A program made the translations under genes and the position numbers. Of a stretch of 64,000 nt of DNA, positions 1 through 64,000 are shown in pieces (the first letter of the stretch is position 1; each line of letters opens with the position of its first letter). Origin of the DNA: a bacterium. Its GTDB lineage: Bacteria > Zhuqueibacterota > Zhuqueibacteria > Residuimicrobiales > Krinioviventaceae. The stretch lies in the NCBI GenBank assembly GCA_029561455.1, contig JAKQIY010000030.1, positions 1-64,000 of the forward strand. The letters are read 5' to 3'. Under the pieces are notes generated by a model that was given only the letters and a program-made list of their open reading frames with translations, did no database searches and was not told the origin of the DNA.

Positions 1-185
1 AAATAGATGTTTTTATTCAAACAATAAAGCTTTTCGAGGCCACCTGCGGCGGCCACAGTCCATAAAGGGACTGCACTCCGGTTCCGGTAGAATCCGAGCT
101 ACTTCCAAACTCTAACAACCTGGCATTTACATTCGTTTTCACACAGTCTGGGAGACTTGGTGCGAGATTGGTATGGTGGAACTAG
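1..185. repeat. Degenerate palindromic repeat sequence, no gene
   Basis: No coding sequence is apparent. Positions 151-170 (start GGAGACTTGG, end GCGAGATTG) are identical over 20 bases to 19405-19424, where the sequence forms the right half of a 9-bp hairpin; here the left half is degenerate. A short inverted repeat AGTCC/GGGACT lies at about 56-75. The stretch lies beyond the 3' end of the oxidoreductase gene and may contribute to transcript ends. It belongs to the same repeat family as 18883-20034. Confidence 0.5.
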
Positions 186-1478
186 TTAACCGGTAAACTT
201 CTCCACCACCAGCTTGCCCACCCGTTTGGCCATAGCCATAATAGTGAAAATCGGCGGGTTGCCCAGGGATTCGGGGAACAGCGAGGCGTCGGCGACATAG
301 ACGTTTTCCGGCAATATGTCCGGATGAAAGGTTGCGGCTGAATTAATGGTCAGCGGCAGCATGCCGCCGGGATGACCGGCATTTATGGTTCCCAGGAAGA
401 TCTTTTCTTTATCCACGCCCAACCGCAGCAGGATTTCGGTACAGGTTTGCACGCCTTGCTGCAAGCGTTCTTTGTCCGTATCGGTCAGGGCTTTACGGAT
501 TTTATCCCCCTCGACGTGGCCGGTCGGCGTATCCGCCAGTTTGATCATCATACTGACAATGTCGCGGGCCGGGATGTTCCAGTGGCGGTTGAAAAAGTAG
601 CTCAAGTAATCAAAATAGGGGGAGAGGATATAGTGCTCCTGCTGCACCAGGAAGGGCATGGAAATTTCCTTGTTTTGCAGGGCGTTCGGCCATGCCGCCG
701 CCACGCATAACACGGGATCGACAAATAACCTGTTTTCACAATTAAAACCGGAATTGTTGAGGATGGCGGGTGTGCCAAAGCCGCCGGCCGCCACCAGCAC
801 CAGGTCGGCGTTGTATGTAACGGTGGACGAGCCCTGTTTTGCTTGAACGCCCACCGCCCGGCCGTTTTCGATAATGATTTGTGTAACCCGGCAGCCAGTA
901 ATCAGTTTTGCGCCATGACTAACCGCATTATCCAGGAACTTGCGGCTATCCCATTTCACGCCCTGCGGACAGCCAAGCACGCACCTGCCGCAATGCACGC
1001 ATTTTTCATAATCGCCCATTTTGGTAGTCGGCTGCGGATGCAGGCCCATTTCTTCACAAATAGTGTAAAGTTGTTTTGTCGATTGCTTCCAGCGTTTTTG
1101 ATGCGCGGTTGAAACGGGAATATCCCGATACAGTTCAGCGAATTCGGCGTCCAGGTTGATGCCGATTTTTTTGAGCGGCCCATCCATGCGCAGGGCATTT
1201 CCGGCGCTGAGGGTAGTGGTGCCGCCAATACCGCGACCGTTGACCAGTGTCATCTTGTCCGCAGTTTTACGGATGCGCATAGCTGGAAACAGCAGTTGAA
1301 TCTCGCGCTCGTCGAACAGCAGTCCGGTTTTTTTTACGGCCTCAGGCAATGTCAGCGGGTATGAAAAAGGTTTGAATGCTCCGCCCGTTTCGAGTATAGT
1401 AACCTCGAACTTGTCCGCCAGGTCGCGGGCCAGCGCCGCGCCGCCGGCGCCGCTGCCGATGATGATGGCCTTTTTCAC
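186..1478 (-). CDS. GMC-family FAD oxidoreductase with a 4Fe-4S ferredoxin motif
   Basis: This 430-residue flavoprotein should oxidise an alcohol or reduce a carbonyl/alkene; the substrate is unknown. The N-terminus has the FAD-binding Rossmann signature GSGAGG (residues 8-13). The C-terminal third has the GMC pattern: GHPGG followed by NPPIFTIMA, supplying the usual His and Asn. Inserted at Cys160, Cys163, Cys166 and Cys170-Pro is a ferredoxin-like CxxCxxCxxxCP motif, seen in a subset of prokaryotic GMC enzymes and suggesting electron transfer to or from a 4Fe-4S cluster. No signal peptide is evident, so it is probably cytoplasmic. The start is GTG at 1478-1476 with GGAGGA just upstream. It overlaps the stop of the preceding gene (GTGA), so it is the last gene of an operon beginning at 2421. 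Confidence 0.85.
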   Translation of the reverse strand: MKKAIIIGSGAGGAALARDLADKFEVTILETGGAFKPFSYPLTLPEAVKKTGLLFDEREIQLLFPAMRIRKTADKMTLVNGRGIGGTTTLSAGNALRMDGPLKKIGINLDAEFAELYRDIPVSTAHQKRWKQSTKQLYTICEEMGLHPQPTTKMGDYEKCVHCGRCVLGCPQGVKWDSRKFLDNAVSHGAKLITGCRVTQIIIENGRAVGVQAKQGSSTVTYNADLVLVAAGGFGTPAILNNSGFNCENRLFVDPVLCVAAAWPNALQNKEISMPFLVQQEHYILSPYFDYLSYFFNRHWNIPARDIVSMMIKLADTPTGHVEGDKIRKALTDTDKERLQQGVQTCTEILLRLGVDKEKIFLGTINAGHPGGMLPLTINSAATFHPDILPENVYVADASLFPESLGNPPIFTIMAMAKRVGKLVVEKFTG

Positions 1479-2023
1479 AATGGTTCCTCCGTTAACCTGA
1501 AATCCGCCCGGCAGCAGGAATGCCCTTCGGTGAGTCGCTCCCGGAAAACGAGCCTGCCGCCGTTCGAAAGCCCCGCCGCCACGCCTTCATCCAGCGCCGA
1601 AAAAATGCGGCATGCCTCGCCGTTAAAAAACTGACTGAAATAGCAGCGTTTTATGGTCACATCGCCCGCAGGGGTGCAGGAATAATCGATGCCGATGACC
1701 TTGTACAATATTCTGGTGAACTGAATAACCTCGGCTGTGGTTTTAATATGCAGTTGCCGGCGCAATTGTATGCCCATATCGCAGGCGTTTTTGTATAACC
1801 GGCTTTTTATACCCTGAATATCGGCGTTGGCTTGCAGGGCGCGCTGCGCTGTTTCCCCGGAAAAACGCGCAAAGACATGCAGACATTCATGGTAGGTGAG
1901 TGTCCCGGTATCGGGCGTTTCGACCTGGAAAGCCTGCGCTGTGATCTTTATTAATTGCCGGATTTTTTGTTTTTTGATAAAAGCGGGGATATATAGTCCG
2001 GCCGCTGTAACGAGAAGGTTCAT
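1475..2023 (-). CDS. Cys-rich protein resembling the ATC-hydrolase family
   Basis: The protein has 182 residues from the ATG at 2023-2021, which overlaps the upstream stop as ATGA; a longer reading frame to 2155 would run through the upstream gene and is rejected. The C-terminal half contains the pattern CTPAG...KRCYFSQFF...ACRIFSALDEG...EGHSCCRADF. This alternation of Cys and aromatic residues is typical of the L-2-amino-thiazoline-4-carboxylate hydrolase-like family (PF14196), most members of which have no known activity. The assignment is by motif memory and moderate. It is translationally coupled to both neighbours, which suggests that it works with the GMC oxidoreductase. Confidence 0.6.
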   Translation of the reverse strand: MNLLVTAAGLYIPAFIKKQKIRQLIKITAQAFQVETPDTGTLTYHECLHVFARFSGETAQRALQANADIQGIKSRLYKNACDMGIQLRRQLHIKTTAEVIQFTRILYKVIGIDYSCTPAGDVTIKRCYFSQFFNGEACRIFSALDEGVAAGLSNGGRLVFRERLTEGHSCCRADFRLTEEPL

Positions 2024-2421
2024 TGCTGCGCTTTGATCTTGAAATAAAAGAACAGCACCACAATACCGATAAAACCATCCACCAGGCAGTTGGCCAGGTA
2101 GATGAGGCACGGCTGTACTAACAGGAAAAATCCCAGCGACAGCAGCGAACTGCACAATTTAGCGTTAGCCAGCAGTAGCGGATACTTGCGACTGCCCGGA
2201 TGGCGGTACATGAAAAACGCCAGCAAGGTCACCATGTACATATAACCGGCGGCCAAAATCAGGTAAAAATTGACGCCATCGGGAGCGGTTTGCGCCATGC
2301 CGAACTGCGCGGCATAACCGTTAAAAAAGGCAAGAACGCCATTGGCGAAAAAAAGAAAAGTTAATCCCACAACCAGAAAAATAATTGCCAGTAACAGACT
2401 GATCGTCCGGTAGTATTTCAT
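2020..2421 (-). CDS. Small four-helix membrane protein, unknown function
   Basis: The protein has 133 residues with four predicted transmembrane segments (about residues 5-30, 50-72, 83-103 and 108-129) and a short charged linker HPGSRK between helices 2 and 3. I do not recognise the family. It is the first gene of a three-gene overlapping set with the Cys-rich protein and the GMC oxidoreductase. Its stop TGA is shared with the next ATG. A plausible job is anchoring the set to the inner membrane, but this is inference from position only. Confidence 0.75.
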   Translation of the reverse strand: MKYYRTISLLLAIIFLVVGLTFLFFANGVLAFFNGYAAQFGMAQTAPDGVNFYLILAAGYMYMVTLLAFFMYRHPGSRKYPLLLANAKLCSSLLSLGFFLLVQPCLIYLANCLVDGFIGIVVLFFYFKIKAQQ

Positions 2422-2565
2422 AGCTGTCCCTTTAATTGGTTTTTGGGAAAATGAGGGGTTTTATATAATATAAATAAAATAATTTTCATCTACTACTTTT
2501 TCTCTGCATCCGGCTGCCTTGTGGAAGAAAAGAGTGAACCCGCATGGGGATAAATAATTCAGGTA

Positions 2566-3762
2566 TTAATGATAATAACACCGGTAGAATTTTGACAAAT
2601 CGCCGAATTTTACCTGTTCAACCAGTTTCACCGAATCCTGCGGCGATACCGGGGCATTGCCGGTGATATATTGCTGAAACAGTTTATAATTTTTGTTGAT
2701 AAAGCAGCTATCTTCCGAGGGGAAATGGCTCTGCATTTCATTATATATTGTCGCAACTGATTTTTCCCGGACATTGCCAAAGGTCATGGGGGTGAACACG
2801 CAGGGACTCACCTCACCAAAGGCATCGACATAGATCATTTTCTTGCCGGCGTTGCAGCCAAAGTGCTCACGGCCCTCGAAATGGCCCAGGTAATTGATGG
2901 TCATTTTGCCCTCTTTATTATAGCGATCCTGCAGGGCTACCAGGTTAAGACGTTCCTGTTCGGTAAAAAGCAGGGCATCGTCCCAGAACGCTGCCACCGA
3001 GGGCTTGGTTTCGCTCAGCCAGGCTTCATGTACATCGAGCCCCGCCAGGAATTGCAGAAATTCTTCAACCTGGCCTTTTTGCAGCATCTCTTTGGAGATC
3101 ACCGAGGATACGCTGACATGCAGGCCGCGCACATTTTTAAACAGTTCGATGGCATCGAGCGCCGCCTTGAAAGCGCCGGGAAAACGGCGACCGCGGTCAT
3201 GCACTTCCGGCAGCCAGTGATCGAGACTGACCGAAACGTAATCGAGTCCCGCGTTTTTCAAATCCTGCGCTTTTTGCGCGGTGAGGGTGCAGCCGGTGGT
3301 GAACAGCTTGCGCGTACAGTCGTCGCCCACGCTTTCAATGATGCGGCAAATATCTTTATTCAACAGCGGTTCGCCGCCGGTAAAGCCCAGCCACAATACG
3401 CCCATCCGTTTCAGGTCGCCTATGAGTTTAATGATGGTCTCGGTGTCCATACGCTCGCCCTGGCGGTGCTTGTTGTAGCAATATTCACAGTTCTGGGGAC
3501 AAGCATTGGTGAGGCCTATCTGCGCATGGGCGGGACCGGGGATTTTGGCCAATAACTGCTCGTTGATAAAACGCCCGTAGGCTTTGCTGTTAAGCTGCGG
3601 CAAATGCGAGTGAATGATGAGGTCGCCGTCCAGGTTTTTTATTTTAAACTTGCCCATGTAATTGAGCAGGAACAAGAGCATCTGCGGTTTGGTTTTTACT
3701 ATTTGTAAATTGGCGGCAAGGGATTTAAGTACATCCAATTGACTTGCGGGTTTGGCTGGCAC
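2566..3762 (-). CDS. Radical SAM protein with a truncated SPASM/Twitch-like C-terminus
   Basis: This 398-residue enzyme has the radical SAM cluster motif CPQNCEYC at Cys88, Cys92 and Cys95, followed by FTGGEPLL, the SAM-binding GGE loop. The C-terminal part has a Cys-X12-Gly-X4-Cys element (CNAGKK...GEVSPC), the first half of a SPASM domain. The remaining Cys pattern is reduced to one later Cys (DSCFIN), so it may hold one auxiliary 4Fe-4S cluster. Such enzymes modify peptides or enzymes, but no precursor peptide is visible here. The start is GTG at 3762-3760 with AAAGG upstream. It lies 144 bp upstream of, and in the same direction as, the GMC operon. Confidence 0.8.
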   Translation of the reverse strand: MPAKPASQLDVLKSLAANLQIVKTKPQMLLFLLNYMGKFKIKNLDGDLIIHSHLPQLNSKAYGRFINEQLLAKIPGPAHAQIGLTNACPQNCEYCYNKHRQGERMDTETIIKLIGDLKRMGVLWLGFTGGEPLLNKDICRIIESVGDDCTRKLFTTGCTLTAQKAQDLKNAGLDYVSVSLDHWLPEVHDRGRRFPGAFKAALDAIELFKNVRGLHVSVSSVISKEMLQKGQVEEFLQFLAGLDVHEAWLSETKPSVAAFWDDALLFTEQERLNLVALQDRYNKEGKMTINYLGHFEGREHFGCNAGKKMIYVDAFGEVSPCVFTPMTFGNVREKSVATIYNEMQSHFPSEDSCFINKNYKLFQQYITGNAPVSPQDSVKLVEQVKFGDLSKFYRCYYH

Positions 3763-4091
3763 GGCTTTATCCTTTAATTTTAGATTATCATTTTAACGCC
3801 ATTGCATACGGAAGAAGAGAGGGAAGGGTTTCAAAATAAACTTGTCTTGATTAAGAGAAATATTAAAAACTTCCGTATATAACGCTTGAAATTTAGATTA
3901 GTAATTCTTTACAATTATTGCAACACTTTTTTTTCTGATGTAAACTTTTTCTTCTCCCAAAATTTTTTCTTGGCAAAGAATGCGCTTCTTTGTATATTCC
4001 CTGCAATATAATTCAGGTTACCCGAATCTAAAGGAACCGGCGCGACAGTTAAGGGGGGCAGCTTGGCCGGAGATTATACGAGGACAAGATC
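3763..4091. other. Divergent intergenic region between radical SAM and aldo/keto reductase genes
   Basis: This AT-rich stretch holds the promoter of the rightward reductase gene (3970-3998) and presumably that of the leftward radical SAM gene. No small gene or palindromic word of the window's repeat family is visible. Confidence 0.6.
3970..3998 (+). promoter_or_regulatory. Sigma-70-type promoter of the aldo/keto reductase gene
   Basis: A TTGGCA -35 box (3970-3975) is separated by 17 bases from a TATATT -10 box (3993-3998). The start codon lies about 90 bases downstream, with GAGG before the ATG. The -10 box and spacing are the same as in the promoters at 27736 and 55201. Confidence 0.65.
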
Positions 4092-4976
4092 ATGGTACAG
4101 ATTACCCGCAGAGAGTTTATCCGCACATCATTGGCCGGTACGGCGCTGGTTACTTTGGGCCGGACGTTTGCAAAAGATGAAGCATCGCTGCAAACTATCG
4201 GCACAACCGTGCTGGGCAAAACCGGCATCGAGGTGTCGCGCCTGGCAATCGGCACCGGCACCAACGGCTGGGGATTTGAATCCAATCAGACCCGCATGGG
4301 CCAGGCCGCGTTTAGCGAAATTGCCCGGCACGCCTGGGAGTGCGGCATCAACTTTTTCGATACCGCCGACGCCTATGGCTCGCACACTATTGTTAAAAAT
4401 GTAATCAAGGATTTACCGCGCGACCAGGTGGTGGTCATGTCGAAAATATGGACCAGCGATACCGATTTTATGACCTATCGCGGCGCAGCTGTAGAGTTGG
4501 ACAAGATCCGCAAACAGTTGGGCATCGATCATATCGATATCGTGATGCTGCATTGTATGACCTCCGGGGACTGGCCCTCTGAAAAAGCTCAGGAATGTGA
4601 AGAACTGGAAACGGCCAAACAAAAGGGCATTATTCGCGCGCATGGGGTTTCCTGTCACAGTTTTGAAGCGTTGCATGCTGCCGCTGCGAGTCCCTGGGTG
4701 GATGTTGTGCTGGCGCGTATCAATCACACCGGCGCCATGATGGACGCCAAACCGGAACGGGTTATGCCGGTGCTGAAACAAGCCCACGAGCGCGGCGCCG
4801 GGGTGTTGGGCATGAAAATATTCGGCTGCGGCCGTCTCACTGCGCCGGAACAGCGCCGGGCCTCCATGCAGTATGTGTGGAGCAGCGGCAATGTCGACGC
4901 CATGACTATTGGCTACGAAACAGTGTCTCATGTCGACGACGCCATTGCTTTAACAAATGCTGTGTTAAAGGGATGA
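4092..4976 (+). CDS. Tat-exported aldo/keto reductase
   Basis: This 294-residue member of the aldo/keto reductase superfamily reduces a carbonyl group with NAD(P)H. The N-terminus has a twin-arginine signal, TRREFIRTSLAG followed by a hydrophobic stretch, so the folded protein is probably exported. The catalytic tetrad is visible as Asp90 and Tyr95 (FDTADAYG), Lys118 (MSKIW) and His154 (MLHCM). The barrel is on the short side. The ATG at 4092 has GAGG upstream. It stands alone between a divergent and a convergent neighbour, so it is probably monocistronic. The substrate is unknown. Confidence 0.88.
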   Translation: MVQITRREFIRTSLAGTALVTLGRTFAKDEASLQTIGTTVLGKTGIEVSRLAIGTGTNGWGFESNQTRMGQAAFSEIARHAWECGINFFDTADAYGSHTIVKNVIKDLPRDQVVVMSKIWTSDTDFMTYRGAAVELDKIRKQLGIDHIDIVMLHCMTSGDWPSEKAQECEELETAKQKGIIRAHGVSCHSFEALHAAAASPWVDVVLARINHTGAMMDAKPERVMPVLKQAHERGAGVLGMKIFGCGRLTAPEQRRASMQYVWSSGNVDAMTIGYETVSHVDDAIALTNAVLKG

Positions 4977-5032
4977 AATGATTTTAATTTTTATCGGGTG
5001 ATGCTTTCAATTGTACCCCAAAATCTGTCATT

Positions 5033-5058
5033 GAACAAGGGGTTACAACCCCTTGTTC
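5033..5058. terminator. Perfect palindromic hairpin in a convergent gap (word family GAACAAGGGGTT)
   Basis: The arms GAACAAGGGGTT and AACCCCTTGTTC are perfectly complementary around a central AC. The hairpin lies between the converging ends of the reductase (4976) and the beta-barrel gene (5116). It could stop transcription from both sides, although there is no strong T-run. The same 12-base arms occur at 14069-14094, so this is a copy of a repeat rather than a locus-specific terminator. Confidence 0.6.
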
Positions 5059-5115
5059 CCAAAACGGTACTATCTATTAGCTGATTCTCCCCCGGTGTAT
5101 CTAACTATCAAGATC

Positions 5116-6210
5116 TTAAAAATTATATTTTACCCCCGCGCCCACTTCCAGGCCGGTTATACCGTCGCCATCTTTAATCGAGCCGAATAATAATTTAATA
5201 TTCCCACGCAGCGTGGTTTTCGGGGATAACACATATTCCGGCTGCGCCCCGGCGCCGAGCATTAAAATTGAAGTGAAAATGCTCGATTCCGCATAATAAC
5301 GGAGTTCGCCGGTGATGCCGATCCAGGTCTTTTGATTGTAACGCATACGATACAATGAATATAATTCGTACTGGTCGGGCGATGATTTCTCCGCCTCGGT
5401 AACCATAGACGAACCGGAGAGATAGCTGTTCTTGCCCTTGCTGCGGAACCTGCCGGTTATGGAAAAATAGTTATACCCCATATATTTTTGGTAACGGCTG
5501 TAAAAAACCAGTTTGGCGCCGGAACCGTAAAATTCCTCGCCATCGACTTGATCGCTGGCATAATGAGTGTAAATGATATCTGCGGAAATTGTGCTGGTGT
5601 TATCCAGGTTGTAATCCAGGCCGGTGTTCAAGGTGAGTTCATTGCCCGGTTTATAGTCGCTTTCCTCACCGCCCATGTCGATGGGCGAAAACCCGCCTTT
5701 GATCTGACCGGAAATGGACAAGCCGACCACCATCTTGTCGTTCAGTTTGTAAGCCCAGTTGACACCCGGCGAGATATTTAATCCCTGGCCAAAATTGGGC
5801 GTGGCAAGGTTATAATGATTGAAGCTGATGAGGTAGGAGGTATAATATTCTTCCAGGGTTAGTTCATTTTTGCCGCTGGGCAGGTTGATGCCGAGACTGA
5901 ACACGGCATTGAGCGGCCGTTTATACCAGGTGAGGCCAAGCTGGGTATCGGTGAGACCGGACAAGGTCGTGAGGCCGTCGCCGGTCACCGATGCGCCCGA
6001 AGCGCGAAAGTTGACGCTCACTTCGGAATTGACCGGAATATAACCGGCAACCGGTATAGAGAGTTCGGAAAAACCGGAACCGTTGCTAAACCAGTTTTGC
6101 ATGACCGGCATAAAGGTAACATACCGATCCTGGGAAATGATAAAAATATCTTCAGCCCGCGCTGCGCCGAACAAGAGTAACACTAGCCAGATTTTTTTTA
6201 TAGTATTCAT
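5116..6210 (-). CDS. Outer-membrane beta-barrel protein
   Basis: The protein has 364 residues from the ATG at 6210-6208; a longer in-frame reading to 6339 lacks a signal peptide and overlaps the upstream gene. Residues 1-20 form a signal peptide (KKIWLVLLLFGAARA). The rest is a series of alternating amphipathic strands ending in an aromatic residue (GAGVKYNF), the usual outer-membrane insertion signature. Phrases such as LGLTWYKRPLNAVFSLGINLPSG resemble the transporter-like porin families, without a specific substrate. It follows the giant surface protein by 20 bases and is the last gene of that operon, so it may be its outer-membrane partner. Confidence 0.75.
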   Translation of the reverse strand: MNTIKKIWLVLLLFGAARAEDIFIISQDRYVTFMPVMQNWFSNGSGFSELSIPVAGYIPVNSEVSVNFRASGASVTGDGLTTLSGLTDTQLGLTWYKRPLNAVFSLGINLPSGKNELTLEEYYTSYLISFNHYNLATPNFGQGLNISPGVNWAYKLNDKMVVGLSISGQIKGGFSPIDMGGEESDYKPGNELTLNTGLDYNLDNTSTISADIIYTHYASDQVDGEEFYGSGAKLVFYSRYQKYMGYNYFSITGRFRSKGKNSYLSGSSMVTEAEKSSPDQYELYSLYRMRYNQKTWIGITGELRYYAESSIFTSILMLGAGAQPEYVLSPKTTLRGNIKLLFGSIKDGDGITGLEVGAGVKYNF

Positions 6211-6230
6211 ATTACAGTCCAGTTTTAAAT

Positions 6231-9200
6231 TTATCGGATCAGGATCATTTTTTTGGTTACGGTTTGCTGCCCCGTTGCAAGGCGGTAAAAATAGACGCCG
6301 CCGGCCGCAGGAATTCCGGCGCCGGTGCGGCCGTCCCAAACCGCCACATGTTCACCGGTCGTTTGCGCACCGTCAACCAGGGTAGTGACTTTGCTGCCCA
6401 GGGTATTGAATATTTCCAGTTTCACCTGCTCCCGCTGCGCCAGTTGATAGCGGATAGTCGTTTCCGGGTTGAAGGGATTGGGATAATTTTGCTGCAGGGC
6501 AAAGCTGTAGGGAACCAGCGGAATACCGCCGTTATTGTTCTGTGCAAAAGCCGGCGTACCGATAATAACCATAAAATTACGGGTTTGTTGGTTGCCGGAA
6601 ATAGTAACGGTCATAGTGTTATTATTGACCGGGATGACCGCGCCATTATCTTTATCCAAAACATACACTTGCATACTGTCCGGCAAGCTCCCGGTTTCAC
6701 TGAGGGTGATGGCAACCTTTTTCATGGTAGTGAATGAGGTGTTGAGCGTCAAATCCCATTTCCCGCCCTCTGTGGCGCCGGGTTTGAAATTACCGGCATA
6801 GCGTCTGGCCTCGGCAATAATGGACAATTGCACATAATCGCCGACCGGCGGGGCTTCGCAGAAATCGGTTTTGTCGCTGCCATCCAGGGCGCCTTTGAGC
6901 AGGCCGAGATAATTTTGTGTATCGACAGCGTCCGTGCCGGGAATTTTCGCCGCCAGTTGTAATACATAGTCCGACCCAGCAACATCGACCGGCAGGGTGG
7001 AATGCTTTCTGGCTCCCTGGAATTCGTCCGGAGTTATACTGGCCAATACCGGGTATGGCGACCGATTATAGACAAAATATCCTTCCCAAGGATTAAGGAT
7101 ATATGTATTATATTCATAATCGTTGGTTGCAGAATTCCAATAAACCGGCGGGTCCAAATATTCCTGATAAGTTTGGGTCCCCTGAACATTAATGGGGAAT
7201 GCAAACGGGTTGGCGATCTGGTTCCAGCCGGGTTGTAATTCGGACGAGTAAGTTTCATCGGTCGGTAACGAAGTAATATCTTCCACATCGAACATTTTAC
7301 CGCTGCGGGTGATCAGCCAGAATACTTTGCCGGGATTTACTTCAAATTGATTCTGGGTCTTAAACGAATATTCGGCAAAACCTTTCTCTGCCGCTGCATC
7401 ATAATAAGTGAGCCGCCACTGGGTATTGTCATAGGTACCATAATCATCAATAAAAGTCAATAACACAGAGGGATGATCTAAAATACCCGGCACGGAAACC
7501 ATGCGGTATCTCAACGGCGCCAGCGACATGGGCGGGGTGTAATGGGATGCATAGACCTGGATAACAGCCGGAATAGAAGCGGCATTCATCGCCGGATAGG
7601 TTGTAGTTGTAGAACCGCCCGATATGCGGATATAGTATTCCAGTCCCCGCAGCGTAACATCTTGCGCCGGGATGACGCCGCTGATGGTGGTATTATTCAG
7701 CGTCATGTTGGTAGAATCGTATACTGATTTTCCACCCTGGCGGTAAAATAATTTCAGGTTTTCCGGCGTCCAGGTGGTTGCGGACAGAGTAGCGGTGAGA
7801 GTATAGGCGGTACTGTAATTGGCTGTTGGCGATGTAACGCTCAGAGTAATATTGGTCGCGGTTCCACTTATGGGTATGGAATGGGGAATGGCGGAATCAT
7901 TAGCGTTGACGACCAGTGTGGCGGTTTTGCTGCCGGCGGTCTGTGGTGAAAAACTGATGAGAAAATCATGTGCTCCCAACGATGGCAATGAGTAGGTGGG
8001 CTGCAGCGGACCGACTACTGTAAACTCGGAGCTATTTAGCCCGGTTATACCAGGAGCATTAAAGATCAGGGTGCCGGAACCGGAATTGATAACGGTCAGG
8101 GTATCATATTTAGTAACACCCACATTGACCTGTCCAAACGCCAGCGCTTCCTTGTCTGTTGCAAAAACCGGCTGGCCCCCTAAACCGGTGAGTTCAACCG
8201 TATCCGGGCTGGAGGCAGCGCTGTTGATAAATATAACCCGCGCCGATTTTGTGCCGGCGCTTTGTGGAGAAAAGGTGACCGGAAAATCCAAAGATTCTGA
8301 AGCGAAAATTGGCGTATCACTATTATAATCCGGTATACTAAAATCGGCAGCATTCGTACCGCTGAGAATGGTTTCATAAATATACAATTCACCGCTACCG
8401 GTATTGGTGACAGTTATTGTATCGCTGCGGGATGTTGCAACAGCTACCGGACCGAAATTAATAGTATTTACATTTGTAGAAAACACCGGCGCTATACCGC
8501 TGCCGCTCAGAGAAACGGATGGATTACCGCCGTTGCTGGTAACGACAAGAGAAGCTGTAAATGTTCCTGTCGCAGTGGGAGAAAAGGTTACCGGGATTTT
8601 GCGGTTTTCTGCGGGAGCTAGGGAAAATGCAGCGGGAGTGGTAGAGAATTGCGTTGGATTGGCGCCGCCCAGAGCAATCGAATTTATGTTCAAAGTAACC
8701 GTGCCTATATTACTCACGGTTACCGAGTCTGTACTACTATTGCCAACCATTATAGCGCCAAAGGGTAGTGATGTGGGGGTCACCTGGATAGCCGCCTGCG
8801 AGCCGGTTCCAGCCAAAGCCACCTGGCCGATGCCGCCATCGCTTTGGATGGTTACCTGGGCGGTATACGAGCCGACAATAGTAGGTGAAAAAGCGACCAC
8901 CAGTTTTACGGTTACTCCAACCTGAATATCAAACGGAGTTGGCATCGACATGTTAAAACTTGACGCATTGGCGCCGGCGATGTTAATTGCCGATACAGTC
9001 AGGATATCGGTGCCGGTGTTGCTAACATATATTGTATCATAGGATGTTGTGGTGATGCCGGTGGTAAAGTTCAGTGTGCCGGGCAATACCTGCAAAACCG
9101 GCACAACGCCGGTTCCGGTGACTGTGATCTGACCGGGGCCGCCGTCGCTTTCGATATTCAGAGTTGCGGTATGACTACCGGTGCGGGTGGGAGTAAATGA

Positions 9201-11861
9201 AACTGTAAATGTGCCATCCTCTGCCGGCGCTATTTTGGGCGGCAGCGCCGTTACTGTAAATGAAGCGGCGTCTGTACCGGAAAAGAACGCCGAGGTTACA
9301 TTCAGTGAATCTGTGCCGCTGTTGGTTATTAAAGAATACCCGGAGAAACTATTGGTTGAATTTGTCCGTGTATTACCGAACGAAACCGTTGAGGAAAGCA
9401 GGGACAGGGACGGGGCGATACCGGTTCCAGTCAGGGTTATTGCTTCATTGCCGCCGTCGCTGTCGATCAATAACGAGGCGGTATGTCCGCCGGTTCGTGC
9501 GGGAAGAAATTCTATATAGATCTGCCTGCTGACTTCCTGGTCCAATGTAAAGGGTTGATTGGTAACAGTAAATGATGCCGCATCTGTGCCGGTGATATGC
9601 AGGGAGGTAACCTGCATACCGGCAGTGCCAATGTTGGTCACCGCTACCGAATCGGTTCTGACTACACCGACTCTTTGGTTGTTGAATGGTAAAGCCGACT
9701 TGTTGACCTGGATTACCGGTTCAATGCCGTTACCGACCAGGAGGACCGTGACCGGCTCTCCGGCTATCGTTGCGTCCAGGCTGGCTGATGAGGGCGCCGC
9801 CGCCGGTGGAGTATAGGTCATTACAATCCCTTTGGACTCGCCGGGATTCAGGACAAATTCAGTTGTAATAATGGTAAAATGAGCGGCATTGGTTCCTGAC
9901 AGCGCAAAGGGGCCGACAGTCATTTCCTGGAAACCGGTATTGGTAACGACTACCGAATCGGTTTTAGTGGCGCCGGTGCGAACATTACCGAAATTGAGGT
10001 CAACAGGGGTAATGAAATAAATTGTATTATCATACCTGCTGCCGTACACACCCCGCGATTGGGTGCCGGCCAGGAAATAGCCTTCATTGTTCATCAACAG
10101 GGCGGCAATACGGTTAGGGCCCAAACCGGAGTTAATGGGCGTCCAGTTTTCACCCAGGTTGGTGGACTGGAAGACACCGCCGCCTTCCGTACCGGTAAAG
10201 ATATGGCCTTTGCGGTTAATGTGAATGGAAATTGTAGAAGGTGTGGTAAGACCATTTATTTTGGGAGTCCAGGTTACGGCGTTATCGTCGGAACGATAGA
10301 CGCCATCCAGCGAGGTAGCAAACATATAACCATCGCTGCGCCGGAATAAATGCCTGGCGCTGGTAAAGGCCATGGTTGGATTGGCCGGGTTCCAGGTAGC
10401 GCCGTAATCGATGGATACCTGAATACCGCTATAAGTAGCCGCATATAAATAATTATTGTCGTCGGTAATCAAGTCTGTAGCATCAAGGTAGCTTGAGGTT
10501 TTTTGCACCCAGTTATCGCCATTATCGACAGACTGATACACGCCATTATAAGTTATTGCATATAGTTCACCGGCTGAGTTCATCGTCAGAGCTTTCATCT
10601 CCAGCGAGATCAGACCGTTATTGGCCTGCGCCCAACTTGCGCCATTATCAGGCGACCGGTAGACGCCATTTTGTTCCGTACCGACAAATATGTAACCGTT
10701 ACTTTTACTGAAAATTTTCCTAATATGATTACCGACCAGTTCTGGAACTTCAACCCAGTTGCTGCCGTTATCGGTGGAGCGGAACAAACCGGTCATGGAA
10801 CCGGCATACAAGTTGCCGTTTATGTGTTCTTTCAGGGCGGTTATTATGGTGTTTCGGATGCCGTTATTCACTTTCAACCAGGAGGCTCCTTCGGTAGTGG
10901 ACAGGAATACTCCGTCGTTGGTAGCCACGAACAGGTTACCGGCAGTGTTGAGCAATATATTACGAATATTACGGCCGTCGAGTCCATTACTGGCGGATGA
11001 CCAGGTACCGCCGCTGTTGGTGGATACATAAAAGCCATCGGTCGTTGCGGCATATATAGTCGTACCGTTAGCAGCAATAGCCAAATCGGTTATATCGATA
11101 GTGGTCGGCAGCCCGGTATTGATATAATTCCAGGTCTGGCCGTTATCGTCCGAGCGCCGCACGCCTTCATAAGAGCCGATAAACATTACATTTGCCGAAT
11201 TAACCGCAATAGCGTTTTTGGAAAACTGTGCGGCTGCCTGGGGGTAGACCGGACCCCAGGTTGCCCCGTCGTCTATTGAAACATAAACATCATTATAGTG
11301 AGCGGCAAAAATCCATCCCGCGGCAGTAATGTAAAGATCATCGATCCCCCCGGAGGGCAGGCCGGGCACTCCATCCCACGACTCGCCGTCATTGGTTGAG
11401 CGGTACAGGCTGTCGTCGCAGGCGGCAAAAATATAACCGTCCGAATTGACAAGCAGATCGGTCACTGAAAAGCTGGTTGGCAGCCCATTGTTCTTTAATA
11501 TCCAGGTTGTGCCAAAATCATCGGAGCGGTACAAATAATTGTTGTAACTGCCGACAAATAAATGCCCATTGGTTGGACTGACGGCAATACATTGTAATTC
11601 CTGTCCGGGCAAGTTAGATGTTATATCGTTCCAGTTATTGCCGTCATCACCAGTGGCAAAGACGCCGGTTTGCGCGGCAGCATAAACGATCCCTGTATTG
11701 TTTACGCACAGCCCCTCGATATTACCGCCATACGGCCCGTTCATGGCCTGCCAGGATACCTGGGCATGTGCTACGATCATACCGGTCAATATAATTATCG
11801 GCACGGTGATTAATCCGAATCTGAAATATGCAAAACCCCGGAGCGCTCTATTTTTTAACAT
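6231..11861 (-). CDS. Giant surface protein: Asp-box propellers, choice-of-anchor-D repeats, T9SS-type tail
   Basis: This 1876-residue secreted protein starts with a signal peptide ending HAQ near residue 34. Residues 35-605 hold about thirteen Asp-box (BNR/YCF48-like) turns of the form RSxDxGxxW, such as YRSDDFGTTW and YRSTNDGESW, enough for about two beta-propellers. Residues 612-1335 hold seven repeats of about 100 residues of the choice-of-anchor-D/ASPM-SPD-2-Hydin type (LNFGNVRTGAT, LPFGAIMVGNS, and so on). A further module follows. Residues about 1785-1876 form the FlgD-Ig/T9SS tail: NYPNPFNPETTIRY near its start, GVYFYRLATG and a basic end. It is probably displayed at the surface, for adhesion or binding. 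No catalytic site is evident. Confidence 0.85.
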   Translation of the reverse strand: MLKNRALRGFAYFRFGLITVPIIILTGMIVAHAQVSWQAMNGPYGGNIEGLCVNNTGIVYAAAQTGVFATGDDGNNWNDITSNLPGQELQCIAVSPTNGHLFVGSYNNYLYRSDDFGTTWILKNNGLPTSFSVTDLLVNSDGYIFAACDDSLYRSTNDGESWDGVPGLPSGGIDDLYITAAGWIFAAHYNDVYVSIDDGATWGPVYPQAAAQFSKNAIAVNSANVMFIGSYEGVRRSDDNGQTWNYINTGLPTTIDITDLAIAANGTTIYAATTDGFYVSTNSGGTWSSASNGLDGRNIRNILLNTAGNLFVATNDGVFLSTTEGASWLKVNNGIRNTIITALKEHINGNLYAGSMTGLFRSTDNGSNWVEVPELVGNHIRKIFSKSNGYIFVGTEQNGVYRSPDNGASWAQANNGLISLEMKALTMNSAGELYAITYNGVYQSVDNGDNWVQKTSSYLDATDLITDDNNYLYAATYSGIQVSIDYGATWNPANPTMAFTSARHLFRRSDGYMFATSLDGVYRSDDNAVTWTPKINGLTTPSTISIHINRKGHIFTGTEGGGVFQSTNLGENWTPINSGLGPNRIAALLMNNEGYFLAGTQSRGVYGSRYDNTIYFITPVDLNFGNVRTGATKTDSVVVTNTGFQEMTVGPFALSGTNAAHFTIITTEFVLNPGESKGIVMTYTPPAAAPSSASLDATIAGEPVTVLLVGNGIEPVIQVNKSALPFNNQRVGVVRTDSVAVTNIGTAGMQVTSLHITGTDAASFTVTNQPFTLDQEVSRQIYIEFLPARTGGHTASLLIDSDGGNEAITLTGTGIAPSLSLLSSTVSFGNTRTNSTNSFSGYSLITNSGTDSLNVTSAFFSGTDAASFTVTALPPKIAPAEDGTFTVSFTPTRTGSHTATLNIESDGGPGQITVTGTGVVPVLQVLPGTLNFTTGITTTSYDTIYVSNTGTDILTVSAINIAGANASSFNMSMPTPFDIQVGVTVKLVVAFSPTIVGSYTAQVTIQSDGGIGQVALAGTGSQAAIQVTPTSLPFGAIMVGNSSTDSVTVSNIGTVTLNINSIALGGANPTQFSTTPAAFSLAPAENRKIPVTFSPTATGTFTASLVVTSNGGNPSVSLSGSGIAPVFSTNVNTINFGPVAVATSRSDTITVTNTGSGELYIYETILSGTNAADFSIPDYNSDTPIFASESLDFPVTFSPQSAGTKSARVIFINSAASSPDTVELTGLGGQPVFATDKEALAFGQVNVGVTKYDTLTVINSGSGTLIFNAPGITGLNSSEFTVVGPLQPTYSLPSLGAHDFLISFSPQTAGSKTATLVVNANDSAIPHSIPISGTATNITLSVTSPTANYSTAYTLTATLSATTWTPENLKLFYRQGGKSVYDSTNMTLNNTTISGVIPAQDVTLRGLEYYIRISGGSTTTTYPAMNAASIPAVIQVYASHYTPPMSLAPLRYRMVSVPGILDHPSVLLTFIDDYGTYDNTQWRLTYYDAAAEKGFAEYSFKTQNQFEVNPGKVFWLITRSGKMFDVEDITSLPTDETYSSELQPGWNQIANPFAFPINVQGTQTYQEYLDPPVYWNSATNDYEYNTYILNPWEGYFVYNRSPYPVLASITPDEFQGARKHSTLPVDVAGSDYVLQLAAKIPGTDAVDTQNYLGLLKGALDGSDKTDFCEAPPVGDYVQLSIIAEARRYAGNFKPGATEGGKWDLTLNTSFTTMKKVAITLSETGSLPDSMQVYVLDKDNGAVIPVNNNTMTVTISGNQQTRNFMVIIGTPAFAQNNNGGIPLVPYSFALQQNYPNPFNPETTIRYQLAQREQVKLEIFNTLGSKVTTLVDGAQTTGEHVAVWDGRTGAGIPAAGGVYFYRLATGQQTVTKKMILIR

Positions 11862-11896
11862 AAGTATATCCTTTTTCTCACTAACTGGTCACTGGA

Positions 11897-13294
11897 TTAT
11901 GGTAAAGTCGGCGGGGCCGGAGGATTGGGTAATACGTCAAATGTCTTTACCGGTATTGGCAAAGTGGGTGGGATATTTATGCCAATATCGCCGCCGGCTC
12001 CGGAGGTGATGGCTTCTTCGGTGCTCTTGCGGGTTTCCTGTCCCGGTATAAATTGTGCGCCGCTGTTATTGGCCATAGTTTGCAGCCGATCATTGAGCAG
12101 GTTTTGCGCGCCGGGCTGACCGGCATCGCTAACCTGGGTTGTCGAACCCGATCTATCCATTTTATCGATAGAAGCCAGCAACTCGTCGCGGCTTGAAGAC
12201 TGGATCATACTGATGGTCTCGGTTTCCTCTATTTTTTCCCGGCCGGCTTCAAATTTGGGATCCAGTTCTACGGCTTGCCGGAAAAACGATTCCGCCTGGG
12301 CTGGTTGCCCGGCATCCTGCCTTTCCAAGCCATTGCAATAGGCCAGAAATGCCTGCAAATTTTTGGTGGGGATATAGAGTATCTTTTTCTTTTCTTCCGG
12401 CGTTAATTCTATACCCATTGTGGCGACAATACCCAACACCACCTTTTTTTCAAGAAGAAAAAGTTCTTTGAGGGTATTGGCGCTTCTGGCTTTGAGCGGC
12501 GGTTTCTGTTTAATATAGTCCCTGAACTCCAGGTTGACCTGCAAATTATCATTATCAAAAATGTCATAATACCCGGTCACTACTTTACCGGCGCCTAACA
12601 GTTTGCCATATTCCGGGGCTGTACCCTCTTTGACCATACCGGACTGCCCCAGGGCAACTTCTTCCATAAGAGAATTCAGGCGAATCCGTTCGACCAGGCT
12701 TATACCCGGAACCTGGCTCAGATCAGTGATCAGCATTTCACCCAGGCCGATGCCGAGGTTTTTATATTCTTCATTATCGCCGCGATATTGCAGCGGAAAT
12801 ACTGCCAGCATGTCCGGCGCAAGGTTCTCGGGGGCCATTAACTGTTCGTTTCCCAGAACCTGCCTGGCTTCCTGTTTGGCTAAATCCCTGCTGATAATAT
12901 CATAATGGCTGCGCATGAGTTTCCGGTAGGGAGATAACCGGGATATATCCGTATAATGGCGATAAATAGTTAACGCCTCGTCAACCTTGCCGTTATATTC
13001 CAGGCTCAAGCCATAATAGTACTGGGTTTTGGCGTCGGTTGGATCATAATGATATGCTTTTTCAAGAAAGGTCTCAGCGTTACGGTATTTTTCTGTTTTA
13101 ATACAGATAACACCCAGATCGCGCAACGCCCCGGCGTTTTTCGGATTCTGCTTTATTGCCTGGGATAATTTTACCATCTCTTTCCTGTAATCGGGAGCTG
13201 CGCTTTGCAAAGGGAGGGCGGTACTAAATATAAACAGCGCCAAACATCCGGTTAGCAAGAAATTTTTCACTGTTTTATCCATAATCTGATCCAT
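11897..13294 (-). CDS. Exported TPR protein with a CsgG/FlgO-like domain
   Basis: The protein has 465 residues with an N-terminal signal (residues 9-31, LLTGCLALFIFSTALPLQS). TPR units at about 35-135 are followed by a CsgG/FlgO-like fold at about 165-300 (DMLAVFPLQYRG, GLGEMLITDLSQVPGISLVER). There is another TPR at about 310-345 and a low-complexity tail ending in a Pro-rich segment. CsgG-like domains occur in outer-membrane secretion pores and periplasmic assembly factors. Two in-frame ATGs (13294 and 13282) are possible; neither has a clear Shine-Dalgarno site. It is first in the operon with the giant surface protein (35-base gap), so a role in that protein's export or assembly is plausible but unproven. 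Confidence 0.75.
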   Translation of the reverse strand: MDQIMDKTVKNFLLTGCLALFIFSTALPLQSAAPDYRKEMVKLSQAIKQNPKNAGALRDLGVICIKTEKYRNAETFLEKAYHYDPTDAKTQYYYGLSLEYNGKVDEALTIYRHYTDISRLSPYRKLMRSHYDIISRDLAKQEARQVLGNEQLMAPENLAPDMLAVFPLQYRGDNEEYKNLGIGLGEMLITDLSQVPGISLVERIRLNSLMEEVALGQSGMVKEGTAPEYGKLLGAGKVVTGYYDIFDNDNLQVNLEFRDYIKQKPPLKARSANTLKELFLLEKKVVLGIVATMGIELTPEEKKKILYIPTKNLQAFLAYCNGLERQDAGQPAQAESFFRQAVELDPKFEAGREKIEETETISMIQSSSRDELLASIDKMDRSGSTTQVSDAGQPGAQNLLNDRLQTMANNSGAQFIPGQETRKSTEEAITSGAGGDIGINIPPTLPIPVKTFDVLPNPPAPPTLP

Positions 13295-13516
13295 TTATAA
13301 TGGGTTATTATATTCCTGAATTATACACGCATATTTTTTTTCTGCATAAAAATACATTAAAATATAAGATGACTGGAATATTATAGCAAGTGTTTTCTGT
13401 TGTAAATTTAAAAAATTTAATGGCTTGGCATTTTAAACACAAATTTAAAACTTTTTACCGGCTCGTGCATCTAATTATTAATAATGAGCAAATACAATAA
13501 CGACCAGGAGTACTAT

Positions 13517-14041
13517 ATGTCATTATCAAGATATAAATTTTTGTTTACAAAAGGGTTGATGCTAGTCACAGTCCTTGTTTTTACAAGCGGAGTGCTTGCC
13601 GCGGAAAAAAAATGGTATGCCTTTAACGAGGGCCTTGCCCTGGCGGAAAAACAGAATAAAAGCATAATGGTCGATTTTTATGCGGACTGGTGTCACTGGT
13701 GCAAGGTAATGGATAAAAATACTTTTCAGGATAAAGTTATCGCCAAAAAACTGGCTGACCGGTTCATTTCCATCAAACTCGATGCGGAAGACGCAGGGGC
13801 AAAGGTACAATATGAGCAAAAGAGCTATACCAATGTGCAACTCACCCAGGCTTTTGGCATAACCGGCTTTCCGTCACTGGCATTTCTGGACGCCAAGGGC
13901 AAAATCATTACGGTTTTACCCGGCTATGTGCCACCCGAAGAATTTATCAATGTACTGAATTATATCGACGGCAAATGCTGGGAGCAGAATGTTTCTTTTG
14001 AGGATTATTTAAAGAATAAGGACTGCGGTAAAAAGTCCTGA
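13517..14041 (+). CDS. Periplasmic thioredoxin-fold protein (WCHWC)
   Basis: This 174-residue protein has an N-terminal hydrophobic signal (residues 8-29) and a thioredoxin fold with the active site WCHWCK at Cys59 and Cys62, as in DsbD C-terminal and thioredoxin_7 families. The cis-proline loop is GFPSLAF. It should reduce or isomerise disulfides outside the cytoplasm. ATG 13517 is chosen because AGGAG sits six bases upstream; an in-frame ATG at 13484 would put extra polar residues before the signal. A palindromic hairpin follows the stop. Confidence 0.85.
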   Translation: MSLSRYKFLFTKGLMLVTVLVFTSGVLAAEKKWYAFNEGLALAEKQNKSIMVDFYADWCHWCKVMDKNTFQDKVIAKKLADRFISIKLDAEDAGAKVQYEQKSYTNVQLTQAFGITGFPSLAFLDAKGKIITVLPGYVPPEEFINVLNYIDGKCWEQNVSFEDYLKNKDCGKKS

Positions 14042-14068
14042 TCGCCTCTGTTAACGTATTTCTAACTG

Positions 14069-14094
14069 GAACAAGGGGTTGTAACCCCTTGTTC
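14069..14094. terminator. Palindromic hairpin (word family GAACAAGGGGTT), second copy
   Basis: The arms GAACAAGGGGTT and AACCCCTTGTTC flank a central GT. They are identical to the arms at 5033-5058; only the two central bases differ. The hairpin lies 28 bases after the thioredoxin gene and may end its transcript. There is no T-run. Confidence 0.6.
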
Positions 14095-14197
14095 TGTTGG
14101 CTGGGGTAGTTGCAATGCTGCTTGCAAATTATGATTGATATTAAAGAAATTGATGCTTAATTTCTTTTACAACCATCAATTATAATATATTCTGTCA

Positions 14198-16447
14198 ATG
14201 ATCTCTGCTAAAACTTTAAAATCTTTTGCCCTTTGCCTGGGTATTGCCGCCATTACTCTGCAAATAATATTAATGCGGGAATTTTTTGCCGTGTTTTATG
14301 GCAACGAGTTATGTATCGGCATTCTGCTGGCGGTTTGGCTGGTATGGGTGGCCGCCGGCAGTTGGGCCGGCGTTTACCTGGGACGTTTCAGGTTTTTTCG
14401 CCGGCCGCACTTATTTCCGGTCTTGCAAACTGCCAGCCTGGCCGCGGCTATCGGCGCGGTTATAATGATTCGATTGGTGCGCGTTCTTCTCGCTGTTCCC
14501 CAGGCAGAATATATATCTTTTGTTGAACTGTCAGGATTTTCAATTATTGTCTTTGCCGCACCTTGCTTGCTGGTTGGGTTGCAATTTGCCCATCTGGTGG
14601 GAGCGATGCGACCCGAAGGTGATACCGCCCATGACCACGGTTCCATGATCTATATTTACGAAGCGCTAGGCAGCGCAATCGGGGGACTGGCTGTCAGTTT
14701 AGCGGCGCTGCGCTTTTTCAGTAATATTCGGGTTTTATTGTTATTGGGGGCGCTCAGCGCCGGATTTTTTGTGTGCCACAGAATAAAGTGGTATCTGGCG
14801 CCGGCGCTTTTATTTGTATTGTTGCTGGCGCTGCCGCAAATCCGTTACACCGAATCTTTTCTGCTGCAAAAGTATTGGCATTCTTTTAATAAAGATATGC
14901 GGCTGGTGGACTGGCGGCAATCCCGATTCAGCGAATTATCTGTCATCGAGTGGGGCGGCGAAAAGACTCTGTACAGTAATAGCGTAAAACAAACCCAACT
15001 GCCCGACCCCCTCGGCGCGCAGGAACTGGCGGCGCTGACGCTGGTGCAGCATCCCCGGCCTGAAAATATCCTGCTGCTTGGCGGGGGACTGGGAGGCGCA
15101 GCCCCGGAACTGGCGCGCAATAAAAAGTCCCATGTTATTTATGTGGAACTGGATCGCGATGCCTACAACCTGGCGCAGGCGCATTATGACAGCGTTTGGC
15201 AGGCAAGCTTTAAACAAGGTAATCTGCGCCTGGAGTTTACTGATGGCCGCGCATATCTTGGCTCCAGTACACGATTGTTTGATATGATAATTATTAATAT
15301 CGGTAAACCGGCCAATGCTGCCGCCAACCGCTATTATACCGATGAGTTTTTTCGGCTGGTGCGGTCAAAACTATCCCCTGGCGGCGTTCTGGCTATATGC
15401 GGCTACCCGGCGGCAGAAAATTATTTCGGTCCCGAATTGCTGCAATTGAATACCGGTTTGTATGCGCTGCTGCGGCCGCATTTTACTGATGTACTGGCGT
15501 TACCGGGCGATAATGCCTGGTATTTTGCCGCGACCGATACGGTTACCCTCACCCGCAGTCCCGAAGAAATGAGCGCCCGTTTTGTACAACAAGGGCTGTC
15601 TTTTGATTATTTTTATCCACAAATGTACTGGCAATACACCCTGCCGGAACGTCTTGCCCGGCTTGACACTCTATTGGCGCAAACCCCGGCGCTGCGGCTG
15701 AACAGGGATTTTTCCCCGGTAGCTTATTTTTATGATTTTGTATTGTGGAATAAACTGGTGCGCGGTCAAAGCGGATTTTTTACAGCGTTGGCGGCAATTA
15801 AATTTCGGTATGTGGTAATTTCTACTGTTATTATTACTTTTTTAGCTGCCATATTATCGGCAGGCAAGAAACGGGGTGTAACCCGCGGGGGTGTACTAAC
15901 GCTTACTGTTTTTATAGGCCTTGCGGGCATTACTGTTAATATTATTCTGGTACTTGCATTCCAGGTCATATTTGGTTATATCTATGAATGGCTTGGGATT
16001 GTTGTGGGTTTGTACATGGCCGGGTTAGCTCTGGCTGCTTTATTGATGTATGACCTGTGTCAAAAGAATGAACCTGTCCGGTTACTTTTATTAATATTAG
16101 TGTTGGCAATCGTTCTATTACTAATATTGGTACCGGCTTTATTTATGATCCAGGCAAAACAGGCGTTGTTTGTGTATATGCTGCTGACAATTGTAGCCGG
16201 GGCCATCACCGGCGGGGCATTCCCCTTGTTGTCAATAATATATAAGCGACTGACCGGTCGTATATCTGCCGGAAAAATTTATGCCGCCGACCTGGCGGGC
16301 AGCGCCTGCGGCTCATGCCTGGTGAGCGGCTTTTTTATACCCTTGTATGGCTTTTATAATTCGCTGTTTTGCATTGCCGTTATTGGTTTAATCCTGTTGG
16401 CTTGTTGGCTTGACGCAAGCAGGGCGCATATTCCAAGGCGTGATTAA
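14198..16447 (+). CDS. Membrane-fused spermidine synthase-like protein
   Basis: This 749-residue protein has an N-terminal bundle of about six transmembrane helices (residues 1-215), a soluble spermidine synthase-type methyltransferase fold (about 230-470), and a second bundle of six to eight helices (about 520-745). The Rossmann motif LLLGGGLGGAAPE, the acidic VELDRDA and the DGRAYL element follow the aminopropyltransferase pattern. Fused MFS/spermidine synthase proteins are common in MAGs, but their substrate is rarely known. The ATG at 14198 is the first good start. The gene is isolated from its neighbours. Confidence 0.8.
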   Translation: MISAKTLKSFALCLGIAAITLQIILMREFFAVFYGNELCIGILLAVWLVWVAAGSWAGVYLGRFRFFRRPHLFPVLQTASLAAAIGAVIMIRLVRVLLAVPQAEYISFVELSGFSIIVFAAPCLLVGLQFAHLVGAMRPEGDTAHDHGSMIYIYEALGSAIGGLAVSLAALRFFSNIRVLLLLGALSAGFFVCHRIKWYLAPALLFVLLLALPQIRYTESFLLQKYWHSFNKDMRLVDWRQSRFSELSVIEWGGEKTLYSNSVKQTQLPDPLGAQELAALTLVQHPRPENILLLGGGLGGAAPELARNKKSHVIYVELDRDAYNLAQAHYDSVWQASFKQGNLRLEFTDGRAYLGSSTRLFDMIIINIGKPANAAANRYYTDEFFRLVRSKLSPGGVLAICGYPAAENYFGPELLQLNTGLYALLRPHFTDVLALPGDNAWYFAATDTVTLTRSPEEMSARFVQQGLSFDYFYPQMYWQYTLPERLARLDTLLAQTPALRLNRDFSPVAYFYDFVLWNKLVRGQSGFFTALAAIKFRYVVISTVIITFLAAILSAGKKRGVTRGGVLTLTVFIGLAGITVNIILVLAFQVIFGYIYEWLGIVVGLYMAGLALAALLMYDLCQKNEPVRLLLLILVLAIVLLLILVPALFMIQAKQALFVYMLLTIVAGAITGGAFPLLSIIYKRLTGRISAGKIYAADLAGSACGSCLVSGFFIPLYGFYNSLFCIAVIGLILLACWLDASRAHIPRRD

Positions 16448-16609
16448 ATCCTGATCTCGCAACTATTTTTTGCATCATTCTATTTTTAAACATAAATATA
16501 AATATAAATGTCTGTATAATATCCATGCAGTCATTTGGATTAAAATATCTTGGATATTTCTGATAAATCCACTACATTCGCCAATTCATTTAACCATAAG
16601 GAGCGTAAT

Positions 16610-17755
16610 ATGAAATTCAAAACCATCCCGATCTTTTTAGTGTTTTTATGTATGGGTTTCGGCGATGCGGTTGGCCCGTTTGTCAGCCTGGCTAAAGAAT
16701 CTTTTAATCTATCCTACACTATGGCCCAGTTAATTCCTTTTGTCGGTTTTATTATGTTCGGCATTTTATCTATTCCAATGGGTATTTTGCAGGACAAGAC
16801 CGGTAAAAAAATCATCCTGCTGCTTGGTCTGATCATTGCTTTGCTGGGCATGCTAATTCCTTCGTTGTTGGGTTTGTCGACGTATCCAATCTTTTTAATC
16901 ACTATCATGTTGTTGGGCGCTGGAGCAACAATTTTGCAGGTGGCCGGCAACCCGATCATGCGGGATGTTTCTGAAGAGGGCAAGTATTCGCGCAATCTTT
17001 CTATGGCTCAGTTTGTTAAAGCCATCGGTTCCTTGTCCGGACCGTTGCTGCCGGCAGCCGCCGCCTATTTCTGGAAAGGCGACTGGCGTATTGTGTTCCC
17101 GGTTTACAGTGTGTGTTTGTTGATCACCCTGGCGCTGATCGCCCTGCTCAAAGTGGAAAAAAGCCGGGAAAAAAAGCAAACGGCCACTTTTGCCTCCTGT
17201 TTTGCGCTGTTAAAAAACGGCTACGTTTTCATGATGGTTCTGGCTATATTTGTGTATGTTGGCGCCGAAGTGTGCCTGAGCTCCGGTATTCCGTTATTTT
17301 TGAAATCGGCTTATAATGTCGACATCAGCACAGTCGGTGTGCTGGGCACGGGATTGTTTTTCCTGGCGTTGACCATCGGCCGGTTTATGGGCAGCGTGGT
17401 GTTGACCTGGATGTCCCCGAAAAAGTTCTTTATTGTAACTTCGGTAATTTCCCTGCTGGGAATTGCCGGCTTGTTCCTCGGCGTCAAGGCGGTAGCTATT
17501 GTCAGTATGTTTGTAATCGGGCTGGGGTTTGCTAATATTTTCCCGCTGGTATTTTCCATTGCTGTGGATGCCATGCCGGAACGTTCCAATGAATTATCGG
17601 GTTTGATGATTACGGCAATAGCCGGTGGCGCGCTGATCCCGCCGCTCATGGGGCTGGTGGCTGATAAAACCTCGGTGTTGATGGGATTCCTGGTTCCCCT
17701 GGCCGCCATATTATATATAACTTTTATTGCTCTGAAAAACGCTAAAAAAGCCTAA
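16610..17755 (+). CDS. MFS sugar transporter (FucP/GluP-like)
   Basis: This 381-residue, 12-helix major facilitator protein starts at ATG 16610 with AAGGAG upstream. The loop MGILQDKTGKK between helices 2 and 3 is the MFS signature. The opening FGDAVGPFVSLAKESFNLSY resembles the FucP/glucose-galactose:proton symporters. The next gene, one base away or overlapping, encodes a ROK sugar kinase, which supports uptake and phosphorylation of a hexose. A TATAAT at 16515-16520 could be the -10 box, without a convincing -35 box. Confidence 0.82.
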   Translation: MKFKTIPIFLVFLCMGFGDAVGPFVSLAKESFNLSYTMAQLIPFVGFIMFGILSIPMGILQDKTGKKIILLLGLIIALLGMLIPSLLGLSTYPIFLITIMLLGAGATILQVAGNPIMRDVSEEGKYSRNLSMAQFVKAIGSLSGPLLPAAAAYFWKGDWRIVFPVYSVCLLITLALIALLKVEKSREKKQTATFASCFALLKNGYVFMMVLAIFVYVGAEVCLSSGIPLFLKSAYNVDISTVGVLGTGLFFLALTIGRFMGSVVLTWMSPKKFFIVTSVISLLGIAGLFLGVKAVAIVSMFVIGLGFANIFPLVFSIAVDAMPERSNELSGLMITAIAGGALIPPLMGLVADKTSVLMGFLVPLAAILYITFIALKNAKKA

Positions 17756-17775
17756 TGACAGGAGCTCGCGCAATT

Positions 17776-18882
17776 ATGAAATATGATCAGGATAAACGTA
17801 TAGTAATGACCCTGGATGCCGGGGGTACGAATTTTGTGTTTTCGGCTATACAGGGTAACCATGAGATCGTCAAACCGATAACCCTGCCCTCCAATGCAAA
17901 CGATCTTGAAGCCTGCCTTGAAACAATAGTTACAGGCTTTAAACGTATTAAAGAAGGCATAACCGGAGAACCGGTTGCTATCAGTTTTGCCTTTCCCGGA
18001 CCCTCCGATTACCCCAACGGTATCATCGGCGATCTGGCCAACCTGCCGGCCTTTCGCGGCGGGGTAGCGCTTGGCCCCATGTTACAAAATATCTTTTCAA
18101 TACCGGTTTATATCAACAATGACGGCGACCTGTTTGTGTATGGCGAAGCGATTGCCGGGTTGTTACCGGCGATCAATGCTGAATTGCAGCAAGCCGGCAG
18201 CCCCAAACAGTATAAAAATTTATTCGGTGTTACCCTTGGCACCGGTTTTGGCGGCGGCATTGTGCGCGATGGGAACCTGTTCATTGGCGATAACGCAGCC
18301 GCCGGGGAAATATGGGTGATGCGCAACAAGGTGAATCCCAAATCTTTTGCTGAAGAAGGCGCCAGCATCCGCGCAGTTAAAGGAGCTTATGCACGGGTAG
18401 CCGGAATCGCTTTTGATAAAAGCCCGGAACCGAAAGAGATATTCGAGATCGGCAGTGGTCTGAAACCGGGCAACCAACCGGCCGCCTTGGAGGCGTTCCG
18501 GGAACTCGGCGAAGTGGTTGGCGACGCCCTGGCCAATGCCACAACACTGATCGACGGCCTGGTGGTGATAGGTGGGGGACTGGCCGGCGCGTTTAGTTTA
18601 TTTATGCCTGCCATTATTGCGGAAATGAACGGCGTTGTTGAAACCTACAAAGGCGCTTTAGTAAACCGGATGGAGTCGCGCGCTTTTAATCTTGAAGATG
18701 TTGATGATAAAGCTGCATTCCTGCGCGGCGAGGTGCATGAAATTACCGTGCCCCGCAGCGGGAAAAAGATTTTATACGATCCCCTGAAAAGGGTGGGGGT
18801 CGGCATTTCCCGGCTGGGCACCAGCAAAGCAGTCAGTGTGGGCGCGTATGCCTTTGCGCTGCACGAACTGGATAGCAAGTAA
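17776..18882 (+). CDS. ROK-family sugar kinase (glucokinase-like), lacking the zinc motif
   Basis: This 368-residue ROK protein has the phosphate-binding DAGGTN (about residue 15), ISFAFPGPSDY, the catalytic-region INNDGD and the glycine-rich VTLGTGFGGGI. It should phosphorylate a hexose taken up by the preceding transporter. The usual ROK zinc-binding CxCGxxGCxE segment is absent; AAAGEIWVMRNK stands at that place, as in a subset of Bacteroidetes-type ROK proteins. The start at 17776 is preferred because AGGAG lies 11 bases upstream. An alternative ATG at 17755 overlaps the transporter stop (TAATG) but has no Shine-Dalgarno site. Confidence 0.82.
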   Translation: MKYDQDKRIVMTLDAGGTNFVFSAIQGNHEIVKPITLPSNANDLEACLETIVTGFKRIKEGITGEPVAISFAFPGPSDYPNGIIGDLANLPAFRGGVALGPMLQNIFSIPVYINNDGDLFVYGEAIAGLLPAINAELQQAGSPKQYKNLFGVTLGTGFGGGIVRDGNLFIGDNAAAGEIWVMRNKVNPKSFAEEGASIRAVKGAYARVAGIAFDKSPEPKEIFEIGSGLKPGNQPAALEAFRELGEVVGDALANATTLIDGLVVIGGGLAGAFSLFMPAIIAEMNGVVETYKGALVNRMESRAFNLEDVDDKAAFLRGEVHEITVPRSGKKILYDPLKRVGVGISRLGTSKAVSVGAYAFALHELDSK

Positions 18883-18890
18883 TACTGTCC

Positions 18891-18914
18891 GCACCGGGAT
18901 GGGGATCCCGGTGT
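18891..18914. terminator. Hairpin word GCACCGGGAT after the sugar kinase gene
   Basis: GCACCGGGAT pairs with ATCCCGGTG(T)GC across a four-base loop. It starts nine bases after the kinase stop, in the position of a terminator. Better-preserved versions are at 45555-45580 and, partly mutated, at 47134-47157. Confidence 0.5.
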
Positions 18915-19393
18915 GCTCTTTGATTAGAACTTCTGTTACAGGCGAAGCATCTTTGCCGGGACATCGATATGATTTATTAAACACCTGGAACAGATGCTTT
19001 GCCCCTACCAAAAATTTGTAATTTTGGAATACCCTGCAAAAATGGTGATGCGTAATATATTTCCTTTAAAACTTCTATCTGCGTCTATCTGTGTAATCTG
19101 CGGATAATATCATTCGCATCTGATCGCCCTTGATCTCATAATCCAGCGTGCAAAATAGAGCGGGACATCTGGTCCTGCCGGGCCACAGGCCCGACCTGGT
19201 TTATTTGTAGATAACACCGATTAATGCCGATGGGTTATTTAATCTGGAACCAAGTCTCCGGCTTGGCACCCCGCGACCCGGCTCCGCCGGAATATGTAAA
19301 TAATTGGTGATATTCATTGTAACTCTAGCAAATATTTATTCCCCCTTTAAATCATTGTTCTTTTCGGTTTCTCAGTCAGAGACTGTGTGTTTC

Positions 19394-19418
19394 CGCACCA
19401 AGCCGGAGACTTGGTGCG
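19394..19418. repeat. Hairpin word CGCACCAAG/CTTGGTGCG
   Basis: A nine-base perfect stem encloses the loop CCGGAGA. A shorter version with inverted loop order lies at 19250-19266 (CCAAG/CTTGG), and a half-copy is at 151-170. It is part of the palindromic repeat family of this genome. Confidence 0.65.
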
Positions 19419-19436
19419 AGATTGACTGCAACTTGT

Positions 19437-19486
19437 TTGTAGTCCTGCCTTCAGGCGGACTTGCAGCGGCTAAGCCGGGACTACAA
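19437..19486. repeat. Cloverleaf-like inverted repeat, copy 1
   Basis: The outer arms TTGTAGTCC (19437-19445) and GGACTACAA (19478-19486) are perfectly complementary. Inside are two small stem-loops: GCCT/AGGC (19447-19456) and CGGC/GCCG (19467-19477). A second copy is at 19638-19683. This design matches REP-type palindromic elements. Confidence 0.6.
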
Positions 19487-19637
19487 GCTCTTCATTTTCA
19501 TTACCAGGTCATTTATGATGAGAATCGTCTCGATATGGGCCGAAAGATTATCATACACAATTCCTCTGCTTGATGTAAGGGTTTGTTCTTTACAGTAAAA
19601 TATTGTCGGCCCTGCTCGACGACCGTGTTTTCTGTTT

Positions 19638-19683
19638 GTAGTCCCGCCTTTAGGCGGTTTAGCGCCGGCTAAAGCCAGGACTA
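19638..19683. repeat. Cloverleaf-like inverted repeat, copy 2
   Basis: The outer arms TAGTCC (19639-19644) and GGACTA (19678-19683) enclose CGCCT/AGGCG and a GCCGGCT/AGCC arm. It repeats the layout of copy 1 with sequence changes, most of them in the loops and flanks. Confidence 0.55.
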
Positions 19684-19705
19684 AAAACACTAGATCGTCC
19701 CAAAA

Positions 19706-19762
19706 CAGGATGAGGCCTTGCCCCATCAATTTTATATTTTGATGAGGTAAGACCTCATCCTG
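19706..19762. repeat. Long imperfect hairpin CAGGATGAGG/CCTCATCCTG
   Basis: The ten outer base pairs are perfect, and a further stretch with a few mismatches (CTTgCCccATCA against GATgaGGtAAG) extends the stem to about 20 pairs around an AT-rich loop. No gene overlaps it. Confidence 0.6.
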
Positions 19763-19959
19763 CACCTGCTGGATAATAAATAATTGCAAAAGCGCCTGGA
19801 TGGTGAAGCCGGTGTGATCTTTTAACCTGCTACGTGGCGCAAAATCGAACCGGATTTCATAACCCGTTTCGATTTATAATTCTTCAGTGTGACAGAAAAA
19901 ATCCCCTGAATTAAATTCACGCCTGAATAAATAATTTAGAGATAAAATAACACAATTAC

Positions 19960-20006
19960 CCGGAAGGCAAAATATCCCTCTCGAAAAGGATATTTTGTCC
20001 TTCCGG
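19960..20006 (-). terminator. Strong hairpin downstream of the Hpt gene
   Basis: CCGGAAGG plus AAAATATCC pairs with GGATATTTT plus CCTTCCGG with a single small internal bulge, around a ten-base loop. It lies 29 bases beyond the stop codon of the leftward Hpt gene and is a likely transcript end or 3'-stabilising structure. No T-run follows on the minus strand. Confidence 0.5.
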
Positions 20007-20034
20007 CATTGCTTGAACCGTGTAATAGTGGCAT

Positions 20035-20373
20035 TTATAAACTAGTCAATGCCTCTTTCAGCAGGTCGATCTCTTTTTCCAGTTTGACATACGCTTCACT
20101 GCCGCCGGTAAAATCCTGGTGCCGTCCCATCATTTCGAGTTTCAGGGCCGCTTCGGTGGCGCTGCCGGCTGCAAATGTAGCTACCGCGCCTTTGAGGGTG
20201 TGGGCCGCGCGTACGAGTAATGTGGCATCTTTTTTGGAAAGCGCATCTTTAATGTTGAACAGGTGGTTTTTATGGTCTTCCATAAAAAGTTCAACAATTT
20301 CATGCAGCAATTCTTCGTCACCGGCAACTCGCGCGTACAGTTCCTCGTTGTTAATCACATTTGTCACTTGCAT
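20035..20373 (-). CDS. Histidine phosphotransfer (Hpt) protein
   Basis: This 112-residue single-domain Hpt protein has the phosphorylated His58 in AAHTLKGAVATF. It shuttles phosphate between the response-regulator domains of a hybrid kinase and another regulator. It lies 63 bases downstream of the hybrid kinase gene in the same direction, with CAGGAG before the ATG, so the kinase at 20437-23583 is the obvious partner. The final output regulator is not in the window. Confidence 0.88.
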   Translation of the reverse strand: MQVTNVINNEELYARVAGDEELLHEIVELFMEDHKNHLFNIKDALSKKDATLLVRAAHTLKGAVATFAAGSATEAALKLEMMGRHQDFTGGSEAYVKLEKEIDLLKEALTSL

Positions 20374-20436
20374 TCTGATGCTCCTGAATTGTATTTTGTT
20401 TTGTTTTCATTTTATAGTTTATTGTATGTAATTTTG

Positions 20437-23400
20437 TTAATTAACGGATATTTTTGATTTACATAAAACCTGTGTCAGTTCCGATACATTAATCGGTTTG
20501 CCAATATAATCGTCCATACCGGCTTCCAGGCATTTTTCCTTGTCGCCCTGCATGACGTTGGCAGTCATGGCAATAATTTGCGGGCGGTCGTCGGGAGGTA
20601 TTTTATTGCATATAATTTTTGTGGCTTCAATACCATCCATTTCCGGCATTTGTACATCCATCAGCACCACATCATATTCTTTCTTTTCAATAGCTAACAA
20701 GGCTTCCAACCCATTATTGACAATATCCGGCTCGTAGCCCATCTTTTTTAGAATACGATAGATAAGTTTCTGGTTGATGGCATTGTCCTCAGCCACCAGG
20801 ATATTGAGCGGCAGCCATTCGGACATATTGGGATCGATGCTGTTTTTATTGACCTCGGTAAGCGGTTTTTCTTTCGGCTCATGTTTCCCTTTAAAAATTG
20901 ACAGCAGGGTATTATAATACTGGTTTTGCTTGACCGGTTTGGACAGTATACTAAAAAAGTTCAGACCTTCCGATTTAAAATGCGCTTCCTGCCAGCCAAT
21001 CGAAGTTAACATGATCAGGGGTATGTCTTTCATCGACGGAATTTGCCGGATATTCTTTGCCAGTTCCAAACCGTCCATTTCCGGCATTTGCATATCGAGA
21101 ACAATTAAATCCAGGGGAACACCCTTGTTTAATAAATCCAGCGCTTCGCGGGCAGAGCAGGCTTGCCGGGGCAGCATACCCCAGTTTTTAGCCATTATGG
21201 TCAATATCCGCCGGTTGGTTTCATTATCATCTACGATCAGTATGCGCTTGTCTTTTAATGAAGAGTTGGCGCTGCGTAAATATATTTTGGGCTTGGGCGG
21301 TACAGTTTGGGCTTTTATCGTAAAGAAAAATGTTGATCCGATCCCCGCTTCGCTTTCTACCCACATTTCTCCTTCCATCAACTCACACAGCCTTTTACTG
21401 ATAGCTAAACCTAAACCGGTTCCACCATATTTACGGGTGGTTGAAGAATCGACCTGGCTGAACGATTTGAATAACCGATCCATACGATCTGGGGGAATAC
21501 CGATGCCGGTATCCCTGATGGCAAAAGTAAATTGATAGAAACGGCTGGATAATTCTTTGGCAGCAACGTTGATCGTAACTTCACCTTCTTTGGTAAATTT
21601 AACGGCATTGCTGAGCAAGTTGTTGATAATTTGTCCCAGCCGCACCATATCACCGATAAGAGTGGTGGGAGTATTATCTTCAATCAAATACGCCAGTTCA
21701 ATCCCTTTGTGGGCGGCGTTCACCGCCTGTAAATCCAGTGATTCTTCAATCCGGTCGCGCAGGTTAAATTCGTTATATTCAAGGTCCAGTTTACCGGATT
21801 CGATTTTGGAAAAATCGAGAATGTCATTGATCAATACCAGTAAAGCATTTCCACCATTGCGGATGGTTTCAAGATATTCGCGCTGCTCTTTTCCCAGCTC
21901 CGTCTCCAGCAGCAGGTTGGTCATGCCGATAACTCCGTTCATGGGGGTACGGATTTCATGGCTCATGTTGGCAAGGAAATTGGATTTGGCTACTGTAGCG
22001 CTTTCAGCTTTTGCCAGTGCAATATCGAGTTCCTCATTTTTCCGTTTTAATTCATCGCTGATTTCCGTAATTTCTGTGATATCCCTGGAAATACCGACGA
22101 TACCGGATATCTTGCCGTTAATATTCAAAGGAATTTTAGTTGCCGATACCCAGCGAAATTCACCGCTGGCGGTGCGGATTTTTTCTATTTTACCAACCAG
22201 TGGTACGCCCTCTTCAATAATGCGCTGTTCATCCCTGGCGGCATCATGAGCATGATCGCTGGTAAAAAAGTCAAAGTCGGTTTTACCGACTGCGTGTTCC
22301 GGTTTTGCCAACCCTAGCACCCGGGCCTGGGCTTTATTAATTTTTATGAACCGGCCCTTCAAGTCTTTAAAATATATTGTGTCCGGAATATTGTCAATCA
22401 GCGCACTGATCATGTTTTGCTCAATGGCCAATGCTTCTTCCATGTTTTTGCGTTCGGTAATATCGGTCAGAATGATCATGATCTCGTTCTGATTGTGCAT
22501 ATTACTGGTCAATGTGGAAATAGATATAATAAAGGATTTTTGTTTGTTGTACTTGTTTTTTAAAATCAATTCTTTATAGTTGTTAAAATTTACAACATCG
22601 CCGTTTGTTACTTCTCCGGCAAGTTTAAATTCCTGAAAGTTCCGGCCTATAATCTCTTCCGGCTTGTAACTGAGAGATTTACATAAAGCATTATTGGCAT
22701 AAGTAATCATTCCCTCACTTGTGATCAGCATAATGCCGGTGTTGTCCGAATTGACTACTGCATTATAAAGTTCTTCTCTGGCTTTGAGCGCTCTTTCGGT
22801 CTTTTTCATTTGTGTGATATTTAGCAACGATATCACTACCTGTTTGTTGCCGCAAATCTGTTCGGAGGTCAGGTACACAAAAATGTTGTGGTTATTTTTA
22901 TCTATAAAGGTGAATTCATAATTGCCAGGTTTGATTTTTTTATTTCTGAAACATTTTTTTAAAAAGACTTGGACTTGTTTTCTTTCAGCTTTTAATACAA
23001 ATTCGTCCCAGTTTTTGATATTTTCGATTTCCGATTTTTGATAGCCGGACAGTTTTTCAAATTCATTATTTACAAGTGTAATAATATTATTTTTATCAAT
23101 GATCACCATGGCAGTACCGGTGGTATTGAATATTGTACGGTATTTTTCTTCTTTTTCTTTTAATATCTGTTCGTTGAGTTTTCGTTCGGTAATGTCACGT
23201 ACTATGGATACAAATAAATACCGGCCCTTGTGCTCAACCGAGGCCAGGGTAATTTCTACAGGAACAATTCTGCCGTCATGGCGGGCAATTTCATCTTCAA
23301 ACTTGAAACGGGAGTGCAGCTGCGGTTCGGAATAGATACGATGTTTGGGTCTTTTTTTGCCGGATATGGATTTCAGCTCTAGTGTTGTTTTCTGTAACAA

Positions 23401-23583
23401 CTGTTCCCGGCTATATCCTGTTAACTGACAGGCTTTTTCATTGACCCGGATAATATTTTCATTTTCAGTTTCGATAAAGATCGCGTCATTTGCTTTTTCA
23501 AACAAAATGCTGCACAATCCCTCGAATTCATCTGCGCCGCGCCGGTTTTCGTTTTTTGTGACTGTTTCAGATTTAATTGTCAT
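20437..23583 (-). CDS. Hybrid sensor histidine kinase, four PAS domains, two receivers
   Basis: This 1048-residue kinase has four PAS domains (roughly 25-135, 145-260, 270-380 and 385-505), a short coiled coil, the HisKA dimerisation domain with phospho-His542 (NMSHEIRTPMNG), an ATPase domain (INNLLSNAVKFT, DTGIGIPPDR, GGTGLGLAI), and two receiver domains with phospho-acceptors Asp830 (VLDMQMPEMDG) and Asp976 (LMDVQMPEMDG). There is no transmembrane segment, so it is a cytoplasmic sensor. PAS domains can bind small ligands or cofactors; the signal is unknown. With the Hpt protein it forms a BarA/ArcB-style multistep phosphorelay. Confidence 0.93.
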   Translation of the reverse strand: MTIKSETVTKNENRRGADEFEGLCSILFEKANDAIFIETENENIIRVNEKACQLTGYSREQLLQKTTLELKSISGKKRPKHRIYSEPQLHSRFKFEDEIARHDGRIVPVEITLASVEHKGRYLFVSIVRDITERKLNEQILKEKEEKYRTIFNTTGTAMVIIDKNNIITLVNNEFEKLSGYQKSEIENIKNWDEFVLKAERKQVQVFLKKCFRNKKIKPGNYEFTFIDKNNHNIFVYLTSEQICGNKQVVISLLNITQMKKTERALKAREELYNAVVNSDNTGIMLITSEGMITYANNALCKSLSYKPEEIIGRNFQEFKLAGEVTNGDVVNFNNYKELILKNKYNKQKSFIISISTLTSNMHNQNEIMIILTDITERKNMEEALAIEQNMISALIDNIPDTIYFKDLKGRFIKINKAQARVLGLAKPEHAVGKTDFDFFTSDHAHDAARDEQRIIEEGVPLVGKIEKIRTASGEFRWVSATKIPLNINGKISGIVGISRDITEITEISDELKRKNEELDIALAKAESATVAKSNFLANMSHEIRTPMNGVIGMTNLLLETELGKEQREYLETIRNGGNALLVLINDILDFSKIESGKLDLEYNEFNLRDRIEESLDLQAVNAAHKGIELAYLIEDNTPTTLIGDMVRLGQIINNLLSNAVKFTKEGEVTINVAAKELSSRFYQFTFAIRDTGIGIPPDRMDRLFKSFSQVDSSTTRKYGGTGLGLAISKRLCELMEGEMWVESEAGIGSTFFFTIKAQTVPPKPKIYLRSANSSLKDKRILIVDDNETNRRILTIMAKNWGMLPRQACSAREALDLLNKGVPLDLIVLDMQMPEMDGLELAKNIRQIPSMKDIPLIMLTSIGWQEAHFKSEGLNFFSILSKPVKQNQYYNTLLSIFKGKHEPKEKPLTEVNKNSIDPNMSEWLPLNILVAEDNAINQKLIYRILKKMGYEPDIVNNGLEALLAIEKKEYDVVLMDVQMPEMDGIEATKIICNKIPPDDRPQIIAMTANVMQGDKEKCLEAGMDDYIGKPINVSELTQVLCKSKISVN

Positions 23584-24206
23584 ATCAAGATATCCTGTAT
23601 ATAATTATAAATTCATTACCCGCCGGTTCACACCGCCGGGATGAATTACCGGGGTCAACACTATTGACCCATCCAGGCAACACATTGACAATAAAACAAA
23701 GTAATGTTTTGTTTTACAAATTCTTTATTTATAATTATTTAACCTAAATTTCATTTTTTTATCACTAAAATTATGGATTTATTGTACACCTGTTTGAGCA
23801 ACAATCAGACCACATGAAAGGGGTAAATAGTCCTTTAGGCGCTCTGATTCACAAAAGGCCTGAAATTTTTATGTTTTTACATGGTTTAAATTCAATAAAA
23901 ACAAAGGTTGTTTTTCGATGGCAGTAAAAAAGGCGGGATATCTAACATTACACCAAACCTGGCTGCTTCATTTTACGGCAATACTGATAATTGCCCCATG
24001 AAAGGGACAACCTGGCTGAAATTTTACCACGATATTTAAAATAACCGGAAAATCCATTTATTGAATCTTTACTATGGTGAAATGAGTTTAATAATTATCA
24101 AGTTTTATAAAAAATTATTTTAAACTTGATTTTTCGAGATTGTTTAATTATAATAGGAAATATTAATGAAATAATAAATGATAGCAGGCAGCAAAGGAAC
24201 CAGGTA
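23584..24206. other. Divergent intergenic region between kinase and stress-protein genes
   Basis: This 620-base AT-rich stretch contains a small hairpin GGGTCAA/TTGACCC (23652-23670) and two copies of ATGAAAGGG (about 23813 and 23999). No gene and no clear promoter pair were identified, although both flanking genes must start here. Confidence 0.5.
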
Positions 24207-25070
24207 ATGGAAAGCGACGAAAATATTGACAATGAGAACAGGAATGAAACTGTATTTAAAAGAGCGGTAGTAGCAGCAGCTTTTTCTCCGCGTCTGTCGG
24301 CTGTTTTAAATGAAGCCTGTCGTCTGCTAACCTTGATGGGAGCTGTGCCGATTATCATTCATGTCGGGGAAGATACGCCCCTGGTACGCAGTAAACTGGA
24401 AGAGGCTATTGCCTGTTCCGATTTTAAGGATTATCCGACTGAATATTATATTCGTTCCGGCAATCCGGCCGATGTTTTGATAAACGCCGCCCGGGAATTC
24501 CAGGTAGATTTGATCATTGCCGGGGCTTTAAAAAAAGAGGGTTTGATCAAATACTATATTGGTTCGGTCGCCCGTAATATCGCCCGTTATGCGCCATGTT
24601 CGGTGTTGTTGATGACCGAGCCGCAGGTACGGCCACAGCCTTTTTACAAAATCCATTGCGCAGTGGAATACGACCAGGAAGCCGAGTTTGCCGTTAAAGT
24701 GGCCGTAAATATCTCCCGCGAGGTTAATACCAGGGATTTATATTTCACCCATACTTTTCAGGAACCGGAACTAGCGGAAAAAAAAGTTGCCAATGGCACT
24801 ATCCAGCAGATAAAAGACATCTACAAAAGGGAAGATACCCGCCTTAAAAAGTTTCTCGCACGATTTGATTTTCGGGGAATGGTTTATAGTACCCGTTGTT
24901 TGTTTGAACGTTCACATTCAGTAACGCTTGATTTTACCCGGGAAATTGGCGCTGATTTGTTTATTGTTCATGGTCCCAGCAATCCTCACAGTCTCTGGGA
25001 AAGGATCTTTCCACAGCATCTGGAGCTTGCCCTGCAAAACCTGCCCTGTTCAATTCTTATGACCAGATAG
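24207..25070 (+). CDS. Tandem universal stress protein (UspA family)
   Basis: The protein has 287 residues from ATG 24207, with AAGGA upstream; an earlier in-frame ATG at 24126 adds a sequence unlike the family. Two UspA-like domains follow each other (about 12-140 and 150-287). The first has the nucleotide-binding-type loop GALKKEGLIKYYIGSVAR and PCSVLLM. The second ends PCSILMTR and has a degraded loop. Family members aid survival under stress. The gene's 3' end lies only two bases from the converging glycoside hydrolase gene, so the two transcripts must overlap. Confidence 0.82.
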   Translation: MESDENIDNENRNETVFKRAVVAAAFSPRLSAVLNEACRLLTLMGAVPIIIHVGEDTPLVRSKLEEAIACSDFKDYPTEYYIRSGNPADVLINAAREFQVDLIIAGALKKEGLIKYYIGSVARNIARYAPCSVLLMTEPQVRPQPFYKIHCAVEYDQEAEFAVKVAVNISREVNTRDLYFTHTFQEPELAEKKVANGTIQQIKDIYKREDTRLKKFLARFDFRGMVYSTRCLFERSHSVTLDFTREIGADLFIVHGPSNPHSLWERIFPQHLELALQNLPCSILMTR

Positions 25071-25072
25071 CG

Positions 25073-27418
25073 TTACCGGTTTTTTTTTGTCCATTTGCTC
25101 AACCTGGTGGGGCCTTCACCTACAGATTCCAACACATACAAAGTTTTCCCGTCGGGAGCCAGACCGATATTTTGCGGTACATGTAATGGGGGATTCCCGC
25201 CGCTGAGGTGTTCAACAGGATACCCGGTGCGGTCGAATATCGTGACTATACCGCGCTGGTTATGGACTGTATAGACATATTTGGATTTAAAAGTCTTAAT
25301 TCCCCCGGAACCGAAATCTACCGCGGGCAGGTCATCAGAACGCCAGAATCTGGCCCGGTTGACCTCTACAGCGCCGTTCCATTGCTGGATCGTGTTGGTA
25401 CTCATATCATTAATAAACACTGAAGACCCGTCTTCGAGTACCGCTATATCAAAACCGGCATGACCACCGCCCAAAGGACTACCATAGAGTTCTGTTCCCG
25501 CAGCATCCAGAATGTGCCAGCGGGTGGAACGACGTTCCAGAATAAACAGGTTGCCCCTGGCGTCACAATCCAGCGCTGTAGCTGCAAAAGTTAGTTTTAA
25601 ACCGGGTAATGCTGCGCCATCGGTGGTGTTGAACCTGTATATGTTAAAGGGGTATTGAGAATCAATAACGCATATTACCCCATCCGGTGTGCAAGTCATA
25701 CTAGAGATCGAAGACAACTGTAATGAATTTCCCAATTCATCGATTCCGGCTCGGAGTGGGGAAAATTTTGTTTCCGTTCCATCCGGCGTCATAATGACCA
25801 GTGGATTTTGTCCAGCACAGCCTGCCCAGATTTGGTTGTTATGATCAACCAAGACATCGGCCGGTTGCCAGATAACCGGGCCGAATTTACCGGCCGAGAG
25901 ATAATTTTCTTCCGGCAGCAGTATAGAAACCGACCAGACATCACTAAAGCCGAGATTGCGTTTCGGGTGCCCGGCGCTTTCATAGTAATTGTCCCAGGCA
26001 AATATGCGGTAACGAAAGTCCAACCCTGCTTTTTGCTGGGGTATTGCTTTATCGGTAATATACCAGTCCTGTGAATTTTTTATCCGGCTCATTTTAATTT
26101 GTGTGCCTTCGGTAGGCGGCCAGGTTCGGTCGTAGACGAGGTAAATGCCTTGTCCGTTTGAGCCGGTATTGTCATCGAAAACGCCGGAAGGATCAACGAT
26201 ATGTGCGGCAATTTTAAATTTCTTGTTTTGTCCGGTACGGTCGGGTATTGTTTTAACCTGGTCGATGGTTGGCCCCTGCGAATCGCCATAATATTTTTTC
26301 CAGGGTAGAGGCGCTGTGGCAGCAGGGTCTGTCCAAATTGTCTTGAGTGCGGCGCTGATGGCATAATCCGGACTATGATTGGGGCAAACCAGCGAATAAG
26401 AAAACAGAGCGCTGCCTTCGCTGGAAAGCTCCTGAGCCAGGGTGACCTGGCTGCGAATTTGGTCGCTGTTATCGCACATGATGCCGGGATATATATGGCG
26501 GTTATGAGCATTGACCAGGTGCTCCTGTAACATTCTTTGAAATTGCAGGTTATCGGTAGTATAGATCATGGGATAGATCACATCGACAATACCCTGCGCC
26601 AGCCAGTTATGACTGTCCTGCATAAAGACCTGCAATCCCCGGTTATAATCGCCCATTACGGAAGCGCTTAAAACCAGGTTCGGCTTGGCAGATTTCATAT
26701 CATTATATAAATCGGCAATAAAAGAACTGACCGCATCGCGGCGCCACTGGTTCCAGGTAAAAGGCCGGTCCGCCGGGGTTGTGCCGGTTTTAAGATTAAA
26801 CAGCTTGACGGATTCCGGATCATAAGAATAGGCATTGCCCGGAAAACGGACGTAATCCAGGTGCAGGCCATCTATATCATAATTTGTATACAGTTCACGG
26901 CATATTTTCAACAGGTATTCTTTTACCTGCGGGTGGGTTGGCGAAAGCCAAATATAATGAGAATTTAACTGTTGCGGATTGCCAAATTCATCGATCATAA
27001 ACCAGTCGCGATGGGTGTAATAGAGATGACTGGCGGGCGGCAGGTCAACGCCGCCCCAGCCGGGATAGACATTTATCCAGGCATGGCATTCTATATTACG
27101 TTCATGGGCTAGTTTTACGGCCAGTTGTAACGGATCCCATCCCGGATTCCGGAAATCGAATTCTTTTGACCAGCCTTCATAGTGCGAAGGATAAGCAACG
27201 GTAGCATTACCGCGCACCTGCAGCAAAATGACGTTAAAATTCAGATTACCGGCATTTTCAACAATTTTTTTAATATCATCAGGAGTTTTATAATCCCAGC
27301 GGGTTACCCACAAGGTACGGGTTTGGGCATCTGCACGGGGAAAAAGATTCCCGGTGAATACGAAAAATGTAATAACAAAAAGGAATAGAGTATTAATAAT
27401 CCGGGTCGTTTTCGGCAT
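25073..27418 (-). CDS. Secreted GHL10-type glycoside hydrolase with a C-terminal NHL-like propeller
   Basis: The protein has 781 residues with a signal peptide (1-31, ending FPRADA). Residues about 33-375 match the glycosyl hydrolase-like 10 (DUF187/YddW) barrel, with RTLWVTRWDYKTPDD at the start, CHAWINVYPGWGG and the signature DGLHLDYVRFPGN. Residues about 400-500 are a beta-sandwich, and residues about 520-781 form NHL-like propeller blades (PADVLVDHNNQIWAG, NIGLAPDGKTLYVLE). It probably acts on peptidoglycan or an extracellular glycan; the substrate is not known. Confidence 0.82.
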   Translation of the reverse strand: MPKTTRIINTLFLFVITFFVFTGNLFPRADAQTRTLWVTRWDYKTPDDIKKIVENAGNLNFNVILLQVRGNATVAYPSHYEGWSKEFDFRNPGWDPLQLAVKLAHERNIECHAWINVYPGWGGVDLPPASHLYYTHRDWFMIDEFGNPQQLNSHYIWLSPTHPQVKEYLLKICRELYTNYDIDGLHLDYVRFPGNAYSYDPESVKLFNLKTGTTPADRPFTWNQWRRDAVSSFIADLYNDMKSAKPNLVLSASVMGDYNRGLQVFMQDSHNWLAQGIVDVIYPMIYTTDNLQFQRMLQEHLVNAHNRHIYPGIMCDNSDQIRSQVTLAQELSSEGSALFSYSLVCPNHSPDYAISAALKTIWTDPAATAPLPWKKYYGDSQGPTIDQVKTIPDRTGQNKKFKIAAHIVDPSGVFDDNTGSNGQGIYLVYDRTWPPTEGTQIKMSRIKNSQDWYITDKAIPQQKAGLDFRYRIFAWDNYYESAGHPKRNLGFSDVWSVSILLPEENYLSAGKFGPVIWQPADVLVDHNNQIWAGCAGQNPLVIMTPDGTETKFSPLRAGIDELGNSLQLSSISSMTCTPDGVICVIDSQYPFNIYRFNTTDGAALPGLKLTFAATALDCDARGNLFILERRSTRWHILDAAGTELYGSPLGGGHAGFDIAVLEDGSSVFINDMSTNTIQQWNGAVEVNRARFWRSDDLPAVDFGSGGIKTFKSKYVYTVHNQRGIVTIFDRTGYPVEHLSGGNPPLHVPQNIGLAPDGKTLYVLESVGEGPTRLSKWTKKNR

Positions 27419-27821
27419 ACATGCTATGGTTATGTAAGGTACAGTTTTTTTATACTTTATGTATATAAAAAACCATTATTCAAAGTCAATCACTATTTAA
27501 TTTTAACATATTTTTGTACATCTGTGCAGGTGTAACAGCAATGAATATGCCAAATACAATTTCGGCATGTGCTGGGCTTGTTTATCAGGATCAGTAATAC
27601 TTTTTTTCAGTATAATCGACCTGAAAGAGAATATAATATTCTATCATTATTGTAGCAAGATATTTTTCTATTGATAGACAATATATTATAAATTTATGGA
27701 TAATTCCCCGTAGCTTTTATAAAATGTTTTCACTCTTGACAAATTGGCATATCTCTCGTATATTGTGTCACAAATTCCACTCGGTGATTACAATTAATTA
27801 TATCGGAAAGTATCTGGATTC
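27419..27821. other. Divergent intergenic region upstream of uvrB
   Basis: This AT-rich sequence contains the uvrB promoter (27736-27764). The rest shows no gene, repeat word or clear operator. Confidence 0.55.
27736..27764 (+). promoter_or_regulatory. Sigma-70-type promoter of uvrB
   Basis: A consensus TTGACA (27736-27741), a 17-base spacer and TATATT (27759-27764) lie about 58 bases before the uvrB start. No LexA-type palindrome is evident over it. Confidence 0.75.
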
Positions 27822-29876
27822 ATGAGTGTATTCAAACTAGTATCCGATTTTACCATGCTGGGCGACCAGGCTGACGCCGTTGAGCAATTAAGCAAAGAAT
27901 TGGCGCGCGGAACCCGCCACCAGACATTGCTGGGCATTACCGGCAGCGGCAAAACTTTTACAATGGCTAATGTTATAGCTCGCTATGGTCGGCCGGCTCT
28001 GGTCATTTCTCACAATAAAACCCTGGCAGCGCAGTTGTATGGCGAATTTCGCGGTTTTTTCCCGGAAAATGCGGTTGAATATTTTATCAGTTATTATGAT
28101 TATTACCAGCCTGAAGCGTATGTCGCCTCTACCGATACTTATATAGAAAAAGATACTTCCATTAATGACGAAATCGACCGGCTGCGGTTAAAAGCCACCA
28201 GTTCGCTGCTTTCCCGCCAGGATGTGATCATCATTGCTTCGGTTTCCTGCATTTATGGCCTGGGCTCGCCGGAAATATGGAAAGATATGTTGTTGTTCCT
28301 GCATACCGGCCAGCATATAGATCGTAATACTATATTACAAAAACTGGTGGAAATTCATTATACGCGCAATGATATTGCTTTTGAACGCAGCACCTTTCGG
28401 GTGCGGGGCGATGTGATCGAACTGATCCCGGCTTATGAAAAAGAGGCGATCCGTATCGAGATGTTTGGCGATGAAATTGAACAGTTGAGTATTGTCGATG
28501 TGGTCTCCGGTCAGGTTATTAATAGGCTGCCCGGTGTGGCAATCTATCCCGCCAAGCATTTCATCACCCCATATCCCCGGTTACAGGCCGCTATAGATAA
28601 TATCAAAGTGGAACTGGAAGAGCAACTGGCAAAATTCCGCAGCCAGGGCAAATTGCTGGAGGCGCAGCGTCTGGAATCGCGTACCAATTATGATTTGGAA
28701 ATGATGATTGAAATTGGTTATTGCTCGGGCATTGAGAATTATTCGCGGCATCTGTCCGGCCGACAGCCCGGTGAACGGCCATCGACGCTGATCGACTATT
28801 TCCCGGAAGATTTTTTAATGATCATCGACGAATCGCACGCCACGGTACCGCAATTGCAAGCCATGTATCACGGCGACCGGTCGCGCAAGGAGAATCTTAT
28901 TGAATACGGTTTCCGGCTGCCCTCGGCGTTGGATAACCGTCCCCTCACTTTTAAAGAATTTGAAGCTATTCCCAAAAAGCTGGTTTATGTATCGGCTACA
29001 CCGGCGGAATATGAATTACAGCAATCGCAGGGCGTTGTGGTTGAACAGATCATCCGCCCCACCGGGCTGATGGATCCGGAAATAGTCGTCCGCCCGGTCA
29101 AAGGCCAGATAGACGATCTCATCAATGAAATAAATATCCGCGCCGGGCGCCAGGAGCGTGTATTAGTTACTACCTTGACCAAGAGAATGTCTGAGGATTT
29201 GACCGATTACCTGGCTGGCATCGGCATCCGGGTGCGTTACCTGCATTCCGAAATCGAGGCGCTGGATCGGGTCGTGTTGCTGCGCGATCTGCGGCTTGGT
29301 GAATTTGATGTGCTGGTCGGCATTAATCTGCTGCGCGAGGGCCTTGACCTGCCCGAGGTATCGCTGGTTGCCATTCTGGATGCGGACAAGGAAGGCTTTT
29401 TACGATCTGAACGTTCTCTGATTCAAACCGCCGGCCGGGCGGCCCGCAATGTATCGGGACAGGTGATTTTTTATGCGGACAAGATCACCGATTCCATGCG
29501 CCGCGCGATTGATGAAACCAAACGCCGACGACTTATTCAGGCGGAGTATAATGAAAAGCATAATATTACCCCGACTACTATTTACAAATCCATTGAAGCG
29601 GTGATGGGCGCCACCAGGGTCGCCGATTCAAGGCCGGAACCTTATGGAACAAAGAAAAAGAGCGCCGACGAGGATTATCTGGAACAATGGAAGAAATTGA
29701 CCCTGGAAGAAAAGCAGGAATTTTTAATGCAGCTTGAGCAGCAAATGTTCCAGGCGGCGGCGGAAATGGAGTTTGAGAAAGCGGCGGAATTCCGCGACCG
29801 TATCGAGCTGCTGGACGGCAATAACGGGCCGGTTAAACAAAAATATGCCCGCAAAGGCCGGTATGATAAAAAGTAA
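27822..29876 (+). CDS. uvrB: Excinuclease ABC subunit B
   Basis: This 684-residue UvrB is full length. It receives damaged DNA from UvrA, verifies the lesion by strand separation and loads UvrC for incision. Visible landmarks are the Walker A GITGSGKT (about residue 40), the beta-hairpin region [11 protein letters not shown], the DESHATV box, [18 protein letters not shown] near residue 545, and the C-terminal UVR domain ([17 protein letters not shown]) that contacts UvrC. It has its own promoter. Confidence 0.97.
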
Positions 29877-30032
29877 AATGATATTTGAACTTTTAAGGTG
29901 GTTGGGAATATAAATATTTTATTGGATGAGTTATACCCCCAATAATTATTAGAGTTAAAATGATAAATTTTTGAATTATTGCCGGAGTTGCTGGCAGAGT
30001 TACCATGTGATTATCAAGTAAAAAGGATAAAA

Positions 30033-31313
30033 ATGAACGTTCTGGTTATAGGAAGCGGCGGCCGCGAACATGCGCTGGTATGGAAACTGAAACAAAGCAA
30101 GCTGGTCACCACAGTTTTTTGTGCACCGGGAAACGCCGGTATTGCCATGGAAGCGCAGTGTGTCGATATCGATGCAACCGATATAAACGGACTGCTCCGC
30201 TTTGCCCGCGATACAAAAATTGATTTTACGGTTGTCGGCCCGGAAGCGCCGCTGGTTATTGGTATTGTCGATGAATTTGAAAAGAATGGCATGCCCATTT
30301 TTGGCCCCAGCCAAAAAGCCGCAGAACTGGAGGGCAGCAAGGTATTTATGAAATACCTGCTGGAAAAGTATGATATTCCGACTGCACAATACCGGGTTTT
30401 TAAAGAATATGAGGATGCGGTTGCTTTTATAAAAAATACCGGGATTCCTGTGGTCGTTAAAGCGGACGGCCTGGCTGCCGGCAAGGGCGCCATTGTGTGC
30501 AATAACCGGCAGGAAGCTTTTGATGCGCTCGATATAATCATGAAGAAACGCGCCTTTGGTGATGCCGGTAACCAGGTTATTATCGAAGAATGTTTGCAGG
30601 GATACGAAGTCTCGGTGCTGGCAATAGCCGATGGCGAAGATTTGATCTATCTTGCCCCGGCGCAGGATCATAAACGGATCCTCGATAATGATGAAGGGCC
30701 CAATACCGGTGGAATGGGCGCTTATGCCCCGGCGCCGCAGATCACCCCGGAATTAATGATGCGTATTCATCATGAGATCATGTTGCCCACTCTTAAAGGT
30801 ATGGCGCTGGAAGACCGCCCCTATAAAGGCGTGCTCTATGCCGGGCTTATGATCACAGCGAGCGGCCCTAAAGTATTGGAATATAACTGCCGTTTTGGCG
30901 ATCCCGAAACGCAGGCAATTCTACCGTTGACCAAAAGCGACCTGCTGCAAGCTATGATGGCCGCGCGCGATGGGATGTTAAAGGATATGGAGTGGGAAAA
31001 TCATCCCGGCGCGGCGGTATGTGTGGTGATTGCGTCCGGCGGCTACCCCGGCCATTATGAAAAAGGCAAGCCGATACTGGGACTCGATAGCCGGATCGAT
31101 GATAATATTATGGTTTTTCACGCCGGAACCAGGTGGGAGGGTGAGAACATTGTTACCTCCGGCGGGCGGGTTCTGGGTGTAACTGCGGTAGGCAACACCA
31201 TAAAAGAAGCAATTAATTCTGTTTATAAAGCAGTAGGGAAAATTGCCTTTGACGGCGCTTATTATCGTAAAGACATTGGCGCCAAGGCGGTAAAATATCA
31301 GGAGACGCTATGA
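30033..31313 (+). CDS. purD: Phosphoribosylamine--glycine ligase
   Basis: This 426-residue ATP-grasp enzyme makes glycinamide ribonucleotide, the second step of purine synthesis. The start MNVLVIGSGGREHAL is the family N-terminus and has AAAAGG upstream; an earlier in-frame start at 29979 is not needed. Other signatures are VKADGLAAGKGA, GPNTGGMGAYAPAP and CRFGDPETQ. Its TGA stop overlaps the next ATG. Confidence 0.96.
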   Translation: MNVLVIGSGGREHALVWKLKQSKLVTTVFCAPGNAGIAMEAQCVDIDATDINGLLRFARDTKIDFTVVGPEAPLVIGIVDEFEKNGMPIFGPSQKAAELEGSKVFMKYLLEKYDIPTAQYRVFKEYEDAVAFIKNTGIPVVVKADGLAAGKGAIVCNNRQEAFDALDIIMKKRAFGDAGNQVIIEECLQGYEVSVLAIADGEDLIYLAPAQDHKRILDNDEGPNTGGMGAYAPAPQITPELMMRIHHEIMLPTLKGMALEDRPYKGVLYAGLMITASGPKVLEYNCRFGDPETQAILPLTKSDLLQAMMAARDGMLKDMEWENHPGAAVCVVIASGGYPGHYEKGKPILGLDSRIDDNIMVFHAGTRWEGENIVTSGGRVLGVTAVGNTIKEAINSVYKAVGKIAFDGAYYRKDIGAKAVKYQETL

Positions 31314-32236
31314 AAATACTGGTAACAGGTGGAGCAGGATTTATCGGTTCCAATATTGTCGATGCATATATAAATGCCGGGCATGAGGTGGTGGTCATTG
31401 ACGACCTTTCCACCGGGCGCATTCAAAATGTTAATTCCAAAGCCGAGTTTATTTGCGCCAATATTCAGGATATGGAAGTAGCCGAGTCTTTTTTACGTCA
31501 CAAATTCGATGTGGTCAACCACCAGGCCGCGCAAATGGATGTGCGCCGCTCGGTTGAAGACCCGATCTATGATGCGAAAAACAATGTGCTCGGCTTTATC
31601 AATATTTTACAAAACTGCGCCAAGACCGGGGTAAAAAAAGTGATCTTTTCCTCCTCCGGCGGCGCTATCTATGGCGAACAGGATTATTTCCCCGCTGATG
31701 AAGAACACAAGTTGCAGCCTTGTAGCCCTTATGGCATTACCAAATTAGTGGGTGAAAAATACCTGTTTTTTTATGCACAGAATTATGGATTAAAATACAT
31801 AGCTCTGCGTTACGCAAACGTGTATGGTCCGCGTCAAAATCCACATGGTGAGGCCGGCGTGGTTGCCATTTTTACCCGCATGCTGCTAAAAAATCAACAG
31901 CCGGTTATTAACGGCAACGGCGAGCAAACCCGTGACTTTGTGTTTGTTCAGGATGTCGTGCGCGCCAATGTGCTGGCGCTTGAGCAGAAGGACAGTAATA
32001 TATTTAATGTCGGTACATCAAAAGAAACAACCATCAATGAATTGTATCGTATTCTTTTGAAAAAAACCGGTTCGGCGTTGATAGAAAAACATGGCCCCGG
32101 CAAAGAAGGCGAACAATTCCGCAGTGTTATTGCATATAACAAAGCGCAAAAGCTCATGGGGTGGTCGCCCCGCTATGATATTGAAAAAGGACTGGAAGAG
32201 ACTGTTGCTTATTTTCGTAAAAATGAAGTGGATTAA
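31310..32236 (+). CDS. NAD-dependent nucleotide-sugar epimerase/dehydratase (GalE-like)
   Basis: This 308-residue extended short-chain dehydrogenase has the NAD-binding VTGGAGFIGSN, the catalytic Ser in SSSGGAIYGE and the YxxxK pair in YGITKLVGEK. It probably epimerises a UDP-sugar for surface polysaccharide synthesis; GalE-type activity is likely but not certain. It overlaps purD by four bases (ATGA) and precedes a regulator and lptE, which fits an envelope role. Confidence 0.85.
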   Translation: MKILVTGGAGFIGSNIVDAYINAGHEVVVIDDLSTGRIQNVNSKAEFICANIQDMEVAESFLRHKFDVVNHQAAQMDVRRSVEDPIYDAKNNVLGFINILQNCAKTGVKKVIFSSSGGAIYGEQDYFPADEEHKLQPCSPYGITKLVGEKYLFFYAQNYGLKYIALRYANVYGPRQNPHGEAGVVAIFTRMLLKNQQPVINGNGEQTRDFVFVQDVVRANVLALEQKDSNIFNVGTSKETTINELYRILLKKTGSALIEKHGPGKEGEQFRSVIAYNKAQKLMGWSPRYDIEKGLEETVAYFRKNEVD

Positions 32237-32254
32237 GTTACCCGGAGAAATTAA

Positions 32255-33457
32255 TTGCCTGTAAACCGGCCGACAAGTATCAATGAGAATATGGAATTTG
32301 AATCCTGGCGCGCCTGGCAAAAGGAAAGCGGCATTTTGGGTAATTCCGAACCGGTGCGCCGGATGCTGGAAACAATTGCGCAAGTCGCTGCGACGGATAT
32401 ATCGGTGCTTATCTCTGGTGAAAGCGGTACAGGCAAAGAACTGGTCGCCAGGGCTGTGCATCTGCGCAGCAAGCGGCATGATGCACCTCTGATAACCGTC
32501 AATTGCGGGGCGATTCCGGAGGGTATTCTCGAGTCGGAATTGTTCGGCCACGAAAAAGGTTCGTTCACCGGCGCAATCGGACCGCGTAAAGGTTACTTTG
32601 AACTGGCCGATACCGGCAGTATTTTTCTGGATGAAATTGGTGAGTTACCGACCTCTATCCAGGTTAAATTACTGCGGGTTTTGGAAAACCGTGAATTCCT
32701 GCGCGTTGGCGGCTCCGAATTGCACAAGGTGAATGTGCGCTTTATTGCCGCCACCAACCGGGACCTGGAGCAGGAAGTACACAAGGGTAATTTTCGCGAG
32801 GATCTTTTCTATCGCCTTAACGCCATTCACATTCATGTCCCGGCGTTACGCGAACGCCGCGAAGATATTCCCCTGCTGGCAAAAAAATTTGCCGCCGATT
32901 TTTGCCGCGAAAATTTGATCGAGTTTGAGGGCTTTACAGAAGACGCTTTGTTCCGAATGCAGGACTATCATTGGCCGGGTAACATCCGCGAATTAAAAAA
33001 TATAGTTGAACAAATGATCGTCCTGGAGCGAGGACGACAGATTACAGAGCACGGCCTGGAAAAGTATATCAAATTTCAGGATCCAATGGATAAACGCTTG
33101 CCTGTGCCCTTGCAAAAGCCCAGGGATGAGGTGGAAAAAGAGTTTTTAATCCGTGTCTTGCTGGAAATAAAAAGTGAAATTGCCCAGCTACGCGAACTGA
33201 TCATGGCAGGTTCTACCAATCATTACCGCCTTGGCGCGTGGCGTGGCGAACTGACTGAAGATATACAAGATGTTGAAGATTTTTACAACAACAATGAACA
33301 GGATAAATCTGTGGCGGATATGGAACGGGAAATGATCCGTTCCACTTTAATTAAAAGCGGCTGGAATAAACGCAAGGCCGCAAAAATACTGGGTTTGAGC
33401 GAACGGACTTTGTATCGAAAAATTAATCAATACAGGTTGCGCGATGATGATTTTTAA
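32255..33457 (+). CDS. Sigma-54-dependent transcriptional activator without a receiver domain
   Basis: The 400-residue protein begins almost directly with the AAA+ domain (residues 25-265): Walker A GESGTGKE, the sigma-54 contact loop GSFTGA and Walker B SIFLDEIGE. The C-terminus has a Fis-type helix-turn-helix (KRKAAKILGLSERTLYRKI). No receiver, GAF or PAS input domain is present, so activity must be set by binding partners or expression level. The start is TTG 32255 with GGAG seven bases upstream; the ATG at 32291 is an alternative. The gene overlaps lptE. Confidence 0.9.
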   Translation: MPVNRPTSINENMEFESWRAWQKESGILGNSEPVRRMLETIAQVAATDISVLISGESGTGKELVARAVHLRSKRHDAPLITVNCGAIPEGILESELFGHEKGSFTGAIGPRKGYFELADTGSIFLDEIGELPTSIQVKLLRVLENREFLRVGGSELHKVNVRFIAATNRDLEQEVHKGNFREDLFYRLNAIHIHVPALRERREDIPLLAKKFAADFCRENLIEFEGFTEDALFRMQDYHWPGNIRELKNIVEQMIVLERGRQITEHGLEKYIKFQDPMDKRLPVPLQKPRDEVEKEFLIRVLLEIKSEIAQLRELIMAGSTNHYRLGAWRGELTEDIQDVEDFYNNNEQDKSVADMEREMIRSTLIKSGWNKRKAAKILGLSERTLYRKINQYRLRDDDF

Positions 33458-33959
33458 TAAAATTTTTAGAAAAACAATGTTGTTGGCTTTTACTGGTGCG
33501 TTTCTTGCAAACGTAAATTGCGGATTTTACTCTTTTTCCGGCTCTCTGCCACCGCATTTAAATACGGTGGCAATACCGTTAATTGAGAATAAAACCGCTG
33601 AATTTGGTATCTCTGAAGAATTGACCGATATTGTTATTGAAAAATTTACCCGAGATGGTTCGCTGAAAATTGCCGACCGCAGCGACGCCGATGTGCTGGT
33701 CGAAGGCTCGATTATTCGTATTGACGACAGCGCCGGCGCTTTCTCGCGCGATGAAGAAGTGCAGGAGATCAAAGTTAATCTCACCGTCAAGATAAAATGT
33801 ACCGATATGGTCAAGCGTCAGGTGATGTGGGACGAACGGATAACGTTATTTGGCTCCTACGATCCTGCTGAAGGCGCCGATGGCCGGGCCGGCGCTATTA
33901 CCGAGGCTATTGAAAAGATCAGCGAGGAAATTCTGAATAAAACTGTATCGGGATGGTAA
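33444..33959 (+). CDS. lptE: LPS-assembly lipoprotein LptE-like
   Basis: The protein has 171 residues with a lipoprotein signal (VNCGFYSF; lipid-bearing Cys near residue 27). The family pattern LPPHLNTVAIPLIENKTAEFGI follows, then ADVLVEGSII. LptE plugs the LptD barrel that inserts LPS in the outer membrane. LptD is not in this window. The start overlaps the sigma-54 activator by 14 bases, implying coupled expression. Confidence 0.83.
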   Translation: MMIFNKIFRKTMLLAFTGAFLANVNCGFYSFSGSLPPHLNTVAIPLIENKTAEFGISEELTDIVIEKFTRDGSLKIADRSDADVLVEGSIIRIDDSAGAFSRDEEVQEIKVNLTVKIKCTDMVKRQVMWDERITLFGSYDPAEGADGRAGAITEAIEKISEEILNKTVSGW

Positions 33960-34187
33960 TGTCGTTTTATTTTGTTATAAATAATAATTTTATGAGACTC
34001 TTGATCAGGCCATTAAAAATCAGTTTCACATAAAAATAATTACGTTTTAATTCTTCCGGTTTTTACTATTTTTACACATATTTGCATGTTCATATTATGA
34101 ATTATATGCACTAAATTATTGTTTTCATATAAGAAAAATCATATATTATAATGACTATTCTGACATTCTGATAAATGGAGTTGTTTT

Positions 34188-36182
34188 ATGGGAAGAATGG
34201 AGACTGTAAAAAAGATTTCCGGCGAAACCGAGTGGCTGCAAAAAAGACTGGATGATAATCCTCATTCTATTCTTTTTGCGCGTCTGGCAGACAGGTATCT
34301 GGATGCCGGCGATATTAATCGCGCCATGGAAATTTGTAATAAAGGACTGGAATATTATCCCGGCTATTCTACCGGTTTATTTGTTTACGCCAAATGTTTA
34401 CTACGCAAAACGGAATATGAAGAAGCGGAAAAGCAACTCAAAAAGGTAATCGCTTTAAATCCCGGTAACCTTTTGGCATTAAAATTATATGGCGATCTGA
34501 TGGCGGAAATGGGGTGGAGCAGAACCGCTGAAGAATGTTATAAAAAAATTATGGACCTTGACCCCCTGGAGATGAATGTGCGAACCAGCATACCCGGCTC
34601 CCTGGGGTACGGTGAAAAAAAGTCTGTTCCCAAAATCCCGGGCAAGGAACCTGAAGAAAATTTGGGGATTGACGACAAGTCTATTGATAATCTGTTCAGG
34701 AATAATGTAAGCGCAAATGAAGCTGATGAATCAATCGATTCCCTGTTTGGCGGCAATATCGACGATCAGGTTGAGACATTGCCTGAACCGGTCATCCCCA
34801 AATCGAACGAAAGGGAGGAATTAAGTCACGAAACCGTTGATTCCTTGTTTGGATCGGGTGAAGATACTATTCAGGCGCCGCCGGCTCCTCCGGTGACCAC
34901 CACCAACCGGCAGAGTTGGGATGAGTTTAATGATGATTCGATCATATCATTGTTTGAAAAGGAACCGGAACCTTTTGCTCAATCCGCAACCCCATCGTCG
35001 GTATATAAAGATAAACCAGCAAGTAAAGATAATGAACCCGTTGACGAAGATATGTTCTTGTTCGGACGGGATGACGAGGAAGAACCCGCTATTGCGACCG
35101 GTAAAAGCGTATCCGAGCCCCTTTTCCCGCAAACCGGCATGAACGAAGAGGACGAACAGGATTTGATTTTCCCTGTTACCGAAGCAGAAAAATCACAACA
35201 AGAAGATTTTGCATTCCCCGACGCCGGGCAGGATGATTTCCAGTTTACCAGCCAGGCCACTACTCAGGCTAAAGATAACAACCGGGGATTTGAAGAGGAC
35301 GAGGATTCTTTTATTGTTGGGGAAGATGAGGAGGAAGAGGACTATTCCTATTCTCCGGAGAAAACAAAACCGGAGCGTGATCGTTATTCCAATATCCTGG
35401 ATGGTATTTTCAGTCCCGGGCTCGATGACGAAGAACGCAAGGATATGGAAACCCGCTCCAAGCTGGGGGCTAAGGGCAATGATAGCGAATTTTCAGTTGC
35501 AGAAGAAATTGATCAGGATATTTTTGGAATGGGTGACGAATCATCCAAAGAAGAGACAGAACTATTTTCTGCCGAAGAAGAGTTGGAAGAAGAGACCGAT
35601 TTGCATCTTGAACCTGAAGATACCATTTTACTCAAGGGCGATGAAGCCCGGTTTGCCCCGTCGCAGCCTGATGAAGAAGAGGAGGAAGAGGCTTTTTCTA
35701 TACCCGATATATCGGAGGGCTATCTCACTTTTGAAGAAGACGAGAATGAAGAAAATATTGAAACGGAAGCTGTGCATATGCCGGATGCGGATATGACCAG
35801 GGGAGGCGCTGAAGGCGGTTTTGAAGCTGAGGAAGAAGAACTGGGTAATTTCCTGGCAGGGCTGGGCGGCCAGGATGATCTTGAGGAATTACCCGAGTTG
35901 GATGAGGATTTGTTTGCCGGCAAAGAGACCGACTCTCAACCTGTTGTTGAAAGACCGGGCGTTGCGCCCGTAAAGCAACCTCCGGCTGAAAAAGATGCGG
36001 CCGGCGCGGCACCCAAAGATAAATTTGTTACACCAACTCTGGGTGAAATTTACGCTGCCCAGGGCCAGTACAGTAAAGCTATCAGCGTCTTTGAATTACT
36101 TTTAGAGAAATCACCCGATAATGAATTTTATAAATCCAAGCTGGAATACCTGAAAAAGAAACAAAGCGAAGAAAATAATTAA
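34188..36182 (+). CDS. TPR protein with a long acidic linker and repeated D-S-L-F motifs
   Basis: This 664-residue protein has TPR units at both ends (about 15-125 and 610-655), separated by some 450 residues rich in Glu and Asp and almost certainly disordered. The linker carries spaced motifs SIDNLF (165-170), SIDSLFGG (182-189), TVDSLFGSG (216-224) and SIISLFEK (251-258), and later variants DQDIFGMG and DEDLFAG. They look like docking sites for one partner. There is no signal peptide, so it is probably cytoplasmic. GGAG precedes the ATG. I do not recognise a named family. Confidence 0.8.
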   Translation: MGRMETVKKISGETEWLQKRLDDNPHSILFARLADRYLDAGDINRAMEICNKGLEYYPGYSTGLFVYAKCLLRKTEYEEAEKQLKKVIALNPGNLLALKLYGDLMAEMGWSRTAEECYKKIMDLDPLEMNVRTSIPGSLGYGEKKSVPKIPGKEPEENLGIDDKSIDNLFRNNVSANEADESIDSLFGGNIDDQVETLPEPVIPKSNEREELSHETVDSLFGSGEDTIQAPPAPPVTTTNRQSWDEFNDDSIISLFEKEPEPFAQSATPSSVYKDKPASKDNEPVDEDMFLFGRDDEEEPAIATGKSVSEPLFPQTGMNEEDEQDLIFPVTEAEKSQQEDFAFPDAGQDDFQFTSQATTQAKDNNRGFEEDEDSFIVGEDEEEEDYSYSPEKTKPERDRYSNILDGIFSPGLDDEERKDMETRSKLGAKGNDSEFSVAEEIDQDIFGMGDESSKEETELFSAEEELEEETDLHLEPEDTILLKGDEARFAPSQPDEEEEEEAFSIPDISEGYLTFEEDENEENIETEAVHMPDADMTRGGAEGGFEAEEEELGNFLAGLGGQDDLEELPELDEDLFAGKETDSQPVVERPGVAPVKQPPAEKDAAGAAPKDKFVTPTLGEIYAAQGQYSKAISVFELLLEKSPDNEFYKSKLEYLKKKQSEENN

Positions 36183-36211
36183 CCAAGCAGTTATAATAGC
36201 ATCAATCTTAT

Positions 36212-36254
36212 AAAGGTCGTTTTATTCCGGGAATGTAAACGGCCTTGTTTTTTA
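36212..36254 (+). terminator. Rho-independent terminator after the acidic TPR gene
   Basis: AAAGGTCGTTT pairs with AAACGGCCTT (one G-U pair) around a 14-base loop and is followed by TGTTTTTTA. Confidence 0.75.
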
Positions 36255-36269
36255 TGGTAAGTAAACGAT

Positions 36270-37181
36270 ATGCCCCACAAAGACGATACTGCCGGGCGCC
36301 GGATTGCGGTGATCATTGTTACTTTTAATAATTACTCTCATATTGACGGTTGTTTGCACAGCTTGTCAACCGCACTGTCCGGATATAAAGCGCGGGTCTT
36401 TGTTGTCGATAATGCCAGCAGCGACGGCACCACAGAGTATTTACAAAACCCTGAATTACCGGCCAAGTTCAGTTTTCACAAACTGGTGCTCATTTTTAAT
36501 GACCGGAATACCGGTTTCACTTATGCGGTCAACCAGGGTTTACGTATTGCGGATGAGAATTATATCATTTTATTGAATCCTGATATTATTTTACAGCCGC
36601 AGGTCATCACTACGCTGGTTGGTTCACTGTCGGATAACGTCGGCGTCGCCGCTCCGCAATTGCGCTTTCCCGATGGCCGTGTTCAGCCTTCATGCCGTCG
36701 TTTTCCCCGCAAACGCGATGTGTTTTTTTCCGTTACCGGCCTGGCTGCGTTGTTTAAAAACAGCAGTTTATTTAACGGCTGGAAAATGCCGGATTTTGAT
36801 CATAGCTGCGCCCGGTCTGTCGACCAGCCCCAGGGCGCCTTTTTACTGATCCGCAGGGATGTGTTACAACAAACCGGCCTCCTCGACGAGCGGTTCCCCA
36901 TGTTTTTCAGCGATGTAGATTGGTGCTATCGCGCCAAACAACAGGGATTTGAAATTGTATTCAACCCGCAGGCAAATGTCGTTCATTATAAAGGCGCCAG
37001 TGTTTACCGCAAACGCCTGCACATGATCGTCTCTTCACACCGCTCTTTTGTCGATTATTTTAAAAAATATGACCGCACCGGCATACAGCGGTTGTTAACC
37101 TGGTTGATTTTTCTGTTATTATTAATTACCACGTTACCGCGATTACTTGGCGCAACATTGTTCAATAATCATCATTCCTGA
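36270..37181 (+). CDS. Family 2 glycosyltransferase
   Basis: This 303-residue GT2 enzyme is of the rhamnosyltransferase/WbbL-like group. The opening IAVIIVTFNNYSHIDGCLHSL, the nucleotide-contact VVDNASSDGT, the metal-binding NPDIILQ and the acceptor-side GAFLLIRRDVL and MFFSDVDWCYRAKQQG are typical. One C-terminal hydrophobic helix (about 275-297) anchors it to the membrane. It should add a sugar to a lipid-linked glycan. It follows a terminator, so it begins a new unit. Confidence 0.88.
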   Translation: MPHKDDTAGRRIAVIIVTFNNYSHIDGCLHSLSTALSGYKARVFVVDNASSDGTTEYLQNPELPAKFSFHKLVLIFNDRNTGFTYAVNQGLRIADENYIILLNPDIILQPQVITTLVGSLSDNVGVAAPQLRFPDGRVQPSCRRFPRKRDVFFSVTGLAALFKNSSLFNGWKMPDFDHSCARSVDQPQGAFLLIRRDVLQQTGLLDERFPMFFSDVDWCYRAKQQGFEIVFNPQANVVHYKGASVYRKRLHMIVSSHRSFVDYFKKYDRTGIQRLLTWLIFLLLLITTLPRLLGATLFNNHHS

Positions 37182-37202
37182 ACCGGGATGGAATTAAAAT
37201 TC

Positions 37203-40200
37203 ATGAAACGTATTTTTTTTATTCTGGCAGTACTTTTTCCGCTTGTGGCGCTGGCCGGGAACCAGGTCGTTTTTATTAAACTGGAGCAACCGCGCAGTTC
37301 GCTCTACAAAAGCAATCCGCTTAAAACCGGTTTGCACAAGATCGATGCGGTTCTCGGTACGTATAACATCAGTAATATCCGCTGCCTCGACGCGACTCTA
37401 ACGAAGGATGGAAGTATAGCGCCGCTGGCGCAATGGCTGCGCTGCGAATTTCCCGCCGCCGCCGATACCGCGCAGATACTAGCCCACCTGCGCACTCTTG
37501 ACGGGGTGGTCTGCGCCCAGGCGAACCATATATATCGCTTGCATTATATTCCAAACGATCCCGATCTGGACGGACAGTATGCGCTGACCAAAATCAAGGC
37601 ATTTGACGCCTGGGAGATAGAGCGCGGTTCTGCAAATGTACCGGTAGCAGTGATAGATACCGGCATCGATTATGCACACCCCGACCTGGCTGCCAATATC
37701 TGGTTCAACAGCGGTGAAGATATTAACCACAATGGCAGTATCGATACCGGAGATTTCAACGGGCTGGATGACGATGATAACGGTTTTATTGATGATATTC
37801 GCGGCTGGGATTTTACCGATGCGCCCAATTATCCCGATGGCGGCGATTACCTTGATCGGGATAATGATCCTATGGACAAAATGGGGCACGGCACCGGCGT
37901 TGCCGGTATTATCGCCGCGCAGGCCGATAACGGCATTGGTATTGCCGGCCTGGCGCATAATTGTAAAATTATGAACCTGCGCGCCTTTACCGATGGCGGC
38001 AACGGCGAGGAGGATGACGTCGCTTCGGCAATTCTTTATGCCATAAACAATGGCGCGCGTATTATCAATATGAGTTGGGGTGATGTCTATGTATCCCGCT
38101 TGATGGATGATATAATAAAATATGGCGAAAGCCGCGATATTATCATGGTAGCCTCGGCCGGGAATTCATCAACCACGGCTATACATTACCCTTCCGCATT
38201 TGCCGGCACAATTTCCGTTGGCGCTACCGACGATCAGGATCGGCTGGCCGGTTTTTCAAACTATGGTCCATCCGTGGACCTGGTGGCGCCGGGCGATAAT
38301 ATCTATACTACCGCCCCTGATAATAATTATGCCGCCAAAAACGGCACCTCATTTTCTGCCCCATATATCTCGGCGGCGGCGGCTCTGCTGTTATCGTGTG
38401 ATCCCGACCTTTCTGCCGAAGCGGTGCGCAGCATGCTGACCTCTTCGGCCGATGACCTGGGCGAAGCGGGTATTGACAAGTATTATGGCGCCGGCCGGTT
38501 AAATGTTTATGCTTTGCTCAACACCCCGTTTCACTCACAGGTGAAAATATCTAGTCCTGCTCTCGACGCCGGCATCGGCAGCGGGCCGGTAGAAATTTTC
38601 GGCTCGGCCTGGAGTCCCGCATTCGAAAGTTACTCGCTCTTTTATGGAGAAGGCGATTCCCCGGACGAATGGATTGCCATTGGCGGTATTCATACCGGTC
38701 GGGTTATGGATGGCGTGCTGGGTATTTGGGATGATTTACCGGTGACCGACGGCGCTTATACGCTGCGCCTGCGCGTTGATAATCGCGACGGCGCCACTAT
38801 TATGGATCATGTACGGATTTTTATCGACAAAACCCCGCCGCTGATCTCGAATATTGAATTACTGCCCATGCTCGATGGCGACCGTTATGTGGTCATGGTG
38901 CAGTTTACAACCGATGACCTATGCGAAGGTTCGGTGTTTTACCGGCAAGCCGGATCGAATGGTGAATTTCAGGAAGCGGTGATGGCGTATCGCACTACAC
39001 AATTACGCTATATCTTGTCGCCGGATGAAATGGAAGGCAGGTTGGAAATCAAGCTGCAGGCCCGTAACCGCGCCGGTCTGGTCGGTGAAGACGATAATAA
39101 CGGCAGCTTTTATCTTGCCGACTTGTCGGCGGCGCCGGTCAATGTTACCGGCTTTACACCATTGGCGATGACGATCCCTGCCGGTCACTTGATGAATAAA
39201 ACTTTTGATTTTAATAATAACGGTTTGCCGGAACTGATCCTCTCTCAATACCGGGATGGAAATATCGGCATCGTCTGCTTTTTTGAGTATAATGGCGCCG
39301 GTATGCAGCAGTTATTCTACCTGAATGAAGCGTTGATCCCCCGTGATCTGGCCGATGTTGACGGCGACGGCATTCCTGAATTGTTGTGTGGTTTTGGCTA
39401 TTCCGGGTATATTTATAAAAGACCCGGCGGCGGGCAATTCCCGTCTCAGTTATATGCGTCCTGGCAGGGGGATAGTAACACCCAGTATTGGGTAAGCCGA
39501 CTCGCTGATGTAGACAAGGATAGCAAAATAGATATACTGATGCGGGTGGTAAGAAGCGGCGAAACCGAAAGCGACCAATTCGAGGTGTGGCGGCAAACGA
39601 CGACCGGTCAGTTCGAGTTCAGCGCCGCGTTACCAAATCCTACAAACGGAGAAAATTTTAACGGCGTACCGCATTGCGAAATTGCTGATTTCAACGGTAA
39701 CGGGCTAATGGAAGTATTATACGGCGACAGCGATGGCGACCTGGTTATTTACGAGTATACAGCCCCAAATACCTGGTACAACACCTGGCAAGATTCGCTG
39801 CCCCTGCTGGATAGCATTGATTTTATGACCGCCGGGGATTTTGACGGCGACGGCCAGGTTGAATTCATCGCCGGCTGTCATTCCGATCCCAACCTCAATA
39901 CCGAACATTATTATGACGCCCGGCACTGGCTGTTCCGCATGTATGACTGCGGTTCCACTTTAACCCCGCAGCCGGTCGAAGAGTGGCGCTTTTTCGGCTT
40001 TGAATCCCCCCGCGATTTCCCTGCCGGCGTTTCCTGCGGCAACCTCGATTCGGACGACGCCGATGAAATTGTGCTCATGCTGTTCCCCGATCTGTATATT
40101 CTCGATGTTACATCACCCGGCGCAAGAGAGATCGTTCATTTTTATGCAACCGCTCAGAGTAATGCGGCAATCATCGCCGACGCCGACGGTAACGGCATTA

Positions 40201-41411
40201 ACGAATGTTGGATTGGCGCCGGTGAAACGACCCTGGCCTTAACGCCGGTCGGCGCCGGAACCGCTCCCGCCGCGCCGTCCGGCTTGCAGGCCACTCCCCT
40301 CGATGAAGACCGGGTCGCCCTGCACTGGCGCGAGGTGAGCGGCGCCGAGCGTTATCAGATCCTGCGCAGTAATGATGGTACACACTTTACATTGTTTGAT
40401 GAAACAACTGCAATCGCTTATATCGATTCTGTGGTGGAGAATGGCGCTTTGTATTACTATGCCGTTGTTGCTATTGATTCTGCCAAAACCCCGACTGCCA
40501 GTCTGCCATCAGCCCCGACAGCAGCGCGGCCCGGCGCCCGGCCGTTTGTGTCCGGCGCAGTGGCCGAATCTCCTGGCAGCGTCAGGCTCACTTTCAGCGA
40601 GCCCATGAACGAAAGTATTAAAAACGTAACCCATTACCTGGTCACCGGTAATGTCGGCAGGCCCACCTCCGCAGCGGTTGACGCTTCTGGCCGCCAGGTC
40701 GTGCTTGCTTTTGCCGCCGATTTTACTAATGGCGCTTACCGCATTACCTGTCATTCCCTGGCTGATCTGGATAATACACCGCTGGATAGTTCGCGTAATT
40801 ATGCAGATTTTACCGTCTCTTATCCGCCCCCGGCGCCCTGGCTGGTTGACGGCCGTTTACTCGGCAGTTCCACCCTGGAACTGGAATTTAACCAGGATAT
40901 ACAGGAAGCCGGTGCATTAAATACCGCCAACTATGATATGGGCGAAGAAATTACAATTGTCTCTGCGGCATTTGCTCAAGGCAGTCAAAAACATGTCCGA
41001 CTCACTGTGCAATCTCCAAAAGCTTTTGGCGCCCTGGGAGCCAGCTATTACATCAAGGTCAAAAATATTACAAATACCCAGGGCATTGTTATTCAGCCGG
41101 GCCGGGGTGATTGTTTGCAACTGCTCTTTGCGAAAAACAATTTATCGCAGGTGTTCACCTATCCCAATCCCTGGAAACCCGGCCTGGAAAATGAAGGAAT
41201 TACCTTTGCCAACCTGACCCGGACTGCGGAAATAACCATTTTCACCAGCGAAGGCTTGCCGATCCGCACAATTACGGAAACGAATGGCGACGGCGGCGTG
41301 CAATGGGATTTATGCGATAATGACGGCAACAGGGTTGCGGCAGGTATTTATATATTTCGCATTACAAATGAACAGCAAACTGTGTTAGGCAAGCTGGCTA
41401 TAATACGATGA
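37203..41411 (+). CDS. Secreted subtilase (S8) with FG-GAP repeats and a T9SS-type tail
   Basis: This protease has about 1402 residues. A signal peptide (KRIFFILAVLFPLVALAG) is followed by a propeptide and an S8 catalytic domain with Asp152 (VIDTGIDYAHP), His229 (GHGTGVAGI) and Ser383 (GTSFSAPYIS). Then come calcium-loop FG-GAP/VCBS repeats (DVDGDGIPE, DFNGNGLME, DFDGDGQVE), a fibronectin III-like domain, further Ig-like domains, and the FlgD-Ig/T9SS tail (YPNPWKPG ... GIYIFRITNEQQ). An in-frame ATG at 37188 is an alternative start; 37203 gives the cleaner signal. It is probably a surface or secreted protease. The stop overlaps coaE. Confidence 0.9.
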   Translation: MKRIFFILAVLFPLVALAGNQVVFIKLEQPRSSLYKSNPLKTGLHKIDAVLGTYNISNIRCLDATLTKDGSIAPLAQWLRCEFPAAADTAQILAHLRTLDGVVCAQANHIYRLHYIPNDPDLDGQYALTKIKAFDAWEIERGSANVPVAVIDTGIDYAHPDLAANIWFNSGEDINHNGSIDTGDFNGLDDDDNGFIDDIRGWDFTDAPNYPDGGDYLDRDNDPMDKMGHGTGVAGIIAAQADNGIGIAGLAHNCKIMNLRAFTDGGNGEEDDVASAILYAINNGARIINMSWGDVYVSRLMDDIIKYGESRDIIMVASAGNSSTTAIHYPSAFAGTISVGATDDQDRLAGFSNYGPSVDLVAPGDNIYTTAPDNNYAAKNGTSFSAPYISAAAALLLSCDPDLSAEAVRSMLTSSADDLGEAGIDKYYGAGRLNVYALLNTPFHSQVKISSPALDAGIGSGPVEIFGSAWSPAFESYSLFYGEGDSPDEWIAIGGIHTGRVMDGVLGIWDDLPVTDGAYTLRLRVDNRDGATIMDHVRIFIDKTPPLISNIELLPMLDGDRYVVMVQFTTDDLCEGSVFYRQAGSNGEFQEAVMAYRTTQLRYILSPDEMEGRLEIKLQARNRAGLVGEDDNNGSFYLADLSAAPVNVTGFTPLAMTIPAGHLMNKTFDFNNNGLPELILSQYRDGNIGIVCFFEYNGAGMQQLFYLNEALIPRDLADVDGDGIPELLCGFGYSGYIYKRPGGGQFPSQLYASWQGDSNTQYWVSRLADVDKDSKIDILMRVVRSGETESDQFEVWRQTTTGQFEFSAALPNPTNGENFNGVPHCEIADFNGNGLMEVLYGDSDGDLVIYEYTAPNTWYNTWQDSLPLLDSIDFMTAGDFDGDGQVEFIAGCHSDPNLNTEHYYDARHWLFRMYDCGSTLTPQPVEEWRFFGFESPRDFPAGVSCGNLDSDDADEIVLMLFPDLYILDVTSPGAREIVHFYATAQSNAAIIADADGNGINECWIGAGETTLALTPVGAGTAPAAPSGLQATPLDEDRVALHWREVSGAERYQILRSNDGTHFTLFDETTAIAYIDSVVENGALYYYAVVAIDSAKTPTASLPSAPTAARPGARPFVSGAVAESPGSVRLTFSEPMNESIKNVTHYLVTGNVGRPTSAAVDASGRQVVLAFAADFTNGAYRITCHSLADLDNTPLDSSRNYADFTVSYPPPAPWLVDGRLLGSSTLELEFNQDIQEAGALNTANYDMGEEITIVSAAFAQGSQKHVRLTVQSPKAFGALGASYYIKVKNITNTQGIVIQPGRGDCLQLLFAKNNLSQVFTYPNPWKPGLENEGITFANLTRTAEITIFTSEGLPIRTITETNGDGGVQWDLCDNDGNRVAAGIYIFRITNEQQTVLGKLAIIR

Positions 41412-42049
41412 ACCAGGTCAGGTATAAATTACTGGTTGGGGTGACCGGCAGTCCCGGCTGCGGCAAAACCACAGTATGCGACCTGCTGCGGGACAAAGGC
41501 GTGCTGGTTATAGATGTTGATCAGGCCGGACGCTGGGTAGTTGAACATTCCGCCGCATTACGGCTGCGCCTGCGGGCAACTTTTGGCGATGATTATTTTT
41601 TCGCCGACGGCAGTTTGGATCGCAAAAAATTATCAACATTGGTGTTTGCGAACCATGATGAACTGCTTAAACTGAACCGCATTGTACATCCTTTTATGAT
41701 CAACCGGGTACGGCAACAGATGCTGGCCGCGATGCAGGATAAACGATCTTTACCATACCTGGTTATAGATATGGCGCTGCTTTTTGAATTACACCTGAAT
41801 ATGGAAATGGATTTTGTGGTGACAGTAACCGCTCCACAAGAGATGCGTCTGCAACGGTTGATGAGCAGACATGGGGTATCGCCGCAGCAGGCCGAACAGA
41901 TGACCAATGCACAACTACCGCAGGAAATTAAAGCCGCCCGCGCCGATTACGTGCTGGCCAATGATGATAATATACTGCAATTGCAGTTAAGGGTTGATAC
42001 ATTACATAAAGAATTATTGAACAAGAGTAATTTGTCAGACAGTCATTGA
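41408..42049 (+). CDS. coaE: Dephospho-CoA kinase
   Basis: This 213-residue kinase carries out the last step of CoA synthesis. It has the P-loop GVTGSPGCGKTT, followed by VIDVDQAGRWV, and LDRKKLSTLVFAN with HPFMINRV as in the family. The ATG overlaps the protease stop (ATGA) and its own stop overlaps comEC, so it lies in a coupled run of genes. The panB and panC genes of the same pathway are also in this window. Confidence 0.93.
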   Translation: MNQVRYKLLVGVTGSPGCGKTTVCDLLRDKGVLVIDVDQAGRWVVEHSAALRLRLRATFGDDYFFADGSLDRKKLSTLVFANHDELLKLNRIVHPFMINRVRQQMLAAMQDKRSLPYLVIDMALLFELHLNMEMDFVVTVTAPQEMRLQRLMSRHGVSPQQAEQMTNAQLPQEIKAARADYVLANDDNILQLQLRVDTLHKELLNKSNLSDSH

Positions 42050-44433
42050 TTGACAAACTGAAAAATGCCCCCGCCCTGGCGGCGCTGCTGCCTTTTATGG
42101 CGGGTCTGGTTGCCGGACAATTCCTGGCCGCAGGATGGCTATATGCTGTACTGCTTGTGGGCCTGGCATTATCTGCGCTTTGCGCGTTTTATTTTAAACG
42201 GACAAAACTGACTATTTTTTTTACGCTGAGCGCATTATTTGTATTTGCGATCATTCGCTATCACCATCTGGATTTCAAACCTGCCGGCAATATCAGTTAT
42301 TTTTGCGATACCCCGGAGCAAACCACAATTGAGGGAGTGGTTACAAGTCCCTTATTACGTTATGATAACCGGGTCACCATGACGGTGCGGGTCGATTCGG
42401 TATGGGCGTATTATACCCCGTTTGCGGCTCATGGTCAGGTCATTGCCAGTATTTACGATACCAGCGCCGCTCTGCGCTATGGCGACCGTATTGTGGCGCG
42501 GGGAATGCTGCGCCTGCCGCCCGGACAACGCAATCCCGGTGAAATGAATTATCGTAATTACCTGGCTTCACGTCATATCGACGCCATGCTCGGTATCCCG
42601 GACCTGAACCAGGTGGTTATCCTGAACTCCGGCGAGGGGAATTGGTTTTTACGCACCCTGGTTTACCCGTTGCGCGAGTTTATCATTCGCTTTATCGAAC
42701 AGCATATGCAGGGCCAGGAAGCGGCGCTTTTGGAAGGCTTGCTGGTCGGCGCGCGCGAGGGCATCGATGACGAGACCAACCAGGCTTTTGCCAATGTGGG
42801 GGTTATCCATGTTATTGCCATTTCCGGAATGCACGTCGTCTATATTTGGGCGGCGTTAATGTACCTGTTCCGGCTGACCCGTATACCGAACTATCTGCAA
42901 ACCCTGGCTGTGATTGCCGGGTTGTATTACTATGCCGCCTTGTCCGGTTTTAACGCCCCGGTGGTGCGCGCGGTGATCATGGCGGTTGTTTATTTGCTGG
43001 GAGTGTTGTTGCACCGGCGCAGCGACGCCGTTAACACCCTCAGCCTGGCGGCTTTACTGATCCTGTTATTCCATCCTTTGGAACTATTCCAGGTGGGTTT
43101 TCAGTTCAGTTTCTCCGCGGTGCTGGGTATTATCCTGTTTTATCAAAAACTATATAAACAATTCCTGCATGTTTTTACCCGCTGGTATGAAAACCGCAAT
43201 ACATTTAAAATATTTATTACCCAATTGTTTTTTGCTTCCCTGGCGGCGCAGCTTGCCACCGTGCCATTGACCGCCTGGTATTATGGCCGGGTATCGGTCA
43301 TTGCCCTGCTGCTGAATTTACCGGTCATCCCGGTCTCCGGCTTGATCGTCGGCCTGGGATTCGCAGCAGTACTGTTCGCCGCCCTATGGTCATGGCCCGG
43401 GACGCTAATCCTGAACTCGACCGCTTTATTGTTAAAGGGATTGATCTGGATCGTCAAGCTCAGCGACAAACTGCCGTTATCCAGCTTTGTTGTACCGCGG
43501 CCATCCGGCTGGCTGATCGCATTCTATTTCTGCCTGTTGTTCCTGTATATCGGCTGGGAACACCTGCGGCTGCGTAAAGCGCTGGTTATTATCGTGCTGC
43601 TGCTTTTAAATATCATGCTGGCGCGGCAAATTATTGCCGGAGAGAGCGGACTAAAAGTGACGTTTTTTGATGTTAAACAAGCCGATGCCGCATTATTCGA
43701 GTTCCCGGACGGCAAAACCATGCTGGTCGACGCCGGGGAGCGGCTGGATCAATATGATTACGATTGCGGTAAACGGGTCATTGCCCCGTATTTGCAGCGC
43801 AACAACATTAAAAAGCTGGATGTGCTGCTGCTCACCCATCCGCATTCCGATCATATCGGCGGCGCGGCCTGGCTATTGCAGCATGTTAAAATCGGCCGCC
43901 TGGTCACCTCCACACTGCCGGATACCTCGGCGTTGACGAGGGAGATCGACAGTCTTGCTGCAGCATTGCGCATCCCCCGGCGTTTCGTCGCCCGCGGCGA
44001 TACCCTGGCGGGATTTGTGAATACGACCATCTGCGTATTCCATCCTGCGCCGTCGTTCATCCGCGCCGATGCCATAGATCTGAATGACGCCTCGGTAGTC
44101 GTCAAAGTGATTTTTGGCAATATAGCTTTTTTGCTGCCGGGCGACGCCGGCCACAATGCCGAACAGGCCATGCTCGACTATGGCGACCTGCTGCGCGCGC
44201 AGGTACTGAAAACCGGCCATCACGGTAGCAGCACGGCCAGCAGTCCCGCTTTTCGAGAACTGGTCGATGCGGATTACGCGCTGGTATCGGTCGGTAAGTT
44301 CAACCGCTTTGGTCTGCCTTCGCCGGGATTAATGCAGGATTTTACAAAGGAGGGTACGCAGGTACTGCGCACAGATGCAAATGGCGCAGTAGTGTTCTGG
44401 ACGGATGGGATTATATTAAAAAGAATAAAGTGA
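42046..44433 (+). CDS. comEC: ComEC/Rec2 DNA-uptake channel protein
   Basis: This 795-residue inner-membrane protein has an N-terminal DUF4131 region, the multi-helix competence domain (about 205-490, with AISGMHVVYIWAA) and a C-terminal metallo-beta-lactamase domain with LTHPHSDHIGGA (about 600) and TGHHGSS. It carries single-stranded DNA into the cytoplasm during transformation. The start is TTG overlapping the coaE stop (TTGA); no closer ATG exists. Other competence genes are not in the window. Confidence 0.92.
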   Translation: MIDKLKNAPALAALLPFMAGLVAGQFLAAGWLYAVLLVGLALSALCAFYFKRTKLTIFFTLSALFVFAIIRYHHLDFKPAGNISYFCDTPEQTTIEGVVTSPLLRYDNRVTMTVRVDSVWAYYTPFAAHGQVIASIYDTSAALRYGDRIVARGMLRLPPGQRNPGEMNYRNYLASRHIDAMLGIPDLNQVVILNSGEGNWFLRTLVYPLREFIIRFIEQHMQGQEAALLEGLLVGAREGIDDETNQAFANVGVIHVIAISGMHVVYIWAALMYLFRLTRIPNYLQTLAVIAGLYYYAALSGFNAPVVRAVIMAVVYLLGVLLHRRSDAVNTLSLAALLILLFHPLELFQVGFQFSFSAVLGIILFYQKLYKQFLHVFTRWYENRNTFKIFITQLFFASLAAQLATVPLTAWYYGRVSVIALLLNLPVIPVSGLIVGLGFAAVLFAALWSWPGTLILNSTALLLKGLIWIVKLSDKLPLSSFVVPRPSGWLIAFYFCLLFLYIGWEHLRLRKALVIIVLLLLNIMLARQIIAGESGLKVTFFDVKQADAALFEFPDGKTMLVDAGERLDQYDYDCGKRVIAPYLQRNNIKKLDVLLLTHPHSDHIGGAAWLLQHVKIGRLVTSTLPDTSALTREIDSLAAALRIPRRFVARGDTLAGFVNTTICVFHPAPSFIRADAIDLNDASVVVKVIFGNIAFLLPGDAGHNAEQAMLDYGDLLRAQVLKTGHHGSSTASSPAFRELVDADYALVSVGKFNRFGLPSPGLMQDFTKEGTQVLRTDANGAVVFWTDGIILKRIK

Positions 44434-44463
44434 GAAAAATTTGATTAATTTTTGGAGGAAAAA

Positions 44464-45375
44464 ATGTATAGAATAAAAATGGTGTTCATATTATTACTGA
44501 TCCTAACAACTCAAATTTACGCACACTCTGCAAAATTCAATTCTACAATTACAATAAAATCCGATAAGGAACAATACTATATATATGAACCGATTTTTAT
44601 TGAATTTGAATTGATTAATAATGATTTAATTGGACCTAGTATACATCCTTCTTTGAGTCTGATGGAAAATTTTTTGGTAGTAAATGAAAAGGATGAACGT
44701 TTTTCTTGTAACATATCTTTTGAATTTGCAGAAAATTCTATTCAACCTTTAAAAGAAAAATCTCTTAAAAAAAATATTATGTTAAATTATCATTATGGTT
44801 TAGAATTTCCGGTCTCTCTTGGTAATCATTATTTGCCAATCGGCAGATATACAATATCATTTAAATGGAAAGAATCTTTGTATGATCCAATTAACTCAAA
44901 TATTATTACAATTGACATAATTGAACCACCTGTTAAATACAAACAGGAATTGGAATTATTTGAAAAAGCCGTAAATCTTGGTGAGTTGGCACATAATATA
45001 ACTAAACAAAATGAATTCATAACATTAATGGATGAATTAATCTCAAAATACCCGCAAGGGATTTATAGAGAATATAGTCTTTATATGAAAACAACTGCGT
45101 GTTTATTCTATTCAAAAACTTTAATAGCAAAAAATGCAGGTGAATTGTTTATTAATGACTATCCTCAATCATTATATCCACATCTTGCTGTACAAGCAAT
45201 TGCTGATTATTATATAGAAAATAAAATGTATAATGAAGGTATTGAATATATGAATACATTAAAAAATAGAAATACCAATCCAATTTTTATAGACGCTTGT
45301 AAACGTCAAATTAAATTAATAAATATAAGGGAAAAATCTGCTCGTTCCGGGGATGTTCCCCAGGAGGCACAATAA
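44464..45375 (+). CDS. AT-rich secreted protein whose 3' end is repeat-derived
   Basis: The protein has 303 residues from ATG 44464 with GGAGG six bases upstream. A signal peptide (KMVFILLLILTTQIYAHS) is followed by an Ig-like domain (SDKEQYYIYEPIFIEFELIN) and a helical, TPR-like region. The base composition is strikingly AT-rich compared with comEC and rnhB on either side, which suggests recent transfer. The last twelve codons (SARSGDVPQEAQ) and the TAA stop are the start of a block A repeat, whose other copies read SARPGDVPQDAQ in the same frame. The native C-terminus has therefore been replaced or extended. The function is unknown. Confidence 0.72.
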   Translation: MYRIKMVFILLLILTTQIYAHSAKFNSTITIKSDKEQYYIYEPIFIEFELINNDLIGPSIHPSLSLMENFLVVNEKDERFSCNISFEFAENSIQPLKEKSLKKNIMLNYHYGLEFPVSLGNHYLPIGRYTISFKWKESLYDPINSNIITIDIIEPPVKYKQELELFEKAVNLGELAHNITKQNEFITLMDELISKYPQGIYREYSLYMKTTACLFYSKTLIAKNAGELFINDYPQSLYPHLAVQAIADYYIENKMYNEGIEYMNTLKNRNTNPIFIDACKRQIKLINIREKSARSGDVPQEAQ

Positions 45376-45587
45376 AACAGGACCTGTTGTCCTGTATCAG
45401 GGATAAAACCCCGGCGCGATCTCAAATAATAACAATATCGAACCGGAATTCATAACCCGGTTCGCACAATAGTATGGGATTTCCAATCCCGGTTTAGCCC
45501 AAAGCAATTGTAATATTGAATCCAGGCAAGGGTTGGAAACCCTGGTTCATTGTCCGCACCGGGATGGGAATCCCGGTGCGATCATGG
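45337..45587. repeat. Composite repeat block A, copy 1 (A1)
   Basis: This 251-base copy is a run of small hairpins: GTTCCGGGGA/TCCCCAGGAG, ACAGGAC/GTCCTGT, CGAACCGG/AACCCGGTTCG, GGGATT/AATCCC, AGGGTT/AACCCT and a perfect 11-bp CGCACCGGGAT hairpin (45555-45580). It is highly similar over its length to copy A2 (46914-47165). It begins inside the preceding gene and ends fused to block B. Confidence 0.9.
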
Positions 45588-45819
45588 ATGCTTTACCCGT
45601 GAAGAAATCAAATGAAATAATATTCATATTTGTATTTGTAGGGGCAAAGCATTCTGACAAACCGAAATAAAAAATGTAAATGAAATTGAAATGAATGCTT
45701 TGCCCGTATTGAAATTGTTTATAATTTGGATTGGATTCACATCCGGGTGAAGCATTCTATTCAGGATTTGCTTGTCATTTCAGATAATTCTGGAACGAAT
45801 GCTTCACCCCTACGAAAAA
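45588..45819. repeat. Composite repeat block B, copy 1 (B1)
   Basis: Block B holds large stem-loops with 13-bp perfect arms: GGGCAAAGCATTC (45642-45654) with GAATGCTTTGCCC (45693-45705), and GGGTGAAGCATTC (45745-45757) with GAATGCTTCACCC (45797-45809). A first stem is represented here only by its right arm (45588-45599). The second copy at 46621-46908 keeps both arms of all three. Confidence 0.9.
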
Positions 45820-45839
45820 TTTCTTCTGTCGTACTATCT

Positions 45840-45937
45840 GCTGCTCGTCCTGGGGATGTTCCCCAGGACGCACAATAAAACAGGACATGTTGTCCTGTAT
45901 CAGAGATGGAATCCCGGCGCAATCTCAAATCACAAGA
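45840..45937. repeat. Composite repeat block A, truncated copy (A3)
   Basis: It starts with the perfect hairpin GTCCTGGGGA/TCCCCAGGAC (45847-45869) and ACAGGAC/GTCCTGT (45880-45898). It ends after AATCTCAAATCACAAGAT, where block A sequence stops at the toxin gene end. Confidence 0.85.
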
Positions 45938-45945
45938 TTACCCGG

Positions 45946-46197
45946 TTACCGGTAGGCTTGTTTGCGGTGGGCAATGCGTAATATTAATACTGTATCATCG
46001 AGAAGTGAATATATAATGCGGTAATCCCCAACCCGGAATTTTCTTAATCCGGCAAATTTACCTGTTAGCGCCGGGTATTGGTCGGCATTGACGGAGAGCT
46101 CGGATTCGATCTTGTCAAAAATAATCTTTAACTGCGTTTTATCAATTTTCTTCAAATCCCGTTCAACCGAATTTTTAAATTGTATTTTAAAGGTCAA
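45946..46197 (-). CDS. RelE/ParE-type toxin
   Basis: This 83-residue toxin has the RelE/ParE pattern, with LKKIDKTQLKIIFDKI in the helical half and LRKFRVGDYRIIYSL followed by VLILRIAHRKQAYR in the strand half. RelE-type members cut mRNA on the ribosome and ParE-type members poison gyrase; which applies is not clear. The start is TTG at 46197 with GAGG upstream, overlapping the antitoxin end by 11 bases. The stop codon sits at the edge of repeat A3. Confidence 0.88.
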   Translation of the reverse strand: MTFKIQFKNSVERDLKKIDKTQLKIIFDKIESELSVNADQYPALTGKFAGLRKFRVGDYRIIYSLLDDTVLILRIAHRKQAYR

Positions 46198-46405
46198 ACC
46201 GTTTCCTCATATCCTGCATATCCACAACCTGGTCGGTAACATCATTCTGCCTATCCCTGGCAATTTGCAGGTCGGCTTGTTCCTGCAGGTACAGTTCCAG
46301 AGCTTTTTGAATGTGAAAGGATTTGGAACGTTCCGTTTCCCTGGCAATATCGTTCAATTCATTGGCCAGTTGATCCGGCAAGCGTAAAGATATTGTACTG
46401 CTCAT
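46187..46405 (-). CDS. Ribbon-helix-helix antitoxin
   Basis: This 72-residue antitoxin has a ribbon-helix-helix DNA-binding N-terminus (MSSTISLRLPDQLANEL; second helix RSKSFHIQKALELYL) and a charged C-terminus that should wrap the toxin. ATG 46405 with AGGTG upstream is preferred over a longer reading frame to 46477, whose extra residues are unlike the family. It is expected to repress its own promoter, which must lie in the AT-rich 46406-46500. Confidence 0.88.
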   Translation of the reverse strand: MSSTISLRLPDQLANELNDIARETERSKSFHIQKALELYLQEQADLQIARDRQNDVTDQVVDMQDMRKRFDL

Positions 46406-46620
46406 AAAATCACCTGTAATATGTAATAAACGTAATACAATGTAATATAATGTAGTAAGTATTTTATTTTTTTGCAAGTGATGAATAGTAGTGTCTGTTT
46501 AAACAAATTTTTATTTACATTTATACACATTTTTATGTGGATGTAATCCCTGCTCAACTTGGAAACGTTCATCAGGATTGGAATCACCGGCGTGAGGATG
46601 GATAGGTATTGCAAACCACA

Positions 46621-46908
46621 CGGGTAAAGCATTCTATCAATATTTTGATTGTTATTTCTGATTCATCCGGAATCAATGCTTTACCCGTGATGAAATTAAA
46701 TGAAATAATATTTATATTTTTATTTGTAGGGGCAAAGCATTCTGACAAACCGAAATAAAAAATATAAATGAAACCGAAATGAATGCTTTGCCCGTGTTGA
46801 AATTGTTTATAATTTGGATTGGATTTACATCCGGGTGAAGCATTCTTTTCGGAATTATTAATAATTTTTAGTTCATTTGGAACGAATGCTTCACCCCTAC
46901 AAAAAATT
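46621..46908. repeat. Composite repeat block B, copy 2 (B2)
   Basis: This is the complete form with three stem-loops: CGGGTAAAGCATT (46621-46633) with AATGCTTTACCCG (46675-46687); GGGCAAAGCATTC with GAATGCTTTGCCC; and GGGTGAAGCATTC with GAATGCTTCACCC. It is nearly identical to B1 except inside the third loop, where the two copies are unrelated. Confidence 0.9.
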
Positions 46909-46913
46909 CCACC

Positions 46914-47165
46914 TCTGCTCGTCCTGGGGATGTTCCCCAGGACGCACAATAAAACAGGACATGTTGTCCTGTATCATGAATCGAAACCCCGGCGCGATCT
47001 CAAAAAACAACAAGATCGAACCGGGTTTCACAACCCGGTTCGCACAATAGTATGGGATTTCCAATCCCGTTTTAGCCCAAAGCAATTGTAATATTGAATC
47101 TATGCAAGGGTTGGAAACCCTGGTTCATTGTCCGCACCGGGATGGGAATTCCAGTGCGATCATGG
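46914..47165. repeat. Composite repeat block A, copy 2 (A2)
   Basis: Hairpins in order: GTCCTGGGGA/TCCCCAGGAC (46921-46943), ACAGGAC/GTCCTGT, CGAACCGGGTT/AACCCGGTTCG with loop TCAC (47017-47042), GGGATT/AATCCC (47054-47068), AGGGTT/AACCCT (47107-47121) and a mutated CGCACCGGGAT word. The sequence between the hairpins is also conserved with A1. Confidence 0.9.
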
Positions 47166-47293
47166 TTCACCCCTACAAAAATCATCATCCATGTTCTTTT
47201 TGAAATTGTGGATATTCATTGCTTTTTGAGCGGTTGTTGTGTATTTTACGAATCCAAACGACTGAATTTACGTACACTGATGAGTAAAAACAT

Positions 47294-47911
47294 TTGTTAC
47301 ACTATGAATCCGAATTGTGGCGGAACGGCTGCCTGCGCATTGCCGGCATCGATGAGGCCGGGCGCGGCCCGCTAGCCGGACCGGTGGTCGCGGCGGCAGT
47401 CATTTTCCCGGCGAACCATGCTTTTATTCCCGGTATCAATGATTCCAAAAAACTCACCCCGGCAGCCCGGGAGCAGATGATTCGGGTCATTCAGGAAAAA
47501 GCTGCAGCTATCGGTATTGGTATTGTTCCCCATGAGGAGATAGATAAGATCAATATATTACAGGCTACCTTCAAAGCCATGCGCGAGGCGGTTACCGCGT
47601 TATCGCTTGTTCCGGATTACCTGCTGATCGACGGCAATAAAAAGCCGGGCATCGACCTGCCGCAACGGTGCATTGTCAAAGGCGATTCGCTTTCCATGAG
47701 CATTGCCGCAGCCTCGATTGTCGCCAAAGTGACCCGTGACCGGATAATGGTCGAATATGACCGGCAATACCCGCACTATGGCTTTGCCCGGCATAAAGGC
47801 TATGGAACGGCGCGACATATTGCCGCCATCCGCGAGTTCGGCTTGTGTCCTATACATCGCCGCTCGTTTCAACCCGAACAGTTGAAAGAATTATATGCCG
47901 AAAAGTCCTGA
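47294..47911 (+). CDS. rnhB: Ribonuclease HII
   Basis: This 205-residue enzyme nicks RNA-DNA hybrids and removes misincorporated ribonucleotides. The acidic active site is visible in AGIDEAGRGPLAGPVVAAA, LLIDGNKKP and ASIVAKVTRD; RHKGYGTARH is also conserved. The start is TTG 47294. Its translation MLHYESELWRNG matches the usual family opening, and no in-frame ATG lies nearby. The gene overlaps yraN by 17 bases. Confidence 0.94.
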   Translation: MLHYESELWRNGCLRIAGIDEAGRGPLAGPVVAAAVIFPANHAFIPGINDSKKLTPAAREQMIRVIQEKAAAIGIGIVPHEEIDKINILQATFKAMREAVTALSLVPDYLLIDGNKKPGIDLPQRCIVKGDSLSMSIAAASIVAKVTRDRIMVEYDRQYPHYGFARHKGYGTARHIAAIREFGLCPIHRRSFQPEQLKELYAEKS

Positions 47912-48266
47912 TAAAATGGCAACCGGCAAACAGGGCGAAGACCTGGCCGCCCGTTTCCTGGAAAGTATCGGCTACCGGGTGGTGCAACGCAATTTTCACA
48001 CCCGCGAAGGAGAGGTCGATATTATTGCGCGCGATGGTAATGAACTAGTCTTTGTTGAAGTTAAAACCGGGCGGCAAACCGCATTTGGCGATCCGGAAAC
48101 CTGGGTGGATGAACGCAAACAGCAGCGACTTGGACTTGCCGCCCAGGCCTGGTTACTGCAACAACAGATAGAAGACACCGATTGCCGCTTTGATGTGGTG
48201 GCCATCTTTTTCCATAGCAAGGGGCACCGTATAAAGCATATTAAAAATGCTTTTTGGCTTGAATGA
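47895..48266 (+). CDS. yraN: YraN/UPF0102 nuclease-fold protein
   Basis: This 123-residue protein has the restriction-endonuclease-like pattern GEDLAARFLESIGYRVVQRN, the E-V-D of GEVDIIARDG and FVEVKTG. The biological role is not settled; the gene is commonly found next to rnhB, as here. Starts at 47895 or 47916 are both possible. Its stop overlaps the next ATG. Confidence 0.92.
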   Translation: MPKSPDKMATGKQGEDLAARFLESIGYRVVQRNFHTREGEVDIIARDGNELVFVEVKTGRQTAFGDPETWVDERKQQRLGLAAQAWLLQQQIEDTDCRFDVVAIFFHSKGHRIKHIKNAFWLE

Positions 48267-48637
48267 GAGAGGAAATCGTGGAACAAAAAAAAGTTTCGAC
48301 AGTTTTTTCATATATAAAGGAAATCGGCAAATGGGCGCTGTTGGTCTGGTTGTTATGGCCCCTGACCCAGTCGATGAACCGTCCCGCCAGTTTTCCGCGG
48401 ATTATGGTGGGTATACTGCTGTTCATTTTATTTGCCGGTAAAACGCTTTATGATTCGGTCTTTGAAAATTACCGTAAAGGTGCGCACAGAAATAAATACA
48501 TGGACTTGTTAATCATGGTCGGCACAGTAACGGTTGTCGCCATTCTTATCGGCGCTGTTGTGGTCTTTACGGGATTGTATATTTACGAAACCATGAAGAG
48601 CAATACTCCGAACACAACGGGCGAGACCGCTCAATAA
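48263..48637 (+). CDS. Small membrane protein, unknown
   Basis: The protein has 124 residues with three hydrophobic segments (about 22-34, 47-60 and 82-108), a positively charged loop (ENYRKGAHRNKYMD) and a polar tail. The gene overlaps yraN by four bases (ATGA), so it is co-translated. I do not recognise the family. Confidence 0.7.
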   Translation: MREEIVEQKKVSTVFSYIKEIGKWALLVWLLWPLTQSMNRPASFPRIMVGILLFILFAGKTLYDSVFENYRKGAHRNKYMDLLIMVGTVTVVAILIGAVVVFTGLYIYETMKSNTPNTTGETAQ

Positions 48638-48675
48638 GGTGGAATGGTAAACAGCAGTCAAGTGTTATATTTTGC

Positions 48676-48704
48676 TTGATAATATTTGCCGAAATGATTA
48701 AATT
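48676..48704 (+). promoter_or_regulatory. Probable promoter of the tRNA-Thr gene
   Basis: TTGATA (48676-48681), a 17-base spacer and TAAATT (48699-48704) lie 13 bases before the mature tRNA start. Confidence 0.55.
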
Positions 48705-48717
48705 ATCGCTCTAAATA

Positions 48718-48790
48718 GCCACCTTAGCTCAGATGGTAGAGCGGCTCACTCGTAATGAGCAGGTCGTCAGTTCGATTCTGACAGGTGGCT
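48718..48790 (+). tRNA. tRNA-Thr (anticodon CGT)
   Basis: This 73-base cloverleaf has the acceptor stem GCCACCT (48718-48724) with AGGTGGC (48783-48789), an anticodon arm GCTCA-CTCGTAA-TGAGC with anticodon CGT reading codon ACG, and a T-arm with GTTCGATTC. The discriminator base is T. The CCA end is not encoded. Confidence 0.95.
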
Positions 48791-48827
48791 CTTTTCATTA
48801 TAAGACAACTCTAACCGGTAAAAATAT

Positions 48828-49751
48828 ATGAAACAAGTATCAGTTTGTATTACAGTATTGCTGTTATTTGCTTTAACAGCATGGGCTTATTCTCCTGCAA
48901 CTACCGGCTTTCAATTTTTAAAAACCCAGGTTGGGGCCCGTCCTGCGGCAATGGCAGGCGCATTTGTGGCCATTTCCGGGGATGTGAGCGCATTGCACTA
49001 CAATCCCGCCGGTATTGCTGTATTCTCACAACGCGTTGCCGGGTTTACCTACACTAATGATTTGCTGGATTTTAGTTCCGGTTTTATCGGTTATGTACAA
49101 CCGCAGGTGGGTAAAGGCAACCTGGGATTAAGCATTTTATACAAAGATTATGGTGATTTTACCAAAAAAGACCAAAACGGCGAGGATATGGGCACATTCG
49201 GCGCCGGCAGCATCGCTCTGAATGGCTCCTATGCCATGCAAATCGCGCCAAATTTATCCATCGGCGTTACCGGTAAATATATTCGCGCTTCTATTGATAA
49301 TTACTCCGCCGATGCGGTAGCTATGGACGCCGGAGTTTTATATTATATTGCGAAACATGAGCTGACCATTGCCGCCGGGATCTATAATCTCGGTACGGCC
49401 ACTTCGGCTTTTATCACTACCAAAGATGATCTGCCGATGAACCTGCGGATCGGCGCTTCCAAAAAACTGGCCCATTTACCGTTATTGGTCAGCGGTAATG
49501 CTTACAAGTACAGCGATGAAGACCTGCAATTTGCCCTGGGTGGAGAATTTACCCTGTCCGATTATATGTTATTCCGGCTCGGTTATGACAGCATCGGCAA
49601 AAAAATGCATGTGGATAGCTCGGACGATACCATGGCCGGCATGGCATTGGGTTTCGGTTTTTTATGGAAGCAGTTTAAAATTGATTATTCATTCACATCT
49701 TATGGCGCACTTGGTAGTCTGAATCGTTTTACAATTTCCGGTCATTTTTAA
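48828..49751 (+). CDS. PorV/UPF0164-family outer-membrane protein
   Basis: This 307-residue beta-barrel has a signal peptide (VCITVLLLFALTAWA) and the family opening GFQFLKTQVGARPAAMAGAFVAISGDVSALHYNPAG. The C-terminus is aromatic (ISGHF). PorV-like proteins act in type IX secretion as shuttles or attachment partners; others in the family have no known role. Two T9SS-tailed proteins in this window make a secretion-related role plausible. Confidence 0.85.
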   Translation: MKQVSVCITVLLLFALTAWAYSPATTGFQFLKTQVGARPAAMAGAFVAISGDVSALHYNPAGIAVFSQRVAGFTYTNDLLDFSSGFIGYVQPQVGKGNLGLSILYKDYGDFTKKDQNGEDMGTFGAGSIALNGSYAMQIAPNLSIGVTGKYIRASIDNYSADAVAMDAGVLYYIAKHELTIAAGIYNLGTATSAFITTKDDLPMNLRIGASKKLAHLPLLVSGNAYKYSDEDLQFALGGEFTLSDYMLFRLGYDSIGKKMHVDSSDDTMAGMALGFGFLWKQFKIDYSFTSYGALGSLNRFTISGHF

Positions 49752-49842
49752 CCAGTCAAACCCGGATCAACGTTCATACACCCGGCCGGATCATTAATTC
49801 CATATTTTTGTATTAAATAACCCTTGATAAGAGATTTTAAGA

Positions 49843-50658
49843 ATGTCATCGGAAGAAAAAAAACTTACCGTTCCTGATATAATCGGTATGAAAACGCGCA
49901 AGGAAAAGATCGCCGCGTTAACCGCTTATGATTTTCTCTTTGCATCTTTGCTCGATCAGGCCGGACTGGATATAATCCTGGTCGGTGATTCAGGGGCGAT
50001 GGTGTTTGCGGGTTACAATACTACCCTGCCAATGACAATGGATAATATTATTTACCATTGCCAGGCCGTGTGCCGGGGCGTCAGTCATGCCCTGCTGGTT
50101 GCCGATATGCCGTTTCTTTCTTACCAGGTGAGCACGGAAGATGCGGTACGCAATGCCGGCAAAATCCTCAAAGAAACCACTATCGATGCGGTCAAGATCG
50201 AGGGCGGCGAAGAAATGACCGCTACGGTTAATCGCCTGGTCAGCATAGGTATACCGGTTATGGGGCATTTGGGTTTAACGCCTCAGCATATCAAACAATT
50301 TGGCAGCTATACAGTGCAGGGGCGTTCGGCTGAACATGCCAACCGCTTGCTGAATGACGCCCGTGCTTTGCAGGATGCCGGCGCGTTTGCGCTTGTGCTG
50401 GAAAAAATCCCCATTTCCCTGGCAAAACAAATCAGTGAGCACCTTAAAATACCGACTATCGGCATTGGCGCCGGCCCGTTTTGCGACGGGCAAATTCTGG
50501 TTACTCCAGATATGCTGGGTTTATTTGAGAAATTTAAACCAAAATTTGTTCGTCAATATGCCAATCTGGCTGAAGCAGTTAAAAAGGCCGGTTCGCAATA
50601 CCTGCATGATGTTAAAGAAAATCGTTTCCCCGCTGCCGAAGAGAGTTTTGAGAATTAA
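49843..50658 (+). CDS. panB: 3-methyl-2-oxobutanoate hydroxymethyltransferase
   Basis: This 271-residue enzyme makes ketopantoate from 2-oxoisovalerate and methylene-tetrahydrofolate, the first step to pantothenate. Landmarks are LTAYDFLFASLLDQAG, VGDSGAMV, ADMPFLSYQ, KIEGGEE, GHLGLTPQ and LVLEKIP with the catalytic Glu. panC follows after four bases. Confidence 0.95.
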   Translation: MSSEEKKLTVPDIIGMKTRKEKIAALTAYDFLFASLLDQAGLDIILVGDSGAMVFAGYNTTLPMTMDNIIYHCQAVCRGVSHALLVADMPFLSYQVSTEDAVRNAGKILKETTIDAVKIEGGEEMTATVNRLVSIGIPVMGHLGLTPQHIKQFGSYTVQGRSAEHANRLLNDARALQDAGAFALVLEKIPISLAKQISEHLKIPTIGIGAGPFCDGQILVTPDMLGLFEKFKPKFVRQYANLAEAVKKAGSQYLHDVKENRFPAAEESFEN

Positions 50659-50662
50659 AGGC

Positions 50663-51505
50663 ATGATCATTACCACAATCAAAGAGATGCAGGCGTTTGC
50701 CGATGTAACGCGGGCGGCGGGTAAAACAATTGGCCTGGTGCCGACGATGGGCTACTTGCATGACGGCCATGCCAGTCTGATTAAAATTGCCCGACAGCAA
50801 GCCGATGTGGTGGTAACCAGTATATATGTCAATCCGACCCAGTTTGGACCAAATGAAGATTTTGCCGCCTATCCCCGCGACCTTGAAGGCGATAAGAAAA
50901 CCGCTTACGCCGCTGGCTGCGATGTGCTGTTTGTTCCCGACGATCGGGAAATGTATGGTAAAACCTGCCTGACGACTGTGCAGGTGAAAAAGCTGACCGA
51001 CGGATTATGTGGTAAATCTCGTCCCGGTCATTTTGAAGGCGTTACGACTGTCGTCGGTAAATTGTTCAATATAATCAAACCCCATGTGGCTGTGTTCGGC
51101 CAAAAGGATGCTCAGCAAGCGCTGGTCATTAAAAGAATGGTGCAAGATTTGAATTTCGACATTCGGATCATTATTGCGCCGATTGTACGGGAACCCGATG
51201 GTTTGGCTATGAGTTCAAGGAATAAATACCTGTCGCCGGCAGAACGACAGGACGCCCTGGTTCTGTACCGGGCATTGCAAAAAGCGCAGTCAAGTATCAG
51301 GAATGGCGAGACCGATGCCGCAATTGTAATACAAGCAATGACCGGAATGATCGCCGCCATTGAATCGGCGCGAATCGATTATGTACAGATCGTCGATGCA
51401 GAAACCCTGGAAACCGTAAATAGAATTCAGGGCAGCGTACTTGTTGCCCTCGCGGTATTTATCGGCAGAACCAGGTTGATAGATAATATCATATTAAACA
51501 ATTAG
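50663..51505 (+). CDS. panC: Pantothenate synthetase
   Basis: This 280-residue ligase joins pantoate and beta-alanine with ATP. It shows VPTMGYLHDGHASLI (HxGH-type nucleotide site), VNPTQFGPNEDF, SRPGHFEGVTTVV, FGQKDAQQA and MSSRNKYLS. ATG 50663 follows panB directly. A longer reading frame from 50354 overlaps panB and is rejected. panB-panC, together with coaE upstream, covers part of the CoA pathway. Confidence 0.95.
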   Translation: MIITTIKEMQAFADVTRAAGKTIGLVPTMGYLHDGHASLIKIARQQADVVVTSIYVNPTQFGPNEDFAAYPRDLEGDKKTAYAAGCDVLFVPDDREMYGKTCLTTVQVKKLTDGLCGKSRPGHFEGVTTVVGKLFNIIKPHVAVFGQKDAQQALVIKRMVQDLNFDIRIIIAPIVREPDGLAMSSRNKYLSPAERQDALVLYRALQKAQSSIRNGETDAAIVIQAMTGMIAAIESARIDYVQIVDAETLETVNRIQGSVLVALAVFIGRTRLIDNIILNN

Positions 51506-51547
51506 TTAACAACGACAATCTTATTTTGTTTCCGGTTAAAAAAGTTA

Positions 51548-51575
51548 TTGACATTATAACATTTTTTTATAATTT
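51548..51575 (+). promoter_or_regulatory. Possible promoter of the small secreted protein gene
   Basis: TTGACA (51548-51553), a 16-base spacer and TAATTT (51570-51575) lie about 42 bases before ATG 51617. Confidence 0.45.
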
Positions 51576-51616
51576 TGATGTATGCAAATCGGGTTTTGTT
51601 ATCAGAGGACAATGTT

Positions 51617-52075
51617 ATGAAAACGATTAATTGTGTTTTAATAATATTAATGCTCCCTTGTATGATTATGGCGCAATATAAAACTGATGCCGGGCCTGTG
51701 AATGTTTCGTCGGCATTACAAAAATCCCTGCAAAGCGGTAAAAATGCTATCGGTATTTTTGGACTTGATCCCAACAAATTGAGTATATCGCAGTCCTATT
51801 CCATGAGTGTACTGTCAATGGGAAAAAACAGTTTTTCCCAGGGTTTATATTTAAACACCATGACATATCATTTCAAATTACCGGTAGAACTCAGTTTTCA
51901 ATGGGGTATAGCCCATCAACCGTTTCATGTATCCGGCGATGCTCCTTTTTACAACCAGGGACCGTTCATCCGCGGAGCGAACCTGAGTTTTAAACCCACA
52001 AAGAATATGAGTATTCAGGTGGAATTTAATCGCGATCCTTATGGTTATGTACCATGGAATAACTGGCACGAATAA
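51617..52075 (+). CDS. Small secreted protein, unknown
   Basis: The protein has 152 residues with a signal peptide (CVLIILMLPCMIMAQ). The mature part has alternating strands (LSFQWGIAHQPFHVSG, ANLSFKPTKNMSIQVEFNRD) suggesting a small barrel or sandwich, and ends with an aromatic-rich tail. AGAGGA precedes ATG 51617. I do not recognise the family. Confidence 0.7.
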   Translation: MKTINCVLIILMLPCMIMAQYKTDAGPVNVSSALQKSLQSGKNAIGIFGLDPNKLSISQSYSMSVLSMGKNSFSQGLYLNTMTYHFKLPVELSFQWGIAHQPFHVSGDAPFYNQGPFIRGANLSFKPTKNMSIQVEFNRDPYGYVPWNNWHE

Positions 52076-52133
52076 TAAATAATGTTTTTACGATCTGTTT
52101 ACATTAAATATATTAAAATAAAGGGAATGTCGA

Positions 52134-52670
52134 TTGAACAGGAGACCCCGGACCAAAAAGCGGTTATCTGCAAAACGGCCTGTTTATAAAAGCGCTGTTA
52201 AAAAAAGTAAATCCGGTTTTGCATCCCTGAAACCCAGGCTCAATCTGGTCGTTATCTGGTTGCTGGTGGTAATTAATGCGGCGCTGATTTCATCTTTTAT
52301 TCATAAAATTGTCGGTTCAAGGCAAACTCCCGATATTATTACCAATACCCAGGTCCCTGATAATCCGGTCAAAATTCAGGTGCTCAACGGGTGCGGGGTA
52401 TCCGGTGTAGCCAATGATTTTGCCGATTACCTGAAACGCCGCAATTATGATGTTACCGAAATTGGCAACACCCCAACGTTTGATTATAAAAGTACGGTAA
52501 TTATTAACCGGGAACGCCGTGAAAAGAAATATGTCGATAAATTTCGTGAATTAATTGGTATTCCCAAAGATCTGGTCTATCCTCTCAAGAGTGATGAAAA
52601 TGAAGCGGATCTCACTTTGATCATCGGTTCCGATTACGAAACGCTGGAAATATATAAATCACTCCATTAA
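52134..52670 (+). CDS. LytR C-terminal-domain protein
   Basis: This 178-residue protein has a basic N-terminus, one transmembrane helix (about 36-58) and a LytR_C domain (about 80-175; IQVLNGCGVSGVANDFADYL, LTLIIGSDY). The domain is usually found on envelope or cell-wall proteins; its role is not settled. The start is TTG 52134 with AAGGGA upstream; no ATG is nearby. Confidence 0.82.
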   Translation: MNRRPRTKKRLSAKRPVYKSAVKKSKSGFASLKPRLNLVVIWLLVVINAALISSFIHKIVGSRQTPDIITNTQVPDNPVKIQVLNGCGVSGVANDFADYLKRRNYDVTEIGNTPTFDYKSTVIINRERREKKYVDKFRELIGIPKDLVYPLKSDENEADLTLIIGSDYETLEIYKSLH

Positions 52671-52695
52671 TATTCCTACTTAACTAGAACTGATA

Positions 52696-53997
52696 ATGCC
52701 ACTATTATATTTTCTTGTTTATAATATTCTGTTTATCCCTTGTTTTTTTATTCTGGTTCAAATTGCTTGTCTTTTTAATAATAAAGTACGGCGCGGTGTA
52801 AAGGGAAGAAAGGGATTATTTACCAGGTTACAATCTTCACTGGCCGTTAAAGCTGAAAATGAAAAGCGGGTTTGGCTGCATATTTCTTCTATGGGTGAAT
52901 TTGAACAAAGCCGTCCGATAATTGATGAAATAAGGAAGCGGATGCCTGATACACAGATCATACTTTCGTTGTTTTCTCCTTCAGCCTATGATAATATCCG
53001 GATAGAGGATAAAAAAATTTTTATATCATATTTACCGATGGATTCATACCTAGATACTAAAAAATTTATCAGGATCATCGCCCCGGATGTTGCACTAACC
53101 GTACGTCATGATATATGGCCCAATTTTCAATGGCAGTTAAAGCGGCTGAAAATACCCGCTTTGCTGGTTGATGGCAGTATCACCGATAAACGAAAAAATT
53201 TGTACAGCTTTTTCCGTAATCCGATCCGTTCGGTAATGGAGACCTATTCATGGATTCTTACCGTTTCACAGGAAAGTTCTGAGCGGTTTGAGAAAATTTA
53301 TTCTGATAAAAGCAGAATACAATACACCGGCGATACCCGATATGATCGGGTTTACCAACGCAGCCGGGATAATTCACGGATCGAATTTTTACAGCAAAGC
53401 GGCTTCTTTGACCGTGAAAATACCTTTGTCGCCGGCAGTACCTGGCCTTCCGATGAAAAGATTTTGTACCCTGCTTTGTTGAAAATGATGACACAAAACA
53501 ATAATTTTAAACTCATTATTGCGCCCCATGAACCATCGGTAGACCATGTGCAGGCGATTGAAAATTTTTTTGCAAAAAATCAACTGGCTGTAGAGCGGTT
53601 ATCCCGGTTAAAAAGCGGGGAACCATGGTCTTTCCGGGCTTTGGTGATTGACAAGATCGGCTTGCTTGCCAATTTATACAGCCTGGGCCGGCTGGCATTT
53701 GTCGGCGGTGGTTTTGGTCCGGGTGTACATAATGTTCTTGAACCTGCTGCACACGGCTGCGCTGTGTTTTTCGGGCCGAGATATAACGTATCGGTTGAGC
53801 CTCAGCTACTGATTGATAGTAACGGCGCTTGTTCAATTGCCTCCGAGAATGAGGCGGATGATATCCTGAAATTGTTGATAATTGATCCAGCCAGGTTAAA
53901 GACTATGGGCGATGAAGCTCAAAAATTTATTCTTGACAACATGGGTGCATCAACCCGGATAGTTGATATTGTAGAACAGTATTTAAAGAGCCACTAA
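52696..53997 (+). CDS. waaA: 3-deoxy-D-manno-octulosonic acid (Kdo) transferase
   Basis: This 433-residue GT30 enzyme adds Kdo to lipid A. An N-terminal membrane helix (4-26) is followed by VWLHISSMGEFEQSRPII with the catalytic-region Glu, RHDIWPNFQWQLK, LVDGSIT, AGSTWPSDE and the donor-binding FVGGGFGPGVHNVLEPAAHG. It shows that this organism makes Kdo-containing LPS, consistent with LptE at 33444. Confidence 0.92.
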   Translation: MPLLYFLVYNILFIPCFFILVQIACLFNNKVRRGVKGRKGLFTRLQSSLAVKAENEKRVWLHISSMGEFEQSRPIIDEIRKRMPDTQIILSLFSPSAYDNIRIEDKKIFISYLPMDSYLDTKKFIRIIAPDVALTVRHDIWPNFQWQLKRLKIPALLVDGSITDKRKNLYSFFRNPIRSVMETYSWILTVSQESSERFEKIYSDKSRIQYTGDTRYDRVYQRSRDNSRIEFLQQSGFFDRENTFVAGSTWPSDEKILYPALLKMMTQNNNFKLIIAPHEPSVDHVQAIENFFAKNQLAVERLSRLKSGEPWSFRALVIDKIGLLANLYSLGRLAFVGGGFGPGVHNVLEPAAHGCAVFFGPRYNVSVEPQLLIDSNGACSIASENEADDILKLLIIDPARLKTMGDEAQKFILDNMGASTRIVDIVEQYLKSH

Positions 53998-54028
53998 TTA
54001 CTCCGGTTATGATAGCAGGAGTAATTTT
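53997..54028 (+). terminator. Possible terminator after waaA
   Basis: ATTACTCC pairs perfectly with GGAGTAAT around a 13-base loop, directly at the waaA stop, followed by a short T-run (TTTT). Confidence 0.5.
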
Positions 54029-54096
54029 AATATAAATTACATTTCATCCCGGTCATTGGTAAACGGGATTGATCTAGAACGATATTTGGGATAACA

Positions 54097-54114
54097 AACC
54101 TGAACATTCAGGTT
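54097..54114. promoter_or_regulatory. Palindrome upstream of mtnA
   Basis: AACCTGAA and TTCAGGTT are perfect arms around CA, followed at once by GGTTAACC. It lies 43 bases before the mtnA start and could be an operator or a member of the palindromic word family. Confidence 0.4.
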
Positions 54115-54156
54115 AACCCTGTATAAATTATAAACCAGGAGAATAACAAGTTAAAG

Positions 54157-55197
54157 ATGGATGATATAAAAACTATACAATGGGTAAATGGTAAGGTGAG
54201 GCTGCTAGATCAGGCGCAATTGCCTGAAGAACTGGTTTTGCTGGAAATTTCCGATCATAACGGTATAGTTAATGCAATTAAAAATATGAATTTACGTGGC
54301 GCTCCAGCCATTGGTATAGCCGCGGCTTTCGGCGTAGTTTTAGCTGTATGGAATGTACCTGAAACAGATCGCTCCGGGTTTCTCGTCAAAGCCAACAAAG
54401 CGATTGATGAATTGAAAGCAACTCGTCCGACCGCAAAAAATTTGTTTTGGGCTTTGGATAAAATGCGCAATGCTCTAAGTCGTAATCTGAATAAATCTAT
54501 CAGGGATTTAAAGCAGGCTTTATTAAAAGAAGCCCAGGAAATATTGGAGGATGACATTCAGCGTTGCAAAACATTGGGCAAACATGGCGTGGAACTACTG
54601 CAAAACCGCGCCAATGTATTGACCCATTGTAATGCCGGCGCTTTGGCAACCGGAGATTATGGCACTGCGCTGGGTATTTTACGCGCCGGTAAACAAGCTG
54701 GAAAAAAAATCAAAGTATATGTCGATGAAACCCGGCCACTCTTTCAGGGCGCGCGGTTGACGGCGTTTGAATTGATGGAAGACGGCTTTGATGTTACCCT
54801 GATCTGCGATAATATGGCCGCTTTTGTCATGCAGCAGGGTCTGGTTAACATTGTTATTGTCGGCGCTGACCGCATCGCCCGCAATGGCGACGTGGCAAAT
54901 AAAATTGGCACTTATGGACTGGCTGTGATCGCCCAAAAACACAATATTCCGTTCGTGGTTGCCGCCCCGCTTTCTACCTTTGATTTTACCCTGGAAACCG
55001 GCAGGGATATACCAATTGAAGAACGGGCGCCGGAAGAAGTAACCAAAATTGGCGCAAAAACAATTGCGCCGGAAGGCGTTAAAGTTTATAACCCGGCCTT
55101 TGATATTACCCCGCATTACCTGATTCATGCTATTGTTACCGAAAAAGGGATTATCAAACCGCCATTTTGGGAGAACATTGCCAAACTCGCAAAATAA
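54157..55197 (+). CDS. mtnA: S-methyl-5-thioribose-1-phosphate isomerase
   Basis: This 346-residue enzyme belongs to the methionine salvage pathway. It has NLRGAPAIGIAAAFG, THCNAGALATGDYGTALG with the catalytic Cys, VDETRPLFQGARLTAFEL, and VGADRIARNGDVANKIGTY with the catalytic Asp. The nearest Shine-Dalgarno-like AGGAG is about 15 bases upstream, which is unusually far. No other salvage gene is nearby. Confidence 0.93.
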   Translation: MDDIKTIQWVNGKVRLLDQAQLPEELVLLEISDHNGIVNAIKNMNLRGAPAIGIAAAFGVVLAVWNVPETDRSGFLVKANKAIDELKATRPTAKNLFWALDKMRNALSRNLNKSIRDLKQALLKEAQEILEDDIQRCKTLGKHGVELLQNRANVLTHCNAGALATGDYGTALGILRAGKQAGKKIKVYVDETRPLFQGARLTAFELMEDGFDVTLICDNMAAFVMQQGLVNIVIVGADRIARNGDVANKIGTYGLAVIAQKHNIPFVVAAPLSTFDFTLETGRDIPIEERAPEEVTKIGAKTIAPEGVKVYNPAFDITPHYLIHAIVTEKGIIKPPFWENIAKLAK

Positions 55198-55200
55198 ATC

Positions 55201-55229
55201 TTGATTAAAATATACAAAAAAAGTATATT
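55201..55229 (+). promoter_or_regulatory. Promoter of the TPR lipoprotein gene
   Basis: TTGATT (55201-55206), a 17-base spacer and TATATT (55224-55229). The -10 box is preceded by G, as in the promoters at 3970 and 27736. Confidence 0.65.
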
Positions 55230-55287
55230 TTATGAAATTCTTTGAATTTACTAAAATCAATCATATTAATAATAACAGGAGTAACTA

Positions 55288-56382
55288 ATGAAAACCCGAC
55301 ATTTGGTTTTATTTGTAATGCTTGCCGGATTAATTGCAATAATGGCATGTCAAACCAAAGAAGTCACATCCGCCAAAGTTTATATTCAACAGGATAATTG
55401 GGAAAAGGCAATTGAACAACTGGAAATGGCTGTAAAAATGTATCCCAACGACCCGGAAGCGCATTACCTGTTAGGCGAAGGTTATGCCAATAAAGGCGAA
55501 TGGGAAAAAATGAACGACATGTTTGAAAAATCTTTGGCCATAGCTCCCACTTTTGCTACAGAAATCAAAAATACCCGTGAAAAGAACTGGGTTTCCACAT
55601 TCAATTCCGGTGTTGCCCGTATTAATGGTAACGATCTGGACGGCGCCCAAAAACAATTCCTGACCTGTATTATCATCAACCCCAAACGTGTTGAAGCTTA
55701 TCGTAATTTGGCTATTGTTTATACCCAAAAAAGTCAGGTTGCTGAAGCTGTACAAACCTATGAAAAAGCTATTGCCCTCGATCCCGCCAACCTGGAGTTA
55801 GTGCATGCTTTGGCCGGTTTGCATTTTGAAGCCAAAGAATATCAAAAAGTGGTCGATCTGGAAAAAGCCGCTTTGGAAAAAAATCCGAATGACCCGGATG
55901 CTATTGCCAATATAGCCTTAGCTTATGATTTGCTGGGTGAAAAAGAACTTGCCCGTGATACTTATGTTAAAGCCCTGGAAAAAAATCCCAATGATAAAGA
56001 TTTACTTTTTAACCTGGCCCGTCTTTATTATTTGAATGAAGATTATGCAAATGCCATTGAAACATTTAATAAAGTAATTGCATTATCACCCGATGATTTC
56101 GATTCCAACGTTAACGTCGGTAATGCTTATCTGAGTATGGCTGATGCAATGCGGAAAAAACTGGTTGATAAAGAAAATGATAATCAGACTGTTTCCGCAG
56201 AAGAAAAAGATGGCTTGAAAGAAATGTATGGCAAAGCTATCCCTTACCTGGAAAAAGCATTGACAATTAAAGATACCGATCCCAATTTGTGGAACAATCT
56301 TGGTGTTGCTTATGTTCAGGCCGGCAATACCGATAAAGGCACAGAATGCTTTAAAAAATCTGAAGAGTTAAGCAATAAATAA
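55288..56382 (+). CDS. TPR-repeat lipoprotein
   Basis: This 364-residue protein has a lipoprotein signal (IAIMACQTKE; lipidated Cys near residue 21) and eight or more TPR units over its length (such as DPEAHYLLGEGYANKGEW, PNDKDLLFNLARLYYLNEDY, DPNLWNNLGVAYVQAGNT). It is probably a periplasmic scaffold. It has its own promoter and terminator, so it is monocistronic, and it is somewhat more AT-rich than its neighbours. The partner is unknown. Confidence 0.88.
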   Translation: MKTRHLVLFVMLAGLIAIMACQTKEVTSAKVYIQQDNWEKAIEQLEMAVKMYPNDPEAHYLLGEGYANKGEWEKMNDMFEKSLAIAPTFATEIKNTREKNWVSTFNSGVARINGNDLDGAQKQFLTCIIINPKRVEAYRNLAIVYTQKSQVAEAVQTYEKAIALDPANLELVHALAGLHFEAKEYQKVVDLEKAALEKNPNDPDAIANIALAYDLLGEKELARDTYVKALEKNPNDKDLLFNLARLYYLNEDYANAIETFNKVIALSPDDFDSNVNVGNAYLSMADAMRKKLVDKENDNQTVSAEEKDGLKEMYGKAIPYLEKALTIKDTDPNLWNNLGVAYVQAGNTDKGTECFKKSEELSNK

Positions 56383-56737
56383 AATTTTCTGTAAACATAA
56401 ATGCCCCGTAATTTGTTGCGGGGCTTTTTTTTTGTCCATAGATCATTTTTTCTTCAATTCGTGTAACATTTCTTGATATATTCAATAAATTTAAATAGTT
56501 AAAATTGTTTTACGATGATGTCCGGTGTTTTTTATTTTTTATTTTTACTGCCGGGAATTATTAATGAATATGGATTTTTATGTTTAAAATGGTTACATTA
56601 AATTTGTAAAATAGCTGTTTAAGATTTTTGAAAACAAAGGCAATTATGCCGGTTCTTGTTCATTCAATTTATTCAGGTACTGATGTTGAAGCAGATGAGC
56701 AAATAACGGTACCAGCCAATATTAAAGAGAAAAAGGA
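56383..56737. other. Intergenic region between the TPR lipoprotein and uppS
   Basis: It contains a strong terminator (56403-56433), AT-rich sequence and a possible 33-residue reading frame overlapping the uppS start (56646-56747). Confidence 0.6.
56403..56433 (+). terminator. Rho-independent terminator after the TPR lipoprotein gene
   Basis: GCCCCG (56403-56408) pairs with CGGGGC (56419-56424) around a ten-base loop and is followed by nine T residues. Confidence 0.92.
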
Positions 56738-56747
56738 ATGGATTTAG
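56646..56747 (+). CDS. Possible small leader ORF upstream of uppS
   Basis: This 33-codon frame begins ATGCCGGTTC with AAAGG six bases upstream and ends TAG ten bases inside uppS. It is acidic in the middle (TDVEADEQ). The overlap would allow translational coupling to uppS. It may be chance. Confidence 0.3.
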   Translation: MPVLVHSIYSGTDVEADEQITVPANIKEKKEWI

Positions 56748-57484
56748 AAAGAATAGAATATATTAAGGGCAAGGGAGCGCTGCCAAAGCATGTTGCCGTT
56801 ATAATGGATGGTAACGGACGTTGGGCGCAGCGACGTGGATTGACGCGTATCGAAGGGCATAAAGAAGGTATTAATTCGGTAAGAGCAGTGGTTGAAACCG
56901 CCGGTGCGCTTGGTATAGAAGTATTAACTTTGTATACCTTTTCTTCGGAAAACTGGTCACGCCCCAAGCAGGAAGTATCGGCGCTTATGTCGCTGCTGTT
57001 AACGACTGTCCGCGATGAAGTAGATGAATTGAATAAGAAAAATGTTCGTCTTATGACAATAGGAGATTTAAATTTAATGCCGGCAGCGCCACGGCTCGGT
57101 GTGATCAATACAATAAAACGTTTGCAGAATAATACCGGTCTGTTGTTAAACCTGGCATTAAGTTATAGTGGTCGGCAGGAAATTGTTCAGGCTGTTAAAA
57201 AAATTGCCATGGATGTTAAAAAAGGAGTTCTTGCTGATAGCGATATTAATGAAGAGTTGATCGGTAAATACCTGGAAACCAGGATGATAGGCGACCCCGA
57301 CCTGCTCATTCGCACCAGCGGTGAAATGCGGCTCAGTAATTTCCTGTTATGGCAGTTGGCCTATACGGAATTGTATATTACAGATATTCTCTGGCCCGAT
57401 TTCCGGGATGCTGATTTTATGAATGCTATCGAAGCATACCAGAAACGGGAAAGACGTTTCGGCAAGGTTAGCGAGCAAATATAA
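56738..57484 (+). CDS. uppS: Isoprenyl transferase (undecaprenyl diphosphate synthase)
   Basis: This 248-residue cis-prenyltransferase makes the lipid carrier for peptidoglycan and LPS O-units. Signatures are HVAVIMDGNGRWAQRRG with the catalytic Asp, TLYTFSSENWSRP, LALSYSGRQEI, DLLIRTSGEMRLSNFLLWQ and the terminal EAYQKRERRFG. AAAAAGGA precedes ATG 56738. A terminator follows at 57584. Confidence 0.95.
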   Translation: MDLERIEYIKGKGALPKHVAVIMDGNGRWAQRRGLTRIEGHKEGINSVRAVVETAGALGIEVLTLYTFSSENWSRPKQEVSALMSLLLTTVRDEVDELNKKNVRLMTIGDLNLMPAAPRLGVINTIKRLQNNTGLLLNLALSYSGRQEIVQAVKKIAMDVKKGVLADSDINEELIGKYLETRMIGDPDLLIRTSGEMRLSNFLLWQLAYTELYITDILWPDFRDADFMNAIEAYQKRERRFGKVSEQI

Positions 57485-57583
57485 TAAGAACAAATGCACA
57501 CTGTTGTTATTGATGTGGTACCACATTCATGCGGAAAGCAGTCCCGGAACAACTGATTATTACAGATGTTTAATATATAAAAG

Positions 57584-57606
57584 AGGCGGTTAAAACCGCT
57601 TTTTTA
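57584..57606 (+). terminator. Rho-independent terminator after uppS
   Basis: GCGGTT (57586-57591) pairs with AACCGC (57594-57599) and is followed by a run of T residues. Confidence 0.85.
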
Positions 57607-57635
57607 TTGTCTTTTACTAATTCAGGTTACAACTA

Positions 57636-60600
57636 TTGCGAGCTCGTAAATGGGTCCTTTATCTATTTGCCGTACTTTTAGTATCCTTGCTGCTGTTTGT
57701 TCAGGGATGGCGTTTTTTTAAAGCAAATGAAAGGATTAAAACCTATATCCTCACCGAAATCAGACCAGTACTCGGCGAAAAATGCAATATTTCCCAGGTA
57801 AGGTTGGGATTTGGTAATATCAGGTTTGTTGGAGTCGATATACCCCTGCCGGATCAGCAATTTTCAGTTCATATTAAAGATATTCGTATCGGCTTGAATA
57901 TTTTCAGCCTGTTGATTAGAGGATTCAATCCCCAGGCCGTATCTCAGGATATTCTTTTAATCAATCCGCGTTTGAATATTAAAGTCGCCGCCGCCGATAG
58001 CACAAACAAGTCGTCCGACCTGATGAATTACCCCGCTAATATTTCCGAAATTAAAAATTCCTATAAAAAGCAACTCAAGCAAATAGAATTTCTCAAACGG
58101 TTATCCATAAAAAAAGGGGAGATCTATTACCAGGGTTATGATTCCCTGCAAGTATTACTGGCCAATTCGATTGAAGGAGGTTTTTTTGTCGATCCTTCAG
58201 ATTCTATTGAAATCCGGCTAACGGGGAAATTATTTACTTCCAAACATCAAAATCTTTCACTCAACGGCAAAGTATGGGGTAAAACCGGCACTATTTCTTA
58301 TATTAAAGCCGAACTGGAAGATTATAACTTGCAGGATCGCCTGCCCGATTTTTTGTTCTCAGCCCTTGATTTTAAAAGCGGCCAGTTAAACGGTGATATT
58401 TTATTATTTCGCAAACCGGCTCCCAATTCTGGCTTTGATATACGCGGTGGTTTTGTAATAACCCAGGGCAATGTGGTCGCCGATGACGGGCGTCTGGTTA
58501 TCGGGGATATTAATATCAGATCCCGCTTTGAACGGTGGAATATGCTCATTGATTATGCGCAGCAAAAAGTGAATGGGAATAATGTAAAACTTTCCGGTAG
58601 AATTAAAAATATTCTCAATCCCCATTTTTACCTGCAAGTCAATGCCGAAAATTTCCAGCTTGGCGATATTAGCGGACTGCCCATTTTTAAAATACAGAAT
58701 AAAATATCCGGCAAAGCAAACGTGGTTGCGGATATTGAAGGCCCCCTCACCGATGTAGTGATCAAAAGTACTATAACCACCGGCAGCCTTTTGGTAGATG
58801 AGTTAAAAATTGAAAAAATTGTGGTTCATAACACCTGGAGTAAAGCACATCTATTATTTAATCAATGCCGTTTTAGCGCCCTGGGGAATCATTTTGTGGT
58901 TAATGCCAGGGTCGATTCGCTAAAAGAAAAAAAACTGCTCTCCGGCACAGTTACCATGCAGGGTGATATGGGTGACATTTTTGAAAAGTTAACTGCAAAC
59001 TATACTCATACCTGTTCTTCCCGACTAGAGGCCACACTGGGTGGTTCTACAAATAAACCGTTGATCGCCGGCAATTGCGGGCTGGTATTAATAAACAGGG
59101 ATAACGATACTACAGCGGTTGCTGCCAATTTCCAGGTTGACGGCGCCACAGCGCAAATAACCGGCAAAACCGCCGCCGACACCTCGGCTTTTCGCGTCCG
59201 TATCGAAAAAAAGTCCGTCACCCAGTTGAATGCTATAATAAAAAATGTACAGGATTATGTTTTTCGCTTGTGGAAATTTCCCGGCTCTGATTATTTAGTA
59301 AAAAATCTTGCTATAGCTGTGAATCTGAACGGCACACTTCGTGACTTTATAGTCGACTGGGATGTAAATAAAATTGAGGGCGGTTATTTCAAATCTGCCC
59401 TGGCCGATCTCAGCGCCAGGGTCATTCGCAGTCGTGAGAAAATAACTGCCGACGGAACTTTGGTCATGTTTTCCGGTTCGCCTGATGAATACTCTGGCAA
59501 ATTTGTTTTTAAAAAAGAAAAAGATCAGTACAAACTGGATGAATTTTCTCTGGGATCGGATCTCAATGCCAAAATTTCTGCCATTACTGATTCAACCGGT
59601 CAAAAAATACTTGACGGATTTATTAAAACCAACAATTTGAATATACCTGCCACCCTGGGAATAGCCGACAGTTTGTTGGCGGGTAAACTGGATATGGATT
59701 TAGCGGTAAAAGGGACTTTGTTAGCGCCGGAAGTGACTGGTGAGATCAATGTAAACAAATTACTTTACAAGCAGGTGGGGCCTTATGATGCCCATGCCTC
59801 AATAAATTTGCATAAAAAAGGCATTGAATTACACCGGTTCAGCATTGGCACCCGTGAAGCAACATTGCTCTATGCCCAGGGCCATTTCCTGCGCAACGAC
59901 AGCCTCGATATTCTGATCAAGGGCGCGGGATTTGATTTAAATAAACTCTGGCAAGTCACCAATCCCGATGATGCTCCTTTTTCCGGGCAGACGCTTATTG
60001 ATCTGGAAATTAGCGGAACTCGCCATAACCCAGCTATTAAGGGATTGATTGCGATCAAGGACGGACTGATATATGGTGTTCCATTTAATGAAGTCGAAAT
60101 ACATCTGGCAGAAAATCCTCATAATTATCCTGGAGTGTTTATAGAAAAATTTCGGCTGACCCGTCAGAACCAGTTTGAATTAACGGCTAACGGCTTTTAT
60201 CCCTATAATCCCAGGGATAGCCTGTCTATCGATTTACGGGGCCAGGGTAATTTTTTGCAAATATTAACCGACAAGATCAGTTTCTTTGCAAAGACCGCAT
60301 CCTCCGGCAGCCTGGCAGCTCGAGTTACCGGTTCGCCAATGAACCCTGTGCTGCTCTCGGCTAATCTTGCCCTGGAAAATGGGTTGATGCATTGCGGTTC
60401 CGTTATCCCACCCATTACCAATATTTCCGGGCAGATCGAGTTCATTCCCGAAAATCAGTTTATCAGCATAAAGACTTTGGATGGGTTAATGGGTGGCAAG
60501 AAATTTCATATTTTTAATACACTGGCGTCGCCTGCACTATCTGTCCGCCCGCTGCGCAATATCATTTTGGGTGATACCGGTCTTAACCTGGGTGTAATAA

Positions 60601-61787
60601 TCCCCGAAACCCCAGATAATGGTATCCCGCTCAATATCAAAGGATTGATGGAAAACGACGTCTTTGGCACCCTGGATGTACATGGCCGGGATGGCGACAT
60701 GAATTTTTATTTTGCGGCAGTTGAAGACCGTTTAACCCTGCGCGGCGCCATTGATTTATACGATTGTGAGATCATGTACCCGTTTTATGAAGGCGCCGGT
60801 ACCCCATCCGAAACCATCGAGTATTTTTTAAAGAACCTGGAATGGGACATTCTGGTAACGCCCAAAAATGATGTGCGTTTTGTACGAACTTTTCCGGCGG
60901 CAATTGATAATGTGTATGTCAACTTGCATTTGAATGATGAAACCAGCCGCCTTGATTTTACCGGACAAATCGAGGATGAGAGTTTTCGTATAATCGGCGA
61001 AGTTCGTTCCGCTAAAGGTTTTATTGAATACCTGGATATGAATTTCCGCGTTGAACGCGCCGGCGCTGAATTCGACCGCAGCAGTCTGATTCCGGTTGTG
61101 TATGGTCAGGCCCGCACCACCGTAACCGATACGACCGGTTTTTCCTCGCAGATCATGCTAACCCTGCAAACTTATGATGTTACGATGGATAAAAAGCCGG
61201 TCGATGATAACGTCCGCCAGGAACAGAGCCGGGGCCGTTGGGATCAGATCCGCTTTAAATTGTCATCCGATAACCCCAATGTTGGCTCAACTGAAGCGCA
61301 GATTTTATCTTCACTGGGTTATTCGAATGCTACCCTGCAAAAAAATCCGGCTATTGATGTCATTGGCTATGGCACCGAGAATATCCTGTTCCGTCCATTA
61401 TTCCGGCCGGTCGAGCGTAAGCTGGAAGAGACCTTTGGCCTTGATTATATCCGGTTCAGTTCGCGGTTCACCAAGAATTTTATAGATTTTAATCTCAATA
61501 ACAACATGGGCGTTAACAGCCGCCTGGCATTGTTAAAGAGCACCCGCCTGGTGGTTGGTAAATATCTGGCTGATCAGTTATTTTTCCAATATACCGGTCA
61601 GGTGGAGACGGGCATTTATTACCGCTATAAAGACAAAAATCTTGGTCTGCACCATCAATTAGGCCTGGAGTATCATATCAATCCACGTCTTTTATTGGAA
61701 CTTGAGTACGATTATGATAGTATGATATGGAACAAAAGCGACCGCGATGATAAACGGGTTGTTTTGCGGCACTGGTTTCCATTTTAA
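57636..61787 (+). CDS. tamB: TamB-like translocation and assembly protein
   Basis: This 1383-residue protein has an N-terminal membrane anchor (LYLFAVLLVSLLLFVQGW), a very long beta-helical body of AsmA/TamB repeats and the conserved C-terminal TamB (DUF490) domain (about 1040-1383; EIMYPFYEG, GYGTENILFRPLFRPVERKLEE). TamB bridges the inner and outer membranes and aids barrel insertion or lipid transport. The start is TTG 57636. bamA follows 81 bases downstream, so the pair may form a TAM/BAM unit. Confidence 0.88.
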   Translation: MRARKWVLYLFAVLLVSLLLFVQGWRFFKANERIKTYILTEIRPVLGEKCNISQVRLGFGNIRFVGVDIPLPDQQFSVHIKDIRIGLNIFSLLIRGFNPQAVSQDILLINPRLNIKVAAADSTNKSSDLMNYPANISEIKNSYKKQLKQIEFLKRLSIKKGEIYYQGYDSLQVLLANSIEGGFFVDPSDSIEIRLTGKLFTSKHQNLSLNGKVWGKTGTISYIKAELEDYNLQDRLPDFLFSALDFKSGQLNGDILLFRKPAPNSGFDIRGGFVITQGNVVADDGRLVIGDINIRSRFERWNMLIDYAQQKVNGNNVKLSGRIKNILNPHFYLQVNAENFQLGDISGLPIFKIQNKISGKANVVADIEGPLTDVVIKSTITTGSLLVDELKIEKIVVHNTWSKAHLLFNQCRFSALGNHFVVNARVDSLKEKKLLSGTVTMQGDMGDIFEKLTANYTHTCSSRLEATLGGSTNKPLIAGNCGLVLINRDNDTTAVAANFQVDGATAQITGKTAADTSAFRVRIEKKSVTQLNAIIKNVQDYVFRLWKFPGSDYLVKNLAIAVNLNGTLRDFIVDWDVNKIEGGYFKSALADLSARVIRSREKITADGTLVMFSGSPDEYSGKFVFKKEKDQYKLDEFSLGSDLNAKISAITDSTGQKILDGFIKTNNLNIPATLGIADSLLAGKLDMDLAVKGTLLAPEVTGEINVNKLLYKQVGPYDAHASINLHKKGIELHRFSIGTREATLLYAQGHFLRNDSLDILIKGAGFDLNKLWQVTNPDDAPFSGQTLIDLEISGTRHNPAIKGLIAIKDGLIYGVPFNEVEIHLAENPHNYPGVFIEKFRLTRQNQFELTANGFYPYNPRDSLSIDLRGQGNFLQILTDKISFFAKTASSGSLAARVTGSPMNPVLLSANLALENGLMHCGSVIPPITNISGQIEFIPENQFISIKTLDGLMGGKKFHIFNTLASPALSVRPLRNIILGDTGLNLGVIIPETPDNGIPLNIKGLMENDVFGTLDVHGRDGDMNFYFAAVEDRLTLRGAIDLYDCEIMYPFYEGAGTPSETIEYFLKNLEWDILVTPKNDVRFVRTFPAAIDNVYVNLHLNDETSRLDFTGQIEDESFRIIGEVRSAKGFIEYLDMNFRVERAGAEFDRSSLIPVVYGQARTTVTDTTGFSSQIMLTLQTYDVTMDKKPVDDNVRQEQSRGRWDQIRFKLSSDNPNVGSTEAQILSSLGYSNATLQKNPAIDVIGYGTENILFRPLFRPVERKLEETFGLDYIRFSSRFTKNFIDFNLNNNMGVNSRLALLKSTRLVVGKYLADQLFFQYTGQVETGIYYRYKDKNLGLHHQLGLEYHINPRLLLELEYDYDSMIWNKSDRDDKRVVLRHWFPF

Positions 61788-61868
61788 TCTGCCTGGAAAA
61801 AGTCATATTTTGCTTTACATTTGTATAATAATTTATTAAATTTACAAATTCTATTAAGGTGATTATTT

Positions 61869-64000
61869 ATGTCCGGTTTTCAAAGAGTTGTTTTTTTTGT
61901 AGTTATAATATTATCGGTTTATGTTGAATTGTTTGCGCAACGGCAGACCGTAAAAATTCTGGATGTTTCGGTCGAGGGCGCCAAATCAACCGACCCGGCA
62001 ATGATCCGTCTCAATTCCGGGCTTGCTCCCGGCACTGAAATTACCGGTGAAAGCGTCCAGGATGCTATTCGCCAGCTCTGGCGTTTGTCGCTGTTTTCCG
62101 ATATTGAAGTTGTTGTAGATCGGGAACTTGCCGAAGGTATTTATATAACTATTCGCGTCAAAGAATATCCCCGTTTGGAAAAACTGGAAATAGCCGGCAA
62201 TAAAAAGTTGAAAAAAGAAGATATTGATGAAATTCTCAATTTTTATTCCGGTCAGGTAATAAATCCCACCATGCTGGCCCGGGCCCGGCAAAAAGTGTAT
62301 GCCAAGTACAAAGAAAAAGGGCATTTACTGGCCAAAATCCGCACCACCGAAATACCCTCGCAAACCGATAGCAACCGGGTAGTGGTCCGGTTTTATTGCG
62401 AGGAGGGGAAAAAGGTTCAAATCGAAAAGATCAATTTCTACGGTAACAATACCTTCAACGATGGTAAATTAAAAAAGCAATTCAAAAAAACTAAAGAAGA
62501 CCGCTGGTGGCGCGGCGCCGATTTTGACCGCGATAAATACAATGAAGATTTGGGCAAGCTGGTCGAGTTTTATCAAAATGAAGGTTTCAGGGATATTGAG
62601 GTTTTAAAAGATTCCATTTATTACAATGAAGAACAGGATGATATGCACATCGATATCTGGGTCAATGAAGGCACCCGGTATGTATTTGGCGATATATCAT
62701 GGGAAGGAAATACCCTGTTCTCCAATGAGGAACTGGCTGCCAACCTGCGTTTTGAAAAAGGAGAGACCTATAGCCGCAAGAAATTAAATGAAGCTGTTTA
62801 CCAGCATATCGGAAATTTATATTATGACAGCGGTTATATCTATTCCAATATTACTCCCCGCGAGACTATTATCAATAAAAACCAGTTGAATATCCATTTT
62901 TTTGTTACCGAAGGTCAACAAGCCAAGATCAATGAAATAAATATTACCGGCAATACCAAAACCAAAGAAAAAGTAGTGCGCCGTGAATTGCGGATTTTTC
63001 CGGGTGATACATTCAACCGTTCGCTGCTGGAACGCAGCCAGCGTGAAGTGTGGATGTTGAACTATTTTGGCAACGTTGAGCCCAAAGTAACGCCGACCGG
63101 CGGCGACCAGGTTGATCTGGAGTTTAAAGTTGAAGAAAAGTCCACCGATACTGCCAACATGTCTGCCGGCTGGAGCGAGCGCGACCGGTTGATCGGCAGC
63201 GTTGGCGTGGCTATGGCAAACTTGTTCGGCAATGGCCAGCGGCTCAGTTTCGACTGGAATTTTGGCCGTTATTACCGTTCATTCAATATCGGTTTTACCG
63301 AACCCTGGCTGCTCGATACCCCCACCCTGGCCGGTTTTAATTTTTACGATACCAAGCGTGATGCTTATTACATCGGTTATAAACAAGTCAGCCGCGGCGG
63401 CTCGGTGCGTGTTGGCAGACGCTTTAACTGGCCGGATAACTTTTTCCGCGGCGACTGGATTTACACTTTGGACAGAACGGAATTATCCGATTTTAATTCT
63501 TATATTCTTGCCGCAAATCCCAACGGTATTGCCGATGAAGGTATGTGGCCGCTGACCAGCAGCAGCGTAACCCAGATCATCTCCCGCAACAGCCTCGACC
63601 GGCCGGAATTCCCGACCGCAGGTTCGGAATTCTCTTTAACGACCGAACTGGCTGGTACCGTACTGGGCGGAACTGTCGATTACCAAAAATATGTCTTTAG
63701 AATGGATTGGTTTACTCCATCTTTCTGGAAACTGGTGTTGTATACCAGCTTTCAGGGTGGGTATATGGAAAGCATTGGCGGAAATAAAAGAATTCCTTAC
63801 CTGGAATACTTTTTCATGGGCGGGGACGGCTTGTCCCGTTCTATTCCTTTAAGAGGTTATGAAGACCCGCTGGCCAGTTACAGCGCAGTGGAATCCGGCG
63901 GTAAAGCGATGCTCAAGTATACTGCCGAACTGCGCATCCCGATCGCGCCAAACCCGACGATTTTCGGGTTGTTCTTTGCCGAAGCCGGCGATATCTGGTC
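61869..64000 (+). CDS. bamA: BamA/Omp85 outer-membrane assembly factor (3' end outside window)
   Basis: At least 710 residues are in the window, and the reading frame is open to the last base. ATG 61869 has AAGGTG upstream. After a signal (VVFFVVIILSVYVELFAQ), POTRA domains follow one another (ILDVSVEGAKSTDP, KLEIAGNKKLKKEDI, INFYGNNTFNDGKLKKQFK, INITGNTKTKEKVVRREL). Then comes the Omp85 barrel, with PLRGYEDP matching the conserved loop motif (V/I)RG(Y/F). It inserts barrel proteins into the outer membrane. It is the likely partner of tamB. Confidence 0.93.
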   Translation, partial: MSGFQRVVFFVVIILSVYVELFAQRQTVKILDVSVEGAKSTDPAMIRLNSGLAPGTEITGESVQDAIRQLWRLSLFSDIEVVVDRELAEGIYITIRVKEYPRLEKLEIAGNKKLKKEDIDEILNFYSGQVINPTMLARARQKVYAKYKEKGHLLAKIRTTEIPSQTDSNRVVVRFYCEEGKKVQIEKINFYGNNTFNDGKLKKQFKKTKEDRWWRGADFDRDKYNEDLGKLVEFYQNEGFRDIEVLKDSIYYNEEQDDMHIDIWVNEGTRYVFGDISWEGNTLFSNEELAANLRFEKGETYSRKKLNEAVYQHIGNLYYDSGYIYSNITPRETIINKNQLNIHFFVTEGQQAKINEINITGNTKTKEKVVRRELRIFPGDTFNRSLLERSQREVWMLNYFGNVEPKVTPTGGDQVDLEFKVEEKSTDTANMSAGWSERDRLIGSVGVAMANLFGNGQRLSFDWNFGRYYRSFNIGFTEPWLLDTPTLAGFNFYDTKRDAYYIGYKQVSRGGSVRVGRRFNWPDNFFRGDWIYTLDRTELSDFNSYILAANPNGIADEGMWPLTSSSVTQIISRNSLDRPEFPTAGSEFSLTTELAGTVLGGTVDYQKYVFRMDWFTPSFWKLVLYTSFQGGYMESIGGNKRIPYLEYFFMGGDGLSRSIPLRGYEDPLASYSAVESGGKAMLKYTAELRIPIAPNPTIFGLFFAEAGDIW

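Follow-up and report, generated by a model that had tools for sequence, protein, structure and literature searches.

Gene content of the cassette

The window, by which we mean the whole stretch of 64,000 nucleotides analysed here, carries genes for a radical SAM enzyme, a small membrane protein, an ATC_hydrolase-like protein and a GMC oxidoreductase at positions 186-3762, all on the minus strand (Table 1), and the first-pass annotation was right about the reality, order and place of all four. Both junctions among the membrane, ATC-like and GMC genes are 4-nt overlaps; a 144-nt gap separates the radical SAM gene from the next cassette gene. Each component belongs to a known type, but the four-gene combination appears to be undescribed; for a radical SAM enzyme together with a GMC oxidoreductase, the open-licence full-text literature gave only the MftG paper and unrelated works. 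Current annotation misses the cassette: Pfam matches the ATC-like protein weakly at best, and the membrane protein has no family.

Table 1. Genes and conserved motifs of the cassette (window positions)
Feature	Position	Strand	Details
Radical SAM gene	3762-2566	minus	398 aa
Membrane protein gene	2421-2020	minus	133 aa
ATC_hydrolase-like gene	2023-1475	minus	182 aa from ATG 2023
GMC gene	1478-186	minus	430 aa
Radical SAM CxxxCxxC motif (C88, C92, C95)	3478..3501	minus	invariant, 9/9 rows of alignment A2
Radical SAM twitch auxiliary-cluster Cys, C303-x12-G-x4-C321...C353	2704..2856	minus	invariant, 9/9 rows of A2
ATC-like Cys trio C127, C138, C171 and D145	1511..1645	minus	invariant, 36/36 rows of alignment A5
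GMC putative Fe-S Cys, C160-x2-C163-x2-C166-x3-C170 (ferredoxin-type)	969..1001	minus	36/36 ATC-paired rows of alignment A6

Distribution and two operon types

Of 82 genomes from the phylum to which the window belongs, 8 carried all four genes side by side, and across these 82 genomes the radical SAM, membrane and ATC-like families occurred only alongside the cassette or the ATC-GMC pair. Co-occurrence in related genomes, chosen beforehand as the ground on which the cluster could fail, held up: a close radical SAM gene was found in nine of the phylum genomes, all within the ten that carry the GMC gene (hypergeometric P = 3e-11). The cassette was also present in named genomes of Clostridia, Aminicenantes, Acidobacteria, Chloroflexota, Spirochaetota and Actinomycetota, and 11 of 31 close named loci kept the four-gene order (two of the 11 being contigs of the phylum genomes), which supports the earlier suggestion of an uncharacterised redox cluster and shows its gene order to be conserved. 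Pairwise distances of the four proteins agreed over 15 loci (Mantel r 0.71-0.89; none of 2000 permutations as high). The cassette spans six or more bacterial phyla, and the ATC-GMC core also extends to gut bacteria and an archaeon; the viral contigs searched gave no match. This wide spread suggests that the cassette encodes something useful to many anaerobes.

The core of the cassette is the ATC-like and GMC pair, whose genes were adjacent in 30 of the 31 close named loci. Besides operons of the window's kind (type A), 17 of these loci (type B) were of a second kind, in Prevotella, Lachnospiraceae and Coriobacteria in which a thioester-reductase/fatty-acyl-ligase fusion stands in place of the radical SAM and membrane proteins, usually together with a pyruvyl-transferase-like protein; no description of this operon was found in open-licence full-text literature. 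The radical SAM gene was present in all seven intact type-A genomes searched, whereas a close radical SAM gene was found in none of six type-B genomes (best 4.5e-21). Moreover, one locus (L051, from a single MAG) encodes the radical SAM and membrane proteins as one ORF, and likewise the ATC-like and GMC proteins. The cassette therefore comprises two modules, radical SAM plus membrane protein and ATC-like protein plus GMC, of which the first is exchanged for other partners in type B. The type-B strain Prevotella sp. MA2016 (L064), with a record that carries no metagenome-bin label, offers a host in which the core pair could be tested.

The membrane protein, for which hydropathy peaks suggest about four helices, had no Pfam family above cut-off. 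Its profile (A4) matched in 8 of the 82 phylum genomes, every time inside the cassette. Among individual loci, L046 (WOR-3) is an exception, with a truncated membrane gene and no adjoining radical SAM gene, and the sole radical SAM trace in that genome is a fragment (positions 5-96) located elsewhere; in L038, the radical SAM gene is split across two frames.

No conserved flanking genes were found around the cassettes, and most flanks were unrelated. Ten flanking proteins were scanned, comprising two sulfatases, a rhamnosidase piece, a PAP2 and a PEMT/ICMT protein, two CrtI/amine-oxidase-like flavoproteins, a BNR-repeat protein and two without a match. At type-A loci L025 and L027, the cassette adjoins a CrtI/carotenoid-isomerase-like gene, and PAP2 or PEMT/ICMT genes lie close by. 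Sulfatases recur at L029 and L032, but most cassettes have none nearby, and the idea of a sulfatase maturase was dropped. A role in anti-phage defence was also rejected, since PADLOC gave only weak pVip matches to the radical SAM core, which we took as general radical-SAM similarity.

The flavoprotein and its small partner

The GMC protein matched Pfam GMC_oxred_N (93.5 bits) and GMC_oxred_C (27.0 bits), both above cut-off. Its AlphaFold2 model (mean pLDDT 95.9) was closest in VIA-align to fructose dehydrogenase (Z 34.5) and FAD-glucose dehydrogenase (Z 34.0), with pyridoxine oxidase close at 33.0, and profile stretch 158-242 aligned to residues 211-297 of the 6a2u glucose dehydrogenase. C160, C166 and C170 were kept in 43 of 43 GMC rows, giving throughout the C-x5-C-x3-C spacing with which FAD-glucose dehydrogenase ligates its Fe-S cluster, and suggesting a putative cluster of this kind in the cassette enzyme. 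C163 was kept in 38 of the 43 (D instead in 5 of 6 archaeal rows) and the catalytic His369 in 42; the L055 protein, without an ATC partner, lacks the catalytic His. The view that an iron-sulfur GMC enzyme is unusual was overstated: PMC6719666 describes FAD-glucose dehydrogenase as a member of the GMC family whose corresponding cysteines hold a 3Fe-4S cluster, and such enzymes are not new. Alignment A6 omits L035, L041, truncated L061, L068 and L030; L030 is included in A1 and A3, and L039 is unlabelled in the tree.

The putative cluster position, shared with the FAD-glucose and fructose dehydrogenase complexes, together with a membrane gene that overlaps the first gene of the ATC-GMC pair, would fit a membrane-anchored respiratory dehydrogenase, with the ATC-like protein as small subunit, GMC as catalytic subunit, the membrane protein as quinone-facing anchor and the radical SAM enzyme supplying a cofactor. 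We consider this decidedly unlikely: no ORF with two or more CxxCH motifs (multiheme cytochrome c) lay within 3 kb of 16 cassettes, neither the ATC-like nor the GMC protein matched Pfam TAT_signal, and type-B operons have the ATC-GMC pair but no membrane protein, which is hence not needed for the pair. Many type-B hosts (Lachnospiraceae, Coriobacteria) are fermentative, which also counts against it.

The label "ATC-hydrolase-like" is weakly supported in the window protein, which reached only 14.2 bits against PF14196 (ATC_hydrolase; cut-off 28.1) and matched no other Pfam family at E up to 1, but the L062 homologue scored 44.3 bits, and as a Pfam assignment the label seems right; as to fold, the prediction is V4R/Bet3. 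The AlphaFold2 model (mean pLDDT 95.5) lay closest to Bet3 with covalent palmitate (6aq3_B; VIA-align Z 12.2, rmsd 3.1, 142 residues), followed by the phenol sensor DmpR (6iy8_A; Z 10.3), and also matched the phenol sensors MopR and PoxR. The predicted model thus has the common fold of the V4R/Bet3/H-NOX superfamily, a fold for hydrophobic ligands. A PDB sequence search with the ATC profile gave no match up to E = 1, so this kinship is seen by fold alone. With an Fe-S flavoenzyme beside a ligand protein of V4R/Bet3 type, the cassette would provide this widespread prokaryotic fold with a direct enzymatic partner. Alignment A5, in which the three cysteines are invariant, omits L035 and L041 (same contigs as L024 and L029), truncated L039, and L030.

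The likeness to phenol sensors would also suit a ligand-sensing or detoxification module, in which GMC oxidises an aromatic or lipid compound detected by the V4R-like protein. This is very unlikely in our judgement, because the cassette has no regulator domain or DNA-binding gene, and the radical SAM enzyme, the membrane protein and the type-B acyl-ligase partners would be left unexplained.

The radical SAM enzyme

The radical SAM protein matched Pfam Radical_SAM (77.9 bits) and SPASM (32.3 bits, covering positions 1-46 of 67), and scored under the cut-off of every NCBIfam equivalog listed. The half-SPASM (twitch) domain assigned earlier was upheld by its invariant cysteines: all nine rows of A2 have CxxxCxxC together with C-x9-15-G-x4-C, as in the twitch/SPASM subclass, and a regular-expression search found the full twitch pattern in 6 of 7 further enzymes, L034 being the exception. 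By NCBIfam ranking, the enzyme is nearest to SPASM/twitch families acting on peptides, tetrapyrroles or sugars.

A radical SAM enzyme beside a GMC protein, the latter aligning full length but weakly to the MftG model TIGR04542 (46.6 bits, cut-off 400), recalls a mycofactocin-like locus for a RiPP redox cofactor, the precursor of which would have been overlooked. We compared 456 short ORFs around 16 type-A cassettes, all against all, covering 1.2 kb upstream and 0.9 kb downstream where available (185 bases downstream in the window, none in L038). The only strong cross-locus matches joined L025/L027 and L037/L038, the two closest pairs, and those of L025/L027 overlie a common upstream gene; a conserved precursor on either side of the genes was therefore rejected within this span. 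MftB was found in none of ten cassette- or pair-bearing genomes (positive control, 2 of 2 Mycobacterium genomes), MftC (TIGR03962) was above cut-off in none of the ten, and the window enzyme scored 64.7 bits against MftC (cut-off 265), under 18 other families. The further MftG-type models gave the GMC protein 39.1 and 19.0 bits against cut-offs of 387 and 300. The absence of MftB, as first noted for this locus, thus extends to these genomes, the suggestion of peptide modification was not supported, and a mycofactocin-like locus is most improbable.

SPASM/twitch enzymes often modify proteins as well as peptides, and QhpD, which serves quinohemoprotein amine dehydrogenase in this way, is a precedent for such maturation. 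The radical SAM enzyme might accordingly be a protein maturase that introduces a crosslink or an oxidised residue into the membrane or ATC-like protein, yielding a protein-derived cofactor for the GMC complex; the self-contained cassette, with no other conserved partner, and the three invariant cysteines of the ATC-like protein are consistent with this. However, these cysteines are retained by the ATC-GMC pair of type B, where the operon has no radical SAM gene and 6 of 6 genomes searched had no close one, so the enzyme is not needed to mature the pair; it might still modify the membrane protein. We regard the maturase as possible but doubtful.

A proposed two-module redox cassette

Our best explanation, offered tentatively and with its parts taken jointly, is a self-contained four-gene cassette, moved horizontally among very different anaerobes, that serves as a two-module anaerobic redox system whose substrate is lipid-like. 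GMC would be a flavin/Fe-S dehydrogenase acting on a lipid-like alcohol, aldehyde or ketone that the ATC-like partner would present in complex with it. Electron transfer would link FAD and the Fe-S cluster, on the pattern of FAD-glucose dehydrogenase, with a soluble low-potential carrier, such as ferredoxin, as donor or acceptor. Acting upstream, the radical SAM and small membrane proteins may make or modify the hydrophobic substrate at the membrane, for which the acyl-activating/reducing enzyme would stand in in type B.

The resemblance of the ATC-like model to palmitate-bearing Bet3 and to phenol sensors, the acyl-ligase partners of type B and the CrtI-like neighbours of L025 and L027 point to a hydrophobic ligand. 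Against this, V4R domains also sense small aromatics, so a common fold leaves the ligand class unproven; no lipid-acting family was among the best 25 NCBIfam matches of the radical SAM enzyme, and CrtI/amine-oxidase-type matches were limited to 2 of the 10 scanned flanking proteins. A more specific and unlikely proposal is that the product of the membrane-associated radical SAM module is a new membrane lipid or lipid-like redox carrier, to be oxidised or reduced by the Fe-S GMC enzyme with its lipid-presenting V4R/Bet3-fold subunit, and that gut Prevotella, Lachnospiraceae and Coriobacteria reach the same or a related product via acyl activation and reduction.

Comparison with known systems

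The mycofactocin system (MftC and MftG) likewise combines a twitch/SPASM radical SAM enzyme and a GMC oxidoreductase in one locus; in contrast, no MftB, MftC or precursor was found with the cassette, whose GMC has the Fe-S motif and which occurs mainly in anaerobes. The type-B partner, which is not in the window's cassette, shares AMP-binding and thioester-reductase domains with carboxylic acid reductase-like proteins, but in reversed order (reductase first) and far under cut-off. With the V4R/ATC_hydrolase/H-NOX/Bet3 superfamily, the ATC-like protein shares the predicted fold and a three-Cys cluster, which PMC5847659 notes for V4R and ATC hydrolase; unlike these, it has a constant GMC flavoenzyme gene partner and no attached sensor or transcription-factor domain. 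The closest likeness of the GMC protein is to the FAD-dependent dehydrogenase complexes of Burkholderia cepacia (glucose) and Gluconobacter (fructose), in fold, in cysteine ligands at the aligned place and in an adjoining small partner gene. The cassette differs in having no multiheme cytochrome or Tat signal found, in a fourth cysteine (C163) that may allow a 4Fe-4S rather than a 3Fe-4S cluster, in a small partner that is V4R/Bet3-like (Pfam PF14196 only) rather than of the gluconate-2-dehydrogenase type, and in the addition of a radical SAM enzyme and a membrane protein.

Conservation of the four-gene cassette in the phylum Zhuqueibacterota

The four genes described in the first-pass annotation, encoding a radical SAM enzyme (rSAM), a membrane protein, an ATC_hydrolase-like (ATC-like) protein and a GMC flavoprotein, were present on the minus strand in the place and order given there. 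Both junctions between the membrane, ATC-like and GMC genes are 4-nt overlaps, so these genes are very likely translationally coupled, and the rSAM gene lies 144 nt upstream of them. Pfam searches identified a radical SAM domain (77.9 bits) and a partial SPASM domain (32.3 bits, model positions 1-46 of 67) in the rSAM, GMC_oxred_N (93.5 bits) in the GMC, and a Fer4 match among the cassette proteins (24.2 bits, cut-off 21.1); the ATC-like protein of the window scored under the ATC_hydrolase cut-off, and neither the rSAM nor the GMC reached the cut-off of an NCBIfam equivalog among the matches listed.

Of the 82 Zhuqueibacterota genomes searched, 10 have the GMC (E <= 1e-20). Close homologues of the rSAM (E below 1e-130) occur in nine, all within the GMC-positive 10; three remoter rSAM matches (E 1e-38 to 1e-21) lay outside cassettes. 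Gene order proved to be conserved in the regions read, with all four genes adjacent and their order unchanged in eight genomes. In genome G048, where the cassette is split across two contig ends, no membrane gene was seen, and G046 carries the ATC-GMC pair with the type-B partners described below. In profile searches, the ATC-like family occurred in 10/82 genomes and invariably adjoined the GMC, while 8/82 have the membrane family, every time inside the cassette; thus, neither family occurs loose in the phylum. The flanks vary between genomes. Together, the four genes form a real, conserved cassette, assembled from known superfamilies.

The aldo/keto reductase next to the cassette in the window was not kept there in the other loci read. 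The C-terminus of the large repeat protein resembles a signal for type IX secretion or sorting.

Features of the window and of loci in named genomes
Sequence	Coordinates	Strand	Feature
Window	186-3762	-	Type-A cassette (rSAM, membrane protein, ATC-like, GMC)
Window	4092-4976	+	Aldo/keto reductase with a putative Tat signal; divergently oriented to the cassette
Window	6231-11861	-	1876-aa repeat protein, secreted-looking
L055 (Acidobacteria)	6995-8293		GMC without ATC partner; catalytic His replaced by Thr, four cysteines kept
L064	2486-8266		Type-B operon example: reversed carboxylic-acid-reductase-like fusion, then ATC-like and Fe-S GMC
L072 (Hydrogenedentota)	4790-8452		Distant membrane-protein relative (38 bits) near an ordinary GMC bearing a similar cysteine motif; unassigned 158-aa gene directly ahead of this GMC

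Wider distribution and a second architecture

We further scanned the GMC alignment once against named genomes and obtained 80 loci. Close relatives account for 31 of these (L062 at 38% identity, the other 30 at >=47%). An ATC-like gene adjoins the GMC in 30 of these 31, the exception being L055, and the remaining 49 loci (7 archaeal and 42 ordinary GMCs) gave no ATC-like match. The rSAM and membrane genes are also present in 11 close loci (type A; L034, L035, L036, L037, L038, L040, L041, L043, L047, L051 and L060), including contigs of two phylum genomes (L035, L041) and one locus carrying the rSAM end only (L047). L046 has only a truncated membrane gene beside the pair, and L039 begins within the ATC-like gene. 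In 17/31 loci (type B), a fusion of thioester-reductase-like and acyl-ligase domains stands directly ahead of the ATC-GMC pair, accompanied in 10 by a pyruvyl-transferase-like gene; the hosts are gut Prevotella, other Bacteroidales, Lachnospiraceae, Erysipelotrichaceae, Coriobacteria, Fermentibacteria and one Methanomassiliicoccaceae archaeon. We found no description of this operon in the open-licence full-text literature, and it is arguably of wider interest than the cassette of the window.

A quick tree built from 43 GMCs put type A and type B mostly in separate groups (3 type changes over 35 rows labelled by type). Type-A loci of Clostridia and Spirochaetota were placed among those of Zhuqueibacterota, which points to spread of the cassette by horizontal transfer, the detail of the tree being uncertain because many branches have support under 95. 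Across 15 loci the distances of the four proteins are correlated (Mantel r 0.71-0.89), which would be expected of a cassette that moves as a unit. The genes group into two modules: L051, from a Thermoleophilia MAG, has a single open frame for the rSAM and membrane domains and a second for the ATC-like and GMC domains.

The rSAM was found in 7/7 intact type-A genomes searched, and no close rSAM in six type-B genomes (best match 4.5e-21, in the genome of L050). Judged from this gene content, the ATC-GMC pair therefore does not require the rSAM to work, which argues against the rSAM being its maturase.

Predicted structure and function

The ATC-like model (AlphaFold2, 36 sequences; mean pLDDT 95.5) ranked Bet3/TRAPPC3 first (6aq3_B, an entry with covalent palmitate; Z 12.2, rmsd 3.1, 142 residues; Foldseek, VIA-align), followed by the V4R domains of the phenol sensors DmpR, MopR and PoxR (Z ~10) and by H-NOX (Z ~7.5). 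In published work V4R is related to Bet3 (PMC2253512), and V4R and H-NOX are related to ATC hydrolase, with a three-Cys cluster in common (PMC5847659). C127, C138, C171 and D145 are invariant (36/36 rows). Binding of a hydrophobic ligand is plausible for a protein of this Bet3/V4R-type fold.

Among solved structures, the GMC model (AlphaFold2; mean pLDDT 95.9) matched fructose dehydrogenase best (Z 34.5) and then FAD-glucose dehydrogenase (Z 34.0), with pyridoxine oxidase (Z 33.0) and cholesterol oxidase (Z 32.5) close behind. His369 is present in 42/43 rows, L055 being the exception, and C163 in 36/36 ATC-paired rows, with Asp there in 5/6 archaeal rows. The methanogen GMCs (L063, L065, L066, L067, L068, L069 and L071) are ~30% identical and have no ATC-like partner; the Asp at the second motif cysteine in 5/6 of those aligned is a natural three-Cys variant.

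The ATC-like and GMC proteins may form a two-subunit flavin/Fe-S oxidoreductase acting on a hydrophobic alcohol, aldehyde or ketone, which would be fed by the rSAM and membrane module in type A and by the acyl-activating/reducing enzyme in type B. A lipid-like substrate is supported by the ATC-like fold, the type-B acyl enzymes and the CrtI-like, PAP2 and PEMT/ICMT genes neighbouring two type-A loci. No multiheme cytochrome ORF was found near 16 cassettes, so a soluble electron carrier such as ferredoxin would be the simplest guess.

Comparison with known systems

The proposed role in peptide modification was not borne out: no conserved short ORF that could encode a precursor peptide was found near the cassettes, and among the 10 cassette- or pair-bearing genomes MftB was absent (two Mycobacterium genomes were positive) and MftC over cut-off was found in none. 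MftG is tightly linked to mftA-F, as described in PMC11778925, whereas the cassette GMC lacks such linkage. The view of Fe-S GMC enzymes as unusual is only partly right, because the 3Fe-4S ligands of FAD-glucose dehydrogenase (Cys212, Cys218 and Cys222, in a loop adjoining the small subunit; PMC6719666) share their C-x5-C-x3-C spacing with C160, C166 and C170 of the cassette GMC, in a region aligned by profile. Unlike that enzyme, the cassette GMC has the extra C163, which suggests a 4Fe-4S cluster. No earlier description of the cassette was found in the open-licence literature, and we class it as a predicted Fe-S GMC dehydrogenase system that combines a small partner of a new type with a radical SAM module.
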